Source: Desulfovibrionales bacterium
Lineage (GTDB): Bacteria; Desulfobacterota; Desulfovibrionia; Desulfovibrionales; Desulfonatronaceae
Length of the DNA stretch: 58,902 nucleotides
Reading direction: 5' to 3'
Assembly (NCBI GenBank): GCA_007693505.1
Contig: REDL01000081.1
Span: 1-58,902 of the forward strand
Shown: piece by piece, positions 1 through 58,902 of the stretch
Layout: each line of letters starts with the position of its first letter
Position numbering within the stretch: position 1 is the stretch's first letter
Position numbers and translations under genes: made by a program
The notes under the pieces: generated by a model
Told to the model about the DNA's origin: nothing
Database searches by the model: none
Seen by the model: the letters and a program-made list of their open reading frames with translations, nothing else

Positions 1-107
1 CCCGTGCCGCCCTGCCAGGTGGCGTTCTGCGCCCATCCCGGCCCGCCTCACAGCAGCACGGCTGCTGCTATGAGGCCAATCAATTGCCCTTTGCGTTTCG
101 ATTTCAT
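1..107 (-). pseudogene. 5' fragment of a secreted autotransporter-like protein, interrupted by TGA
   Basis: On the minus strand an ATG at 107 opens a typical signal peptide: basic MKSKRKG followed by a hydrophobic stretch ending AAAVLL. A TGA at 50-48 interrupts it. Without changing frame the reading continues GGPGWAQNATWQGGT to the window edge, which resembles a signal-peptidase site (WAQ) followed by the ATWQGGTG-type start of autotransporter or beta-helix passenger domains. A GGAG lies about 8 nt upstream of the ATG. I read it as the start of a surface-protein gene carrying a nonsense mutation; a sequencing error at the TGA would restore it. Only about 35 codons are visible, so the family is tentative. 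Confidence 0.4.
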
Positions 108-518
108 CCTGGTCGCTCCATGTCATGGGTTGTGTTTCGCGCTTATCAAAAAGCGCTCATCAGCCACAGCAGGGCAACACATCAGCGCCATCGGCACGAC
201 CGGTCCCCACGGTCACGCCAAATACAAAAAATATACCAAAATCATAACCTTCTAAAATATAGAAACAAAGAAACACCAACCATGCTATGGGCCATTCGAA
301 TGTGTAAAGTAATCCGACACATTGCACGATGACTCGGCGTCAATGGCGACCATAATTGGCGAAGATAGCATTTTCCCGAGAAGCAACGAACAACTCATGA
401 CACGCTAAATCTGACTATAATATCAGTATATTTTGACTACGTCCCAAGAGAGGACATGGCGCAGTGTAATGAATGCCGACAGCAGTGTAAGCATTTCCGA
501 CAAATCATGAATCATCCT
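108..518. other. Intergenic region, no gene recognised
   Basis: About 400 bases between the left-edge fragment and the palindrome at 519. The short open frames here lack ribosome binding sites and any family-like sequence. The stretch becomes AT-rich towards 400-440, where TATAAT occurs at 416-421, but no convincing -35 box lies at the right distance. Confidence 0.5.
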
Positions 519-545
519 AATTAGTTGCTACAGCAACTAATTTTT
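519..545. terminator. 24-bp palindrome followed by T-run
   Basis: AATTAGTTGCT at 519-529 and its exact complement at 532-542 are separated by two bases, then Ts run to 545. The 11-bp perfect arms with a 2-nt loop could form a terminator-like hairpin, but a symmetric operator 150 bp upstream of the PxxKW gene is equally possible because no gene is known to end just before it. Confidence 0.45.
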
Positions 546-691
546 CAGGTCACATTTCTGCCCGCTTTTCCTGGCGCAGATCAAGACGCGCAAACAGGAA
601 ACCGGCTTTTTTCCGACAAGAATCTTGACAGTACAAAGCAGTTCTCCATACAAGAAGCCCTTTTCACTTTATCCGTTCAGGAGTTTTTGCG

Positions 692-949
692 ATGCAACTG
701 GAAAAGACCCAAAAAAATGGTGCCGCCGGTGCCTTTCTGTTTCAGCCTGTTGTGGAAAAATGCGAAGGGTGCGCGCGGATCAAGGAAGATGACGGTTTGC
801 GGCACTGCACCAGCTATGCCGACCCCGAGGCCAAGTGGTCTTTGGGGGTGTGCAACTTCGCCACCCATGTCAAAGCCAGCGTGGACAAGGAAGGCAAGGT
901 GAAGATCAACCCGTTGAAGGCCTCCAAACGCGCCGCCCGCGGCCGATAA
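692..949 (+). CDS. PxxKW family cysteine-rich protein
   Basis: An 85-residue cytoplasmic protein with cysteines in the pattern CEGCARI, HCTSY and GVCNF, and the family-defining P-x-x-K-W motif in DPEAKW near residue 45. The family is small, known mainly from sulfate-reducing deltaproteobacteria and of unknown function; the cysteines suggest metal or iron-sulfur binding, which is inference. AGGAG at 679-683 sits 8 nt before the ATG and fixes the start. It is followed after 33 bases by an M20 peptidase and has a palindrome upstream, so it may be the first gene of a short transcript. Confidence 0.85.
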   Translation: MQLEKTQKNGAAGAFLFQPVVEKCEGCARIKEDDGLRHCTSYADPEAKWSLGVCNFATHVKASVDKEGKVKINPLKASKRAARGR

Positions 950-982
950 TTGGCTTTTGCACGGTTTCAAGGTCCTGATTTG

Positions 983-2218
983 ATGCCCGACACCCTCTGT
1001 GCGTTCATCGCCAACCAACGCGAACGGGTGATCGCGTTGCAGCGCGACCTGGTGGCCATCCCGGCCCTGGGGCCGTTCAACTGCGGGCAGGGGGAGCACG
1101 AAAAGGCCGCCTACCTGGCCGAATTGTTGCGCTCCATGGGCATCCGGCAAATCGAAGACATCCCCGCGCCGGACGACACCGTGGCCTGCGGCTTCCGGCC
1201 CAATCTGGCCGCGGTGATCCCCGGCCGGGATGCTTCCCGGACGTTCTGGGTCATCTCCCACACGGACATCGTCCCCCCGGGTGACGAGGACCTCTGGACC
1301 AGCCCGCCTTATGAACTGCGGGTGGACGGGGATATGCTCTACGGCCGCGGCGTGGAGGACAACCATCAGGGGCTGGTGGCCTCGTTGCTGGTGGCCGAGG
1401 CCGTGCTTGCCGTTGGAAATCCGCCGCCGATCAATTTCGGGATGCTCTTTGTCGCGGACGAGGAGACCGCCAGCGCCAAGGGGCTGGACTACGTGCTCAC
1501 CCACCGCCGGGACATCTTCGGCCCCCGCGACCTGTTCCTGATTCCGGACTTCGGCACCCCGGACGGCGAGATGGTGGAGGTGGCTGAAAAGAGCTTGCTC
1601 TGGCTGAAGATTTCGGTCTTTGGCAAGCAGTGTCACGCCTCCACCCCGCAAAAAGGGATCAACAGCCTGGTCGCCGCGTCGGATTTGATCCTGCGTCTGC
1701 GCTCCCTGTACGCCCGCTTCGACCACCAGGACCCCTTGTTCTATCCGCCCAGTTCCACCTTCGAAGCGACGAAGAAGGAAGCCAACGTCCCCAACGTGAA
1801 CACCATTCCCGGACTGGACGTCTTTTATCTGGACTGCCGGGTTTTGGTCCAATACGATCTGGACGAGGTTCAGGCCGCCGTGAACGAGACCTGCGCCGAG
1901 GTGGCCGTAGATCACGGGGTACGCGTGGAATGGGAGATCGTCCAGGAAGTCCGCTCGGCCCCAGCCACCTCGCCGGACAGCCCCATTGTCCAACGCATGC
2001 TGGCCGCGGTCCGGGCCGTGCACGGGACCAATCCACGGCCCATGGGCATCGGCGGCGGCACCGTGGCCTCCTTCCTGCGCCGCCAAAACATTCCCTGCGT
2101 GGTCTGGTCCACCCTTTTGGGCACGGCCCACCAGCCCAACGAGCACTCCTCCATCCGGAACACCCTGGCCGATGCCCAGGTCATGGCCCAGGTCCTGTGC
2201 ATGGATGACCCCGCATGA
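983..2218 (+). CDS. M20 family metallopeptidase (ArgE/DapE/CPG2-like)
   Basis: A 411-residue zinc hydrolase of the M20 family, whose members hydrolyse amide bonds in peptides or acylated amino acids. The metal and catalytic set is visible: SHTDIVPPGD (His93, Asp95), GRGVEDNHQG (bridging Asp126), the ADEET acid pair near 159-162, and a C-terminal His in TAHQPNEHSS. A dimerisation domain (HASTPQKG region) lies between. A TTG 33 nt upstream is in frame, but the ATG at 983 preceded by AAGGT starts the protein at a family-like MPDTLCAF. The substrate cannot be named; DapE is possible because dapF and dapA lie 12 kb away, but the sequence resembles the broader M20 metallohydrolase group. Confidence 0.85.
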   Translation: MPDTLCAFIANQRERVIALQRDLVAIPALGPFNCGQGEHEKAAYLAELLRSMGIRQIEDIPAPDDTVACGFRPNLAAVIPGRDASRTFWVISHTDIVPPGDEDLWTSPPYELRVDGDMLYGRGVEDNHQGLVASLLVAEAVLAVGNPPPINFGMLFVADEETASAKGLDYVLTHRRDIFGPRDLFLIPDFGTPDGEMVEVAEKSLLWLKISVFGKQCHASTPQKGINSLVAASDLILRLRSLYARFDHQDPLFYPPSSTFEATKKEANVPNVNTIPGLDVFYLDCRVLVQYDLDEVQAAVNETCAEVAVDHGVRVEWEIVQEVRSAPATSPDSPIVQRMLAAVRAVHGTNPRPMGIGGGTVASFLRRQNIPCVVWSTLLGTAHQPNEHSSIRNTLADAQVMAQVLCMDDPA

Positions 2219-2312
2219 CCACCGGCAAAACCGTGTCTGGTCCTTGAGTGCCGGTTGCGGCTGCTCGTCATTCCACCAGCTAGGTGCTGATCCGCCGTCC
2301 CCTTCTGCCATC

Positions 2313-4307
2313 ATGTCCCAATCCGCCCCAGCCGACGACCCGCCCTCTCCCCGGCCCCCTGGCCGCGACCCCGATTGCAAGGCCCGGGAACCGGAGTGCT
2401 TCGACCTCATCGTGGTGGGCGCGGGCCATGCCGGATGCGAGGCGGCCATGGCCGCGGCCCGGCTGGGCCTGACCACCCTGCTTTTGACCATCAACATTGA
2501 CCGCATCGGCCATCTGTCCTGCAACCCGGCCATCGGCGGGCTGGCCAAGGGGCACATGGTCAAGGAGATCGACGCCCTGGGAGGGTGCATGGGCGTCTGG
2601 GCCGACCAGGCCGGCATTCAGTTCCGGATACTGAACACCCGCAAGGGGCCGGCCGTGCGGGCCACCCGGGTCCAGATCGACCGGGACGCCTACATGCGGG
2701 TGGTCCAGCAAGACGTGTTCGGCCAGGACCGGCTCTGGATCCGCCAGGAGATGGTCGACGGCCTGCTGGACCGGGACGGCCGGGTCACCGGTGTGCGTAC
2801 CCGCCTGGGTGAGGAGTTGCATGCCCGGACCGTACTTCTGACCACCGGGACCTTCCTGCGCGGGTTGATCCATGTCGGCCTGAACCATTTCCGGGGTGGA
2901 CGGTTGGGCGATCCCCCGGCTGCCTGCCTCTCAACGGACCTGGAGCGCATCGGCCTGGAATTGGGCCGCCTGAAGACCGGCACCGTGCCCCGCCTGCGCC
3001 GGGACAGCGTGGCCACCCAGGCCATGGCCCCGCAGCCCGGGGACGCGCCGCCGCGTCCCTTCAGCTTCCATTCCCCGGGGGTGAACCTGCCCCAGGTCCC
3101 CTGTCATCTGACCTACACCAACGCGACAACCCACGCCGTAATCCGCTCCGGCCTGGACCGCTCCCCGCTGTACACCGGGGTAATCCAGGGCACCGGAGCG
3201 CGCTACTGCCCGTCCATCGAGGACAAGATCGCCCGCTTCCCGGACAAGGATCGCCACCAGGTCTTTGTGGAACCCGAGGGCGTGGACCACCCGGAGGTCT
3301 ACCCCAACGGCCTGCCCACCAGCCTGCCCCTGGAAATCCAGCGGGCGATGCTGGGGACCATTCCCGGACTGGAACAGGCCCAGATCGTCCGGCCCGGCTA
3401 CGCCATCGAATATGATTTCGTCTTTCCGGAACAGCTGTTGCCCACCCTGGAAACCAAGGTGCGGCGCGGCCTGTACCTGGCCGGGCAGATCAACGGCACC
3501 TCGGGCTACGAGGAGGCCGCGGCCCAGGGACTCTGGGCCGCGCTGAATATTGTCGCAGCCCTGCACGGTACGGATCCTTTTCTCCCTGGCCGAAACCAGG
3601 CCTACATGGCCGTACTGGTGGACGATCTGGTGACCAAGGGCACCCGGGAACCCTACCGGATGTTCACCTCCCGGGCCGAGCACCGCCTGCTGCTGCGCGA
3701 GGGCAACGCGGACCAACGCCTGACACCGCTGGGCCGTTCCCTGGGTCTGGTCCGGGATGACCACTGGGGGATCTTCACCCGTAAACAGGACGCCCTGCGG
3801 GATATTCTGGAGGGACTGGCCGTGATCATGGTTCGACCTGATGCCGCCATGCGGGATTTTTGCGCGACCAAGGGCACGGCACTGCCGGGCAAGGCCCTCA
3901 GCCTGGAAGAACTGCTGCGCCGTCCGGAACTGCACCTGACCGACCTGGCCGGTTTCTGGCCGGAGCTGGCCACCATGAGTGACAATTTCTCCGCGGAACT
4001 GACCGAGGAAGTGGAGAACCGGGTCAAATACGCCGGCTATCTCTGTCGTCAGGAGGAATTGGCCAACCGGGATCAGTCCCTGGAACAGATCACCCTTCCG
4101 GAATCCCTGGATTTTGAGCAGGTGGCTGGACTTTCCTCGGAAGTTCGGGAAAAATTGCATCGCGTCAGACCACTGAACCTGGGCCAGGCCGGACGAATAT
4201 CCGGCATCACTCCCGCGGCCCTGGGCTGCCTGCGCATTCACCTGCGTAAACTGGAGAAACCACCTTCCCCGCCCCTGCCCAATCCACCGCCCCCGCCGGC
4301 GTCATGA
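2313..4307 (+). CDS. mnmG: tRNA uridine-5-carboxymethylaminomethyl modification enzyme MnmG (GidA)
   Basis: A 664-residue FAD protein which, with MnmE, installs the carboxymethylaminomethyl group at wobble U34 of certain tRNAs. The N-terminal dinucleotide-binding motif is VVGAGHAGCEAA near residue 34, followed by the family signatures SCNPAIGGLAKGH, NTRKGPAVRATR, TGTFLRGLIHVG and GQINGTSGYEEAAAQG; the C-terminal helical domain ends with GITPAALGCLRIHLRK. The open frame extends upstream into the M20 gene, but the ATG at 2313 is chosen because only about 30 residues of proline-rich leader then precede the FAD motif. Its stop overlaps the mlaE start as ATGA, so it is probably translationally coupled to the lipid transport block. 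Confidence 0.95.
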   Translation: MSQSAPADDPPSPRPPGRDPDCKAREPECFDLIVVGAGHAGCEAAMAAARLGLTTLLLTINIDRIGHLSCNPAIGGLAKGHMVKEIDALGGCMGVWADQAGIQFRILNTRKGPAVRATRVQIDRDAYMRVVQQDVFGQDRLWIRQEMVDGLLDRDGRVTGVRTRLGEELHARTVLLTTGTFLRGLIHVGLNHFRGGRLGDPPAACLSTDLERIGLELGRLKTGTVPRLRRDSVATQAMAPQPGDAPPRPFSFHSPGVNLPQVPCHLTYTNATTHAVIRSGLDRSPLYTGVIQGTGARYCPSIEDKIARFPDKDRHQVFVEPEGVDHPEVYPNGLPTSLPLEIQRAMLGTIPGLEQAQIVRPGYAIEYDFVFPEQLLPTLETKVRRGLYLAGQINGTSGYEEAAAQGLWAALNIVAALHGTDPFLPGRNQAYMAVLVDDLVTKGTREPYRMFTSRAEHRLLLREGNADQRLTPLGRSLGLVRDDHWGIFTRKQDALRDILEGLAVIMVRPDAAMRDFCATKGTALPGKALSLEELLRRPELHLTDLAGFWPELATMSDNFSAELTEEVENRVKYAGYLCRQEELANRDQSLEQITLPESLDFEQVAGLSSEVREKLHRVRPLNLGQAGRISGITPAALGCLRIHLRKLEKPPSPPLPNPPPPPAS

Positions 4308-5083
4308 ACCTTCCCCTGGTCTCCACCCTGGGCCGCTGGGCCATTGACCGGTTCCAGAGCTACAACCAAATGGTCCACATTCTGGTCCAAGCCCTAAGCG
4401 CTCTGGTCCGTCTCGCCCCGTTCAATCCGGCGATCTTCTTCGTCCTTATCCGGCAAATCTACTTCACCGCGGTCCAGCCCGTGACCATCATCACCGTATC
4501 GGCTTTGATCCTGGGCTCGGTCACGGTGCACATCCTGCTGCGCATCCTCATCGGCCTGGGCGCCTACGAGCAGATCGGCGATTTCCTGATCACCGCCATG
4601 CTCCACCATATTGCACCCATCACCTGCACATTGATCATTGTTCTGCGTTCGGGCACCGCGGTGCTCACGGAGATGGCCCTGATGAAAATCAACCGGGAGA
4701 TGGCCACCTTGGGCGTTCTGGGCGTACCTGTGGAGGAATACCTGTTTTTGCCCCGCCTGCTGGCCTTCCTCATTGCCGGACCCTGCCTGAGCTTTTGTTT
4801 TTGCGTCATCGGGTTGCTGGGAGGCTTTTTTACCCTGAGTTTTCTGCATGACATCACCTTTGCCAGCTACCTGGACCGACTGCTCTTCGCCGTGGATGTC
4901 GCGGACGTGTTCATCCTGATCGCCAAGTCCATGATCATGGCCGGGCTGGTCTGCCTGGTGGCCTTGCAACGGGGGATGAGCGTGCAGCGTTCCTTCACCG
5001 AAGTGCCCATTCGATTGATCCAGGGCATGATCCAGACCGTCACTTTGATCATTGCGGTGGAAGTCATCTTCAACCTGTTCTAA
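4304..5083 (+). CDS. mlaE: MlaE family lipid ABC transporter permease
   Basis: A 259-residue inner-membrane permease of the MlaE/YrbE family, which forms the membrane core of MCE-type phospholipid transporters that maintain outer-membrane asymmetry. It has about five hydrophobic segments and the family core ILRSGTAVLTEMALMKINRE, with FLPRLLAFLIAGP following. The usual form is about 260 residues. It begins inside the mnmG stop codon and is followed by a degenerate ATPase-like gene and mlaD, the same gene order as canonical mla operons except that the ATPase follows the permease. Confidence 0.9.
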   Translation: MNLPLVSTLGRWAIDRFQSYNQMVHILVQALSALVRLAPFNPAIFFVLIRQIYFTAVQPVTIITVSALILGSVTVHILLRILIGLGAYEQIGDFLITAMLHHIAPITCTLIIVLRSGTAVLTEMALMKINREMATLGVLGVPVEEYLFLPRLLAFLIAGPCLSFCFCVIGLLGGFFTLSFLHDITFASYLDRLLFAVDVADVFILIAKSMIMAGLVCLVALQRGMSVQRSFTEVPIRLIQGMIQTVTLIIAVEVIFNLF

Positions 5084-5129
5084 TACCGGTTCCATCCCAC
5101 GCGGCTTGGCCAACCACCAATTTTCATCC

Positions 5130-5651
5130 ATGTCATCACCTCCGCTGTTCATCTCCTCCCTGACGGCCCAACGCCGCCACCTGCTGCTGGTGGCGGAACA
5201 GGAAGCGACCATCTCCCGGCTGACGTCCATGGTCGTCCAGTCCGACTTTCACATCGGGGTCATCAGCGACGAGTTTCCCTTTTTGGCCAATCTTTCCGCA
5301 CTGGAGAACATCGCCCTGGGCTGCATGTACCACAAGGCCTTGCATCTTCCGGCCTGCCGCCACAAACTCCAGGACGTCGTCACGGCCCTGAACCTGGATA
5401 ACGCCCTGGAACAGCGCACCCAGTTTTTGAGTCGGCCGCTGCAGTTGAAGGTGCATCTGCTGCGCTGCATCGCCAACGAGTCCTCGTTCATCCTGCTGCC
5501 CTTGCCGTCCCGCTCGGACTGCGACATTCTGCACCGCGCCGTGGAAAGCCTGAAACGCAACATCTTTCTCTGGGTGGCCTGCTTGTCAAATGATCAGGAT
5601 GTCTATACCTCCTTGGAATACCCCATCATTGATCTCAACACGCTGCAATGA
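5130..5651 (+). CDS. Degenerate MlaF-like ATPase remnant lacking Walker A
   Basis: A 173-residue protein occupying the place of the MlaF ATPase between mlaE and mlaD. Parts of an ABC nucleotide-binding domain remain: FPFLANLSALENIAL matches the segment after the Q-loop, and LSRPLQLKVHLLRCIANES followed by ILLPLP aligns with the signature LSGGMQ helix and the Walker B LLLDEP. No P-loop (GxxGxGKS) is present, the LSGGQ glycines are lost and the Walker B acids are replaced, so it should not hydrolyse ATP. The reading frame is intact and overlaps mlaD (ATGA at 5648), arguing for retained function rather than decay. The ATG at 5130 is preferred over an internal start in mlaE. Confidence 0.7.
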   Translation: MSSPPLFISSLTAQRRHLLLVAEQEATISRLTSMVVQSDFHIGVISDEFPFLANLSALENIALGCMYHKALHLPACRHKLQDVVTALNLDNALEQRTQFLSRPLQLKVHLLRCIANESSFILLPLPSRSDCDILHRAVESLKRNIFLWVACLSNDQDVYTSLEYPIIDLNTLQ

Positions 5652-6673
5652 GCCTCAATCAACGCACCCTGGAACTCAAAGTCGGCCTCTTCGTGCTGAC
5701 CGTCCTGGCCGGCGTGGCCTTCTTGATCGTCTACATCGGCATTCAGAAGGACCTCTTCGCCGAGCGCATCTCCTACACCGTCGTCAGCCAGACCGGTGAG
5801 CGGATTGAACCGGGCATGCCCGTTCGACTCTCCGGCTTCAACATCGGCCAGGTCACGGACGTGAGCCTGGACCGGGTGGACCAGGTCCGAATGACCATTC
5901 GCATTCTCAAGCGCTACCAGCAATGGTTCACTGAGGATGCCAGGATCATCCTGGAGCAGGAGGGCTTCATCGGCAGCAGCTTCCTGAAGCTGATGCCCGG
6001 TACGGAGGCTGCACCGGTCATGGAAGAAGGCGCGGTGATCCGGTTGGACAAGATCGGCGGGGTCAACGAACTGATCCAGGAGATGCAGCCGGTGATCGAG
6101 GCCTTGCGGGCCATCGTGATCAATATCTGGGATTTGACCGACTACCTGGTGGATGACCAGGGCCCGGTCCGGCGTATCCTGGTCAACGCCGAAACCATGA
6201 CCGAACGCCTGCTGGCGGAACACGGCCTGGTGTACTACCTGACCGAAGACCCCCGGCCCACGGCGCACATCGATGAAATTCTGGCCAAGTCCGATACGGC
6301 CATGCACACGGTGAACCGGCTCCTGGAAAGCACCGCGTTGCGGATTGAGGACCTGGCTCCGGTTCAGGAGGAGATCGCCGGAGTGATCCGGGAGGTGAAT
6401 ACCCTGATCGTGGAATTCCAGGGGGTCCGGGACGATGTCTCACCCTTACTGAACAATCTGACCCAAATCAGCAAGGACGCCCAACCCCTGTTGCGCAACG
6501 TCACCCTGATCAGCGAAGACATTCAGGCCGCAACCCACGACCTGATCAGCCTGCGCCGGCAGGGTGAATACAGCCTGCGGCTGGGTACGGACCTGCTACT
6601 CCGGCTCCAGGAAACCTGGCCTCTTTCCCGCCGGGACCGGCCTGGACCCGAGCCCTCCTTCCCCTGGCCATAG
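5648..6673 (+). CDS. mlaD: MlaD/MCE domain protein
   Basis: A 341-residue substrate-binding component of an MCE lipid transporter: a single N-terminal membrane anchor (VGLFVLTVLAGVAFLIVYIG, about residues 12-31), an MCE beta-barrel domain at about 38-120 (GERIEPGMPVRLSGFNIG, then EGFIGSSFLKLMPG), and a long helical C-terminal region. In the family this protein forms a periplasmic hexameric ring that carries phospholipid. It is translationally coupled to the upstream ATPase-like gene and followed by a lipoprotein gene that may supply the MlaB/MlaC or outer-membrane role. Confidence 0.88.
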   Translation: MSLNQRTLELKVGLFVLTVLAGVAFLIVYIGIQKDLFAERISYTVVSQTGERIEPGMPVRLSGFNIGQVTDVSLDRVDQVRMTIRILKRYQQWFTEDARIILEQEGFIGSSFLKLMPGTEAAPVMEEGAVIRLDKIGGVNELIQEMQPVIEALRAIVINIWDLTDYLVDDQGPVRRILVNAETMTERLLAEHGLVYYLTEDPRPTAHIDEILAKSDTAMHTVNRLLESTALRIEDLAPVQEEIAGVIREVNTLIVEFQGVRDDVSPLLNNLTQISKDAQPLLRNVTLISEDIQAATHDLISLRRQGEYSLRLGTDLLLRLQETWPLSRRDRPGPEPSFPWP

Positions 6674-6774
6674 TCGTTTGCATTTGGGTGAACCTGATTC
6701 AACCTGAGGACAGCAGACAGATTCCAAACATCGAGCAATTATCCAGCCCCTCGAACAATGCCCATCCAGTAGCC

Positions 6775-7575
6775 ATGCGCCTGCCCCTTTTCCCGAACAA
6801 GCCTCAATGCCCGCGGCACGTCCTCACCCCGGATTCCGGCATCCTTTCCCGTGGCCGCAGCCTCATGGTGATAGGGCTGATCCTTGCCCTGCTGTACAGC
6901 ATCCCGGCCTGCGGCCCCTCCAGGCCACGGTCCGTTTACCCCCCCCCGGACATCCTGGGCATGGCCGAGACCCAGCGTCACGAGTTCATCCATCTCTTTC
7001 TTCAGGGGCGGTGGTGCGAGGCCCAGGGCATGTTCGAACGCAGCGTGGAAAGCTACAAACTCCAGGACGATTTCTGCGGGGCGGCCCATAACCACCTGAT
7101 TGCCTGGAAACTCCACCAGTACGTCCACCTGGAGGCAAACCACCATCTGGCAGCGGCTCGGGAATTGGCCGGTACCGGGCTTTCCTGTCCGGCCCTGCAC
7201 CTGCCGGACCCCGCCGCTGACCATTCCTTTGCGGACGAGGACCGCCTGGGAGCTTCGGACCTGGACTACCGAAGATTGATCGACCAGGGCGCGTTCATGA
7301 CGCTGTCGCAGCGGCTACGGTCGGAGCGGGATCCTCTGTTTGCCTCTGTCTATGGACGCAAGGCCGCCCAGGCCGCCCTGGACCAGGGAGAGCTGGAATC
7401 GGCGCGGGATCTGTTGCACCAAACCCGTGACCTGAACGCCCAACAGGGATGGATCGTCTTTCTGATCGCGGACTGGAATATGCTCCTTGAAGTGACCACG
7501 GAACCGGAACGCCGCCATGAGATACAGCGCCGCATCGTCCTGCTCCAGGAGAGAATTCAGCCATGTTCCATCTGA
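6775..7575 (+). CDS. Putative lipoprotein of the Mla operon
   Basis: A 266-residue protein of unknown function with a hydrophobic segment ending LYSIPACG, a lipobox that would place a lipidated Cys at about residue 46. The mature part is helical with paired-helix character (REL/ESARDLLHQ, RRHEIQRRIVLLQ), suggesting TPR-like repeats. Several in-frame starts exist (6688, 6775, 6865); 6775 is a compromise keeping basic residues ahead of the hydrophobic core. It lies 100 nt after mlaD and overlaps the PilZ gene, so it is likely in the same transcript. No homology to MlaA, MlaB or MlaC could be seen. Confidence 0.6.
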   Translation: MRLPLFPNKPQCPRHVLTPDSGILSRGRSLMVIGLILALLYSIPACGPSRPRSVYPPPDILGMAETQRHEFIHLFLQGRWCEAQGMFERSVESYKLQDDFCGAAHNHLIAWKLHQYVHLEANHHLAAARELAGTGLSCPALHLPDPAADHSFADEDRLGASDLDYRRLIDQGAFMTLSQRLRSERDPLFASVYGRKAAQAALDQGELESARDLLHQTRDLNAQQGWIVFLIADWNMLLEVTTEPERRHEIQRRIVLLQERIQPCSI

Positions 7576-8603
7576 TCCTCCCTGCTGTGCACTTGTCGCC
7601 CCTTGGCCAGACCAATCTCTATTTCCAGAGCTGGGAGCTCAGCTGGGAGCAGGCCCAGCGCCCTCTGACCATCACCATCACGTTGATCGCCGTCCTGATC
7701 GTGACCGCGATCAGCCTGCACATTTACCGGAAGCGAACCTCCCAGGAAGGCAACTGGCTCGCGGTCAGCGACCCCGAAAAGATTCGTCTCGTCCTGGACC
7801 AGGCCCTGCGGGAACGGGCCACCTTGGACACCATGTTTCAGGGAGAATGGTCCCAGCGCGCCCATTTTTCCTGTGCATTGCTGGCCGTGGAGCCCGACCG
7901 GGGAATCACCCTGGAGACACCAGGGTACACCCACCCACAGCCGACATGGATCAGCCGTATCGTGACCTGCCACTTCCGCATTGCCTCAACCCGGAAGGAC
8001 GTCAAGTGGCTGTTTTTTCATTTTTCGGCGCCCATCATCGACATCCAGCACCATGAAGCTCGCGACGCCGTTGTCGTCCAAATCCCGAAGCAGCTCCAAC
8101 GCGGCCAACGGCGGGCCTACCTGCGCCTGGAACCGTTCACCCAGGATATCCCGGAACTGCGAATCTGGCCGGAGACCTTCTCCAATCTGGAGAGCGATGC
8201 CACCGGGCCGCCCATGACCACATTCCTGAACACCCGGGCGGTGAATCCGGTCCACATCCTGAACATCTCCGCCGGCGGATTGCTTCTGGAAATCCGCGTC
8301 CCCCTGCACCAGCTGCCCGATGAAGTCCTGGAAAAAGGCAAGCGCTTCTATCTGCATTTTCTGTTGCGCGATCCCGAGGACGGTGGAGTCAAGGAGTTCC
8401 ATCTCCGAGCGCAGATTCGCAACCTGTTCACCGACCCCCATAACGGAAAACGCTTGGCCGGCTTCTCCTTCACGGCCTATCGCAAGGCTCCGGAGGGCGT
8501 ACCGGACAACTGGGCCACCCTGGACGGCAAGGGTGTCGAGGCCATCGACGACTGGGTCTTCAAGCGACACCTCCAGGTCTATCGCCAGAAGGGCTTGACC
8601 TGA
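7563..8603 (+). CDS. Membrane-anchored PilZ domain protein (c-di-GMP receptor)
   Basis: A 346-residue protein with one membrane segment (about residues 36-54), a middle domain similar to the YcgR-type N-terminal barrel, and a PilZ domain. The c-di-GMP-binding motifs are present: an arginine motif RRAYLR (about 183-188) and NISAGGLLLE (about 237-246) in place of D/NxSxxG. Proteins of this type translate c-di-GMP into changes of motility or surface behaviour. It overlaps the end of the lipoprotein gene by 13 nt. A diguanylate cyclase gene lies 4 kb downstream. Confidence 0.8.
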   Translation: MFHLILPAVHLSPLGQTNLYFQSWELSWEQAQRPLTITITLIAVLIVTAISLHIYRKRTSQEGNWLAVSDPEKIRLVLDQALRERATLDTMFQGEWSQRAHFSCALLAVEPDRGITLETPGYTHPQPTWISRIVTCHFRIASTRKDVKWLFFHFSAPIIDIQHHEARDAVVVQIPKQLQRGQRRAYLRLEPFTQDIPELRIWPETFSNLESDATGPPMTTFLNTRAVNPVHILNISAGGLLLEIRVPLHQLPDEVLEKGKRFYLHFLLRDPEDGGVKEFHLRAQIRNLFTDPHNGKRLAGFSFTAYRKAPEGVPDNWATLDGKGVEAIDDWVFKRHLQVYRQKGLT

Positions 8604-8710
8604 CCCAGAGACATTTCAGTGAAAGTCTGCATATCGATCTGTGAGCACACGGTCGCCCCCGCGGCCGTGGTTGACAACCACGCAACACGCGAACCATCGC
8701 GGGAGGAAGC

Positions 8711-9559
8711 TTGGAAGAGGGCATAGAAGGCAAATTCTGGAACATGTTCAAGCGCATTTTTCGCAAGGATGACGCATCCAGCATTGAAGCCATCATACTG
8801 GCGGCCAAGGATGAAGGAGAGATCCGCAAGGAAGAGGCTTCCATCGTCCTCAAGGTGCTGCGCCTGGGACGCAAGCAGGTCCATGAGATCATGATCCCGC
8901 GCACGGATATCATCTGCGCCGAGATCGAAGATCGGATCGAGGACGTGGCCGAGTTGATTATCGCTCACGGCCACACCCGGATTCCGATCTACAAGGACAA
9001 CAAGGACAACATCGTGGGCATTGTCCACGCCAAGGATCTGCTGCAGTTCGTGCTGCACCCCACGGCCTCCCCCAAGAACAGGCTGGAGGAGATCCTGCGC
9101 GAGCCCTTGTTTATTCCGGAAACCAAGAACGTCATGGAGATGCTGCTGGAGTTCCAGTCGCGCAAGAACCACCTGGCCATTGCCCTGGACGAGTACGGCG
9201 GCACGTCGGGCATGCTGACGTTTGAAGATGTGCTGGAAGAAATCGTCGGCGACATCGAGGATGAATACGATGCCCCCCGCCCGGAAGACATCCAGGTCCA
9301 GGATGACGGCGGCTACCTGATCTCCGGCAGGACCGAACTGGCCGAGTTGCGCGAGAACCTGGTCGTGAACCTGGAAAGCGATCAGGTGGACACCATCGGC
9401 GGCTACCTTTCCCAGTTGGCCGGTCGGGTGCCGCGCAAGGGCGATGCCTTCGACATCCAGGGCTACCGCTTTCGGATCAGGGACGCGGACCAGAAAAAGG
9501 TTCGCTGGGTCGACGTTCACCCTCTGGAGTCCACTGACGAGGCCGAGGACAAGACATGA
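8711..9559 (+). CDS. corC: CorC/YbeX-type CBS domain protein
   Basis: A 282-residue soluble protein with a CBS pair (RTDIICAEIED to HAKDLLQF, then REPLFIPETKNVMEML to DEYGGTSGMLTFEDVLEEIVG) and a C-terminal CorC/HlyC transporter-associated domain with GDAFDIQGYRFRI. It lacks the DUF21 membrane domain and so resembles short E. coli YbeX, whose gene likewise precedes lnt. The start is a TTG at 8711 preceded closely by GGGAGGA; an ATG 33 nt later (MFKRIFRK) has no ribosome binding site. Its stop overlaps lnt (ATGA at 9556). Roles in Mg/Co export or ribosome-related functions are reported for relatives. Confidence 0.85.
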   Translation: MEEGIEGKFWNMFKRIFRKDDASSIEAIILAAKDEGEIRKEEASIVLKVLRLGRKQVHEIMIPRTDIICAEIEDRIEDVAELIIAHGHTRIPIYKDNKDNIVGIVHAKDLLQFVLHPTASPKNRLEEILREPLFIPETKNVMEMLLEFQSRKNHLAIALDEYGGTSGMLTFEDVLEEIVGDIEDEYDAPRPEDIQVQDDGGYLISGRTELAELRENLVVNLESDQVDTIGGYLSQLAGRVPRKGDAFDIQGYRFRIRDADQKKVRWVDVHPLESTDEAEDKT

Positions 9560-11088
9560 TGCTTCCGGCACTGGTGGTGGCCCTGCTTGGAACCTGGTTT
9601 GGGCATGCCAATCCCATTGCCCACGTGCCTGGAGCGGCCCTGCTCTTGCCCGCGGTGCTCTTCCGGCTCGGCCTGCGGGAACCGACCCCGGCCGTTGCCT
9701 TTCGGTCCGGCTTCTTTTGCGCCGCCGCGGCCTACAGCGCCAGCCTTTACTGGGTTTTCATTCCCGTCCACGTCCATGGCGGCCTGCACTGGCTCCTGGC
9801 CCTTCCCTGCCCGATCCTCCTGGGCATGTATCTGGGCCTTTACGGTGGAGCATTCTCCGCCCTGATCCGCTGGGCGCATCCTGTGCACAGCCCCCTGCTC
9901 TTGGGCCTCGGTGCCGGTCTGCTCTGGGGAGGGGTGGAACTGGCCCAGGGCACCCTGTTCACCGGCTTTTCCTGGCTGACCCTTCCTGCGGCCCTGGCGC
10001 CCTGGCCCGTAACCATCCAGGGCCTGGCCGTGGTGGGCGAGTATGGACTGTCCGCGATACTGGTCACCGCCGTTGCCTGGCTGGTGCTGGCCCGGGAAAG
10101 CAAGGCCTTCATGATCCGCGGCTTGACTCTGGGTCTGGCCCTTTTCCTGGTGCTGATCGGCCTGGGCGCGCTGCACCTGAACAGGCCCTTGCCTGAGGGC
10201 ACTCCCCTGCGGGTCACGCTGGTTCAGGGCAATGTGGACCAGACCGTGAAATGGGAACCGGCCTACCAGGAAGCAACGGTTCGCGCCTATCTGGATTTGA
10301 CGACCAGGGAACTGGGATTTAAGCCGGAACTGGTGGTCTGGCCGGAGACCGCCATGCCCTTCTATCTCCAGGAGGACAGTGCCTTGGCCCGGCAGGTACG
10401 TGATTTTGTTCGTTCCACACAGCAGCTGGCCCTGCTCACCGGGGCGCCACGCTATGCGGTTGATCTGTCCACGGGAGCGATCCAGTACGCCAACTCGGCC
10501 TTCTTGCTCGGACCAAACGGGAAGACTGTCGGAATCTACGACAAGGAACACCTTGTACCGTTCGGCGAATATGTCCCCCTGGGCGGCATGCTGCCCTTCA
10601 TCCGCCGTCTGGCCCACAGCGAGGGGGATTTCAGCCCGGGAAACGATCCGGCGCCGCTTCAGTGGGAGCACCTTGCCCTGGGCATGCTCATCTGCTACGA
10701 AGCGATCTTTTCCGGACTCAGCCAGGAACGGGTGCGAGCCGGGGCGAACCTTTTGGTGAACATCAGCAACGACGCCTGGTTTGGACGCTCCTCAGCCCCA
10801 CGGCAACACCTGTACCAGGCCGTTCTCCGGTCCGTTGAACAGGGGCGCTTTCTGGTACGCTCCACCAATACCGGCGTCACGGCAATCATCGACCCCCGTG
10901 GCCGCCGGCTGGAGGCCGGCGGGTTGTTCCAACGACTGACACTCTCCTACCCGGATGTCCGTCTTCTTGAGGAAACCACCTTTTTTCACCGCAACGCCTG
11001 GGCGATTCGCATCCTCCTGCCCACGGCCATAGGTCTCTACCTCGGCGCAACGTGGTGGATGCGCCGCCGGCACCGCACTCCAGAATGA
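9556..11088 (+). CDS. lnt: Apolipoprotein N-acyltransferase
   Basis: A 510-residue inner-membrane enzyme that adds the third acyl chain to the N-terminal Cys of lipoproteins. The N-terminal half is strongly hydrophobic with several membrane segments; the C-terminal half is a nitrilase-type domain with the catalytic triad in WPETAMPF (Glu), YDKEHLVPFGEYVP (Lys) and GMLICYEAIF (Cys). A final hydrophobic segment and a basic tail follow. Translationally coupled to corC, a classic pairing. It closes the long overlapping gene run that begins with mnmG. Confidence 0.95.
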   Translation: MMLPALVVALLGTWFGHANPIAHVPGAALLLPAVLFRLGLREPTPAVAFRSGFFCAAAAYSASLYWVFIPVHVHGGLHWLLALPCPILLGMYLGLYGGAFSALIRWAHPVHSPLLLGLGAGLLWGGVELAQGTLFTGFSWLTLPAALAPWPVTIQGLAVVGEYGLSAILVTAVAWLVLARESKAFMIRGLTLGLALFLVLIGLGALHLNRPLPEGTPLRVTLVQGNVDQTVKWEPAYQEATVRAYLDLTTRELGFKPELVVWPETAMPFYLQEDSALARQVRDFVRSTQQLALLTGAPRYAVDLSTGAIQYANSAFLLGPNGKTVGIYDKEHLVPFGEYVPLGGMLPFIRRLAHSEGDFSPGNDPAPLQWEHLALGMLICYEAIFSGLSQERVRAGANLLVNISNDAWFGRSSAPRQHLYQAVLRSVEQGRFLVRSTNTGVTAIIDPRGRRLEAGGLFQRLTLSYPDVRLLEETTFFHRNAWAIRILLPTAIGLYLGATWWMRRRHRTPE

Positions 11089-11320
11089 GTGCCAAGCAAA
11101 TTCGGGGTGAGCAGCCCTGCACATGCCAGTGAAGCCTCAAAACATCTGGCGAGCTGCCTGCGACTTCTTGACCACCACATCACTCTTGAAAACCTGCGGC
11201 ATGATCACGAAGGCACATCATGGTCCCTTCATGGGGCCGACATTCCAGCACCATAATTGAAACACGGAGATATATTTCATGAGCACGGCTGAAACCCGCC
11301 GCGCCGAGCACGGCGGAAAA

Positions 11321-12437
11321 ATGTTGCAGCTCTTCGAACTGAAGACCGAGAGCGCTGCCCTGGAAGAGCAATTTGACAGTTTCTGGAGGAGCCTTTGACC
11401 GGGAACTCTACGAAGACCGCCTGGTGGAAATCGACAAGGCGATTTCACACCCCGAGGCCTGGAACGACCCCCGGAGCATGACTCCCCTGCTCCAGGAAAA
11501 AACCCGGCTCAGCACCGCGCTTCAGGAATGGAACGCCCTGCGATCAGCCAGGCAGGACCTGGAGGATTGGCTGACCATGGCCGAGGACGAGCCCGAGCAG
11601 GAGGTTCTGGAGGAAGTCCAGCGCCATATCGGCGTTCTGGCCGACCGACTGCAGCAGGCCGAGATGCACACCCTGCTCAGTGCCCCGGAAGACCAGCATC
11701 CGGTCATTCTGGAAATCCATCCTGGAGCCGGGGGCACCGAGGCCCAGGACTGGGCCGAGATGCTCTTGCGCATGTACCGGCGCTGGGCCGAACGTCACCA
11801 ATTCAAGATCCAGATCCTGGACTACCTGGCCGGCGACGAGGCCGGCGTGAAGAGCGTGGTCCTCCAAATTGAAGGGCCGTATGCCTACGGGCTGCTGAAA
11901 AGCGAGCGGGGTATTCACCGGTTGATCCGCATCTCCCCGTTCGACTCTTCGGGGCGCCGGCATACCTCGTTTGCCTCGGTGGACATCTACCCGGACGTGG
12001 GCCAGGAAATCGAGATTGAGATCAATGAGGACGACCTGCGCATCGATTGCTTCCGGGCCAGCGGCCCCGGCGGGCAGCACGTGAACAAGACCAGCTCGGC
12101 GATCCGGATCACCCATCTGCCCACGAACATCGTCACCCAGTGCCAGAACGAGAAATCCCAGCATCGCAACAAGGAAGCGGCCATGAAAATGCTCAAGGCG
12201 CGTCTCTATGAGCTGGAACTGCGCAAGCGCGAGGATGAACGCCAAGCCCAGTACGCCACCAAGGACGCCATTGCCTGGGGCAGCCAGATCCGCACCTACA
12301 CCCTGCAACCCTACCGTCTGGTCAAGGACCACCGCACCAACTTCGAGGTCGGCAATGTCGAAGCCGTCCTGGATGGTGACCTGGACGGATTTATCCGGAA
12401 CCATCTGCTGGCAAGCCATGTCCAAAACGTCGCCTAG
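11321..12437 (+). CDS. prfB: Peptide chain release factor 2 with programmed +1 frameshift
   Basis: RF2, which terminates translation at UGA and UAA. The gene is in two frames: 11321-11395 encodes MLQLFELKTESAALEEQFDS and onward to a TGA at 11396-11398, and skipping T11396 joins it to 11397-12437. The product is about 371 residues, the usual size. The GGQ motif is in ASGPGGQHVNKTSSAIR and the stop-recognition loop is SPFDSSGRRHTSF, matching the RF2 SPF signature. An upstream in-frame ATG at 11279 with GGAG 9 nt before it would add 14 residues; 11321 is preferred for length and family resemblance. The end overlaps the next gene by 20 nt. Confidence 0.95.
11385..11399 (+). promoter_or_regulatory. 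prfB programmed frameshift site
   Basis: GGAGGA at 11385-11390 followed by CTTTGAC at 11393-11399 is the classic RF2 autoregulatory element: an internal Shine-Dalgarno-like sequence, a slippery CTT and an in-frame TGA. When RF2 is scarce the ribosome pauses at the TGA and shifts +1 to read GAC. Confidence 0.93.
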
Positions 12438-13308
12438 TTCCATACCGGTGCCTCCACTTCCGGATCTGCGCACCGAGCTGGACGCCCTCAAGGCCGATCT
12501 GGCCTCCTCAGGACTCTGCGTCCCTTCGCCTGAACGCCATCACGGGGACGGATCGAATGCCGTCCTTTTTCGCCTGCTTCCGGGTCTTTCTCCAGAGTAC
12601 CAATCCAAGCTGGAATCCATGTTGCGCCAGATGCCCTGGATGCTTTTGCCGCTCCAGGACGACGCCTATCCGGCCTTGCGCCGGCTTCAGGACAAGATTG
12701 ACGAATTGGCCCACGCCGTGGAGCACGACGATCTCACCGGCCTGGCCCGCCGAGCCGTGTTTGAACAGGCTTTGGACACCGAAATGGAGCGGGCCAAACG
12801 TTCCGGCCGCTCACTAAGCCTGGCCATCCTGGACATCGACGACTTCAAGCGGGTCAACGACATCTGTGGCCACGTGCACGGTGATCACGTGCTCTGCTCC
12901 GTGGCCGAAATTTTACGCCGGAACATTCGCAGGGCCGACCTGGCCGTGCGCCTGGGTGGCGAGGAATTCGCCCTGTTGATGCCCGCCACCACCCAGACCA
13001 GCGCGGTGTTTCTCCTGGAGCGGATCATGAACGCTGTTCGTGAACTGCGTTTCGACTGCCCCGAGCACATCGCCGCGGACCAGGCCCAGGTGACCGTTTC
13101 CGCGGGACTGGCCTGCTACAAAGGCTTCAGGGACATGCTACCTCTGGAACTCATCGAACAGGCGGACCAGGCACTGTACCGGGCCAAGAGGGCCGGGAAG
13201 AACCGCCTGGAAAAGGCACCCTTGCGGGATATCTCCCCTGAGTTGTCACCTCGCACACTTGTGGAATCGGCAGAAAAAAATTTCCTTTTTCAAGGCCTTG
13301 CTACCTGA
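12418..13308 (+). CDS. GGDEF domain diguanylate cyclase
   Basis: A 296-residue cytoplasmic protein with an N-terminal helical region of about 110 residues and a C-terminal GGDEF domain that makes c-di-GMP from two GTP. The domain starts at DDLTGLARRAVFEQAL and has the active-site loop RLGGEEFALL (GGEEF variant, normally active). No clear RxxD inhibitory site precedes it. The open frame runs upstream inside prfB, but the ATG at 12418 gives a 20-nt overlap with prfB and a sensible N-terminus. It may feed the PilZ protein encoded at 7.6 kb. Confidence 0.88.
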   Translation: MSKTSPSSIPVPPLPDLRTELDALKADLASSGLCVPSPERHHGDGSNAVLFRLLPGLSPEYQSKLESMLRQMPWMLLPLQDDAYPALRRLQDKIDELAHAVEHDDLTGLARRAVFEQALDTEMERAKRSGRSLSLAILDIDDFKRVNDICGHVHGDHVLCSVAEILRRNIRRADLAVRLGGEEFALLMPATTQTSAVFLLERIMNAVRELRFDCPEHIAADQAQVTVSAGLACYKGFRDMLPLELIEQADQALYRAKRAGKNRLEKAPLRDISPELSPRTLVESAEKNFLFQGLAT

Positions 13309-13335
13309 ACCGGTTGCGCAACCCCAGACTATTTC

Positions 13336-14142
13336 ATGAAAATCAAAAAAAACAGAACATTGAGCATTGCCATGTTCAGCGGCAAGGGCGGCGTGGGCAA
13401 ATCGAGTCTCAGTGCCAATCTGGGCTACTGCCTGAGCGAGTCCGGCTACCGCTGCCTGCTGATGGATTGCGACCTCGGGCTGGCCAACCTGGATGTCCTT
13501 TTGGGCATTTCCAGTGAAATCAATATCCTGGATTTGTTGGATCGCCAGATCCCAGCCGAGCGTATCGTGCAGCCGGTGACCGAAAACCTGGACCTGCTTC
13601 CCGCGGCCAGTGGCGTTCCCGAATTGGTGGAGATGGACGATGACCAGCGCGGCCTGCTTTTGCAGCAGTTGGAGCCGATCATGTCCGAATATGCTTTTGT
13701 GATTCTGGACATGGCCGCTGGATTGAAACCCAGCCTGCTGACCCTGGCCCATGCCGCCGGCAAGCGAATTGTCGTGCTCACTCCGGAGCCCACTTCTCTG
13801 ACCGATGCCTATGCGGTCATCAAGGTGCTCACGGCCCAGACCGAGGTCCGGGATTTCCTGGTTCTGGTCAATCAGGCCGAAAACCGGGAAGAGGCCCAGG
13901 CCACCTTTCATCGCCTGGACGCCGCCGTGGCCAAATTTTTGGGATTTCACCTGACCTACCTGGGCATGGTGCGTAGCGACCCGAACATGGGCAGGTCCGT
14001 GGCCAAACAGCAGGCCCTGGTCCGTGTCGCGCCCCAGTGTCCGGCGGCCCAGGATATCCGCACCCTGGCCGAACGCCTGCTATCCCTGCGCACGGCCCTG
14101 TTGCCGGAACTGGCCGACAAGCCCGTGCTGAAAAATTTATAG
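13336..14142 (+). CDS. MinD/ParA-family ATPase, FlhG-like
   Basis: A 268-residue P-loop ATPase of the MinD superfamily. The deviant Walker A is SGKGGVGKSSLSANLG near the N-terminus, followed by LLMDCDLGLANLDVLLG (switch I) and VILDMAAGL (switch II). The spacing and ADVLLG/EPTSLTDAY segments resemble FlhG/YlxH, which controls flagellar number and placement; it lacks an obvious C-terminal membrane-targeting helix. It follows the GGDEF gene after 27 nt. A longer relative with an added pseudo-receiver is encoded at 37.2 kb. Confidence 0.85.
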   Translation: MKIKKNRTLSIAMFSGKGGVGKSSLSANLGYCLSESGYRCLLMDCDLGLANLDVLLGISSEINILDLLDRQIPAERIVQPVTENLDLLPAASGVPELVEMDDDQRGLLLQQLEPIMSEYAFVILDMAAGLKPSLLTLAHAAGKRIVVLTPEPTSLTDAYAVIKVLTAQTEVRDFLVLVNQAENREEAQATFHRLDAAVAKFLGFHLTYLGMVRSDPNMGRSVAKQQALVRVAPQCPAAQDIRTLAERLLSLRTALLPELADKPVLKNL

Positions 14143-14283
14143 CGGTCAACCTATGGAATTTTTTCACGGAAGAGTGTAGATATAGCCACGTCACCGTTCG
14201 GTCTCCTCCCGTATCCCCGTCTAACGATTTGCCCAAAACGGTTGCATCAGATACTTGCCACAGTTTTTTTGGAGAAAATGCAC

Positions 14284-14565
14284 ATGAACAAAAGCGAACT
14301 GATCCGCACCCTGGCCGAAAAAAACAACATCCCGATGGATTATGCCACCATCGTGGTCAACACTTTTTTCCAGTCCATCAAGGACGCGATGATCCAGGGA
14401 GACCGCGTGGAAATCCGAGGATTCGGCAGTTTCAAGGTCAAGGACTACCAGGGGTACAAGGGACGTAACCCCAAGACCGGACAATCCGTGAACGTCCAGC
14501 CCAAACGACTGCCTTTTTTCCGACCCGGCAAGGAACTCAAGGACCACCTGAACGAAGACATCTAG
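14284..14565 (+). CDS. HU/IHF family DNA-binding protein
   Basis: A 93-residue nucleoid protein: helices in MNKSELIRTLAEKNN, the beta arm with GRNPKTGQSVNVQPKRLPFF containing the intercalating proline, and a C-terminal helix. The sequence fits the HU/IHF family, and RGFGSFKVKDYQ is IHF-like, but alpha/beta assignment is not safe. The ATG at 14284 is preferred over an upstream in-frame start because GGAG at 14271-14274 is 9 nt away. It is transcribed with or just after the FlhG-like gene. Confidence 0.9.
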   Translation: MNKSELIRTLAEKNNIPMDYATIVVNTFFQSIKDAMIQGDRVEIRGFGSFKVKDYQGYKGRNPKTGQSVNVQPKRLPFFRPGKELKDHLNEDI

Positions 14566-14912
14566 GTGGCGGTCACGGTCCCGTCTGGTCACGAGCGACC
14601 CGAAAGATTCCGTGCCCCGCATGTCCGAGCGACCCTTCGTGGCCACGGACCGATTGCACGCGAAGAATCGCCAAGACATGCAGGGGCCATTGGGCCAAGC
14701 CGGATCAATGCGGCCCAATTGGCCGCAACCAGGCTTAATGGCCACATCCATGGAATGGGTTATGCCCTGATAAACCGTCCCGCCACGTACCAAGCCAATT
14801 GGGCCAAGAACCGCGTCTTTCTGCGGCAACTCTTCCATGACCCATTCTGCATCCGGCTCGCTGTACACCATCTCCTGAATCCCGACTTTCCCATCTTCAA
14901 CCCCAATACTCC
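14566..14912 (+). other. Intergenic region with nested inverted repeats
   Basis: Almost 350 bases between the HU gene and dapF. A frame is open through it in one direction but its product has no resemblance to a protein family and no ribosome binding site. The middle (14685-14743) carries nested inverted repeats described separately; nothing else was recognised. Confidence 0.5.
14685..14743. repeat. Nested inverted repeat, possible structured RNA
   Basis: Three nested complementary pairs: GGCCATT with AATGGCC on the outside, AAGCC with GGCTT within, and TGCGGCC with GGCCGCA around a CAATT loop in the centre. The arms could fold into one 59-nt interrupted hairpin. There is no T-run, so it is not a standard terminator; a leader of dapF or a processed RNA element is possible. 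Confidence 0.5.
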
Positions 14913-15800
14913 ATGCTCCAACACGTAACCACAAGCGATGCGTTCGGCCCCTGGGCGGAATGCTGCAAGATGCAGGGCAGCGGCAATGATTTTGTTCTTC
15001 TGGACAACCGGGTGTTGCAGGTGGTTCCCGCGGAAATGCCAAAATGGGCCAAGGCCGTGTGCCGCAGGGCTTTCGGCATGGGTGCCGACGGCCTGATCTT
15101 TCTGGATGCGGCCCCACAGGACGTGCCCGCGGACTATATCTGGCACTTCTACAATGCCGACGGCTCACGGGCCGAGATGTGCGGCAACGGCTCACGTTGC
15201 GCCGCAAGACTGGCATACGAACTGGGTCTGGCCGGAAGGCGGCACGTTCTGGGCACGGACGCCGGTCCGATCAAGGCCGAGGTCCTTCCGGACCAGGACC
15301 TGGTCAAGGTGCAACTCACGCCCCACCAGGACCTGCAACTGCGGCTCACCCTGACCCTGCCGGACGATTCCCGAGATACGGAATGGGAAGTCCATTTCGT
15401 TAACACCGGGGTCCCACATCTGGTCATCTTCACCAATGACGTGCAGGCCGTGGATGTCCAAAATCTCGGCCGCCGGCTCCGCAATCACCCACATTTCGCT
15501 CCCGCCGGGGTCAACGTCAACTTCGTCCAAACCGTGGACCGGGAAAATCTGCTGCTCCGCACCTATGAACGCGGTGTGGAAGGTGAGACCTTCGCCTGCG
15601 GCACCGGAGCCGCTGCGTCGGCCCTGATCGCTCAGGCCCTGAGCCTGACGGAGCGGACGGTGGTCGTGCGCACATCCGGCCAGGAAGAACTGGGCATCAC
15701 CATCGACCAGGACGCCGTATTTCTGACCGGTCAGGCCATCCTGGTCTTCACGGCCCATCTCAACCTGCGCTCGGTGGGGCTGACGCAGACCTGGTCCTAG
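14913..15800 (+). CDS. dapF: Diaminopimelate epimerase
   Basis: A 295-residue enzyme that converts LL- to meso-diaminopimelate for lysine and peptidoglycan synthesis. Both catalytic cysteines are visible, in RAEMCGNGSRCAAR (about residue 90) and FACGTGAAASAL (about 230), as are the substrate-binding KMQGSGNDFV and FYNADGS segments. The N-terminus carries an extra 15 residues before the usual KMQGSGNDF start; ATG 14913 is the only clear upstream start. It is followed after 69 nt by dapA, so the two form a lysine/peptidoglycan pair. Confidence 0.95.
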   Translation: MLQHVTTSDAFGPWAECCKMQGSGNDFVLLDNRVLQVVPAEMPKWAKAVCRRAFGMGADGLIFLDAAPQDVPADYIWHFYNADGSRAEMCGNGSRCAARLAYELGLAGRRHVLGTDAGPIKAEVLPDQDLVKVQLTPHQDLQLRLTLTLPDDSRDTEWEVHFVNTGVPHLVIFTNDVQAVDVQNLGRRLRNHPHFAPAGVNVNFVQTVDRENLLLRTYERGVEGETFACGTGAAASALIAQALSLTERTVVVRTSGQEELGITIDQDAVFLTGQAILVFTAHLNLRSVGLTQTWS

Positions 15801-15869
15801 CCCGGCGACTCCGTTCCGGCCCAAAAGCCCCGTCGTTTCCCGGCACCAAGAACATTACAAGGAGGCAAT

Positions 15870-16760
15870 ATGACGTTTACCGGAGCGCTGACCGCGTTGG
15901 TCACGCCGTTCAACAAAGGCGTGGTGGATGAAGACGCGTACCGTAATCTGATTGAATGGCAGATCGAACAGGGCATCAACGGCCTGGTTCCCTGTGGGAC
16001 CACCGGTGAATCCGCAACCCTGTCCCACAATGAGCATGCCCAGGTCGTAAAAATCTGTGTTGATCAAGCCAAAGGCCGGGTTCCGGTTCTGGCCGGCTCG
16101 GGATCGAACAGCACCAAGGAAGCCATCGAACTGACCAAGGTGGCCAAGCAGGCCAAGGCTGACGGGGTATTGCTGATCACACCCTATTACAACAAGCCGA
16201 CCCAGGACGGACTGGTGGCGCACTTCAAGGCCGTGGCCAAGGACGTCTCCATCCCGATGATTCTCTACAACGTTCCAGGCCGGACATGCGTGAATATGCT
16301 TCCAGAGACCCTCTCCCGGCTGTTTCGGGAGGTGCCCGAGATCAAGGGCGTCAAGGAGGCCACCGGCAATATGGCCCAGGTCTCGGAAGTTCTTGAGTAC
16401 TGCGGGGCCGACTTCATTGTGCTTTCCGGAGATGATTTCACGGTCTTGCCGCTACTGGCCCTGGGAGGCAAGGGGGTCATCTCCGTGGTCTCCAATATTG
16501 TTCCGGACAAAATGAGCGGCCTATGCCGGACATTTGCAGCCGGCGACATGGAGAAAGCCCAGGATCTGCATTACGAGCTGGCCCCATTGTGCCGGGCCAT
16601 GTTCCTGGAAACCAATCCGGTTCCAGCCAAGACCTCCCTGGCGCTGATGGGCAAAATCAAACCAGAACTCCGCCTGCCCATGGTCCGAATGCAATCCAAC
16701 AACGAAGCCCGTCTCAAAGACCTCCTCGGCCAGGCCGGGCTTGTTGCCTTGAAACAATAG
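15870..16760 (+). CDS. dapA: 4-hydroxy-tetrahydrodipicolinate synthase
   Basis: A 296-residue aldolase that condenses pyruvate with aspartate semialdehyde, the first committed step of lysine and diaminopimelate synthesis. The Schiff-base lysine is in GVKEATGN, the catalytic tyrosine in ILYNVPGRT, and the dihydrodipicolinate-synthase signature GLVPCGTTGES is near residue 39. AAGGAGG 7 nt before the ATG gives a strong start. A rho-independent terminator follows, ending the dapF-dapA unit. Confidence 0.96.
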   Translation: MTFTGALTALVTPFNKGVVDEDAYRNLIEWQIEQGINGLVPCGTTGESATLSHNEHAQVVKICVDQAKGRVPVLAGSGSNSTKEAIELTKVAKQAKADGVLLITPYYNKPTQDGLVAHFKAVAKDVSIPMILYNVPGRTCVNMLPETLSRLFREVPEIKGVKEATGNMAQVSEVLEYCGADFIVLSGDDFTVLPLLALGGKGVISVVSNIVPDKMSGLCRTFAAGDMEKAQDLHYELAPLCRAMFLETNPVPAKTSLALMGKIKPELRLPMVRMQSNNEARLKDLLGQAGLVALKQ

Positions 16761-16804
16761 CCCACCCGGCGCAACATCGACTCAGAACCCTCGGAAGGGG
16801 CAAG

Positions 16805-16838
16805 AGGACGGGGACTAAGACCTCCCCGTCCTTTTTTT
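16805..16838 (+). terminator. Rho-independent terminator after dapA
   Basis: AGGACGGGG at 16805-16813 pairs perfectly with CCCCGTCCT at 16824-16832 around a 10-nt loop, and Ts run through 16838. It lies 45 nt after the dapA stop. Confidence 0.9.
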
Positions 16839-16857
16839 GTCTTTCGCCCCACACCAG

Positions 16858-17769
16858 ATGCGTTTTTGCCGCCCCATGCTACTGACAACCTACCTCAAAC
16901 TGCTCTGCGCCTCCCTGTTCTGGGGGGGCACCTTTGTGGCCGGACGCGTGATCAGTGCTGAGCTGCCGCCTTTTTCCGCGGCGTTCTTGCGTTTCGCCAT
17001 TGCCTCGATAAGCCTGCTGATCCTGATTCGCCTTTTTGAGGGCGGTCTGCCGCGATTGCGCCGCACCCAGTTGCCAACCGTACTCATCCTGGGGATGAGC
17101 GGCATCTTCGCCTATAATGTCCTGTTCTTCACTGGCTTGCAGACCGTGGAGGCCGGACGGGCCGCGGTGATCGTGGCCACCAACCCGATCTTTATCGCCC
17201 TGCTGGCCGTGCCGCTGTTTGGGGAGCATCTGGGCCCGGCCAGACTGACGGGAATCGGACTTTCCGTCTGCGGGGCCATTCTGGCCATTACCGGCGGGCG
17301 CCCATGGGACCTCTTGCACCAGGCAGTTTCCTGGGGCGATTTGGCAATTTTTGGCTGCGTGGCCAGCTGGGTGGTCTACCTGCTGGTGGGCAAGGTCATG
17401 ATGCACGACCTCTCCCCCCAGGCCGCGGTGACCTGGTCCTGTCTGGTGGGCGTTGCCGCCCTGTTGCCGTTCAGTTTGGCTGAAGGTCTGCTGGATCAGA
17501 TTGGGTGGATTTCCTGGACACGCTGGGCTGCCCTGTTCTATTTGGGAATATTCGGTACGGTTCTGGGCTTCACCTGGTTCTACCAAGGCGTCAAAGCCAT
17601 TGGGCCCTCCAGGGCCGCGGTATTCATCAACTTTGTTCCGGTATGGGCCATACTGCTCGGTTTTCTGCTGCTGGGCGAAACCATGAACATCTCCCTGCTC
17701 CTGGGTGCCGCCTTGGTCGGCACGGGAGTCTACCTGACCAACCGGGCAGGCATTCAATCGAGAAAATGA
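16858..17769 (+). CDS. EamA/DMT family transporter
   Basis: A 303-residue integral membrane protein with about ten hydrophobic segments in two EamA repeats; FWGGTFVAGRV in the first helix and GTVLGFTWFYQGVKAIG to GEXMNISLLLGAALVGTGVYL in the second repeat are typical. The family exports metabolites or amino acids; the substrate is not predictable. Starts at 16858 or 16876 are both possible. The stop overlaps the next gene as ATGA. A second, different EamA protein is encoded at 47.7 kb. Confidence 0.85.
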   Translation: MRFCRPMLLTTYLKLLCASLFWGGTFVAGRVISAELPPFSAAFLRFAIASISLLILIRLFEGGLPRLRRTQLPTVLILGMSGIFAYNVLFFTGLQTVEAGRAAVIVATNPIFIALLAVPLFGEHLGPARLTGIGLSVCGAILAITGGRPWDLLHQAVSWGDLAIFGCVASWVVYLLVGKVMMHDLSPQAAVTWSCLVGVAALLPFSLAEGLLDQIGWISWTRWAALFYLGIFGTVLGFTWFYQGVKAIGPSRAAVFINFVPVWAILLGFLLLGETMNISLLLGAALVGTGVYLTNRAGIQSRK

Positions 17770-19127
17770 GCTGGAGTTTCGCGTTGTCCCCCCCTTTTTC
17801 CTCCCTGCCACCTGCTCCTGGAAGCGTCTCAGCGTCTAAAACGCCTTTTCCTCCCCTGAGGCTTTCCTGGCTGATCTGGGGGCTGGGGGCTTCACTGTAC
17901 TTCATGAGTTTTTATCAGCGGGTCGCTCCGGCGGTGATGACCGATCTGCTGATGAGCGACTTTCAGATCGGAGCCGCGGCTCTGGGCAATTTTTCGGCTT
18001 TTTACTTTTACAGTTACGTGGCCATGCAGGTTCCAACCGGCATGCTGGCGGACCATTGGGGGCCGCGACGTCTCCTCACGGCCGGCGCGGTGCTGGCCGC
18101 CGTAGGCACCATCTTTTTCGCCATGGCCAATACCGTGCACCTGGCCAACATTGGTCGACTGCTCATCGGCGGCTCCGTGGCCGTGGCCTGGGTGACCCTG
18201 ATGAAGCTGGCCACCCACTGGTTTCCACCGCGCATGTTCGCCTTTGTCACCGGAATCGGCCTGTTGATAGGGGTGACTGGCGCGGTCACCGCCGGAGCCC
18301 CCCTGCGCCTGCTGGCCGACGTCCTTGGCTGGCGGGAAGTCATGGGTATTCTGGGACTGAGCTGTCTGGCCGTGGGCGCGGCCATCTGGGTGATCGTCCG
18401 GGATGACCCCACGGAAAGGGGGTATGCCTCGTACGGCCCGGTTCCGGGATCGACAGCCAAAGCCTCATCGGGAATGTTGCAGGGACTTGCCCGAATCTTC
18501 CGGTACCGGAACACCCTGCTGCTCACCGTGGCCCAGGGCGGCATGGTCGGGACGGTGTTGGCCTTTGGCGGGCTTTGGGGCGTCCCCTTTCTGGAAACCC
18601 GCTATGCGCTATCCCCTCTGGCAGCCGCAGCGTTGAATTCCACGATCATGATCGTCTGGGCTCTGTCCGGTCCCCTGCTGGGCTTTTTCTCGGACAGACT
18701 TGGTACCCGCAAGAGGCTGTATGTGAGCGCATCCTGCGCTGCCCTGGTTTGCTGGTCTTTCGCGTTGCTGATGCCAGCCCTGCCCTTGGCCCTGTTCATC
18801 ATTGCGGCCATGATCGGAGCCGGGGCCTGCGGTGTGGTCATCGTCGGTTTCGCCTTTGCCAAGGAGTCGGTCCCTTCTCATCTGTCCGGGACGGCGTCCG
18901 GAGTTTGCAACATGGGGGCCATGTCCGGCCCGATGATTCTCCAGCTTGCAGCCGGTTGGCTTCTGGACCGGCACTGGCAAGGAGAGATGCTCCACGGAGC
19001 AAGGCTCTATGATGTCTTCGCCTTCCAGATGGCCTTCGTGCCCATGGTTGCCTGGCTGTCCATCACCGCCGGCCTGGCTCTGCTGATGCGGGAAACCCAC
19101 TGTCGCCCCCCTCGGGAAACATCGTAA
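17766..19127 (+). CDS. Major facilitator superfamily transporter
   Basis: A 453-residue membrane protein with about twelve hydrophobic segments. The MFS loop 2-3 signature is present as GMLADHWGPRRLLTAG and the later equivalent as GFFSDRLGTRKRLY. The first 35 residues are a proline- and serine-rich cytoplasmic tail. YQRVAPAVMTDLLMSDF resembles the MFS group around nitrate and organic-acid carriers, but the substrate is unknown. It is translationally coupled to the EamA gene, making a two-transporter operon. Confidence 0.85.
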   Translation: MSWSFALSPPFSSLPPAPGSVSASKTPFPPLRLSWLIWGLGASLYFMSFYQRVAPAVMTDLLMSDFQIGAAALGNFSAFYFYSYVAMQVPTGMLADHWGPRRLLTAGAVLAAVGTIFFAMANTVHLANIGRLLIGGSVAVAWVTLMKLATHWFPPRMFAFVTGIGLLIGVTGAVTAGAPLRLLADVLGWREVMGILGLSCLAVGAAIWVIVRDDPTERGYASYGPVPGSTAKASSGMLQGLARIFRYRNTLLLTVAQGGMVGTVLAFGGLWGVPFLETRYALSPLAAAALNSTIMIVWALSGPLLGFFSDRLGTRKRLYVSASCAALVCWSFALLMPALPLALFIIAAMIGAGACGVVIVGFAFAKESVPSHLSGTASGVCNMGAMSGPMILQLAAGWLLDRHWQGEMLHGARLYDVFAFQMAFVPMVAWLSITAGLALLMRETHCRPPRETS

Positions 19128-19289
19128 TCCTTGTTACTTGAGACAGTGGTTTTGCCTTGAGCCGCTCATGTTGCGAGGAGGTCACCTCACCTGGAATCAT
19201 GCGTGAAAGTGACGAATCGCCTGGCGGGGAGCAAATCCGGTTTCGCAACATCCCGGCAACACTTGCAATCGAAGGATGACGATGCACCC

Positions 19290-20327
19290 ATGATGATCAC
19301 CTCCATCTTTCTCCCGCCGATGGCCAAATCAAGTGGAGGTCTGGCCGTCCTGCTGCAAATCGCGGAACATCTGAATCAGGCAGGGATGCCGGTGCAGCTC
19401 GTTCGCCGGGAAAGCCGGCGGCCATTGCTTCCCGAGGAGTGTACGGTGCCGGTGGTGGACTGGGAGACCTTGAAACTGGACAGCCGGCATCTCTGGCTGA
19501 TTCCCGAGGGCTGGACCAACGCCTTGGCCCCGGGACTGCGTGCCGGGGCGCATTGTCTGGTCTATGTCCAGAACTGGGCGTATCTCTTTTCCAGCCTGCC
19601 CAAAAGCGTTTCCTGGAGAGGACTGTCAACCACCTTCCTGGCGGTGTCCCGCCCCGTGGCCTGGTTTATCGCCAAGGTATTGGGGCAGCCGAGCCAAGTG
19701 GTCCGGCCGGGTATTGATCGTACGTTGTTTCGTCCCATGACCGGCAAACCGGAAGGCCCCTTGCGCGTGGCGTACATGTCCCGCAAGAACAAGGCCCTGG
19801 CCGAATTGATCCAGGCCGTATTCTCGGCCAGAAACCCGGAGTTGGCCACACCGAACCGGATCACCTGGACGGACATTCATGGCCGATCCCAGGCCGAAGT
19901 TGCCGAACGGCTGAACCAGAGTCACATTTTTTTGGCCACCGGTTTTCCGGAAGGCTGCCCATTGCCACCTTTGGAGGCCATGGCCTGCGGCTGCCTGCCC
20001 GTGGGATTTGCCGGATTTGGGGGGTGGGAGTACATGGTCTCCATGGCCATGGGGGCCATGGAGGGGCGGGAAGGAGCGCCACATCCGCGGCCCTGGTTTC
20101 CGATTCCGGAAAACCCCTGGCAAGGCAACGGGTTCTGGGTCCCGGACGGCGACGCCTTGGCTGCGGCCCTGGCTCTGGAACATGCCGTGCAGCTCTGGAC
20201 AGACCGGGGTGCGGATCTGGCCATGGCCTTGCAGGCCGGGCAACAAACCGCTGATGCTTTTGACCTGAAAACCCAACGCACCCAGGTCCTTGAGGCGTGG
20301 GCGCAGCTTGGCATCATGGACGACTAG
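19290..20327 (+). CDS. Glycosyltransferase, group 1-like
   Basis: A 345-residue GT-B-fold protein. The N-terminal SGGLAVLLQIAEHLNQAGMPV is the usual glycine-rich first domain, VVRPGIDRTLFRP the linker, and SHIFLATGFPEGCPLPPLEAMACGCLPVGF the C-terminal nucleotide-sugar-binding E-x7-E region. Family members transfer sugars to polysaccharides or glycans. An in-frame GTG at 19203 would add 29 residues without family resemblance, so the ATG pair at 19290 is used. It is convergent with dnaA, and no terminator was found in the 194-base gap. Confidence 0.85.
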   Translation: MMITSIFLPPMAKSSGGLAVLLQIAEHLNQAGMPVQLVRRESRRPLLPEECTVPVVDWETLKLDSRHLWLIPEGWTNALAPGLRAGAHCLVYVQNWAYLFSSLPKSVSWRGLSTTFLAVSRPVAWFIAKVLGQPSQVVRPGIDRTLFRPMTGKPEGPLRVAYMSRKNKALAELIQAVFSARNPELATPNRITWTDIHGRSQAEVAERLNQSHIFLATGFPEGCPLPPLEAMACGCLPVGFAGFGGWEYMVSMAMGAMEGREGAPHPRPWFPIPENPWQGNGFWVPDGDALAAALALEHAVQLWTDRGADLAMALQAGQQTADAFDLKTQRTQVLEAWAQLGIMDD

Positions 20328-20521
20328 TACCGCCGCGCCCAGCAATTGCTCCGAAGCAGCGTTTTCACAATCAAGCTGTATCGTGGCGACCTGCAATCAC
20401 CTTTTTTTTACGGGGATACTGTCCGCAAGTCGCGGCGTGAAGAGTGGCAACATCTTTCTGATGCAATCAAGATTTCAGCATCTGGGACTCGGGAGACGAT
20501 TTCCCCGCAAGGTCCGGATGG

Positions 20522-22171
20522 TCACTGCAAGGCCTGCGAACCGATGCTTTGAGACTCCAATGTTTGCACCAGTCGGTCCATCTGTCGTCCGACAGGACTT
20601 TGTCGGGACAGCTCCCGCTCCACGTGCGTAATGCCCTTGATCACCGTGGAATGCTTGCGGTTGAAGGCCTCGCCGATGTGTTTCAGGGAAAGGTCCGTGT
20701 GTTTGCGGGCCAGGTAAAAAATCGTGTTCCGGGCCAGCACATTTTGCTTTTTCCGGCTCTTGGTCCGCAGGCTGTCCTGGGAGAGGTTGAAGGACCGACA
20801 AATGAAGGAAATAATCGTGTCCAAGTCCGGCTTGGAACCGTGCGGCGCATAGTTGCGCAGCACTTCAAGGGCCAACCCGTGGGTTATGTGCTGGTTCATC
20901 AGCCGGGCCTTGATCACCAGGTTCTGCAGGCAATTTTCCAGGAGACGGATGTCGTTGTGGATGGAACCGGCGAAGAGTTCGTTCACGTCCTGGGGAATCT
21001 GCACCTGGAACACGCGGGCCTTGGCCTCCAGGATGCGCATTCGGGTTGCAAAATCCGGCTTGTCGATCACGGCCATGAATCCGTCACAAAACTGTGAGGC
21101 CAGCAGGCTGTCCAGCTTGGGCAACTCCTTGGGCAGGAAAGAGCTGGTGAACACCACTTTTTTTCCGGCTCCCCGCAAGGCTTTGACCGTGGCCAGGAGT
21201 TCCTCCTGGGTCTTTTCCTTGCCTTGCAGAAAATGAATGTCCTCCAAAAGCAAGACATCCACCCCGTCCCGAAAGCCGGCCTTGAAGCTCTCCATCTCCC
21301 GCTGTTTCAGGGCCATGACCATCCGACAGGCAAAATCCTCGGCACTGAGATAGGCCAGTCGAACCCGGCCGCCTTTCGGGGCACCACCAGTGGACAACTC
21401 CTGCCCGATAGCCTGGAGGATGTGGGTCTTGCCCAATCCTGGAGCGGAGCAGATATAGAACTGGTCCGTGACCAGTTGCTGCCGGCAGATGCTTCGGGCA
21501 GCGCTAAAGGCCAGTTCATTGCTGGGGCCAACCACAAAGTCTTGAAATGAAAAACGCCAGTTCCCGGCTCCCGCGACACCATCACCGCGGGCCTGGGCAG
21601 TGGAGCGAATTATCGGGGCCGCGAGGGGCAGGGTGTGTTGCCGGGGCGCGGAGGCTGATTGCTGCCGGGCACGCTGGGGCACGGACCGTTCCATGCGACC
21701 GTCGGGACCAACGCCGATTCCGGAAATATTTCCCGCAGCCTGCCCCGATTGTGTCTCGGAAATCTTCGCGGTTTTCCGTTCAGGAAGAGTTCCGAGAGGA
21801 TTGTCGGTAAACTGTTGCGGACGTTGTCCGGAAACACTGGCGGGAACACTGCCGTGAGTATGAGTTGGAGTGCCGCCGACAACACGTCCAAACACGCCTC
21901 CTGGCTTCCGGCCATCAGCACCAAGGCAAAACGCTTGGGATGCACACTCCAACCGCACGGGCAGTTCCCGGTCCGCGGCCTGCCGCAGGGCCTGTTCGAT
22001 GACCTCCAGATACCGGTTCTTGACCCAGGAGGCCACGAAACCGTTGGATGCGGTCAGCACCAGTCCGTCCTGTTCCAGGCGGGCGCCCAAAGGAGTCAAC
22101 CAAGCCCGGACATGTACCGGATTGATTGATTTTTCTAAAATTTCCAGAGTTTTTTTCCACACGACGCTCAT
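20522..22171 (-). CDS. dnaA: Chromosomal replication initiator protein DnaA
   Basis: A 549-residue replication initiator. Domain I is MSVVWKKTLEILEKSINP; a long, poorly conserved linker follows (about 90-215); the AAA+ domain has SAPGLGKTHILQAIG (Walker A) and VLLLEDIHFLQGKEKTQEE (Walker B); the C-terminal box-binding domain ends with GEAFNRKHSTVIKGITHV. The frame is open to an ATG 54 nt upstream (22225), so a longer form is possible; 22171 matches domain I of related proteins. No dnaN or recF follows. The AT-rich region in front may be regulatory or part of an origin. Confidence 0.93.
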   Translation of the reverse strand: MSVVWKKTLEILEKSINPVHVRAWLTPLGARLEQDGLVLTASNGFVASWVKNRYLEVIEQALRQAADRELPVRLECASQAFCLGADGRKPGGVFGRVVGGTPTHTHGSVPASVSGQRPQQFTDNPLGTLPERKTAKISETQSGQAAGNISGIGVGPDGRMERSVPQRARQQSASAPRQHTLPLAAPIIRSTAQARGDGVAGAGNWRFSFQDFVVGPSNELAFSAARSICRQQLVTDQFYICSAPGLGKTHILQAIGQELSTGGAPKGGRVRLAYLSAEDFACRMVMALKQREMESFKAGFRDGVDVLLLEDIHFLQGKEKTQEELLATVKALRGAGKKVVFTSSFLPKELPKLDSLLASQFCDGFMAVIDKPDFATRMRILEAKARVFQVQIPQDVNELFAGSIHNDIRLLENCLQNLVIKARLMNQHITHGLALEVLRNYAPHGSKPDLDTIISFICRSFNLSQDSLRTKSRKKQNVLARNTIFYLARKHTDLSLKHIGEAFNRKHSTVIKGITHVERELSRQSPVGRQMDRLVQTLESQSIGSQALQ

Positions 22172-22225
22172 GGGGTCGATACGTACATCGAGCGGACAAA
22201 AAGAGGCAACCAGCATATTCCCCAT

Positions 22226-22457
22226 TTTTTCTCATGCAAAAAACAAACTTGAGAAATAGTAACAAATTGAAATTAATATTTTTTTATATGCCATATAATG
22301 CTAAGCCGCCAAATCATTGATCACTTCCCCATCTTGGCAAAAATCAGGTGTCCTGTGGCTTGAGCGGCGTCAAGCTCCTTTCCAAAAAAAGTCAAAGTCG
22401 ATAATTTTAGAAAAAACACTTTTTTTTACGATTTCTCTTCATTTTTCATAATGCCTG
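22226..22457. other. AT-rich region upstream of dnaA
   Basis: A 230-base stretch with many A and T runs, in strong contrast to its GC-rich neighbours, lying between the divergent-looking ends of dnaA and the HAD gene (both on the minus strand). It must hold the dnaA promoter. I did not find clear TTATNCACA DnaA boxes, so an oriC assignment is only a possibility. Confidence 0.4.
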
Positions 22458-23135
22458 TTACCGAAGGCTCCCTGTTGCCGGGAATTCTGCTTTGGGAGTT
22501 TTTAGGGGTGCCAACCCTGGACAGAAGGCCCGCAGCCCGGAGATGAACGCCTCTTGGTCAGAGAATAAAATCGTATTCAACCCCACCTCCGTGGCCCGCT
22601 GGATATGCCCGGCATTGTCATCCACAAACAGCACCTGCTCTGGTTGCAAATCCATCTCTCCAAGGACACGCACAAACGTCTCCGGTCGGTATTTACTCAT
22701 CCCCAGCCGGAAACTGTTGAAGACCTGCTCGAACTCGGCATAGAACCCATGGCGGCTGTCCAGCTCCTCCAGCCAGTTGGTTTGGTCGCTGAGCATGGCC
22801 ACCCGCAGTCCGGATTGCCGCAACACTCTGACAAAATCCAACATCCAGGGCCGGAGGACAAACCCATCCAGAATGATCCGCCGCATTGTTTCCGCGGGCA
22901 GGGGCAGACCGATCACTGTTTCGATGCGGTTCCAAAATACCGACTCGTCAACACGTCCCTCCAGGTACCCACAAGTGTAGATCTCCCGGCTTACAACAGA
23001 AAAAAACGTCTCACCATCCAGACCGCCTTCGCGGGCAACCTGGTGCAACCCATGATAAAAACCCTCATCAGCCAGTACTCCGCCAAAATCAAACAACACG
23101 GCCTGCACTGTACAAGGGGCATCGGACATCTCCAT
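22458..23135 (-). CDS. HAD superfamily hydrolase (subfamily IA)
   Basis: A 225-residue phosphatase-like protein with the three HAD motifs: LFDFGGVLADEG (the nucleophile D; the second D replaced by G, as in epoxide-hydrolase-type HADs), MLSDQTNWLEEL, and K in SKYRPETF plus FVDDNAGHIQRA. The substrate is unknown. Three ATGs occur in tandem (GAGATG repeats); the middle one, 6 nt after AGGAG, is used. A terminator separates it from the amphi-Trp gene upstream, so it is an independent transcript. Confidence 0.85.
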   Translation of the reverse strand: MEMSDAPCTVQAVLFDFGGVLADEGFYHGLHQVAREGGLDGETFFSVVSREIYTCGYLEGRVDESVFWNRIETVIGLPLPAETMRRIILDGFVLRPWMLDFVRVLRQSGLRVAMLSDQTNWLEELDSRHGFYAEFEQVFNSFRLGMSKYRPETFVRVLGEMDLQPEQVLFVDDNAGHIQRATEVGLNTILFSDQEAFISGLRAFCPGLAPLKTPKAEFPATGSLR

Positions 23136-23145
23136 CTCCATCTCC

Positions 23146-23189
23146 TAAAAAAATGTCCGAAGCAGCCGGGATTGGGCCGCTTCGGACAT
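23146..23189 (-). terminator. Terminator ending the GAK cassette
   Basis: Read on the minus strand, ATGTCCGAAGC (23189-23179) pairs with GCTTCGGACAT (23163-23153) with inner GC pairs and a small loop, followed by seven Ts (23152-23146). It lies about 80 nt after the amphi-Trp stop. Confidence 0.85.
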
Positions 23190-23268
23190 CACATTTCGTT
23201 ACATGCTGATTGACTTCTTCCATGGCGCCGGTCTTCGCCGGCCTTGCCCTGCTTTGCAGCACAGGGGA

Positions 23269-23703
23269 TCATCGCCCGGCGCTTTGCGCATCCTCATCGA
23301 CTTTTGGCGCATCGGGGTCCGGCTTGCCCAAAACCAACCCGTCAGAATCCGAGGCCCCCGCCTGTCCCTCCTGGAGCTCGATGGCCGGAGCACTGACGGC
23401 CGGCATGGACTGGTTGCCTCCAAGGGGCGGTTCTTGTTCTTCGGAGGAAATAGTGATCAGCTGACTCTCTTCCTCGGCACGCTCCCGGTACCAGGACAGC
23501 TCCATTTCAAACTTCTCCTTGCCCTTTTTGGCCGAGGCCTTGACCTCCATATCAACCTTCTGATCCGGGCAGAGGGTGACAAACTCCTCACCTTGGCGCA
23601 CGCAGATCGTTCCTTCCTTCAGCCCCGCAATCAGGTCTTCCAGGTAGGTCACCACCTGGCTGGTCTCCATGACACCCTTTAACTTGACTTCCTTTTTGGA
23701 CAT
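23269..23703 (-). CDS. Amphi-Trp domain protein, GAK cassette
   Basis: A 144-residue protein. The first 75 residues match the amphi-Trp domain: a helix VVTYLEDLIAGLKEGTI followed by amphipathic strands and the conserved terminal FEMELSWYRE with the tryptophan. The rest is a low-complexity acidic tail (Pro, Glu, Asp and Ser rich), probably disordered. Amphi-Trp domains of unknown function occur singly or in GAK systems. The ATG at 23703 has AAGGAG 7 nt upstream. It is the last gene of the cassette, 240 nt after the CofD-like gene; the gap holds nothing recognisable. Confidence 0.8.
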   Translation of the reverse strand: MSKKEVKLKGVMETSQVVTYLEDLIAGLKEGTICVRQGEEFVTLCPDQKVDMEVKASAKKGKEKFEMELSWYRERAEEESQLITISSEEQEPPLGGNQSMPAVSAPAIELQEGQAGASDSDGLVLGKPDPDAPKVDEDAQSAGR

Positions 23704-23945
23704 GACTTGCTCCTTCAACGCTTCGTTCAGTTAAACGACACAGCACGCATTGCCTGTTCTTTCTTCGGCAAGCGACTTCAGGGTCAGCGCCGGCACCAGC
23801 AATTGCGCATTCCGCGATGACGTTGCTTTTGCGGAAGATACCGGCATCATCCCCCTCGCGACAGCATCCGCATTGCCGAGACAGATCCGCAAAGAAACCG
23901 GCTTCCACAACAGCAAGATCCAAACCAGCACCTCCTCCAGGGTGA

Positions 23946-25139
23946 TCAGACCAGGGAAAGCAGCACCCTGAGCACCCGCTCCCCATCCAACCGCTGGCCG
24001 GCTCCATCGTCGGCCAGCGGGCAACGTAAAACCGTAATCCCCTGACTTTCCATCGCAGTCACGTCCACGGGGTGGACATAGCTGCTGTCACGCTCATCCA
24101 GCAGCACGAGATTCAGCAGCCGGTCCACAGGCAGTACGGCCGTGCTGCCCTTGCGGAGATAATCCAGCAATACGGCAGTGCTGTCGGCAAGGGACATGCC
24201 GAACTGTTCCGGATCCGTGCCGGCATTGGGCACATACACCTTGGGACAGTCATTTTCAGCAATGGCCTGGCCAACCCCTTCAGGCAGCAGGTTGGCGATC
24301 AGGCTGGAGTAGAAACTGCCCATGGGAAAGCAGATCAGGTCGGCCTGCCGGATCAGATCCCGGACTTTTTCCCGGATGGCCACCTGAACCGGATCGATCC
24401 GCAAGCGGCTGTTGCTGATGCTGACCCGCTGGACCTTCGAGGTGATCGGGGGAACCTCCTTGCCTGTGAGCAGGTGCTGACCCACGATGGTTTCCCCGCT
24501 TTCCAGTTCCGCTGCCAGATGCAAATACCGGTTCATGATCGGCCGGACCACGCCGCGGACTTCGGCCAGCTTGGAGAACAGGAAGACCATTGAATCAATG
24601 CGGCGCTGGCTGGTCAGATACCCGGCGGTCAGGATCAAATTTCCGATACTGGCTCCGCGCAGGTCGAAGTCCTTCGGCATTTTTTCCTGGAAAATCCGCA
24701 GGTAATTCCGGACGATCTTGCGCATTGGATCCGGTATGTCGCGAACAAGAGCGTCTCTCCCGGAAACCAACCGCCGCAGACTTTGGCAGAGTTCCTCCGG
24801 CGATGCGGTTTTGGACAAACGATGAGCAAACAATTCCCGTACTTCCGGATTGCCCTTCACACTCTGGTCCGCCAAGGCCATCAATCGGCTACGCAGATCA
24901 CCCACCGCCGGCATCTGAAAGGCTTCGCGGAGTTTGGCCGAACTGCCGCCGGAGTCCAGCGGCGTGACCAAATGGATGGAATTGTGCGTATAGCGGACCA
25001 ACTCCCGGCTCAGCGGATTCAGTGCGGAACCACCGCTGAAAAACAACAGTCGCGGCCCCATCTCCGGCGCTTTCAAATACCGGGCCAGACGCAGCTCATC
25101 GGGAATCAGCGCGGTGCGGGAGATACGGATTTGTTGCAC
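23946..25139 (-). CDS. GAK system CofD/YvcK-like protein
   Basis: A 397-residue protein of the CofD/YvcK fold. Family segments: LLFFSGGSALNPLSREL near residue 32, PLDSGGSSAKLREAF then VGDLRSRLMALAD (YvcK has DDGGSSGRLR and PPGDIRNCL), ADLICFPMGSFYSSLIANLL and KVYVPNAGTDPEQFG. CofD transfers a lactyl-phospho group to Fo; YvcK-type proteins bind UDP-sugars or related nucleotides. The GAK version has no assigned reaction. A GTG at 25139 is the start, with a weak ribosome binding site. It is cut off from the rest of the cassette by the brnT/brnA locus, so it may need its own promoter in 25140-25216. Confidence 0.82.
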   Translation of the reverse strand: MQQIRISRTALIPDELRLARYLKAPEMGPRLLFFSGGSALNPLSRELVRYTHNSIHLVTPLDSGGSSAKLREAFQMPAVGDLRSRLMALADQSVKGNPEVRELFAHRLSKTASPEELCQSLRRLVSGRDALVRDIPDPMRKIVRNYLRIFQEKMPKDFDLRGASIGNLILTAGYLTSQRRIDSMVFLFSKLAEVRGVVRPIMNRYLHLAAELESGETIVGQHLLTGKEVPPITSKVQRVSISNSRLRIDPVQVAIREKVRDLIRQADLICFPMGSFYSSLIANLLPEGVGQAIAENDCPKVYVPNAGTDPEQFGMSLADSTAVLLDYLRKGSTAVLPVDRLLNLVLLDERDSSYVHPVDVTAMESQGITVLRCPLADDGAGQRLDGERVLRVLLSLV

Positions 25140-25216
25140 GGAGAGCTCGCAAAAACATCTGCAGCAAAAAACACAAATTTACTTGCAATTCTGTTTAAAA
25201 AAAGTAAGTTTCAAGA
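25140..25216 (+). promoter_or_regulatory. Shared regulatory region between CofD-like gene and brnTA
   Basis: An AT-rich 77-base gap between divergent genes contains TTTACTT near 25178 and its near-complement AAGTAAG near 25203, a candidate operator for the BrnA antitoxin, which in known BrnTA pairs represses its own promoter. Confidence 0.35.
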
Positions 25217-25637
25217 ATGAATTTTGTATGGGATTGCATAAAAGATGCCGCCAACTAGGTAAAGCACGGCATCAGTTTTGATAAAGCCCGCAATCTTTGG
25301 GACGACCCCGGCCGACTTCAAATTCTGGCTCCGTATCCACTGCAAAACAGGTACATCATAAGGTCACTGCAAAAAGTCCCTTTTCCTGCGAAAAGGTGTG
25401 ATGTGATTTTGCTCAACACCCTGGAAAGACTGGATTCCGGCTTTCGCCGGAATGACGAATTTCAAGGTTTTGCGACTTTCTGCAGTAACATCATATCATT
25501 ATCGGTAAAATCGTCGCCAGTTTTTGGACGGGCATATTCACCATCAGAAACAACATGATCCGGCCCATCTCTGGAGACGTTCGCGAAGAAAGGAAAAAGC
25601 ACTCTATGACCAAACCAATGCTCGCCATGACCAATGA
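25217..25637 (+). pseudogene. BrnT-type toxin gene, triply disrupted
   Basis: The 5' part reads MNFVWDCIKDAAN, then TAG at 25256-25258, then VKHGISFDKARNLWDDP, the hallmark N-terminus of BrnT ribonuclease toxins (W-D-x-x-K, KHGISF, DP). It continues to NRYII at 25360, where a MITE-like element begins. Beyond it, IGKIVASFWTGIFTIRNN then IRPIS matches the BrnT core; one base is then missing, because the typical RRSRRKEKALYDQ tail lies in the next frame and ends at TGA 25635-25637. Nonsense codon, insertion and frameshift together mean no toxin can be made. The adjacent antitoxin gene is intact. Confidence 0.8.
25361..25487. mobile_element. MITE-like element inserted in brnT
   Basis: The element starts GGTCACTGCAAAAAGTC and ends GACTTTCTGCAGTAA, imperfect inverted repeats matching over about 15 bases with two differences. 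The middle has a GATTCCGGCTTTCGCCGGAAT hairpin of the kind seen in the dispersed repeats at 57.8 and 58.8 kb. ACATCATA is found on both sides (25353-25360 and 25488-25495), a likely target duplication. It encodes nothing. Confidence 0.7.
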
Positions 25638-25872
25638 AGAGTTCGACCAACGCTTTGACAACGGAGAAGATACCCACACCCTGGTTGATCTTTCTCAAGC
25701 CATCATCACAAAACCGGGGAAAAAATGTCGGATCACCATTGACGTCAGCCAAACCCTGGTTGACTCCATTGACCGCATCCGCCACCAGATCGGGGTCGAC
25801 CGCGGTGCGCTGATCAAAGTCTGGCTTCATGAACGGGTACAAAAGGAACTCACACGGACCAACTCCCAGTAA
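25606..25872 (+). CDS. BrnA-like CopG family antitoxin
   Basis: An 88-residue protein with an N-terminal acidic segment (MTNEEFDQRFDNGED) and a ribbon-helix-helix C-terminus (CRITIDVSQTLVDSIDRIRHQIG to ALIKVWLHERV), the layout of antitoxins paired with BrnT. It would bind the toxin and repress the operon; with brnT destroyed it is an orphan. ATG 25606 is chosen, though 25627 (MTNEEF) is equally likely. It sits on the opposite strand inside the GAK cassette, and the 157 bases to the convergent HPr-kinase-like gene hold no recognised feature. Confidence 0.75.
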   Translation: MTKPMLAMTNEEFDQRFDNGEDTHTLVDLSQAIITKPGKKCRITIDVSQTLVDSIDRIRHQIGVDRGALIKVWLHERVQKELTRTNSQ

Positions 25873-26029
25873 CACTTCGCACTCGGACTTCCCTTCCGAT
25901 AGTGGGACCGGGTACGAATTCAAGTTATTGGCGAGCAAGCGGAATCGATCTTGATACCGCCACGGGCCCGGAGAACTGCAATTTTTCAAGCGAATAACAC
26001 CGTACGGAAGTAGAACTGGTATACACCCT

Positions 26030-27175
26030 TCACCCCTTCCCCTGTTGGCCCAGATAATGGACGCAGGCATCGGCTACATGGTCGAAGTCCACGCCTCCAT
26101 GGGCCTCGAACACCGCGCATTTGCTGAAAATATCCAGATAATTCTCCGGCTGGAACCGATATGCCACATCAGGTCGGGGCAGAAAGAACAGGCCCGGGGA
26201 TTTGATCACCGTATCCAGGAGTTCCGGGCGTTGGGCCAGGTCCACCAGTTCCAGGGAGGTCCGAGGATACTTGGTTTTCCAGTTCAGGATCACCAGCCCG
26301 GCCATCCGGGCGGAGTCGAGGAATTTTCCCTGCCCGAAGCATTCATCCAGGTAAACATCGTGCTTTTGTTCCAGATTCCAAAGTTCATCCGGAGCCATTT
26401 TGACATACGCCTCTTTTTGGGAGGCATCCAGCAGCCCGGTCAGGGAGGCATTGCCCAGGATCGTTCCCGGATTGACCCGGGGCAGTTTGGCCACGCCGTG
26501 CATGGTCGGGCCATCGTGATTCGGATCCGATCCTGCATCCTGGACCAACAGTCGATCGTTGCTGACGAAGTCCAGGCCGCGACGCATCATATGCAGGGCC
26601 AGGGTGGACTTGCCCATTCCGGAAAAGCCGGCCAGAGCCAGCCCGTTTCCGTTCAGGGACACCCCGGCGGCATGGCACAGCAGGCTGCCACGATCCAGCA
26701 TCCATTGGATAAAACGGCTGTTGATGAAGTTGATCACCTGGCTGTCGTTGGCCAGACAGGGGCCATGGGCCAGATGGGTTTCCTGGTCAAAATAAAACAG
26801 CATCCCGGTCAGTTGTTTGCGAACAAGCCGCCCGGCACCTGACCCCAGCCGGCTGTCCTGGGGCAGATCCACGAACTCTTCCTTGATCTTGGTTTTGCCC
26901 GGATCAGGCTGCTTGACGATCCATGGCAGTTCAGGATTCCATGGTTTTGCCTCAAGAGTTCGCACGGTGATGTCCGGAACACGACCGACATTGTCGTGAT
27001 CTGCGGGTTCCAAAAAATCAGCGTAGTACCGGGTCAGCTTTTGCCGCAACCCCCCACTGTCCGTCTGCACGGCAATCCGGCAGGACCCGAAGCGCAGTGA
27101 CAGCGTCCCGTCTGTCCCTGAGGCGGCGTGCTCCAATAGCCGCGCCCGGACCTGATCCGCCCGGTCGCCACTCAT
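26030..27175 (-). CDS. GAK system HPr-kinase-related protein (type B)
   Basis: A 381-residue protein whose middle matches the HPr kinase/phosphorylase nucleotide site: RGSLLCHAAGVSLNGNGLALAG then GFSGMGKSTLALHMM (about 183-196, Walker A), followed by DFVSNDRLLV. The canonical HPrK second motif and the usual regulatory domain are not evident; the N-terminal 150 residues are unlike HPrK. In GAK cassettes this family is called HprK-related kinase B; its substrate is unknown. Its start overlaps the ATP-grasp stop by 4 nt, so the two proteins are probably made in similar amounts. Confidence 0.82.
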   Translation of the reverse strand: MSGDRADQVRARLLEHAASGTDGTLSLRFGSCRIAVQTDSGGLRQKLTRYYADFLEPADHDNVGRVPDITVRTLEAKPWNPELPWIVKQPDPGKTKIKEEFVDLPQDSRLGSGAGRLVRKQLTGMLFYFDQETHLAHGPCLANDSQVINFINSRFIQWMLDRGSLLCHAAGVSLNGNGLALAGFSGMGKSTLALHMMRRGLDFVSNDRLLVQDAGSDPNHDGPTMHGVAKLPRVNPGTILGNASLTGLLDASQKEAYVKMAPDELWNLEQKHDVYLDECFGQGKFLDSARMAGLVILNWKTKYPRTSLELVDLAQRPELLDTVIKSPGLFFLPRPDVAYRFQPENYLDIFSKCAVFEAHGGVDFDHVADACVHYLGQQGKG

Positions 27176-28047
27176 GACGCCACCTGTTTCAGCACATAAT
27201 CGGCAAAACGGACCGAAGCATCCAGTCCCCGGGCCTCCAGAAGCCCCCGGAATCCTCCAAAGGCCGAGACCTCGAAGATCATCGGCCCGGCGTCTGTCTC
27301 CATCACGTCAACGCAGGTGAAGTCCAGGTCAAAAAGGTTCTGGGCCTTCCAGGCCAAATCAAGAACCTCTTGGGATGGGTCATGATTTGCGTATTTTCCG
27401 CCACTGGACGTGGACGTGTTCCAGGCCCCGGCACTCTGTCGGGCATAGGTTCCTAAATAGTCTCCACCGAGAAAAACAATCCCCAGATCCTTGCCCGGCG
27501 TATCCAGCATTTTTTGGATGTACATCACCGGGTTGCCCTGGTTTTGAAAGCGGATGATCCTCTCTCGGCAGGAAGGATCGGCCGAGATGACCTCCATGCC
27601 CCGGGCCTTGGAGGTGTACAATGGCTTGAATACGGCCCGCCCGAACCGTTCCACCGCCTCCACTGCCGCCTCGACGTGCTCGGTTATCCTGGTGGGCGGC
27701 ATGGGCATGTTCCCGGCCCGCAGGATTACCGTGCAGCTGAGGCGATTGAGGGCCGCGAGGATCGAGGCCGGGTTGGAGAAGATCGGGGTGCCTTTGCGGG
27801 CCAACAAGTCCAGCAAGCTCAGCCGATCCTGCATGTCCGGGGAATAGGTGGGGCCGATCTTTTTCACGGTCAAGGCGTCGAATGCCGACAACTCCTCCCC
27901 GTCATGCCACATTCGGCCACTGTCCAAATCCATATGTACCTGGGACATGTCCACGACGCGGCGAAAGCCCGTCTTGGCCGCAAAAGCGTCGGCGAGCTTC
28001 TCCGTAGACCAGCTGCCGGGATTGCCGATGACTGCAACGCGTTTCAT
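27172..28047 (-). CDS. GAK system ATP-grasp enzyme
   Basis: A 291-residue ATP-grasp ligase. RITEHVEAAVEAVERFG then AVFKPLYTSKARGM is the ATP-grasp lysine/glycine-loop region, and FDLDFTCVDVMET with PMIFEVSAFGGFRGL is the metal-binding segment with acidic and asparagine-replaced positions. The family makes carboxylate-amine or similar bonds with ATP; substrates in GAK systems are unknown. An ATG at 28047 preceded by AAGGA is used instead of a longer frame. It sits in the cassette between the PhoU-kinase fusion (65 nt) and the HPr-kinase-like gene (4-nt overlap). Confidence 0.85.
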   Translation of the reverse strand: MKRVAVIGNPGSWSTEKLADAFAAKTGFRRVVDMSQVHMDLDSGRMWHDGEELSAFDALTVKKIGPTYSPDMQDRLSLLDLLARKGTPIFSNPASILAALNRLSCTVILRAGNMPMPPTRITEHVEAAVEAVERFGRAVFKPLYTSKARGMEVISADPSCRERIIRFQNQGNPVMYIQKMLDTPGKDLGIVFLGGDYLGTYARQSAGAWNTSTSSGGKYANHDPSQEVLDLAWKAQNLFDLDFTCVDVMETDAGPMIFEVSAFGGFRGLLEARGLDASVRFADYVLKQVAS

Positions 28048-28112
28048 GTGTTTTCCTTCTCGTGCTCTCCAGGGCTTGCGGTGGTGCTGATCACCAGAAA
28101 ATTTTCTCGTTA

Positions 28113-29759
28113 TCAATAGTAGCGATAGCGTAAAATACGATCTGGAAGCCGAAAAGCTTCCCAGGGGCGGCCTTGATGGGCCAGGACCAATTCCATGAGA
28201 TAGACGCCCCGGATAAACATGCTGCCCGCGAACTCCTCATTCAGTTCAAACCGGGTCGAGGTGATGAACGAGCGGATCAATCCAAGGGCCAGACGAATCT
28301 CGAAGGTCGTGTCGTGGTATTCCTGGGCAAATTGCCGCGCGAAATGCAGGTAATGCAGACTGACCTGATTCAGCTTGCAGCGCACAATGCGGTCGAAGAT
28401 CGGAAGACGGAAATTGGACACAAGAAATACGGAAACATCCTGCACGTAGTCACCGTGCGTGGAACGGTGTACATCAATGTAGTGAATCCGCTGCTCTTTC
28501 TGGTTGTAGAGAATATTATTGCTGTTGTAGTCGCCGTGGATAAACACGGTGAACGGAGCCGTCACTTCCAGCTCCACCTGCTGCAATTGTTCCAGAAGCT
28601 CCGAGGTCGAGGGAATCATCAGATTGCAGAACTGTACCTGAGGCGTATTAAATTCCGGATGGGTGACAAAAACATCCTCGATGCGTTTGGACAGCTGGGC
28701 AATGAAGGAACAAGGAACCGGCTGGGCCTTGAGGGTTTTCTGCCAGATCATGGCCGCGGTTTCCTGCACCAGAAAAAAGGCGTCCTCAAAAAATTCCTTG
28801 TCTTCGTTGAAGACGATTTCCTGAAACGTGCATCCTGTGAGGAATTCCAGCAGAATGGAGGCATTTCCACGACTCTCCTGGAATCCAAAAACCTTGGGTG
28901 TCAGCCCAGGCAGGATGGTCTCCCACTCATGAATATTGATCTTTTCCTGAAATATTTTTTTGTGCTTGCCTTCCTTGAAGATCACCCCGGTGGAGTCGCC
29001 TTTGTTGTCCCCGGAAACCTTCCCGATCCGGCATCCGGATCGGGTGCCCCAGATGGATTCAAAATCCACCTCCCGCAACGGCAGGTCAACACCCAGACTG
29101 TCCAGGGAGTCGCGCAAGGCCTGGTACTGATTGATCTTCAGCTTTTCGCCGACAACGGAAAAGATCACCGCTTCCCCGATATTCAACAATGAGTCGCCCA
29201 TCCGTTCCAGGTAACGAAAAATGAACAGCGTGGTGATCAGATTCTGGGCTTCTTTGCCGGTCTGGAGCCTGGTGATGATTTTGTCGAAATTGTGCTTGTA
29301 GAGTTTGTCCAGGATAAATTCCGCCCGGCAGATCCGCAACGCCAGGGAAAGATCCCGGTGAAAAAGGGCTCGGACCACGATGTCCAGGGCTCCCAGGATC
29401 TGACGAAAAAAAGGCCGGTATTCGAACTGATCCAGAAAACGCTGATCGGAGAGATACTGAACCTGGCGGGCTATATCCACGGAAAAATCACTGATCCGTT
29501 CCAGATTGTTGCTGATGATGTTCACCGCGCGGATAAAGTCGATGCCGGCCTTGTCCAGATGGCTCTGTCCGTGCAACCGGGAAAAGCAGGCGTTTTCAAT
29601 CACGCTCTTGAAATTATCGATATAGTCGTCCCGGGAGGTGACCTTCTCGATGTTCGCTTCATCCGGACTGATCAGCACCCGCAGGGTTTCATCCACCTGC
29701 TTGGCGACCTCCAGGACCATGAACTGGATTCTCTGTTCCAGCCCCTCAAAGACATGCAT
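28113..29759 (-). CDS. PhoU-like domain fused to an aminoglycoside-phosphotransferase-like kinase
   Basis: A 548-residue two-domain protein. The first about 215 residues are helical and PhoU-like (SVIENACFSRLHG, IISNNLERISDFSVDIARQ, FIFRYLERMGDSLLNIGEA, the metal-cluster ExxxD helices). The second half has the protein-kinase-like APH fold: FTVFIHGDYNSNNILYNQ is the catalytic loop (HGDxxxxN) and YIDVHRSTHGDYVQD the metal-binding DxD-like loop. PhoU domains sense or bind phosphate-related signals; the kinase may phosphorylate a small molecule. The fusion is unusual and is part of the cassette. It lies 5 nt after the small amphi-Trp gene. Confidence 0.8.
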   Translation of the reverse strand: MHVFEGLEQRIQFMVLEVAKQVDETLRVLISPDEANIEKVTSRDDYIDNFKSVIENACFSRLHGQSHLDKAGIDFIRAVNIISNNLERISDFSVDIARQVQYLSDQRFLDQFEYRPFFRQILGALDIVVRALFHRDLSLALRICRAEFILDKLYKHNFDKIITRLQTGKEAQNLITTLFIFRYLERMGDSLLNIGEAVIFSVVGEKLKINQYQALRDSLDSLGVDLPLREVDFESIWGTRSGCRIGKVSGDNKGDSTGVIFKEGKHKKIFQEKINIHEWETILPGLTPKVFGFQESRGNASILLEFLTGCTFQEIVFNEDKEFFEDAFFLVQETAAMIWQKTLKAQPVPCSFIAQLSKRIEDVFVTHPEFNTPQVQFCNLMIPSTSELLEQLQQVELEVTAPFTVFIHGDYNSNNILYNQKEQRIHYIDVHRSTHGDYVQDVSVFLVSNFRLPIFDRIVRCKLNQVSLHYLHFARQFAQEYHDTTFEIRLALGLIRSFITSTRFELNEEFAGSMFIRGVYLMELVLAHQGRPWEAFRLPDRILRYRYY

Positions 29760-29764
29760 TCGAA

Positions 29765-30046
29765 CTATTCCTTGCCCTGGGCTTCAATGACCAGCGGCCC
29801 GTCCGCGAACATGCTGCTTTCGGGAGTCTGCTCCCAACGAAACCGCAGAACCATCTTCACTTCGCCGTCCTTTTTCTTTGTCTCCACGTCGAACTTGATC
29901 AGGCTCTGCGGCTCCAGGACCAGCCGCTTGTTCTTCCAGGAAAACTGCAGCTTGCCGTTCAGGAAACCGTCACTGAGCGCATTGAGATACTTGCCGATGG
30001 ATTCCTTGTCCTGCAAGGATTCGTGCCGAAATTTTTCATCCGCCAT
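29765..30046 (-). CDS. Amphi-Trp domain protein, single-domain
   Basis: A 93-residue protein made almost wholly of one amphi-Trp domain: helix SIGKYLNALSDGFLNGKL, strands with KNKRLVLEP, LIKFDVETKKKDG and the final KMVLRFRWEQT with the tryptophan. The domain is small enough that it may act as an adaptor. ATG 30046 is used; the ORF extends further but only repeats precede it. It lies between the PHP gene (125 nt, repeat-containing) and the PhoU-kinase fusion (5 nt). Confidence 0.82.
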   Translation of the reverse strand: MADEKFRHESLQDKESIGKYLNALSDGFLNGKLQFSWKNKRLVLEPQSLIKFDVETKKKDGEVKMVLRFRWEQTPESSMFADGPLVIEAQGKE

Positions 30047-30093
30047 GTCCGTTCTCGTAATGGTTAAAATGTTCCAAAACCCCACCTCCCGAC

Positions 30094-30165
30094 TCCCACG
30101 CCCAGGTCCCTGGCTCCCTTCTCCTGACTCCTGAATTCAGACTCCTGAATCCGGATCCTGTCATC
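30094..30165. repeat. Degenerate tandem CAGGAGTC-type repeat
   Basis: The gap between two cassette genes has CTCCTGACTCCTGAATTC and ACTCCTGAATCC, complementary copies of the CAGGAGTCAGGA family seen as a longer array at 58.6 kb. Simple-sequence origin is likely. Confidence 0.6.
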
Positions 30166-30171
30166 ACCCCC

Positions 30172-31356
30172 TCACCCATCCAGCCTGGCCCGATACTCAT
30201 CGATGGTCCGCGCCCGACTGGCATTGCCCACGATCAGGCTTTTACGAATGGCCAGATCGTCCCATGCCGGTTGCAGCCCGATGTCCCGGTAGTATTTTCC
30301 AGCATCTGCCTCGTCTGGATTTTTGAGCTTCTCGCTCATGTGGGTGTCGTCACCCATGAAGACCAGCAGGGGGCGATCATCAACCCCGCGGGACTTGTTC
30401 TGACGATTGATCACGTTGACCAGGAATTCGGTGTACTCCTGGGACTGGGGATTCCAGACTTCGTAGCCGTCAATGTCGTAATCCGCCAACAAAATCGGCC
30501 AAAACTGCTCCGGGTGGGGGATCACGACACCGCCCCCCAGAGACCTGGCTTCCTCAATGAACTCGGAGGTCCTGTAAAAATAGGTCGGGCTGAAGTTTTC
30601 CTTGACCATCCGCTTCACGGTTTTCAGGAATACGAGTGCGCGATGCACCAGCGACTCGGGAAAAAGTTCCGCCTGCGCGGCAATGAATTCACGAATCAGC
30701 TTGTTCTTGATCATGTCCCGGGGAATGCGCCGTTCGTGTTCTTCCAGAAGAATTTGAAGTTTCTTGGCCTGGACCCGGGAAAAGCGGACCACGTCTTCGT
30801 CCACGCCGGTTTCTTCGGCTGCCAACTGCAAATAATCCTCAAAGCGGGTGTTGGTGACCATGTCCAAAAATGCATACAACTGACTGGAACGGTAGCGGAA
30901 GGTATGGTCCAGCATGGACTTGAAAACGTCCGCGGAGGCCAATTTGCTGGTTCGAAAGTGCAGCAACAGTTGCACCTTGCGCTCAAATCCGTGGGAATAG
31001 CAGTCCACCTCCACGCCGGAATAATCGCCGTATTCCATGAGCACGTTGTGCTGGGTGGGAATGATCAACTCGCAGGTCTTGCAGGGATAGGTTGCCTGTA
31101 TCCGTTGCCGGATCAGGTCCATGGGGACGTATTCCGGGTGCCAGTGCAAGGCCAGCACCTCATCCTGACGAGGCAACACCTCCAAGGGGGTGACGATACG
31201 TGCCACCTGTTCCGGGGTCAGCTCCTGGGACGTAATCGACTGAAAACACTTCAGGTCCATCTCGGTCAATCGCGGCGGATACGCCAAATGGTTCATCGCC
31301 ATGTTCGCGTCGCTACGCTTGACGATTTCCATTTTTCTGCTTTTCGCGGCCAACAT
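30172..31356 (-). CDS. PHP-like metal-dependent hydrolase, GAK cassette
   Basis: A 394-residue protein with scattered motifs of the PHP phosphoesterase fold: LHWHPEY (HxH), GGGVVIPHPEQFWP (a third His), GYEVWNPQSQEYTE (acidic residue in the E-x-N motif) and VFMGDDTHMSE (D and H, replacing the typical GSDAH). PHP proteins use three metals to hydrolyse phosphate esters; the substrate here is unknown. The long middle is helical. The ATG at 31356 follows GGGAGG by 5 nt and is preferred over the GTG at 31407, which would overlap the XXXCH gene. It is the second gene of the cassette. Confidence 0.7.
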   Translation of the reverse strand: MLAAKSRKMEIVKRSDANMAMNHLAYPPRLTEMDLKCFQSITSQELTPEQVARIVTPLEVLPRQDEVLALHWHPEYVPMDLIRQRIQATYPCKTCELIIPTQHNVLMEYGDYSGVEVDCYSHGFERKVQLLLHFRTSKLASADVFKSMLDHTFRYRSSQLYAFLDMVTNTRFEDYLQLAAEETGVDEDVVRFSRVQAKKLQILLEEHERRIPRDMIKNKLIREFIAAQAELFPESLVHRALVFLKTVKRMVKENFSPTYFYRTSEFIEEARSLGGGVVIPHPEQFWPILLADYDIDGYEVWNPQSQEYTEFLVNVINRQNKSRGVDDRPLLVFMGDDTHMSEKLKNPDEADAGKYYRDIGLQPAWDDLAIRKSLIVGNASRARTIDEYRARLDG

Positions 31357-31385
31357 CAGATCCTCCCGTTCCTTGACCTGAGCGG

Positions 31386-32024
31386 TCAGTCGTATTTCTT
31401 GTGACACTGCGTCTTCAGCGTGTTCAGCGTATGCGCCGCCTGGTAGGCGGCTTCCAGGTTCTTTTGCTGCACCGCGTCGACAAAGACGGCCACGGCCTCG
31501 GAATAGGCGGGATAAAACTCGTCCCCCTTGCCTGGATACCGCACCATGTCCGCGGAGTCTCGAACAAATTCGTCGATATCAACCATGGACGGCCAGGTAT
31601 TTTCATGCAGGGCGTACATGATGTTCTTAAAGGACATTTTCATCCGTTTTTTCAACGAGCCATAGCTTCCTCGCGGCTTTCCAGGCTTGCCCGGTACGCG
31701 GGCACCTTGTGCATCCTTAGCCAGGCCAGGATCTTGTCCGACCTCGAAGCCACCGAGCCCATCGACCTTGCTCTCCTCCGCATCGCCCCCGTCTTCCGCA
31801 TCTTCCGCCGGATCGATTTCCCCACCGGAGGAAATCTTGATTTTCACATCCGCCATCCCCGCGGCGTTGCGAATGGTCAAGGCGATCTTCTCCACCTCGT
31901 TCCAGGGCAATTCCACATCGTTCAAACTCAATCGTCCCTGCTCCATGGCCTCGGCCATGCTCCGGAGAATTTCCGCCAACTGCTCTGGTGAGCAGGTCAT
32001 TTTCATTTTATCTTCACGTTCCAT
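31386..32024 (-). CDS. GAK system XXXCH protein
   Basis: A 212-residue cytoplasmic protein with two recognisable parts. The first 65 residues (SPEQLAEILRSMAEAMEQG, then ALTIRNAAGMADVKIKIS) look like a divergent amphi-Trp domain. A linker rich in Asp, Glu and Gly leads to a helical C-terminus ending TLNTLKTQCHKKYD, which resembles the heme-binding helix of cytochrome c' (CxxCHxxF/Y) with the first cysteine missing, hence the XXXCH name. No signal peptide is present, so covalent heme is unlikely. GGAGG 5 nt before the ATG is a strong start; it is the first gene of the cassette. Confidence 0.8.
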   Translation of the reverse strand: MEREDKMKMTCSPEQLAEILRSMAEAMEQGRLSLNDVELPWNEVEKIALTIRNAAGMADVKIKISSGGEIDPAEDAEDGGDAEESKVDGLGGFEVGQDPGLAKDAQGARVPGKPGKPRGSYGSLKKRMKMSFKNIMYALHENTWPSMVDIDEFVRDSADMVRYPGKGDEFYPAYSEAVAVFVDAVQQKNLEAAYQAAHTLNTLKTQCHKKYD

Positions 32025-32078
32025 ACGACCTCCTGGTCAACTTCGAACGACACGATGCTCCCCGACAACCGCAAAAGA

Positions 32079-32122
32079 AAACGGTCCGTCGCGCTCAGGA
32101 CGCTGAAGGCAACGGACCGTTT
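32079..32122. repeat. Inverted repeat upstream of the GAK cassette
   Basis: AAACGGTCCGT at 32079-32089 and ACGGACCGTTT at 32112-32122 are perfect complements around a 22-nt spacer. It lies 55 bases upstream of the XXXCH start, so it could be an operator, an mRNA leader hairpin or a terminator facing the other way. Confidence 0.55.
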
Positions 32123-32255
32123 CCAATGGAGGTGCGAGGCAAGGGCAGTGTGCATTCAAAAAGGTTTTGCTGCATGACGTTCAGGTGACATTTTTTTTTG
32201 AAGCCGGCGCTCCCAGACCAAGGCCTAACTGAGTGTTGAAAAAGTCTTCATCCAC

Positions 32256-32378
32256 AGTCCGTTCAAAAATTCCAAGAGCAAGGAGCAAAAGAAGCTCAAG
32301 GTCGAAGCGTAGCTATTCATACGTGAGAGTTTGAACTTTTTGCAGCGACGCAGCAATTGGAAGTTTTTCAACGGACTG
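32256..32378. mobile_element. MITE-like element, 123 bp
   Basis: The left end CAGTCCGTTCAAAAATTCC and the right end (read from the other strand) CAGTCCGTTGAAAAACTTCC match over about 20 bases with one mismatch and one gap. No coding capacity. Internal segments are partly palindromic. A clear target duplication was not found. Confidence 0.7.
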
Positions 32379-32871
32379 CTAAAGCCGAGGGAGCAGGCCC
32401 CAGAGCAATACCCACACAACCTCTGCCCTATGGAATACCGCCAGCCGAGCAAAACCGTCAATCTCAATCTCCGTCCCGTCTGTGCCTGGATGGCATACGA
32501 CATGCCGGAAAAAAGGCATAGCAAAAACATGTTCCAATTTCGCGTCACCCATGTGATCCGCGCTGAACTTCCTGGATGACAGCAATTCCCACAAGGCAGA
32601 TAAACAACTCAACAAAAACAACATATCCGACCACAAACATTGAAAAAATGCCAATCATATTGCATATAAAAACCACTTTTTGCAAAAGCTGGCCGGTGCA
32701 GAGTTGCTGTCGATATGACCCTCTGCATGGACGACTCAAGGCGGCGTATCGTGACGTACCAAAATGACAAGGAAGCTGCATTCATTTCTGAAGCTGCTGC
32801 ACTAGAATTGAAAAAATGGTATTTGCTACGCAGAAAATCTAATCCAGAAACTTTTTTAACAGCTGCAGTAG
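32379..32871. other. Non-coding region between MITE and betaine transporter
   Basis: About 490 bases with only short open frames. One minus-strand frame near 32660-32540 would make a 37-residue very hydrophobic peptide starting MIGIFSMFVVG; it has no recognisable family and no good ribosome binding site. Otherwise I see nothing here. Confidence 0.45.
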
Positions 32872-32932
32872 AATTCAAATTTCACCAAAATTCAAATTTC
32901 ATCTTGACAGAACACCTTCATCAAGATTAACA
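32872..32932 (+). promoter_or_regulatory. Candidate proV promoter with two direct repeats
   Basis: AATTCAAATTTCA occurs twice, at 32872-32884 and 32889-32901, 17 bp apart, directly before a perfect -35 TTGACA at 32904-32909. The -10 is poor (TTAACA at 32927-32932, 17-bp spacer), which suits an activated promoter. The repeats could bind an osmotic or redox regulator. Confidence 0.5.
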
Positions 32933-32988
32933 ATTAAGATTAAGTTGAACTGACTGTGTTTTTTCACCATCAGCTAGAGGACGTCTTC

Positions 32989-34206
32989 ATGTCTGAAACC
33001 CCTCGGGAACCGAAAATACGTGTCGAACATTTGACCAAAATTTTCGGAAGCAAATCCCAGGAAGCCCTGAAACTGCTCCAGTCCGGAGTTGGAAAGGATG
33101 AAATCCTGGAGAAAACCGGCTGCGGCGTCGGGGTCGCGGATGCCAGTTTTACCGTAGCTTCTGGAGAAATCGTCGTGGTCATGGGCTTGTCCGGTAGCGG
33201 CAAGTCGACTCTGGTGCGCTGCATCAATCGGTTGATCGAGCCGACAGCTGGAAAGATCCTGATCGACAACCAGGACATCACGACGCTGGGTATGGAAGAG
33301 TTGCGCCAGGTTCGGCTTTCCAAGCTGGGCATGGTCTTCCAGAATTTTGCCCTGTTCCCCCACCGCACCGTTTGCCAGAATGCCGAGTACGGCCTGGAAA
33401 TCCAGGGCATGGACCCGGCCAAACGTCGTGAGAAAGCCATTATTGCCCTGGAGCAGGTCGGCCTGAAAGGCTGGGAGGAGTATTATCCCGTCAACCTCTC
33501 CGGCGGAATGCAGCAGCGTGTCGGCTTGGCCCGGGCCCTGGCCCTGGACCCGGACATTCTGCTGATGGACGAGGCTTTCAGCGCCCTGGATCCACTGATC
33601 CGTGGAGACATGCAGGACGAATTGATCAACCTGCAAAGCAAGATGCAGAAAACGATCCTGTTCATCAGCCACGATCTGGATGAGGCCTTGAAGCTCGGCG
33701 ATCGGATCGTCCTGATGAAGGACGGAGCCATCGTCCAGATCGGTACCGCAGAGCAAATCCTGACCCAGCCGGCCAACGAATATGTTTCCCGCTTTGTGGA
33801 AAACGTGGACATTACCAAGGTGCTCACCGCGGAATCCGTGATGATCAAGCCCAAGGCCGTGGTCTTTCTATCGGCCCATGGTCCCAAGTCCGCGCTGCGT
33901 TTCATGCAGAAACAGGGACTGTCCCAGATCTTTGTCCATGACGAACATCACAAGGTCATCGGGTATGTCACCGCGGACACGGCCTCCGAGGCCACCCAGC
34001 GCGGCGAAACCGAACTGCACCACATCATGCAAACCGACTTCGTCAGCGTGCCGCCGGACACACCGGCCGCGGACCTGATCCCGATCATGGCCAATTTGAG
34101 CCATCCACTGCCGGTGGTCAGCTCGGAAGGCAAGCTGCTGGGCGTGATTATTCGCGGATCATTGCTGGCGGCCCTGGCCGAACGCGGGAGGACCAACAAT
34201 GCCTAG
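32989..34206 (+). CDS. proV: Glycine betaine/proline ABC transporter ATPase with CBS pair
   Basis: A 405-residue ATPase of the OpuA/ProV group. The nucleotide site is GLSGSGKSTLVRCINRL (Walker A), LSGGMQQRVGLARALA (signature) and ILLMDEAFSALDP (Walker B); the N-terminal EALKLLQSGVGKDEILEKTGC is typical of ProV. The C-terminal 120 residues hold CBS repeats (GLSQIFVHDEHHKVIGYVT; PLPVVSSEGKLLGVIIR), the ionic-strength sensor of OpuA-type transporters. AGAGG lies 8 nt before the ATG. Overlaps proW by 8 nt. Confidence 0.93.
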   Translation: MSETPREPKIRVEHLTKIFGSKSQEALKLLQSGVGKDEILEKTGCGVGVADASFTVASGEIVVVMGLSGSGKSTLVRCINRLIEPTAGKILIDNQDITTLGMEELRQVRLSKLGMVFQNFALFPHRTVCQNAEYGLEIQGMDPAKRREKAIIALEQVGLKGWEEYYPVNLSGGMQQRVGLARALALDPDILLMDEAFSALDPLIRGDMQDELINLQSKMQKTILFISHDLDEALKLGDRIVLMKDGAIVQIGTAEQILTQPANEYVSRFVENVDITKVLTAESVMIKPKAVVFLSAHGPKSALRFMQKQGLSQIFVHDEHHKVIGYVTADTASEATQRGETELHHIMQTDFVSVPPDTPAADLIPIMANLSHPLPVVSSEGKLLGVIIRGSLLAALAERGRTNNA

Positions 34207-35026
34207 GATACCTATTGGGGCAACCATTGAAGCGATCATCGACTTCCTGGTCACCCACTTCTCCTTTTTGACCATCGCCTTCACCCGAATCATGGAAAAC
34301 GTGATCCGGGTGATGGAGAACGGACTGCTGTTCTTGCCGCCTTGGTTGTTCATCATTGCCGCCGCCGGTTTGACCTTCTGGCTGACCAAAAAGCGCGGCA
34401 TCGCCATATTTACGCTGCTCGGGCTGGCCTTGATCTGGAACATGGGGCTGTGGGTGCCCACGATCAGCACCATCACCCTGGTGCTGATCGCGACCCTGAC
34501 CGCTCTGAGCATCGGCATCCCCATCGGCATTCTGGCCGCGCTGAACACCGGCGTGAACCGGGTGGTCCAGCCGGTGCTGGACGTGATGCAGACCATGCCC
34601 GCCTTCGTCTACCTGATTCCGGCCATTCCCTTCTTCGGACTGGGCAAGGTCGCCGCCATCTTTGCCACGGTCATCTTTTCCATGCCCCCGGCCATCCGGT
34701 TGACCTGCCTGGGCATCAAGCAGGTTCCCCGCGAACTCGTGGAATGCGCCGACGCCTTTGGCTCCAACAAGTGGCAAAAGCTGTTCAAGCTGCAATTGCC
34801 CCTGGCCACGCCGACCATCATGGCCGGCGTGAACCAGACCGTGATGCTCGGCCTGTCCATGGTGGTCATCGCGGCCATGATCGGCGCCCGGGGGCTGGGC
34901 GGCGAGGTCTGGCGGGCCATTCAGCGCCTGCAGATGGGCAGCGGTTTCGAGGCCGGCCTGGGTATCGTTATCGTGGCCATCATTCTGGACCGCGTGCTCC
35001 AGCATTACGGAACCAAAAAACGCTAA
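34199..35026 (+). CDS. proW: Glycine betaine/proline ABC transporter permease
   Basis: A 275-residue permease of the ProW/OpuAB family with about six membrane segments and the EAA-like loop ECADAFGSNKWQKLFKLQLPLATPTIMAGVNQ. The region TLTALSIGIPIGILAALN and DVMQTMPAFVYLIPAIPFFGLG are characteristic. Starts within the end of proV, indicating translational coupling; proX follows after 31 nt. Confidence 0.93.
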   Translation: MPRIPIGATIEAIIDFLVTHFSFLTIAFTRIMENVIRVMENGLLFLPPWLFIIAAAGLTFWLTKKRGIAIFTLLGLALIWNMGLWVPTISTITLVLIATLTALSIGIPIGILAALNTGVNRVVQPVLDVMQTMPAFVYLIPAIPFFGLGKVAAIFATVIFSMPPAIRLTCLGIKQVPRELVECADAFGSNKWQKLFKLQLPLATPTIMAGVNQTVMLGLSMVVIAAMIGARGLGGEVWRAIQRLQMGSGFEAGLGIVIVAIILDRVLQHYGTKKR

Positions 35027-35057
35027 AACTCAACCTGAAACCGAAAGGAGGCTGACG

Positions 35058-35915
35058 ATGATGTCGTATCGTAAATTGCTCCATGTGCTGATGGCCCTGG
35101 TGGCCTTGCTGCTCATCACGGCTGGGACAGTGTCCGCGCAGGGATCCGTGCGCATTGCCTACGTGGAATGGGACTGCGCGGCGGCCAGCACCCATGTGGT
35201 GCAAGCGGCCCTGGAAGAAATGGGCTATGACGTGGAAATTCTGCCCGTGGCCGCCGCGGCGATGTGGCAGGCCGTGGGGACCGGAAATGTGGACGGGATG
35301 GTCACCGCCTGGCTGCCCGTAACCCACGCCGACTATTTTGAGCGGGTCAAGGGCACTGTCGAAGACCTTGGCCCCATTGTCGGCGGGGCCAAACTGGGCT
35401 GGGTCGTGCCCACGTACGTGACCGCTGAATCCATTGCCGACCTGAATGACTACGCGGCCCAGTTCAACAACCGGATCATCGGCATTGACCCCGGCGCCGG
35501 CCTGATGCGGCTCTCCGAAGAGGCGATCCAGGAATACGAACTGGATCGCTTCACCCTGCTGGAAGGCAGCGACGCGACCATGACCGCGGCTCTGGGCAAC
35601 GCCGTGGACCGCAATGAGTGGGTGGTGGTCACCGGCTGGTCCCCGCACTGGAAGTTCGGTGTTTGGGATCTCAAATACCTGGACGACCCCAAAGGCATCA
35701 TGGGCGATGAGGAACGCATCCACACCATCGTCCGCCAGGGACTCAAGGACGACATGCCGGAGGTCTACAACTTCCTGAACAACTTCTCCTGGGAAAATCC
35801 CGACCAGTTGCAGATGGTTATGGCCTGGAACCAGGAGCCCGGCAGTGACCGCGTGGAGAACGCCAAGCGCTTTCTGCGTGAAAATCCGGAACAGGTTCAG
35901 GGCTGGAAGCAATAG
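35058..35915 (+). CDS. proX: Glycine betaine-binding protein, first copy
   Basis: A 285-residue periplasmic binding protein with signal peptide LLHVLMALVALLLITAGTVSA (cleavage before QGSV). The OpuAC-type fold shows VRIAYVEWD, MWQAVGTGNVDGMVTAWLP, IIGIDPGAGLMRLSEEA and VVVTGWSPHWKF, containing the tryptophans of an aromatic betaine cage. AAGGAGG lies 6 nt before the ATG. It belongs to the proVW operon, and its own strong hairpin downstream would terminate most transcripts. Confidence 0.92.
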   Translation: MMSYRKLLHVLMALVALLLITAGTVSAQGSVRIAYVEWDCAAASTHVVQAALEEMGYDVEILPVAAAAMWQAVGTGNVDGMVTAWLPVTHADYFERVKGTVEDLGPIVGGAKLGWVVPTYVTAESIADLNDYAAQFNNRIIGIDPGAGLMRLSEEAIQEYELDRFTLLEGSDATMTAALGNAVDRNEWVVVTGWSPHWKFGVWDLKYLDDPKGIMGDEERIHTIVRQGLKDDMPEVYNFLNNFSWENPDQLQMVMAWNQEPGSDRVENAKRFLRENPEQVQGWKQ

Positions 35916-35934
35916 CCCTCAAACTCGATGCCAC

Positions 35935-35971
35935 CCACCAAAAGGCCGCTCAATGAGCGGTCTTTTGGTGG
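35935..35971 (+). terminator. Long hairpin terminator after first proX
   Basis: CCACCAAAAG-CCGCTCA pairs with TGAGCGG-CTTTTGGTGG (35935-35971) with a single mismatch and a 3-nt loop; the CTTTT inside the arm gives a T-tract. Symmetric, so it may act in both directions. Confidence 0.85.
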
Positions 35972-36104
35972 CCTTCAGCGGCCTGCCGAGGGGAGTCCGG
36001 ATTGGATCATAAGCTCTTTGCCAGAGTGTTTGCTGATCCGGGTGAAGCCCCGGCCATGGTCGCGACAAACTGTCACGACAGATACTCTAACCAAAGGATA
36101 ATGC

Positions 36105-36971
36105 ATGCTGACTGGAAAATCATTTCGAATCATCATGGCCCTCTTGGCCCTTATTTCCCTGCTGACGCTGGCTGCCGGCACGGCATCCGCCCAGAACAAC
36201 TCCGTGCGGATGGCCTACGTGGAATGGGATGATGCCACGGCCAGTACGTTCGTGGCCAAGGCTGCTCTTGAGGAGCTGGGCTATGATGTCGAGATTCTCT
36301 CCGTTGCCGCAGCCGCGATGTGGCAGGCCGTGGGTACCGGCAACGTTGATGCGATGGTTGCCGCCTGGCTGCCGATGACCCATGAGGATTATTTTGCCCA
36401 GGTCAAGGACAATGTTCATGATCTCGGCCCCATTGCCACCGGTGCTCGCCTGGGCTGGGTCGTTCCCAACTACGTGACCATCGACAGCATCGCGGAACTG
36501 AATGACCATGCGGACCGGTTCGGTGGCCGGGTTATCGGCATCGATCCGGGCGCCGGCCTGATGCGTCTGTCCGAGGAAGTGATGCAGGCTTACGAACTGA
36601 CCGATATGGAACTCGTTGAGGGCAGCGACGCCACGATGACCGCTGCTCTGAGCAACGCCGTCAACCGCGAAGAGTGGATCGTGGTTACCGGCTGGTCTCC
36701 GCATTGGAAGTTCGGCGTTTGGGACCTGAAGTATCTGGAAGACCCCAAAGGCACTCTGGGCGGAGAAGAGCAGATTCATGCCATCGCCCGTGCCGGACTT
36801 GAGGAAGATATGCCGGAGGTCTTCGCCTTTCTGAGCAATTTTGCCTGGGAAAATTCCGATCAGCTGCAAATGGTCATGGCCTGGAACCAGGAGCCCGGCA
36901 GCGATCCATTGGAAAATGCCCGGCGCTTCCTGCGTGAAAATCCGGAAGTGCTTGAACGCTGGAAGCCGTGA
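36105..36971 (+). CDS. Glycine betaine-binding protein, second copy
   Basis: A 288-residue paralogue of the preceding binding protein, roughly two thirds identical: signal peptide MALLALISLLTLAAGTASA, then VRMAYVEWDDATAST, MWQAVGTGNVDAMVAAWLP, GIDPGAGLMRLSEE, TGWSPHWKFGVWDLKYLEDPKG. Both keep the same tryptophan positions. AAGGA lies 6 nt before the ATG. Because a terminator separates it from proVWX it probably has its own promoter; it may serve the same permease with other affinity or for another betaine. Confidence 0.9.
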   Translation: MLTGKSFRIIMALLALISLLTLAAGTASAQNNSVRMAYVEWDDATASTFVAKAALEELGYDVEILSVAAAAMWQAVGTGNVDAMVAAWLPMTHEDYFAQVKDNVHDLGPIATGARLGWVVPNYVTIDSIAELNDHADRFGGRVIGIDPGAGLMRLSEEVMQAYELTDMELVEGSDATMTAALSNAVNREEWIVVTGWSPHWKFGVWDLKYLEDPKGTLGGEEQIHAIARAGLEEDMPEVFAFLSNFAWENSDQLQMVMAWNQEPGSDPLENARRFLRENPEVLERWKP

Positions 36972-36994
36972 TTTGTCCTGAATCCCCTTTTCCT

Positions 36995-37033
36995 CCACAA
37001 AAAAGACCGCCTTGAAGGCGGTCTTTTTTGTGG
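36995..37033 (+). terminator. Terminator after second proX, bidirectional
   Basis: CCACAAAAAAGACCGCC and GGCGGTCTTTTTTGTGG are perfect complements with a 5-nt loop at 36995-37033. T-runs on both strands suit a convergent terminator between this gene and the minus-strand signalling cluster. Confidence 0.93.
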
Positions 37034-37149
37034 GGAGGGATGGCGCGGTCATCTGCCGCCAAGGACTGATTCTCAGCGCGGCGGAGATGACCAAGTGCAC
37101 ACGCTCTCGAATGGTCTCGAGCCCGACCAAAATCGGATCAGACCCAGCA

Positions 37150-38712
37150 CTACGCTACATCCAGCTTGGCTGCCCGGCATACCCGAGCCCGCTGGATCGC
37201 GGCGTCAACCTGTTCCAGGGTGAAGGGTTTTTGCAGCACCTCAAAGCATGGTGCATGCACGGCCCAGAGTGGTGGTGGTTGGGCATACTCGGACAGCCAG
37301 ACCCAGGGAGTGCCGGCCATTTCTGAAGCTACTTCAGCAATGGAGGCATCTGTTCTGGACGCTGAACCCAGCAAGACTTCGGGCGTTGGCCCGGACTCCT
37401 TGGAACCGTTGATCAGCACCGGAAGATAGCCACACTGAAACAATACATCATGCAAAAGCTGTCGCAAGGCCTGATCCGGGCTGATAATGCCCACGACAAC
37501 CGGAGAAGAGGGCCGGAATGGATGCTCGGGATGTTGCGTGGGCCTTTGGTCTGCCTGATACCGACCTGAAGCCTTTGCTTTGCGCACATCATCTGCTCTC
37601 GCCGCTGCTGGCGGCTCCTTCTTTCCTGACGGGCGTGCATCCCCATGCTGATCTGAACGTTGCCCGATAAACGTCGCGGCCAGATCCAGCAGTCGCGCCC
37701 CTATCTCGCGAACTCGCCGACCACGCTCCGGCTCTGGGATTTGGGCAACGGAGGAAATCCGTTCCAGTTCGGTCACAGCACTCTCCAAATCCAACAAGAC
37801 AGTTGAAAAGGTTCGCTGGGAAGGCTTGGAAGAACCTTGACGGTTGGCCTGAGGAACTGAAGCGGTGTTCTCAGAGTGTATTCCCGCCAAATGCATGTTC
37901 TGGAACATATTGGCCAGCGACGCGCCCCAGAACTCCTGCGGCTCGGAATAGAGCACACTCAGGCTGGTTCGGCCGGCCAACAGTCTGGCCGCTCTTGCCA
38001 GGGCGTCGCGGGCCGGCGCGGGGGAGGACAAGGCCATCGGCAGCATCTGTCGGGCCGCTGCATCCTGAAACCCGGGGTCATCGGGAATCACTCCCAGGGC
38101 CAGAACCGGCATGCGCAAATGCTTTGCGCAAACACCACCGAACCGCGTCATCAGCGTGGCGGCCTTGAACCGGGGGCCGACCCGATTGAGCAGCAGATAC
38201 GGAGGACGTTGCAAACCGTTTCGCCGAAGTACTTTCAGCAACGCATACCCGTCCACCAGGGAAGACGGCTCCGGGTTGATCACCAAGATCTGCTCCCTGG
38301 CAGCCAGGCAAAAGGAGACGACCTGGCGATGAATTCCCGGTGAGTTGTCCAGCAGCAAAATATCGTAGTTGTTCAGCTCGCGGATTTTCTGGAGAAAGGC
38401 CTTCCGATGACGCGGGGTGAGATCCGCCAGAATTGCGGTTCCGGATCCACCGGACAAGATGTCCAGACCGGGGCGAACGGGACACAGTGCCGCCTGTGCG
38501 GGCAAATCAGACGTGAACAATTCATCCAATGTGTGTTTCGGAGTCATGCCCAGCAGAACATCCACATTGGCCAACCCCATATCCACGTCCACCAGACAGA
38601 CCCGTTGGCCGATCTCCGCGAGCAGCCAGGCCAGGGACAAGGCCACCGAGGTTTTCCCCGCTCCGCCCTTGCCGCTGGCAACGGCAATGGTCCTGATTCC
38701 ATGCTCACCCAT
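37150..38712 (-). CDS. MinD/ParA-family ATPase with C-terminal pseudo-receiver
   Basis: A 520-residue protein. The first about 255 residues form a MinD-type ATPase with SGKGGAGKTSVALSLAW, LVDVDMGLANVDVLLG and LLLDNSPGI. A linker of about 130 residues follows, then a region with receiver-like elements: VVVGIISPDQALRQLLHDVL, CGYLPVLINGS, and VLQKPFTLEQVDAAIQRA with the conserved Lys-Pro. The acidic pocket and phosphoacceptor Asp are not recognisable, so it is probably not phosphorylated. The ATG at 38712 overlaps the stop of the upstream hybrid kinase gene, which links it to that kinase. Confidence 0.75.
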   Translation of the reverse strand: MGEHGIRTIAVASGKGGAGKTSVALSLAWLLAEIGQRVCLVDVDMGLANVDVLLGMTPKHTLDELFTSDLPAQAALCPVRPGLDILSGGSGTAILADLTPRHRKAFLQKIRELNNYDILLLDNSPGIHRQVVSFCLAAREQILVINPEPSSLVDGYALLKVLRRNGLQRPPYLLLNRVGPRFKAATLMTRFGGVCAKHLRMPVLALGVIPDDPGFQDAAARQMLPMALSSPAPARDALARAARLLAGRTSLSVLYSEPQEFWGASLANMFQNMHLAGIHSENTASVPQANRQGSSKPSQRTFSTVLLDLESAVTELERISSVAQIPEPERGRRVREIGARLLDLAATFIGQRSDQHGDARPSGKKEPPAAARADDVRKAKASGRYQADQRPTQHPEHPFRPSSPVVVGIISPDQALRQLLHDVLFQCGYLPVLINGSKESGPTPEVLLGSASRTDASIAEVASEMAGTPWVWLSEYAQPPPLWAVHAPCFEVLQKPFTLEQVDAAIQRARVCRAAKLDVA

Positions 38713-41383
38713 CGGTTTGACGAAGACTGTCCCGAACTTCCGTGAGCAGATGCTTGATGTGAAACGGCTTTCGAATGCATTTGCCGCCGTGATTGGCGAT
38801 TTCAGCCATCTCCTCATGGGTCGCGGTGCCGGTGATGGCGATCACCGGCAGTTCGGCATTCGTTTTGGAGGTACGCAGATCCCGCATCACGGACAGTCCG
38901 TCGCGCAGTGGCATTTTGATGTCCAGCAGCAGAAGATCAAAGCGTTCCTGCTCCAAAATATCCCGACCATCTTTACCGTTTTCCGCGGTTTCCACGTCAA
39001 TGCCTTCGTTTTCCAAAGCTTCCTTGAGCACGTCCCGGATGTGCTCCTCGTCATCCATCACCAGGACCCGCGGCCGCAGCGACAACGGCATGGAAGGGTT
39101 TCCGGCGGTCTCCGGCTTGGTCGGCCGCAGCGCGGAAATGTCCACGGGCAGTTCCACCCTGAAGATGGTGCCTTCTCCTGGAGCGCTCTCAAGGTCGATC
39201 CTGCCGAAATGGTTGTTGATGATGCCCAGGGACGTGGAAAGCCCCAGGCCCGTGCCTTTCCCCTCATCTTTGGTGGAAAAGAACGGATCGAAAATCTTTT
39301 TCTGATTTTCCTTGGCGATGCCTATCCCCTGATCAACGATTCGGATCACCACAACCTGCTGATCCGGAAAATATTCGGTGGCAACGGTCAACACGCCGCC
39401 GTCCTGTTCCATGGCGTGCTGGGCATTGATGATCAGATTCAGAAAAACCTGTTCCAGCTGATTGGGGTCGGCCTTGATGGGCCGCATCCGCGGGTCATAC
39501 TGGCGTTCCAGGGTGATCTGAAATTTCGGGAAACTGCCGCCGACCAGCTCCAGAACCCGATCCAGGATATCGTGGATATTCATGGACCGCAGGTTTGGCG
39601 GGGCCGGTCGGGCGAATTCCATCAGGTTGGTCAGGATCTTGCTGATTCGCTCGATTTGCTCGGTGATCAGGGCCAACTCTTTTTTGCGTTTCTCGTCCTG
39701 CTCCCGCAATTCCAAAAGCTGGGCCCGCGCGGAGATGATGGCCAGGGGATTGTTGATTTCATGGGCAGCGCCGGCAGCCAGCTGCCCCACGGCGGCCAGC
39801 CGCTCGGTCTGAATGAGCTGCTGGCTGATCTGTTGTGTCTTCCACAAGGCCAAGGCCAAATCCTCTTTTTTCGCCTGCAGGTTCTCGAAAAGTCGGATGC
39901 GCTCCAGTGAGGATCGGATGATCTGGACTACCTGGGTAAATCCGGCAAGGAGTTGCCCGTCCTGGGTGCGAAAATCCTGGGAAAGCGAGATGCACAGCTC
40001 CGCGAAATAGCTCCGCTCCTCACCAAAACTGAAAATCACAAACGGATTGGAAATGCTTTGGGTAATGTCCGTTGAGCCATGCATGCGGTGCCGGGATTCG
40101 CCAAGAACCCGGCGCAGGTCCGGGGGGAGATTCTGGGCGTCTCTTTCCCAGACAGGCTCGCCATTGCGTTTGGTAAAGCACAGCAGCTTGCGCTTTTTGC
40201 CGCCATCAACCCAGACGATGCCTTCCAGCTCACGGGTGACCTGGTCAATCAGATAGAAGATACCGACCTGGACAGCGGTAAGACCGGCAAAGGCTTGGGC
40301 AATACCCTGAAACAAGTCAGCCTTGCCGCGGACATTGGCCAACTCCAGTCCCAGCTTCCCGTTCATGGACAGCAGGGTATTGATTTTGGAAAGGGCACTG
40401 TTTTTCGAGTCCAGCTCAATGCCCAGTCCGGAAAGTTTGTGATTGGCCTGCTGGATGATCTCATGAAAGACCATGGAGAGGTCACTCTCCAAATCAAAAT
40501 ACACGGCCTTTTTCTCATACTCCTGACTCGTCCGGCGTCGAAGGTCAGCCATCTCCTCCCTGGTCAAACTCAACGCGGTCAAAAGCCCCGTAACTGGATC
40601 CTCGCCATTTTGCATTGGCGTTTCGCAAAACATCTCCAGGGTCAACAGGTTGGCCAGAGAGACAACCGCTGGAAGTTCCCAGTTCAGGGACGTTCCGCTC
40701 ATGGCCTCCACCCGATGGTGATGCAGCCAGATGCACTCCACAATCTGCTCAGGCAGATTCCATTGCTCGACAAGAATCTTGCCCACAGTGCAGTGGTTCG
40801 TCTCCAGAATCCGTTGTTCCGCATCCACTGCGTCCAGCCGTTTCTCCCGGCGAATCTCATCGATCTTCACGGCGATTTCCGGGAACACGTCCATGATCGC
40901 CATTTTGCCGATGTCATGCAGCAGCCCGCCGACAAAGGCTGTTTCCCTCAGCTCAGGGAACGTCCGTTCAGCAATGAGCCCGGCCAGAATCGCGGTCACC
41001 AGGCTGTGGGTCCACATCTGCCGAGACATGACTGCCAGCTGTTGAGGCCCGCCCGGCAAATATTCCTTGACCAGAACGCCCAGCAAGGCACATCGTACCT
41101 GGGTCAATCCAGCCAGGGTAACAGCCTGTTTGACCGTGCTGATTCGCTTGGGCAGACCGGTTTGCGCATTGTTCACCAGGCGCAGAATACGTGCCGTCAG
41201 AACCGGGTCTGACTCCATGAGCCGCGCGAGATGATCCAGGTTCACATCGTCCAGTAAGGAAAGCTTCAAGGCCTGCAGCGCCACAGCCGGCAGGACGGGC
41301 AGTTGCTCGATACGGGAGATGATCGAACGCAGCGAGGCAGGATTATCAACCCGGTAATCGCTGGGGGAGTGGGCGACAGGCAT
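38705..41383 (-). CDS. HDOD-GAF-histidine kinase-receiver hybrid protein
   Basis: A 892-residue cytoplasmic sensor. An HDOD domain occupies about residues 15-230 (LPVLPAVALQALKLSLL, HDIGKMAIMDVF, WLHHHRVEAM); about 330-510 is GAF-like; then a HisKA domain with AAGAAHEINNPLAIISARAQ (phosphoacceptor His), a HATPase (NLIINAQHAM, DQGIGI, GKGTGLGLS) and a C-terminal receiver with LLLLDIKMPLRDG. HDOD domains often sense c-di-GMP-related or stress signals. GGAG 7 nt before the ATG sets the start. Its stop overlaps the MinD-like gene. Confidence 0.88.
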   Translation of the reverse strand: MPVAHSPSDYRVDNPASLRSIISRIEQLPVLPAVALQALKLSLLDDVNLDHLARLMESDPVLTARILRLVNNAQTGLPKRISTVKQAVTLAGLTQVRCALLGVLVKEYLPGGPQQLAVMSRQMWTHSLVTAILAGLIAERTFPELRETAFVGGLLHDIGKMAIMDVFPEIAVKIDEIRREKRLDAVDAEQRILETNHCTVGKILVEQWNLPEQIVECIWLHHHRVEAMSGTSLNWELPAVVSLANLLTLEMFCETPMQNGEDPVTGLLTALSLTREEMADLRRRTSQEYEKKAVYFDLESDLSMVFHEIIQQANHKLSGLGIELDSKNSALSKINTLLSMNGKLGLELANVRGKADLFQGIAQAFAGLTAVQVGIFYLIDQVTRELEGIVWVDGGKKRKLLCFTKRNGEPVWERDAQNLPPDLRRVLGESRHRMHGSTDITQSISNPFVIFSFGEERSYFAELCISLSQDFRTQDGQLLAGFTQVVQIIRSSLERIRLFENLQAKKEDLALALWKTQQISQQLIQTERLAAVGQLAAGAAHEINNPLAIISARAQLLELREQDEKRKKELALITEQIERISKILTNLMEFARPAPPNLRSMNIHDILDRVLELVGGSFPKFQITLERQYDPRMRPIKADPNQLEQVFLNLIINAQHAMEQDGGVLTVATEYFPDQQVVVIRIVDQGIGIAKENQKKIFDPFFSTKDEGKGTGLGLSTSLGIINNHFGRIDLESAPGEGTIFRVELPVDISALRPTKPETAGNPSMPLSLRPRVLVMDDEEHIRDVLKEALENEGIDVETAENGKDGRDILEQERFDLLLLDIKMPLRDGLSVMRDLRTSKTNAELPVIAITGTATHEEMAEIANHGGKCIRKPFHIKHLLTEVRDSLRQTDG

Positions 41384-41524
41384 GTAAAAACTCCAGAAAA
41401 CTGTTGTTTCGTTGGTTGTTGCCCAGTGACGTTCTTGGGGGAAGACAGGAAGGGCAGGATCACAACGCAGCTGATGCTGTCTCATCAGGGTGGAAAAGGG
41501 AAAAAAAGAGTCGCGACGGCCTTG

Positions 41525-43098
<1,574 letters not shown>

Positions 43099-43120
<22 letters not shown>

Positions 43121-43575
43121 GTGTTGACACTCCCGCTGGGCTGAGGGGGAGACTCGTTAAGCACGAGCCAATACAGGCCGAGTTGCCGGACCGCTTCCAT
43201 GAACTGCTGAAAATCCACCGGTTTGCGGATATAGCTGTTGGCCCCCAGGCTGTAGGTTTCCAGACGGTCGCGTTCTTCCCGGGAGGATGTCAAGATCACC
43301 ACGGGCAACAGCCTGGTCATTTCGTGCGTTCGAATATGGCGCAAAACCTCGATGCCGTCCATGCGGGGCAGCTTGATATCCAACAGGATCACCTGGGGCT
43401 GGTGGCGCAGATCCCGCCCGGCATGCGCCCCCCGGGCAAACAGGTAGTCCAGGGCTTCCACGCCATCCTCGGCAACAATCAGTTCATTCAGGATATTGTT
43501 CTTTCGCAGCGCCCGCTGGGTGAGCATGACGTCGTCAGGATTGTCCTCGACCAGCAAAATCGTTTTCCGCGACAT
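43099..43575 (-). CDS. Single-domain response regulator (Rcp1-like)
   Basis: A 158-residue receiver without an output domain. The acidic pocket is LLVEDNPDD, the phosphoacceptor is in VILLDIKLPRMDG, and the switch residues are ILTSS and the Lys of YIRKPVDF. The long loop around ALDYLFARGAHAGRDLR is typical of Rcp1-type receivers that pair with phytochrome-like or PAS kinases. It lies between a PAS kinase gene and a REC-HK-REC gene, and is likely a phosphorelay intermediate. Confidence 0.9.
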
Positions 43576-43674
43576 ATCCGCTCCGGGATGTTCAATGTTT
43601 CAACTCCATTTCGGCAGCACAAATCAAGGACTTTTCTTGTCAGTTCTCCGGGGGATGCACTCCCTGCATGTGCA

Positions 43675-45768
43675 TCATGCGGAGCCCGGGTCCTGCGAAA
43701 GCGCAAAAAAGAACGTTGCACCCTGCTCCGGTTCCGCCTCGGCCCAAATCCGCCCGCCATGGCGCCGGATGATCCGGGCCGTGGTGGCCAAACCGACACC
43801 AGTACCGGGATAGCACTCCGCGGAATGCAGCCGTTGAAAGGCTGTAAACAGTTTGTCAGCGTAGGCCATGTCGAACCCTGCTCCATTGTCCTGAAGAAAG
43901 CAGACCTGGTTTCCTTCCACCAGTCGCTGGCCAAAAACAACACGCGGCTTGGCAACATATCGGGTATATTTGCAGGCATTGTCCAGCAGATTTTCCATGA
44001 CGATGCGCAACAGCGCCGGGTCCGCCTCCACCATGACGTCCGGCTCCACGATGAACGTCACGGCCCGGCCCGGACCGGATTCGCGCAGGGTGGCCACGAT
44101 CTGCTCCACCATCCGACTCAGGTTCAGGGGAGCGGGATTCAGCTCCGCGCGGGAAACCCGGGACAATTTCAGCAGATCATCAATGAGCATGCCCATGCGC
44201 TGACTGGCCTTGCGCACCCGTTGCAGATAATCCCGACCCTGCTCGTCAAGTTGGTCGTGATAGTCCTCTAAAAGGGCCTGGCTGAATCCGTCAATGCTGC
44301 GCAGCGGAGCCCGCAAGTCGTGGGAAACAGAGTAGCTGAACGCCTCCAGCTCTTGGTTGGCCTCCGCCAGTCGGGCGGTCCGTTCCAAAACCTTGTTCTC
44401 CAGTTTCCGGTTCAGATCCCTCAGTTCCCGTTCCACACGCTTCAGGGGAGTGATCACTTCCGTATAAAGCACGATTCCGCCGATGACCCCTTCCGCATCA
44501 TGCCAAGGACGACACAGCCACTTGGTGTATTCGACTCGCCCATCGGAACGGATGAAGACGTCATCATCACTTTTTAGCACCTCACCCTGGAGCGCCCGCT
44601 TGTGCACTTCACGCCATTTATCGGGAATATCCGGAAAAACCTCGTAATGATTCCTGCCCAAAACCTCCTGGGTGACTCCGTAATCATCAAGGAACCGTTG
44701 ACTGACATGGATATGGCGCATTTCGCGATCAAGCACGGCAATCGCACTGGGGTCATAATGGATGATGTCCTGCATCAGGTCGTGCCAGGCCTGGAGTTTT
44801 TTCTGGTCCTGAGTCCGCTGGGTCACGTCCATGGCTATGGCCCCAACCAGCTCAACCCGGCCATCCCTCCAGGATACTGGAAACAGGCTGGTCTCCAGAA
44901 CCCGTCGAGCATTTGCGCCCCCGGTCTCGTCCAACACGGTGAGCGGTCGTTCTCCAGCGATAATCCGGGCTGTGCGCCGTAAAAACGTGTTCGCAAGCGT
45001 CTCCGGTAAAACATCGGCAAAGGTTCGACCGATGATTTGGTCGGCCTCTCTCCCAATAGCCTTGGCGCTTTCCGTGGACACCAGCACATAGCGTCCTTGG
45101 GCGTCAAACACGGAGATCAGATTGGGACTGTTGCGTAAAAGGGCCTGGACCACGGCCTCGGTCCGCCGCTGCCTGGTTACATCCCGGGCAAAGACCACGG
45201 CGCCATCATGGCCAAGAAAGGTAAACGGCACGGCGCTGAGTTCTACCAGGCACTGCTCCCCGCTTAGGCGCACATGTGTCTGCTCCGCGACAGGCAAGGA
45301 TTGACGCTGTTCATTGACCAAATGCAGGCGCTTGCGAACATCTTCATGGTGGCGTGGATGAACGCGTTCCAGGACAGAAGCGCCCAAAAGTTCCTCAGGT
45401 GCGGATGCCCCGTAAAGATGCAGGGCCTGTTTGTTCAGATAGGCGAATGTGCCCTGGGTCTGGATGAGGATCGGCAGCGGGGCGTTATCCACCAGCTGAT
45501 GGAACTGGTGTTCATGCCGGATCAGTTGCCGGTTTTTTTGCTCCAGAAGCCGCACCTGGCGCCGGAGCACGAAATAGAGCAGGACCGCCGTGACCAGCAC
45601 GAAGAGCCAGCCCTTGTAGGTCTGGAAGCGGACCAGCATGGCCGGATCGTCCACCACCACGGCCAACAGGCGATCGGAAAAGGCGATCCAGGCTCCGGCG
45701 ACCAGGGTATACACCACCGCGGTTCGTGACGGGATGGACGATTGCAATTGGCGACGGATTTCCGGCAT
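43675..45768 (-). CDS. Membrane-bound PAS-domain histidine kinase
   Basis: A 697-residue kinase. Two hydrophobic stretches near the N-terminus (AVVYTLVAGAWIAFSDRLL and GWLFVLVTAVLLYFVLRR) flank a short external loop. Three PAS domains follow (FAYLNKQALHLYG, ISVFDAQGRYVLVS, AIAVLDREMRHIHVS), then a HisKA domain with AFSYSVSHDLRAPLRSIDGF and a HATPase with NLLDNACKYT, DNGAGFDMAY and GVGLATTARII. The HDLRAPLR motif is bacteriophytochrome-like. It heads the signalling cluster and probably drives the single receiver downstream. The start at 45768 is uncertain. Confidence 0.87.
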   Translation of the reverse strand: MPEIRRQLQSSIPSRTAVVYTLVAGAWIAFSDRLLAVVVDDPAMLVRFQTYKGWLFVLVTAVLLYFVLRRQVRLLEQKNRQLIRHEHQFHQLVDNAPLPILIQTQGTFAYLNKQALHLYGASAPEELLGASVLERVHPRHHEDVRKRLHLVNEQRQSLPVAEQTHVRLSGEQCLVELSAVPFTFLGHDGAVVFARDVTRQRRTEAVVQALLRNSPNLISVFDAQGRYVLVSTESAKAIGREADQIIGRTFADVLPETLANTFLRRTARIIAGERPLTVLDETGGANARRVLETSLFPVSWRDGRVELVGAIAMDVTQRTQDQKKLQAWHDLMQDIIHYDPSAIAVLDREMRHIHVSQRFLDDYGVTQEVLGRNHYEVFPDIPDKWREVHKRALQGEVLKSDDDVFIRSDGRVEYTKWLCRPWHDAEGVIGGIVLYTEVITPLKRVERELRDLNRKLENKVLERTARLAEANQELEAFSYSVSHDLRAPLRSIDGFSQALLEDYHDQLDEQGRDYLQRVRKASQRMGMLIDDLLKLSRVSRAELNPAPLNLSRMVEQIVATLRESGPGRAVTFIVEPDVMVEADPALLRIVMENLLDNACKYTRYVAKPRVVFGQRLVEGNQVCFLQDNGAGFDMAYADKLFTAFQRLHSAECYPGTGVGLATTARIIRRHGGRIWAEAEPEQGATFFFALSQDPGSA

Positions 45769-46168
45769 GGAGCATCGCTGGAGCGTTGGGATGAAAGACG
45801 GATGACCCGCACTCGTTTGACCGGGCCGACAATTTGATTCTATAGTGCCCGTTTTTGACAGGAAACCAGGAGAGGCAAAGCCCATTGCTCACCATGGCAG
45901 AGGTGCGCCTCGGACAATGAAAAGGATCCAGGAGGCCAAGGCCATCCTCGACACCACCCCTCCGGTACCTATGTCATGCGATTTGAAATCGCAAGACTGT
46001 GGCAATGCGCTGTGACGGTTTCAACCCTGCGTGCTCCCGGTAAAGGCACCGCACCCAACGACCGTGCACGGCTGAGATCCCCCAAATCGCAGCAAAAGGG
46101 ACTCCGCGGGGATGTCCCCCCGCCCCTCTCCCTGGATGGGCTCCAAAATCCAATCGTTAAGGTATGGT

Positions 46169-46846
46169 ATGATCTCCAAGCGTCTGACCATCAACGTGGT
46201 CATTGGTCTCTGTTACATCATCTTCCTGCTCCTGCTGAACGCCGCCCTGGAACCGGACACCGCGGCCCATGTTTTCTCCGAGAGCGGCCCCTTCGAAGTC
46301 CTCAGCTTCATTCTCTGGTACCTGTTGGCCGTGACACTTGTTCTGGTCGTCCGCCCGCTGAACCGTTTCGTCGTGTTCATGGCTTTCCTGTCGTTCATTG
46401 CGGGCTGTCGGGAACTGGACATGCACAACCGCTTCACCCAGGAGAGCATTTCCCGGATCAGCTTTTATCTCAATCCGGACATATTCTGGCTGGAACGGCT
46501 TTCAGCAACCGCACTTGTCCTCGCTTTGGCAGGCATTGCAACATATTGTCTGTACCACTTCGGGAAATGGCTCTACGACCATCCAGACATTTTGCACCCG
46601 CTGGGCCAGATCACCTTGCTGGGCATCGTGATGGTCCCGGTGACCAAGATTTTGGATCGTCTGCCGGCCTATCTCAGTGGTTTTTTCGGCATTGCTGTAT
46701 CATCTGAGGCCGCGGACGTCATGAACGCCCTGGAAGAGGGGCTTGAAATGCTTTTGCCCATCCTGTTTCTGCAAGCGCTGCTCATGCTGCCCAGAAACAA
46801 ACCCCAGCCGCACCGGCTGGGGTCCAGGCTGTACCGGGTGGCGTAA
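46169..46846 (+). CDS. Conserved membrane protein, tandem paralogue 1
   Basis: A 225-residue membrane protein with about five hydrophobic segments, not recognised as a named family. Conserved blocks shared with the next gene are SESGPFEVLSFILWY, ESISRISFYLNPDIFWLERL, VPVTKILDRLPAYLSGFFGI and ALEEGLEMLLPILFLQALL. The order suggests an inner-membrane enzyme or channel with charged residues inside the membrane. TAAGGT lies 7 nt before the ATG. The start of an upstream open frame was ignored because it lacks a ribosome binding site. Confidence 0.75.
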   Translation: MISKRLTINVVIGLCYIIFLLLLNAALEPDTAAHVFSESGPFEVLSFILWYLLAVTLVLVVRPLNRFVVFMAFLSFIAGCRELDMHNRFTQESISRISFYLNPDIFWLERLSATALVLALAGIATYCLYHFGKWLYDHPDILHPLGQITLLGIVMVPVTKILDRLPAYLSGFFGIAVSSEAADVMNALEEGLEMLLPILFLQALLMLPRNKPQPHRLGSRLYRVA

Positions 46847-46938
46847 TTCCGCACTGACCAGGCGACGACGCCCCCTCACTCTGACCCAGAGCACCCCGGC
46901 AAGGGGGGCCCGCAGGCGCCAAAGGACGCCGTCCCAGC

Positions 46939-47613
46939 ATGATGACCCGGCAATTTGCTCGTACACTGCTCCTCTGCCTTGGCTTCACCCTGTTCCTGGT
47001 TGTGCTCAACGCCCTCCTCCCCCCCCAGACCAGCGCGTTCATCTTTTCCGAAAGCGGCCCCTTTGAAATGCTGAGTTTCATCCTCTGGTTCGTCCTTGCC
47101 ACCACGGTCCTGCTGGTGGTCCGGCCCAGATCCCCGGCCACTCTTGCCCTGGCCGTGCTTGCCACCGTGGCCGGACTTCGCGAGCTTGGCGTCAACAGCC
47201 TCCTGACAACCGAGAGCATCACACGCATCAGCTATTACCTGAATCCGGACATCTTCTGGCTGGAGCGATTGGCTGTCGTGGGTTTCATCGCCTGTCTCGG
47301 GCTGGCGGCGATCGCCATCCTGGTCATATTCGGCCGATGGCTGATTGCGGGCAATGGCGCAGGGCACCCTACCGGGCAGATCATTCTTCTGGCCGTTGTA
47401 CTGGTCCCGGTGACCAAGGTGCTGGATCGCTTGCCGGCCTATTTGCGCGGTTTTCTGGGCATCGAGCCGTCCTTGACAACCGTAAGCCTGTTGACCGCCT
47501 TGGAGGAGGGCCTGGAAATGATCCTGCCCATTCTTTTCCTTCAGGCCCTTTTTCTGCTTCCCAAAGCGCTACCGGGTGGCCAGGAAATGGATGGCCGCCT
47601 GCACCGCATCTAG
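46939..47613 (+). CDS. Conserved membrane protein, tandem paralogue 2
   Basis: A 224-residue membrane protein, about half identical to its upstream neighbour in the same blocks (SESGPFEMLSFILWF, ESITRISYYLNPDIFWLERL, VPVTKVLDRLPAYLRGFLGI, ALEEGLEMILPILFLQALF). The divergence elsewhere says the duplication is old. The gap of 92 nt from the first gene holds no terminator, so the two are probably co-transcribed; a heterodimer is possible. Function is unknown. Confidence 0.75.
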   Translation: MMTRQFARTLLLCLGFTLFLVVLNALLPPQTSAFIFSESGPFEMLSFILWFVLATTVLLVVRPRSPATLALAVLATVAGLRELGVNSLLTTESITRISYYLNPDIFWLERLAVVGFIACLGLAAIAILVIFGRWLIAGNGAGHPTGQIILLAVVLVPVTKVLDRLPAYLRGFLGIEPSLTTVSLLTALEEGLEMILPILFLQALFLLPKALPGGQEMDGRLHRI

Positions 47614-47661
47614 CGACTGGCCGGTCACCCACCTCCCGGATTCCGCAAACAGCCCCTGTCC

Positions 47662-48537
47662 ATGAGCAACCAACGCGCGGCGTACACTTACGGATTGGCC
47701 ACGGTCCTGCTCTGGTCCACCGTGGCCTCGGCCTTCAAGATTTCCCTGCGTCACGTGGATCACATCCAGTTGCTGTGCATCTCCACACTGGTTTCCGCGT
47801 TGACTCTGCTGACCGTTCTTGTCGCCCAGGGCAAGCTGGGCACCCTGCGCGGCCTTTCCAGCGCGGATCTGGGCCGCTCCGCCCTCTTGGGACTGCTCAA
47901 TCCCTTTCTCTATTACCTGATCCTGTTCAAGGCCTACGACCTGCTTCCGGCTCAGGAGGCCCAGCCCCTGAACTACACCTGGGCCATCACCCTGGCCCTG
48001 CTCTCCATCCCTTTGCTGGGCCAGCGGATTACGGGGCGCGACTTCCTGGCCATGGGTGTGAGCTACCTGGGCGTGCTGACCATCTCCACCCGTGGCGACC
48101 TGCTCGGCCTGTCCTTCGCCGACCCGCTGGGGGTAGGTTTGGCCCTGGGCAGCACCGTGATCTGGGCCCTGTACTGGATCTTCAATACCCGGGACGCCAT
48201 GGACCCGGTGCTCAGGCTGTTCCTGAATTTTGCCTTCGGGTTCGCCTACATCCTCCCGGTGACCTTCCTGTTCTCCGACCCTTTGGCCGTCAACCTCTCC
48301 GGTCTGCTGGGAGCGACCTACGTCGGGGTGTTCGAAATGGGCATCACCTTCATCTTCTGGCTCAAGGCCCTGAAGCTCTCCCGAACCACGGCCCAGGTGG
48401 GCAACCTGATCTACTTCTCGCCGTTCCTCTCGCTGATCTTCATTCGTTTTTTTGTTGGAGAGGAGATTTTACCTTCAACAATTATTGGCTTGGGGCTGAT
48501 CATTTTAGGAAACGTCGTGCAAAAACGTTCCACATAA
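47662..48537 (+). CDS. EamA/DMT family transporter, second
   Basis: A 291-residue membrane protein with about ten hydrophobic segments in two EamA repeats (GLATVLLWSTVASAFKISLR; LALGSTVIWALYWIFN; TAQVGNLIYFSPFLSL). It exports small metabolites; the substrate is unknown. It is not closely related to the transporter at 16.9 kb and may be transcribed with the two membrane paralogues upstream. The last codons are followed at once by the repeat array at 48.5 kb. Confidence 0.85.
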   Translation: MSNQRAAYTYGLATVLLWSTVASAFKISLRHVDHIQLLCISTLVSALTLLTVLVAQGKLGTLRGLSSADLGRSALLGLLNPFLYYLILFKAYDLLPAQEAQPLNYTWAITLALLSIPLLGQRITGRDFLAMGVSYLGVLTISTRGDLLGLSFADPLGVGLALGSTVIWALYWIFNTRDAMDPVLRLFLNFAFGFAYILPVTFLFSDPLAVNLSGLLGATYVGVFEMGITFIFWLKALKLSRTTAQVGNLIYFSPFLSLIFIRFFVGEEILPSTIIGLGLIILGNVVQKRST

Positions 48538-48548
48538 CCCCCGCACGC

Positions 48549-48613
48549 CCCCATTCCCATTCCCGTACACGTCCCCGTCCCCGTACACGTACACGTACAC
48601 GTCCCCATACACG
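48549..48613. repeat. Low-complexity CCCGTACACG array, left of four-helix gene
   Basis: About 65 bases composed of overlapping CCATTCC, CGTACACG and CGTCCCCG units. Its reverse-complement style counterpart (GGGGACG, ACGTGTAC) occurs at 49065-49134 on the other side of the four-helix-bundle gene. Confidence 0.8.
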
Positions 48614-48632
48614 ACAACACTCCGACGCCACG

Positions 48633-49157
48633 ATGCAACTTGATCACGAAAAACTTGACGTCTACAGAGTCAGCCTTGATTTCGCGGTATTGGCATACAC
48701 GTTATGCCGCAACCTGAAAGGAGTGGATCGACATGCCCGAGATCAGCTTCTGCGAGCCTCGCTGTCGATCCCGTTGAACATCGCAGAAGGAATTGGAATA
48801 CGGTCATCAGCTGACCGAGGACGATACCTCCAGATCGCAGAGGGTTCCGCTCGCGAATGTGGAGCGATCCTCGACATTTTGACCCGATGCGGTGCCATGG
48901 ACATTGGATCATCAGCTAAAGGCAAACAATTGCTTGTACGAATCGTTGCGATGCTCACCAGGATGATTAGTCGAAACAGTCAGGCAGGAGAAGAATCTCC
49001 AGTTTACGGAGAAAACGGGTTTGGGATAGATTGTGATGGAGGAAACGAGATTGGGAGCCTGAACATGGACGAGAACGTTTACGGGGACGGGGACGTGTAC
49101 GGGGGCGGGGTCCTGGACGGGGACGGGGACGTACTCAGAGTTGGTAGCAAGTCATGA
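48633..49157 (+). CDS. Four-helix bundle protein (23S rRNA intervening-sequence type)
   Basis: A 174-residue protein whose first 125 residues match the S23/IVS four-helix family: KLDVYRVSLDFAVLAYTLCRNL, DQLLRASLSIPLNIAEGIGI, RGRYLQIAEGSARECGAILD. The C-terminal 45 residues (YGDGDVYGGG, LDGDGDV) are translation of a low-complexity repeat and probably not part of the fold. Such genes are often found in 23S rRNA introns or next to simple repeats; their role is unsettled. The ATG at 48633 is 20 nt after the left repeat array. Ends overlapping the nth start. Confidence 0.8.
   Translation: MQLDHEKLDVYRVSLDFAVLAYTLCRNLKGVDRHARDQLLRASLSIPLNIAEGIGIRSSADRGRYLQIAEGSARECGAILDILTRCGAMDIGSSAKGKQLLVRIVAMLTRMISRNSQAGEESPVYGENGFGIDCDGGNEIGSLNMDENVYGDGDVYGGGVLDGDGDVLRVGSKS
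49065..49134. repeat. Low-complexity GGGGACG array, right of four-helix gene
   Basis: GGACGAGAACG followed by repeated GGGGACG and GGGCGGGG units, complementary in type to the array at 48.55 kb. It supplies the Asp-Gly tail of the four-helix protein. Confidence 0.8.
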
Positions 49158-49801
49158 AATCCCTCAAACTTCGCGCCTCCCAAATTTCCACTCTCCTCCG
49201 CTCCCGCTACTCGCTCCCTGTAACCATGCTGGACTGGAAGAATCCTTGGGAGTTGCTGGTGGCCACGGTCTTGGCGGCCCAGTGTACGGATGCCCGGGTG
49301 AACCTGGTCACGCCGGAATTCTTTCGGCGTTGGCCGGGCCCAGTGGAACTCAGCACCGCCAAGCTCTCCGACGTTGAAAAAATGGTCCATTCCACCGGCT
49401 TTTTCCGGCAGAAGGCCAAAAATCTCGTTGCCTCGGCCAAACGCATCATCGCGGTGTACGACGGTCAGGTTCCGGACACCATGGCCGATCTGCTCACCCT
49501 GCCCGGAGTGGCCCGCAAGACGGCGAACATCGTGCTCTCCAATGCTCTGGGCAGAAACGAAGGCATCGCCGTGGACACCCACGTCCGCCGCCTTGCATTT
49601 CGCCTTGGCCTGACACCCTCCACCAACCCGACGATCATCGAGCGGGACTTGATGCAGCTTTTCCCCCGTGACCAGTGGGGCGACATCAACCATCTCCTGG
49701 TCCTCCACGGTCGGGACACCTGCTCGGCTCGTAAACCCTGCTGCCCCAACTGCATCCTCACAAACCTCTGCCCCAAACACGGCCTTGTGCAAAAATTATG
49801 A
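49154..49801 (+). CDS. nth: Endonuclease III
   Basis: A 215-residue DNA glycosylase/AP lyase that removes oxidised pyrimidines. The HhH motif is LPGVARKTANIVL with the catalytic Lys; the catalytic Asp is in VDTHVRRLAF; the C-terminal iron-sulfur cluster ligands are C in CSARKPCCPNCILTNLC. The start overlaps the repeat-derived end of the four-helix gene and lacks a good ribosome binding site, suggesting the insertion altered the original upstream region. Confidence 0.94.
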   Translation: MKSLKLRASQISTLLRSRYSLPVTMLDWKNPWELLVATVLAAQCTDARVNLVTPEFFRRWPGPVELSTAKLSDVEKMVHSTGFFRQKAKNLVASAKRIIAVYDGQVPDTMADLLTLPGVARKTANIVLSNALGRNEGIAVDTHVRRLAFRLGLTPSTNPTIIERDLMQLFPRDQWGDINHLLVLHGRDTCSARKPCCPNCILTNLCPKHGLVQKL

Positions 49802-49854
49802 TCCTCGGGTTTTGCCAGGATCGCACGCGAAGACTGGACCATCTGGTCAAGGAT

Positions 49855-49956
49855 TCGTCCCCGTCCTCGTCCCCGATGCTTGACGTAGAAATTGCATGAT
49901 GTTTTTCGTGGACGTAGACGTAGACGTAGACGAAGACGTAGACGGGGACGGGGACG
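49855..49956. repeat. Inverted low-complexity arms without a gene between
   Basis: TTCGTCCCCGTCCTCGTCCC at 49855-49874 faces GTGGACGTAGACGTAGACG and GACGGGGACGGGGACG at 49907-49956, with about 30 bases between. The same two arm types flank the four-helix gene at 48.6 kb, so this could be an empty or deleted copy of that arrangement. Confidence 0.65.
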
Positions 49957-49965
49957 AAAAGATAA

Positions 49966-52830
<2,865 letters not shown>

Positions 52831-52831
<1 letters not shown>

Positions 52832-53754
52832 TGCTCGGCCCGGATCGTCTGGATCATGTCGCAGCCAAGGCCGTGGTTCCGGAACAGCTGGTCTGTTACG
52901 TCCGGGCCGTGGCCGGCAGCACCCCGCGCCTGTTCGACACCTGTCTGGGCTACGAAACCCCGGACGATCTGGTGCTCATCGGCTACCCCTTGTACGATCC
53001 CCCGCAAAGTCTTTTGGACGAGCTGGCCCTGTCCCGATCCCTGGATCTGGCCCTGGAATCCAGCACAGCCCGAAAAATCACCGTGCTCGCGGCCACTCGC
53101 CCCAAACAGGCTCCCGCCGTCACGACCGAAGCAGCCTCTTCGGACAAACCCTCGGGCCATACCTCGGGCCAAGCACAGGACGCCTACCTGGCTCTGCCCA
53201 TTCCCGCTCCCGCGCCTGGGCAAAAACTGCGCAACCTGTTGCGCCGGGCTGAACGAGAAGTGACCCTGGACCAGGGCCGCACTCTGGACCAGGAACACCT
53301 GGCGCTGATCGACCGCTACCTGGAGTATCGGGATCTTGAGCCGGGAACACGACGCATCTTCCGCAACATCCCGGCCTATGTGCAAGCCTGCCCAGGCGCG
53401 CTGGTCATTTCCGCGTGGCTGACGAAAACAGATAATTCTTCGCACCTGACCGGATTTGTCGTGGGAGACTTCACCTCCTTGAGCACGGCCTTTTATATGT
53501 TTGCCTTCCGTGATCCGGACCTCGCCCCACCAGGCACCGCGGATCTGCTGCTGCACGCCCTGCTCCAGAAAGGCGAACAGCGCGGCCAGATCCGCATGAA
53601 CCTGGGCCTGGGCATCAACCCGGCCATTCGGTACTTCAAGAATAAATGGGGGGCCGAGGTCTTTCTACCCTGCGTGGAAACGAGCTGGGAGCGGCGTCCG
53701 AGGGGATTGATGTCCCGAATGCACAAATGGATTTCAGGTGGAAAATCGCCATGA
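52831..53754 (+). CDS. Paralogue of the N-terminal acyltransferase-like domain
   Basis: A 307-residue protein similar along its length to the N-terminal half of the preceding fusion: YVRAVAGSTPRLFDTCLGYE, VTLDQGRTLDQEHLAL, and IRMNLGLGINPAIRYFKNKWGAEVF. The ATG shares its A with the preceding stop (TGATG), so the two are translated together. FemAB-like transferases add amino acids to peptidoglycan or other acceptors; the substrate here is unknown. A gene duplication followed by fusion or loss of the TraB domain is the likely history. Confidence 0.75.
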
Positions 53755-53866
53755 ACATCAGGCATGCTCAATCGACTTCTCCACCTGGATTGCTCCACCG
53801 CCTTGACTTTTACTCCAAAAACGTCTCTGTCTTACTTAATACTTACGTGACAAGGAGGGGCGCGTG

Positions 53867-54130
53867 ATGGCGACAACGACACTCTCGAGCAAAGGCCAAG
53901 TGATCATTCCCAAACACATCCGAGCCGTTCGGCATTGGGAACCGGGCCAGGAACTGGATGTCATCGAGGTTGACGACGGAGTGCTGCTTCAGCCCAGAAG
54001 CAGGTTCCCGAGGAGGCGAATCGAGGAAGTGGCCGGATGCCTCGCCTTCCAGGGACCGCCCAAATCCCTCGCCGATATGGAAGAGGCCATCCGCAAAGGC
54101 GCGTTGGAGTCGAACCGTGATCACAGTTGA
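53867..54130 (+). CDS. AbrB/MazE-family antitoxin
   Basis: An 87-residue protein with an N-terminal swapped-hairpin AbrB domain (TTTLSSKGQVIIPKHIRAV, GQELDVIEVDDGVLLQP) and a C-terminal helical toxin-neutralising segment. GGAGG lies about 8 nt before the ATG. It overlaps the PIN gene by 14 nt, the typical antitoxin-first arrangement; the pair is expected to repress its own promoter, which lies somewhere in 53755-53866. Confidence 0.88.
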   Translation: MATTTLSSKGQVIIPKHIRAVRHWEPGQELDVIEVDDGVLLQPRSRFPRRRIEEVAGCLAFQGPPKSLADMEEAIRKGALESNRDHS

Positions 54131-54509
54131 TACCAACGTCATCGTGCGCTTCCTGACCCAGGACGACCCACGGCAGTATGCAAAAGCGTTTCAGTTGATA
54201 CGGGATGCTCCGCGCATTTTTCTTTCAGATACCGTCATTCTAGAAACGGAGTGGGTGTTGCGCCATGCATATGGTTTTTCCCGTGAGGAGATGCACTCAG
54301 CCATGACGTCCCTGTTTGGACTGGAGAATATCGTGCTGAGGAATACAAAAGCTCTCTCCACCGCCCTGGCCTGGTACATTGATGGGAGTGACTTCGCGGA
54401 TGCCTTGCATTTGGCGCTATGCCAGCATTGCCAAGAGCTGTTCACCTTTGACAAGACCTTTTCGAGACACATAGGAACAAACTTAAAATGTCAGGTCCAA
54501 CTTTTATAG
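54117..54509 (+). CDS. PIN domain ribonuclease toxin
   Basis: A 130-residue VapC-type toxin. The acidic metal site is visible: VDTNVIVRFL (first Asp), ILETEWVLRH (Glu), GSDFADALHLALC (Asp), and TFDKTF near the end. The start is a GTG at 54117 inside the antitoxin gene. PIN toxins cut tRNA or mRNA; the target is unknown. Length is typical. Confidence 0.87.
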   Translation: MITVDTNVIVRFLTQDDPRQYAKAFQLIRDAPRIFLSDTVILETEWVLRHAYGFSREEMHSAMTSLFGLENIVLRNTKALSTALAWYIDGSDFADALHLALCQHCQELFTFDKTFSRHIGTNLKCQVQLL

Positions 54510-54555
54510 CCGAACGAGTTCAATCCCCGGAAAGCTGATACCACCCCTGCACAAT

Positions 54556-55158
54556 ATGCCACAAGAGACCGACCAAACCCACCAAATAATCTGGGACCAT
54601 GAGCAACGGTTTGCCAGGGAGTTGGCCCGCCGGGTGGTGGAAAAGCCCAGGCTGACCACCTGGCGGGTCCTGTTTCCTCCATTGCTGATCTATCACTACA
54701 AAACGGTGCGGGAATACCAGACCGACCTGGAAACCTTCGCCAAAGGGGTGGTCCGCTCAAAAATCCTGGCCATGGAGTCGGCCCTGGAGGAGACAGCCAC
54801 CGGAAAAAAGGATGCGGCGTACAAAAACGTCTTTGGCAACCACGGGCCGGAAAGCAGCCCAGGTGAAATTCGGCTGCGCAATGCGCAAATCGCCGAGGTG
54901 GAACTGCTCAAGGCGCATTACCTGAAACTGCTTCCCAATACCGGCTCAAGCTTCCAGGCCCTGGTCAAAAAAACTTACAAAACCAGCGGCGAATACAGAA
55001 GATTCCTCGGTAGACTGGCCCAGGTCGAAGACGCCGTCCAGAAAGAAGTACTCCTCCAACACCAAACCAGCACCACGGCCCAAGCCGTCAGCCGAAAGAT
55101 GCGGGAGACGGCCAAGAAATTACGGGACGCGGAGGTGAAGGTCTTTTTTGGAGGATAA
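54556..55158 (+). CDS. NF038143-type family protein, copy 1
   Basis: A 200-residue protein with hydrophobic residues in TTWRVLFPPLLIYHYKTVREYQ near 35-56 and long helices (NAQIAEVELLKAHYLKLL, AQVEDAVQKEVLLQHQ). It shares its layout and short motifs (DHEQRFARELARRVVEKP, FAKG, YKTSGEYRRFLGRLAQVED) with the protein encoded at 58.0 kb. I believe this family is NF038143; no function is known. It lies 46 nt after the PIN gene. Confidence 0.7.
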   Translation: MPQETDQTHQIIWDHEQRFARELARRVVEKPRLTTWRVLFPPLLIYHYKTVREYQTDLETFAKGVVRSKILAMESALEETATGKKDAAYKNVFGNHGPESSPGEIRLRNAQIAEVELLKAHYLKLLPNTGSSFQALVKKTYKTSGEYRRFLGRLAQVEDAVQKEVLLQHQTSTTAQAVSRKMRETAKKLRDAEVKVFFGG

Positions 55159-55210
55159 AAGAAGCAATGCCCAAAGTACAAAAGCACATCCTCATTCCCT
55201 TTTTACAAAG

Positions 55211-55259
55211 TAGGATTGCAATCCTAAAAAAACACATATAATTTAGGAACGCAATCCTA
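55211..55259 (+). promoter_or_regulatory. Paired palindromic operators over a -10 box
   Basis: TAGGATTGCAATCCTA at 55211-55226 is a perfect 16-bp palindrome and TAGGAACGCAATCCTA at 55244-55259 is a near copy 33 bp downstream, about three helical turns. TATAAT at 55237-55242 lies between them, and TTGCAA within the first could be the -35. A repressor binding both copies would shut off the ATPase gene. Confidence 0.75.
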
Positions 55260-55277
55260 TCGTAAGGGGTGTACTCC

Positions 55278-56498
55278 ATGGATGAAATGTTCCAGCTCAG
55301 CCAGTCTCAGCTGAAATTCTTGAACAAACCATATCGGAGAGCCTTGCTCCAAGCCCCAGAACTGTCAACTCGGCTGTGCATTGTCCTCGGACCGCGGGGG
55401 ATCGGCAAGACCACGGCCCTGGCCCAGCACCTGGTGGACCAGGTCGGCGGGGATGTGCTCAGCCGGGAAATTCTGTATGTCCAGGCCGACCATTTCCTGA
55501 TCCGAAACAGACACCTGTACGAGATCGCGGAACACTTCGTAAACCTTGGGGGGCGGGTCGTCTGTTTTGACGAGATCCACAAGTATCCCGAATGGTCCAT
55601 GGAACTCAAATCCATGACGGACACCTTTCCCGAGTTAAAGATTCTGGCTTCGGGCAGTTCCGCCCTGGAAATTTATCGCACCAGCCACGATTTAAGTCGG
55701 CGGGCCGTTCAGAAACAGGTTTGGGGGCTGTCCTTCCGGGAATACCTGGAACTCTCCCTGGACGTCAGGCTATCGACGTATGCCCTGGAACAGATCCTGT
55801 CCGAACACGCGACCATCAGTCAGCAGATCGTGGATCGATTGGCCCCGCGCAAAGTTTTGGCCCTTTTCAACGACTACCTTCGCCACGGGTACTATCCATT
55901 TTTCTTCGCTGAGCCGAATGAGGCCATTTTTCAACAGATCTTGAACCAAAACCTTCTGGCCACCCTGGAAAGCGATCTTGTGGCCGTGCATCCGGCCTTG
56001 ACCGGCAACAGCATCAAACGCATCGATCGATTGCTTCGTGTTTTATCGACTTCCGTGCCGTTTATACCGGATTTAAAAAAATTAACCGAACTCACGGAGA
56101 TCGGTGACCAGCGAACCCTCAAAACATATCTCAAACTTCTGGAAGACTCCGGGCTGACCCGGTCCCTGCTCCGGGCCTCCAAGGGGCTGCGGACCATGGA
56201 AAAGCCTGAAAAAATCTACCTGAACAACCCCAACCTGATCCACGCCTTTGCCGCCAAGGTGGATCGGGGAACCCTCCGGGAATGCTTTTTCTTGTCCATG
56301 CTCGCCCCGTTACACGAAGTTTTGGCTCCGGAGAAAGGAGATTTCCTGGTTAATGGCACCCATGTCTTCGAAATTGGTGGACGCAAGAAAACCTTTGACC
56401 AGATCAAGGAAACCAAGCAAGGCTATCTGGCCCTGGACGACATGGAGCACGGCTTCGGTTCTCGCATCCCGCTCTGGCTCTTTGGTTTCCTGTATTGA
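55278..56498 (+). CDS. AAA family ATPase with DUF4143 domain
   Basis: A 406-residue protein. The AAA part has VLGPRGIGKTTALAQHLV (Walker A), VVCFDEIHKYPEWSMELK (Walker B) and KILASGSSALEI (sensor). The C-terminal DUF4143 domain includes TLKTYLKLLEDSGLTRSLL and EKIYLNNPNLIHAF, and a degenerate nuclease-like segment GTHVFEIGGRKKTFDQIK. Family members are common, often horizontally spread and of unclear role. ATG 55278, 7 nt after AAGGGG, is the start. It is preceded by two palindromic operators. Confidence 0.9.
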   Translation: MDEMFQLSQSQLKFLNKPYRRALLQAPELSTRLCIVLGPRGIGKTTALAQHLVDQVGGDVLSREILYVQADHFLIRNRHLYEIAEHFVNLGGRVVCFDEIHKYPEWSMELKSMTDTFPELKILASGSSALEIYRTSHDLSRRAVQKQVWGLSFREYLELSLDVRLSTYALEQILSEHATISQQIVDRLAPRKVLALFNDYLRHGYYPFFFAEPNEAIFQQILNQNLLATLESDLVAVHPALTGNSIKRIDRLLRVLSTSVPFIPDLKKLTELTEIGDQRTLKTYLKLLEDSGLTRSLLRASKGLRTMEKPEKIYLNNPNLIHAFAAKVDRGTLRECFFLSMLAPLHEVLAPEKGDFLVNGTHVFEIGGRKKTFDQIKETKQGYLALDDMEHGFGSRIPLWLFGFLY

Positions 56499-56550
56499 CG
56501 TTTTGGCACTCCAGAGAATCTTCCATTTCCATCGTCTGACCGAGTTGTTT

Positions 56551-56645
56551 CACCACGAGGCACACGGGGATCACGGGGAAAGAAATCCAGGTTTTTGGCA
56601 ATATGCTCCCCCGTGCCCCCCGTGTGCCCCGTGTGCCCCGTGGTT
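56551..56645. repeat. CACGGGG-rich inverted repeat
   Basis: CACCACGAGGCACACGGGGA at 56551-56570 and, from the opposite strand, ACCACGGGGCACACGGGGCA (56645-56626) are imperfect complements around about 50 bases. It resembles dispersed CACGGGG repeats seen in many proteobacteria and abuts the 3' end of the radical SAM gene. Confidence 0.7.
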
Positions 56646-56670
56646 CATTCTTCAGCGGCCTTGATGCGTG

Positions 56671-57726
56671 CTACCGCTTCCGCTTCGGACAATTCCGGCA
56701 GATCGCCGCGGGTCTGTTTTTTTCCAGGCCTTCGCGGAACTGCTCGTAAGCGCTACCGCGCCAGAGTACGGGGAGCAGCTCGTCGTTGACGTTGCCGAAG
56801 GTGACCCGGCTGTACGGTGCAGGTTGGCCCTGGCGGGCGTATTCGGCCTGATCCACCGGAACGTTGGCGTAGACGCAGGGGGAGATTTCCCCGTCAGCGG
56901 AGACGAACAGGGCTTTCTGGACGTTCTCGGAGCAGACCGGATCGTCCGCGGTCCTGGGAGCAAAGCTGGGGGTGTGGATGGTCACGCCCAGATTCACGGC
57001 CGCCTCGCGCAGCCGGGTGAAGCGCTCTTCCAGGGCTTGGCGTTCCTGGTCGCCCTGGGGAGCAAGCACTTCCTTGGACAATTCCACTCCCGGCTCGAAA
57101 TCCAGGACACTGACCACGGCCTGTTCCACCCCATGCTCCGCCATCAGCCGGGGCAATCCCTCCAGGTCGTCCAGACCGGAGCGCAACAGCATGTAGGCGA
57201 TGTGCACCACCGGCTTCGTGGTATGGCGCTCTTCCTTGATCCGGCGAACCATGTCCATCTTTCCCAGCACCTTGGCCAGCGGGGCTCCGGCCCTTGCCGG
57301 GTCGTTGTGTTCCGGGGTCGTCCCGGTCAAGGAAAAGGCCAGAATGTCCAGGCCCGCGTCCATGACCTGGGTCAGGCGTTTTTCGGTCAGGAGCATGCCG
57401 TTGGTGGTCACGCCCACGGTGCATCCGGCCTCCTTGGCCAGCCGGACCATGGTTGGAAATTCGGGGTGCAGAAAGGGCTCGCCCCAGCCCTGGAGATAGG
57501 CCAGCCTGGTCTTGCGCAGGGTCGGCAGCAGGCGACGAAAGGTGTCCAGGGACATGAAGCGGTCGTGCCAGTGCTCGCGGTACACGGTACGCGGACAGTA
57601 GGCGCAGGCCGCGTTGCATTTGGACGTGACCTCGATCTGCATCCAGTCCTTGGGGTTCAGCAGCACCTTGTGCTCCCACCATTGGCGCACTCTCCCGGCC
57701 AAGGGATTCCGATCCGTCTCGCCCAT
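56671..57726 (-). CDS. Radical SAM protein with SPASM-like C-terminus
   Basis: A 351-residue enzyme. The radical SAM cluster is CNAACAYC near residue 37; AYLQGWGEPFLHPEF is the GGE-like motif and VGVTTNGMLL follows. The C-terminal part has several cysteines (DDPVCSENVQKALFVSADG, SPCVYANVP, AICRNCPK) that fit a SPASM or twitch domain holding auxiliary clusters. Such enzymes modify peptides, proteins or tRNA; no partner peptide gene was recognised nearby. GAGGAGG just before the ATG at 57726 fixes the start. Confidence 0.87.
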   Translation of the reverse strand: MGETDRNPLAGRVRQWWEHKVLLNPKDWMQIEVTSKCNAACAYCPRTVYREHWHDRFMSLDTFRRLLPTLRKTRLAYLQGWGEPFLHPEFPTMVRLAKEAGCTVGVTTNGMLLTEKRLTQVMDAGLDILAFSLTGTTPEHNDPARAGAPLAKVLGKMDMVRRIKEERHTTKPVVHIAYMLLRSGLDDLEGLPRLMAEHGVEQAVVSVLDFEPGVELSKEVLAPQGDQERQALEERFTRLREAAVNLGVTIHTPSFAPRTADDPVCSENVQKALFVSADGEISPCVYANVPVDQAEYARQGQPAPYSRVTFGNVNDELLPVLWRGSAYEQFREGLEKNRPAAICRNCPKRKR

Positions 57727-57817
57727 GCCGTTTCCTCCTCGCGTTTTGCCTTTCCAACCGAAAAAGACTAATTTATTCTTTTTGGGTATCTACTCACCTC
57801 ATCCAAGTAAAAGCGGC

Positions 57818-57898
57818 CTGGATACCCGCCTTCGCGGGTATGACTGACTTGGGTACGGCATTGAAAAACGCGTCATTCCCGCGAAGGCGGGAATCCAG
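57818..57898. repeat. Paired REP-like hairpins
   Basis: CTGGATACCCGCCTTCGCGG at 57818 and its inverted partner CCGCGAAGGCGGGAATCCAG ending at 57898, 35 bases apart. Each unit also forms its own small hairpin (CCCGC-TTC-GCGGG). Related pairs occur at 58.8 kb, and a single unit inside the brnT insertion. Confidence 0.85.
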
Positions 57899-58002
57899 TA
57901 TCGGAATGAGGCTTCAACAAGAACCGTGCTGAGTAGTTACCTTTTTTGTTCTCATGTAACAGGCTCGCCAACCCATCACAACTTCCCTCAAGGAGTCTTC
58001 CC

Positions 58003-58614
58003 TTGTCACTGAGTTTGCAAGAAAAATACGACATCATCCTCACCCACGAGCAACAGTTCGCCTACCGGCTGGCCAAGGACGTGGTTAAAAAGCCCGAGGT
58101 TTCGGTCTGGATGATCTTGTTGCCGGTGCTCTTCGTGCACCACATGATGAAGATGACCCAGTACAAGACAGGTATCCATACCTTCGCGAACAATATTCTG
58201 GGCACGAAAACAAAGGCCTTGGACAAGGCTCTTCAAGACATCGAAACCGGAGAAATCCAGGACTACAGCGCAGCGGAGTATTTCCCGCAGGTTCCACTGG
58301 AGTCCGAAACGGAGCAAGCATTGGCCGTCAAGCAGATCGCCGTCCTGAAGCTCATGGAAGAGCACTATCGAACCCTGCTCGGGCAACCCGGCAATGCTCT
58401 GGAGGATTTGGTCCGAGGCGCATACGGGTCTTCCGGCGCGTATCGGTATTACCTGAACAAACTGGCCGAGGCCGAAGATAAGATCAACCGCCACTTGCGG
58501 GAGAACTTCCACACCTCGGAAGAGTCCGGATCGGTCATGAATCGGATTGAAGAGCGAATCGCGGAAATGCGGGAGGAGGAAATGCGGTTTTTCTTCCAGG
58601 GCGAGGCGGTTTGA
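58003..58614 (+). CDS. NF038143-type family protein, copy 2
   Basis: A 203-residue protein paralogous to the one encoded at 54.6 kb: THEQQFAYRLAKDVVKKPE, VSVWMILLPVLFVHHMMKM (hydrophobic helix), FANNILGTKTKALDKALQ, GAYGSSGAYRYYLNKLAEAED. Start is a TTG at 58003, 8 nt after AGGAG; an earlier in-frame TTG lacks a ribosome binding site. The copies share the helix near residues 35-55 and may be peripheral membrane proteins of unknown role. Confidence 0.7.
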   Translation: MSLSLQEKYDIILTHEQQFAYRLAKDVVKKPEVSVWMILLPVLFVHHMMKMTQYKTGIHTFANNILGTKTKALDKALQDIETGEIQDYSAAEYFPQVPLESETEQALAVKQIAVLKLMEEHYRTLLGQPGNALEDLVRGAYGSSGAYRYYLNKLAEAEDKINRHLRENFHTSEESGSVMNRIEERIAEMREEEMRFFFQGEAV

Positions 58615-58622
58615 AAAAAATA

Positions 58623-58700
58623 GAATTCAGGAGTCAGAAGTCAGGAGACAGGAGTCAGGAGTCAGGAAACAGGAGTCAGGAAACAGGAGTCAGCAAGTAG
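58623..58700. repeat. Tandem CAGGAGTCAGGA repeats
   Basis: About six imperfect copies of a 7-12-base unit (CAGGAGT, CAGGAAA) right after the preceding stop codon. A short complementary copy is found at 30.1 kb. Confidence 0.8.
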
Positions 58701-58821
58701 AAGGCGGAAATATAAAGACGGGGGTGACCGTGTTCCAATGTGGAGCGCGGTTTTTCGTTTTTTGGGGAGAAAGCCGTAACTGCTCAATATGGCCGGGCAT
58801 TGCCTAAAAGCGCCATTGCAT

Positions 58822-58902
58822 CTGGATTCCCGCCTGCGCGGGAATGACTTGAGATGGCACGCTCTCTCAAGCTCGTCATGCCCGCGCAGGCGGGAATCCA
58901 GG
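58822..58902. repeat. Paired REP-like hairpins at the right edge
   Basis: CTGGATTCCCGCCTGCGCGG at 58822 and CCGCGCAGGCGGGAATCCAG near 58900, an inverted pair cut by or ending at the window edge. It closely resembles the pair at 57.8 kb. Confidence 0.85.

Follow-up and report, generated by a model that had tools for sequence, protein, structure and literature searches.

A conserved NBD-like protein without ATP motifs in the MlaF position of a dedicated MlaE class in Desulfovibrionales: a possible non-ATPase cap

A stretch of DNA of 58,902 nucleotides from a Desulfovibrionales bacterium (the window, meaning the whole of that stretch) carries, between mlaE and mlaD, a gene whose product has lost the ATP motifs of an ABC ATPase. 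The gene is conserved and is linked one-to-one to a subclass of MlaE; the NBD fold of its product and the MlaE fold of the neighbouring permease are predicted. It is rather probable that this pseudo-NBD caps the coupling helices of MlaE in an MCE lipid conduit that lacks ATPase power of its own. Docking on MlaE, a structural role and ATP-free transport are inferred, and no complex was modelled or measured. A preliminary description of the locus had proposed a catalytically dead ATPase-like protein in the MlaF position, and this is upheld by profile comparison, by the predicted fold and by the missing ATP motifs. The host is placed with the genus Desulfonatronum (NCBI taxonomy: Desulfovibrionales, Thermodesulfobacteriota). 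The features of the window that are relevant here are the following.

2313..4307 (start approximate), + strand: mnmG, upstream of mlaE (GIDA, E 6e-157).
4304..5083, + strand: mlaE, of the permease class paired with the pseudo-NBD (PF02405, E 1.4e-41).
4697..4717, + strand: predicted MlaE coupling helix, residues 132-138 (model helix H132-138 and alignment of MlaE rows).
5130..5651, + strand: pseudo-NBD gene in the MlaF position (ATG start at 5130, 173 aa, stop ends at 5651).
5181..5240, + strand: what is left of the strand and helix on either side of the P-loop, residues 18-37 (secondary structure of the predicted model).
5244..5513, + strand: conserved block from Q-loop to Walker B, residues 39-128 (hhalign against intact MlaF, probability 97.5).
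5648..6673, + strand: mlaD, encoding an elongated MCE protein of 341 aa (PF02470, E 2.1e-13, residues 42-118).
6688..7575 (start uncertain), + strand: probable lipoprotein gene, downstream of mlaD (lipobox-like IPAC, by eye).

The pseudo-NBD gene had been described as open and overlapping mlaD, and both observations hold: mlaD starts with an ATG at 5648 within a 4 nt overlap (ATGA), and the frame is free of internal stops in all 22 carrier genomes of the order. The mlaE start and the mnmG end also share an ATGA overlap. By eye, mnmG lies upstream in related loci as well, and a gene similar to that at 6688..7575, the product of which has a weak TPR match (E 0.35), comes after mlaD in those loci. 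The MCE domain of the window mlaD product is near the N-terminus (PF02470, 50.7 bits, cut-off 25.1). When the neighbours were scanned by profile, the stretch from mnmG to the CorC-like gene yielded no second NBD-like gene, and no matches to STAS (MlaB) or MlaC were detected.

Further downstream, window positions 6688-9559 hold the order lipoprotein, PilZ-like gene and CBS/CorC, which recurs in distant members of the order; an lnt-like gene is next after CBS/CorC in relatives (by eye). This recurring arrangement hints at an envelope gene group. In one genome (G337, locus L092), an extra ORF of approximately 480 aa separates mlaE from the pseudo-NBD gene; it was not noticed in the other loci read from this order of bacteria.

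The assignment of the window protein to the ABC NBD fold relies on profiles and on a predicted structure. Pfam ABC_tran matches the single window protein only at E 0.068, and this score was dropped as a measure of homology after a family profile had been built. Aligned with 17 intact MlaF proteins by hhalign, the 22-member profile gives E 7.7e-12; the 90 aligned columns begin at the Q-loop and end at Walker B, in keeping with the earlier remark that the segment after the Q-loop is kept. The NCBIfam FtsE model is matched by 22/22 members at E 1 or better (best member, 7.9e-9; window protein, 7.7e-6), and MacB tops a PDB profile search with the family (3.4e-11). The AlphaFold2 model of the pseudo-NBD (pLDDT 92.9, pTM 0.88) superimposes on E. 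coli MlaF (6xbd_I) with a Z score of 13.6 over 166 aligned residues at 3.5 A, with model residues 4-173 paired to MlaF residues 25-222. In a fold search, residues 3-173 align with NBDs, many of which tie with MlaF (within Z 1), and MlaF is not ranked first. Judged from the profiles and the prediction, the protein belongs to this fold.

Descent from MlaF in particular is not proven. By sequence, the nearest NBDs are of the FtsE, MacB and GlcV types, not MlaF. In a tree of NBDs, long branches prevented the dead proteins from being placed; they sit on a branch of 4.49. Descent from MlaF therefore rests on gene position and on the MlaE tree described below, and an origin from another NBD is possible.

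The motifs needed to bind and split ATP were compared among the 22 members of the window's own subfamily, 12 members of a sister subfamily in another class, and 17 intact MlaF proteins, all 17 of which have every residue considered. The P-loop (GxxxxGK[ST]) is found in 0/22 and 0/12 of the two subfamilies, and also in 0/7 of a set of full-length dead NBDs that is introduced below. The Q-loop Gln (0/22 and 0/12) and the second signature Gly (0/22 and 0/12) are equally absent, while the first signature Gly occurs in 1/22 and 0/12 and the catalytic Glu in 1/22 and 0/12. The Walker B Asp persists in 4/22 of the own subfamily and in 12/12 of the sister subfamily, in which the position of the catalytic Glu is taken by Arg (10) or Gln (2). 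The H-loop His, present in 17/17 intact MlaF, is absent from 7/7 full-length dead NBDs (read from alignments). Two members of the own subfamily contain the letters LSGG or ISGG, away from the signature position. In the window protein, P-loop, Q-loop Gln, signature Gly, Walker B Asp and catalytic Glu are all absent, so that the loss of Walker A, LSGGQ and the Walker B acids noted previously was correctly read. The statement that there is no Walker A needs one refinement: the P-loop itself is absent, and the strand and helix that flank it survive. In the model, strand E18-22 and helix H25-37 are joined by two residues at the former P-loop.

Ahead of the Q-loop position there are approximately 39-54 residues in the own subfamily and 35-41 in the sister subfamily, against 81-98 in intact MlaF. 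With so short a segment, the antiparallel beta-subdomain is inferred to be gone and the ATP site to have collapsed. Each ATP site of an NBD dimer requires one Walker A and one signature; as both are lost, pairing with an active NBD would restore no ATP site. The motif content rules out ATPase activity of any standard kind for the pseudo-NBD. The helical side of an ABC-transporter NBD faces the permease, and it is this side that is best kept, the lost parts being those for ATP binding and splitting. Within the conserved block, the catalytic residues are lost and Asn60 and Arg112 are kept; an Asn and an Arg aligning with MlaF N103 and R155 are found in 34/34 members of the two subfamilies.

The preliminary description suggested looking for the same form in related genomes, and it was found there. 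A profile search of 348 genomes of the order detects the pseudo-NBD in 22, all scoring at least 75 bits, and the best of the remaining matches reaches 52 bits; 15 of the 22 carriers had supplied sequences for the profile. When the window MlaE was used as query on the same 348 genomes, its subclass was recovered at 146 bits or more (next, 80 bits) in exactly the same 22 genomes. The other 326 have neither gene, among them G001 (a 1.6 Mb assembly), one of eight genomes of the same genus, and the module is thus patchy and dispensable. A class-wide search for more carriers added none, the class being the same set as the order.

Within the genus, the pseudo-NBD gene has a median dN/dS of 0.27 (21 pairs); the corresponding value is 0.17 in mlaE (21 pairs) and 0.12 in mlaD (15 pairs, with one genome left out because its locus was unusable), and several dS values exceed 1. 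The pseudo-NBD gene evolves faster than mlaE and mlaD, but it is under purifying selection and does not have the marks of a pseudogene. Decay of the gene in relatives, which the preliminary description had named, together with a normal MlaF beside another mlaE copy, as grounds for its own rejection, is not the general pattern, given this selection and the 22/22 match with the MlaE subclass.

A phylum-wide sample of 395 genomes yielded the sister subfamily. Twelve further candidates were chosen for their score and the length of their open frame (G664 and G500 lie in long frames), and all 12 were accepted by gene context; other matches of the phylum list were left out. Profile score overlaps with that of ordinary NBDs at this distance, the weakest distant members scoring 51.5 (G569) and 47.1 bits (G413). 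The order mlaE, pseudo-NBD, mlaD is seen in 12/12 sister loci, the sister and own profiles align at E 4.9e-23, and some residues are invariant across the two families.

The sister profile matches 87/155 genomes of its class. Of the 68 that do not match, 66 were examined. Two keep the MlaE subclass, G860 at a contig edge and G861 (L206) with an internally deleted pseudo-NBD, and in a third, G755, an MlaE apparently of this class is broken by stops (contig C188); G861 and G755 may be losses or assembly faults. Nine have a more distant MlaE (146-177 bits), 51 have only an MlaE of 139 bits or less, and in three no MlaE was shown.

Unlike the window gene, which has an ordinary ATG start, the sister genes seem, from their sequences, to start at AUU or AUC. 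At the end of mlaE, all 12 sister loci (L178-L189) have GAGGTG, five nucleotides and then an in-frame ATT, and in 4/12 the nearest 60 nt around that point are free of in-frame ATG, GTG and TTG codons. An in-frame GAGGT search of 70 further loci (L229-L298) gave ATT in 57, ATC in 10 and TAT in one, the last probably a false first motif match; the motif is missing in the remaining two, one of which is cut by a contig end. ATG, GTG and TTG are absent from the first six codons in all of 68 loci, and from the first 25 codons in 19 of these. A later, usual start codon is possible in some of the sister loci. Read in the mlaE frame that overlaps here, the Leu codon at this point is TTA in 54/56 cases, which are related loci and not independent events; the TTA share of Leu codons in the upstream stretch of mlaE is 15%. 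An AUU start codon is used by infC. The sister start looks like one of this type; many families keep it, and the mlaE frame that overlaps it seems constrained at this point. A fusion of MlaE and pseudo-NBD made by programmed frameshifting seems less likely than AUU initiation because the GAGGTG resembles a Shine-Dalgarno sequence at a fixed spacing. The odd start codon may be the reason why the sister subfamily has been overlooked.

In the nine genomes of the sister's class that have the more distant MlaE, a near-full-length dead NBD adjoins mlaE (L207-L215). The beta-subdomain region is kept in these proteins, and mlaD is visible in 8/9 loci, with one of the nine cut by a contig end. Seven were aligned; they are 221-235 aa long and have no P-loop, and their alignment with intact MlaF spans 219 columns (E 2.1e-15). 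At the former P-loop, a new motif (DDaxLFLRALA) is conserved among them. In a maximum-likelihood tree, which carries long-branch warnings, 63 MlaE sequences divide by the type of partner: intact (21 rows, support 100/98), full-length dead (9 rows, 99/99) and shrunken (33 rows, 94/92). The full-length dead NBDs are apparently an intermediate grade, and the simplest history is a single loss of catalysis followed by shrinkage. It is suggested, tentatively, that an old branch of the ABC superfamily has abandoned ATP, and that at least two classes of Thermodesulfobacteriota possess ATP-independent MlaE lipid conduits with a pseudo-NBD cap that shrank stepwise from a dead ATPase of full length to approximately 155-180 aa and that, in one branch, starts at AUU or AUC.

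The partner permease, by its sequence and its predicted structure, retains the coupling helix and the fold of MlaE, with some changes specific to its class. The model of the window MlaE (pLDDT 87.9) matches E. coli MlaE (6xbd_G) with a Z score of 28.4 over 252 aligned residues at 1.9 A. The coupling helix of MlaE is the usual docking site of the ATPase, according to a structural report (PMC7790496). This helix was aligned in 34 MlaE rows partnered by a pseudo-NBD and 20 partnered by an intact MlaF; the latter are made up of 17 orthologues that share a type, a duplicate and two rows of other types, so three MlaE types at most are represented. A Glu present in 20/20 intact-partnered rows occurs in 0/34 pseudo-partnered rows, where it is replaced by Arg (14), Lys (8), Gly (8), Asn (3) or His (1). 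A Pro is similarly present in 20/20 against 2/34. These differences read as a docking surface that has been retuned for a different partner.

An unlinked normal MlaF, which the preliminary description advised searching for, does exist: the host genome has three further mlaE loci, each with an intact MlaF. The mlaE genes of two of these (L032 on contig C110 and L033 on contig C44) have an N-terminal extension of approximately 130-160 aa, possibly a fused STAS (MlaB-like) domain, judging by eye alone.

In the model proposed here, the pseudo-NBD would occupy the MlaF seat of a dedicated MlaE, docked on the coupling helices. Its motifs for ATP binding and hydrolysis are lost, together with part of the ATP-binding core, and the part facing the permease is kept. 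Once docked, it could hold the MlaE dimer fixed or passively gated within an MlaE-MlaD bridge, and phospholipids would then pass between the inner membrane and the periplasmic bridge without ATP hydrolysis by a subunit of the system itself, driven by a gradient or by something else. The module would be a specialised paralogue operating beside normal MlaFED systems in one cell. The preliminary description had left the choice among another ATPase, transport without ATP, and a scaffold; a scaffold that works without ATP fits best, and an ATPase acting in trans is not excluded by sequence.

Such an ATPase would be an intact MlaF encoded at another locus, which might power the window-type MlaE alone or together with the pseudo-NBD. 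Candidates are available: the host has three, and at least one intact MlaF (280 bits or more) is present in 78 of the 80 carriers examined out of 109 known, the exceptions at that threshold being G728 and G799. There is also a precedent in MceG, which serves both Mce1 and Mce4 and co-purifies with YrbE1B (PMC10517005). However, MlaE copies outnumber those of intact MlaF by one in 73/80 of the same carriers (by two in six and by none in one), so that each intact MlaF seems matched to its own permease. The coupling-helix Glu of the intact-partnered rows is gone from this MlaE class, and a mixed dimer would be without one half of each ATP site. Powering in trans is an idea by analogy, and it is unlikely without being negligible.

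It may otherwise be that the pseudo-NBD is a regulatory lock that blocks the NBD seat and keeps the permease off, or that it relays a signal. A competitor of the NBD is known in this permease family, as Mce1N displaces MceG from YrbE1B (PMC10517005), and a PilZ-like gene is third downstream of the pseudo-NBD gene, although its match is under the cut-off (21.7 versus 22.5 bits). An on-off inhibitor would need an active NBD to compete with, whereas the pseudo-NBD is the sole NBD-like gene found in the cluster and tracks its own MlaE subclass one-to-one; this analogy is quite unlikely to apply. A decaying remnant, kept by polarity or by translational coupling to mlaD, would suit the faster evolution of the gene, its patchy occurrence, the internally deleted copy in G861 and the broken mlaE, apparently of this class, in G755, but it is hardly credible given a dN/dS of approximately 0.27, residues invariant across families, presence in two classes of the phylum and a compact, confidently predicted fold.

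No earlier description of a dead MlaF was found among the titles and abstract beginnings of open-licence PMC literature. Both the force and the direction of lipid movement between membranes are debated for MCE systems. Here a permease that looks structurally intact has a disarmed motor and stands beside paralogues that keep theirs, which would allow a direct comparison in the same cell. The module suggests that a motor of its own is not needed in this branch of the transporter family and that selection can keep an ABC permease in the absence of a competent cognate ATPase. It also offers an apparent stepwise record of an NBD turning into a pseudoenzyme. Surveys that identify MlaF by ATPase profile and synteny, a method described in PMC10665443, would probably score such operons as lacking MlaF.

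Several known systems are comparable in part. The E. coli MlaFEDB system likewise has mlaE, an NBD gene and mlaD together, with the same MlaE and NBD folds, but the window NBD is without ATP motifs and beta-subdomain, and no STAS (MlaB) or MlaC match accompanies it among the neighbours scanned. In heterodimeric ABC transporters, degenerate NBDs that have likewise lost catalytic residues continue to bind ATP and have a working NBD as partner, whereas the pseudo-NBD retains no ATP motif at all. MlaD has 341 aa in the window and 183 in E. coli (E. coli length from PMC10665443). A similar arrangement is the MlaEFD bridge of Veillonella parvula, with three genes, an elongated MlaD and an overlap of mlaF with mlaD (PMC10665443); in the window cluster, the NBD is dead.

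Mycobacterial Mce systems differ in having no pseudo-NBD in the seat. Their mceG gene sits outside the mce operons. The likeness that the MceG case provides is an MlaE-type permease operon without a working ATPase of its own. Mce1N of the Mce1 system is likewise no ATPase and takes the NBD site of a permease of MlaE type; it has two predicted TM helices and works beside an active ATPase (PMC10517005), whereas the pseudo-NBD is folded as an NBD and has no other NBD-like gene in its cluster. PqiABC and LetAB are MCE systems without a known ATPase, and PMC10897342 leaves their drive open among passive movement, an unknown ATPase and PMF. PqiA and LetA have another fold, are not MlaE and show no NBD relic. 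By analogy, transport by the window system could be passive, as is left open for PqiA (PMC10897342).
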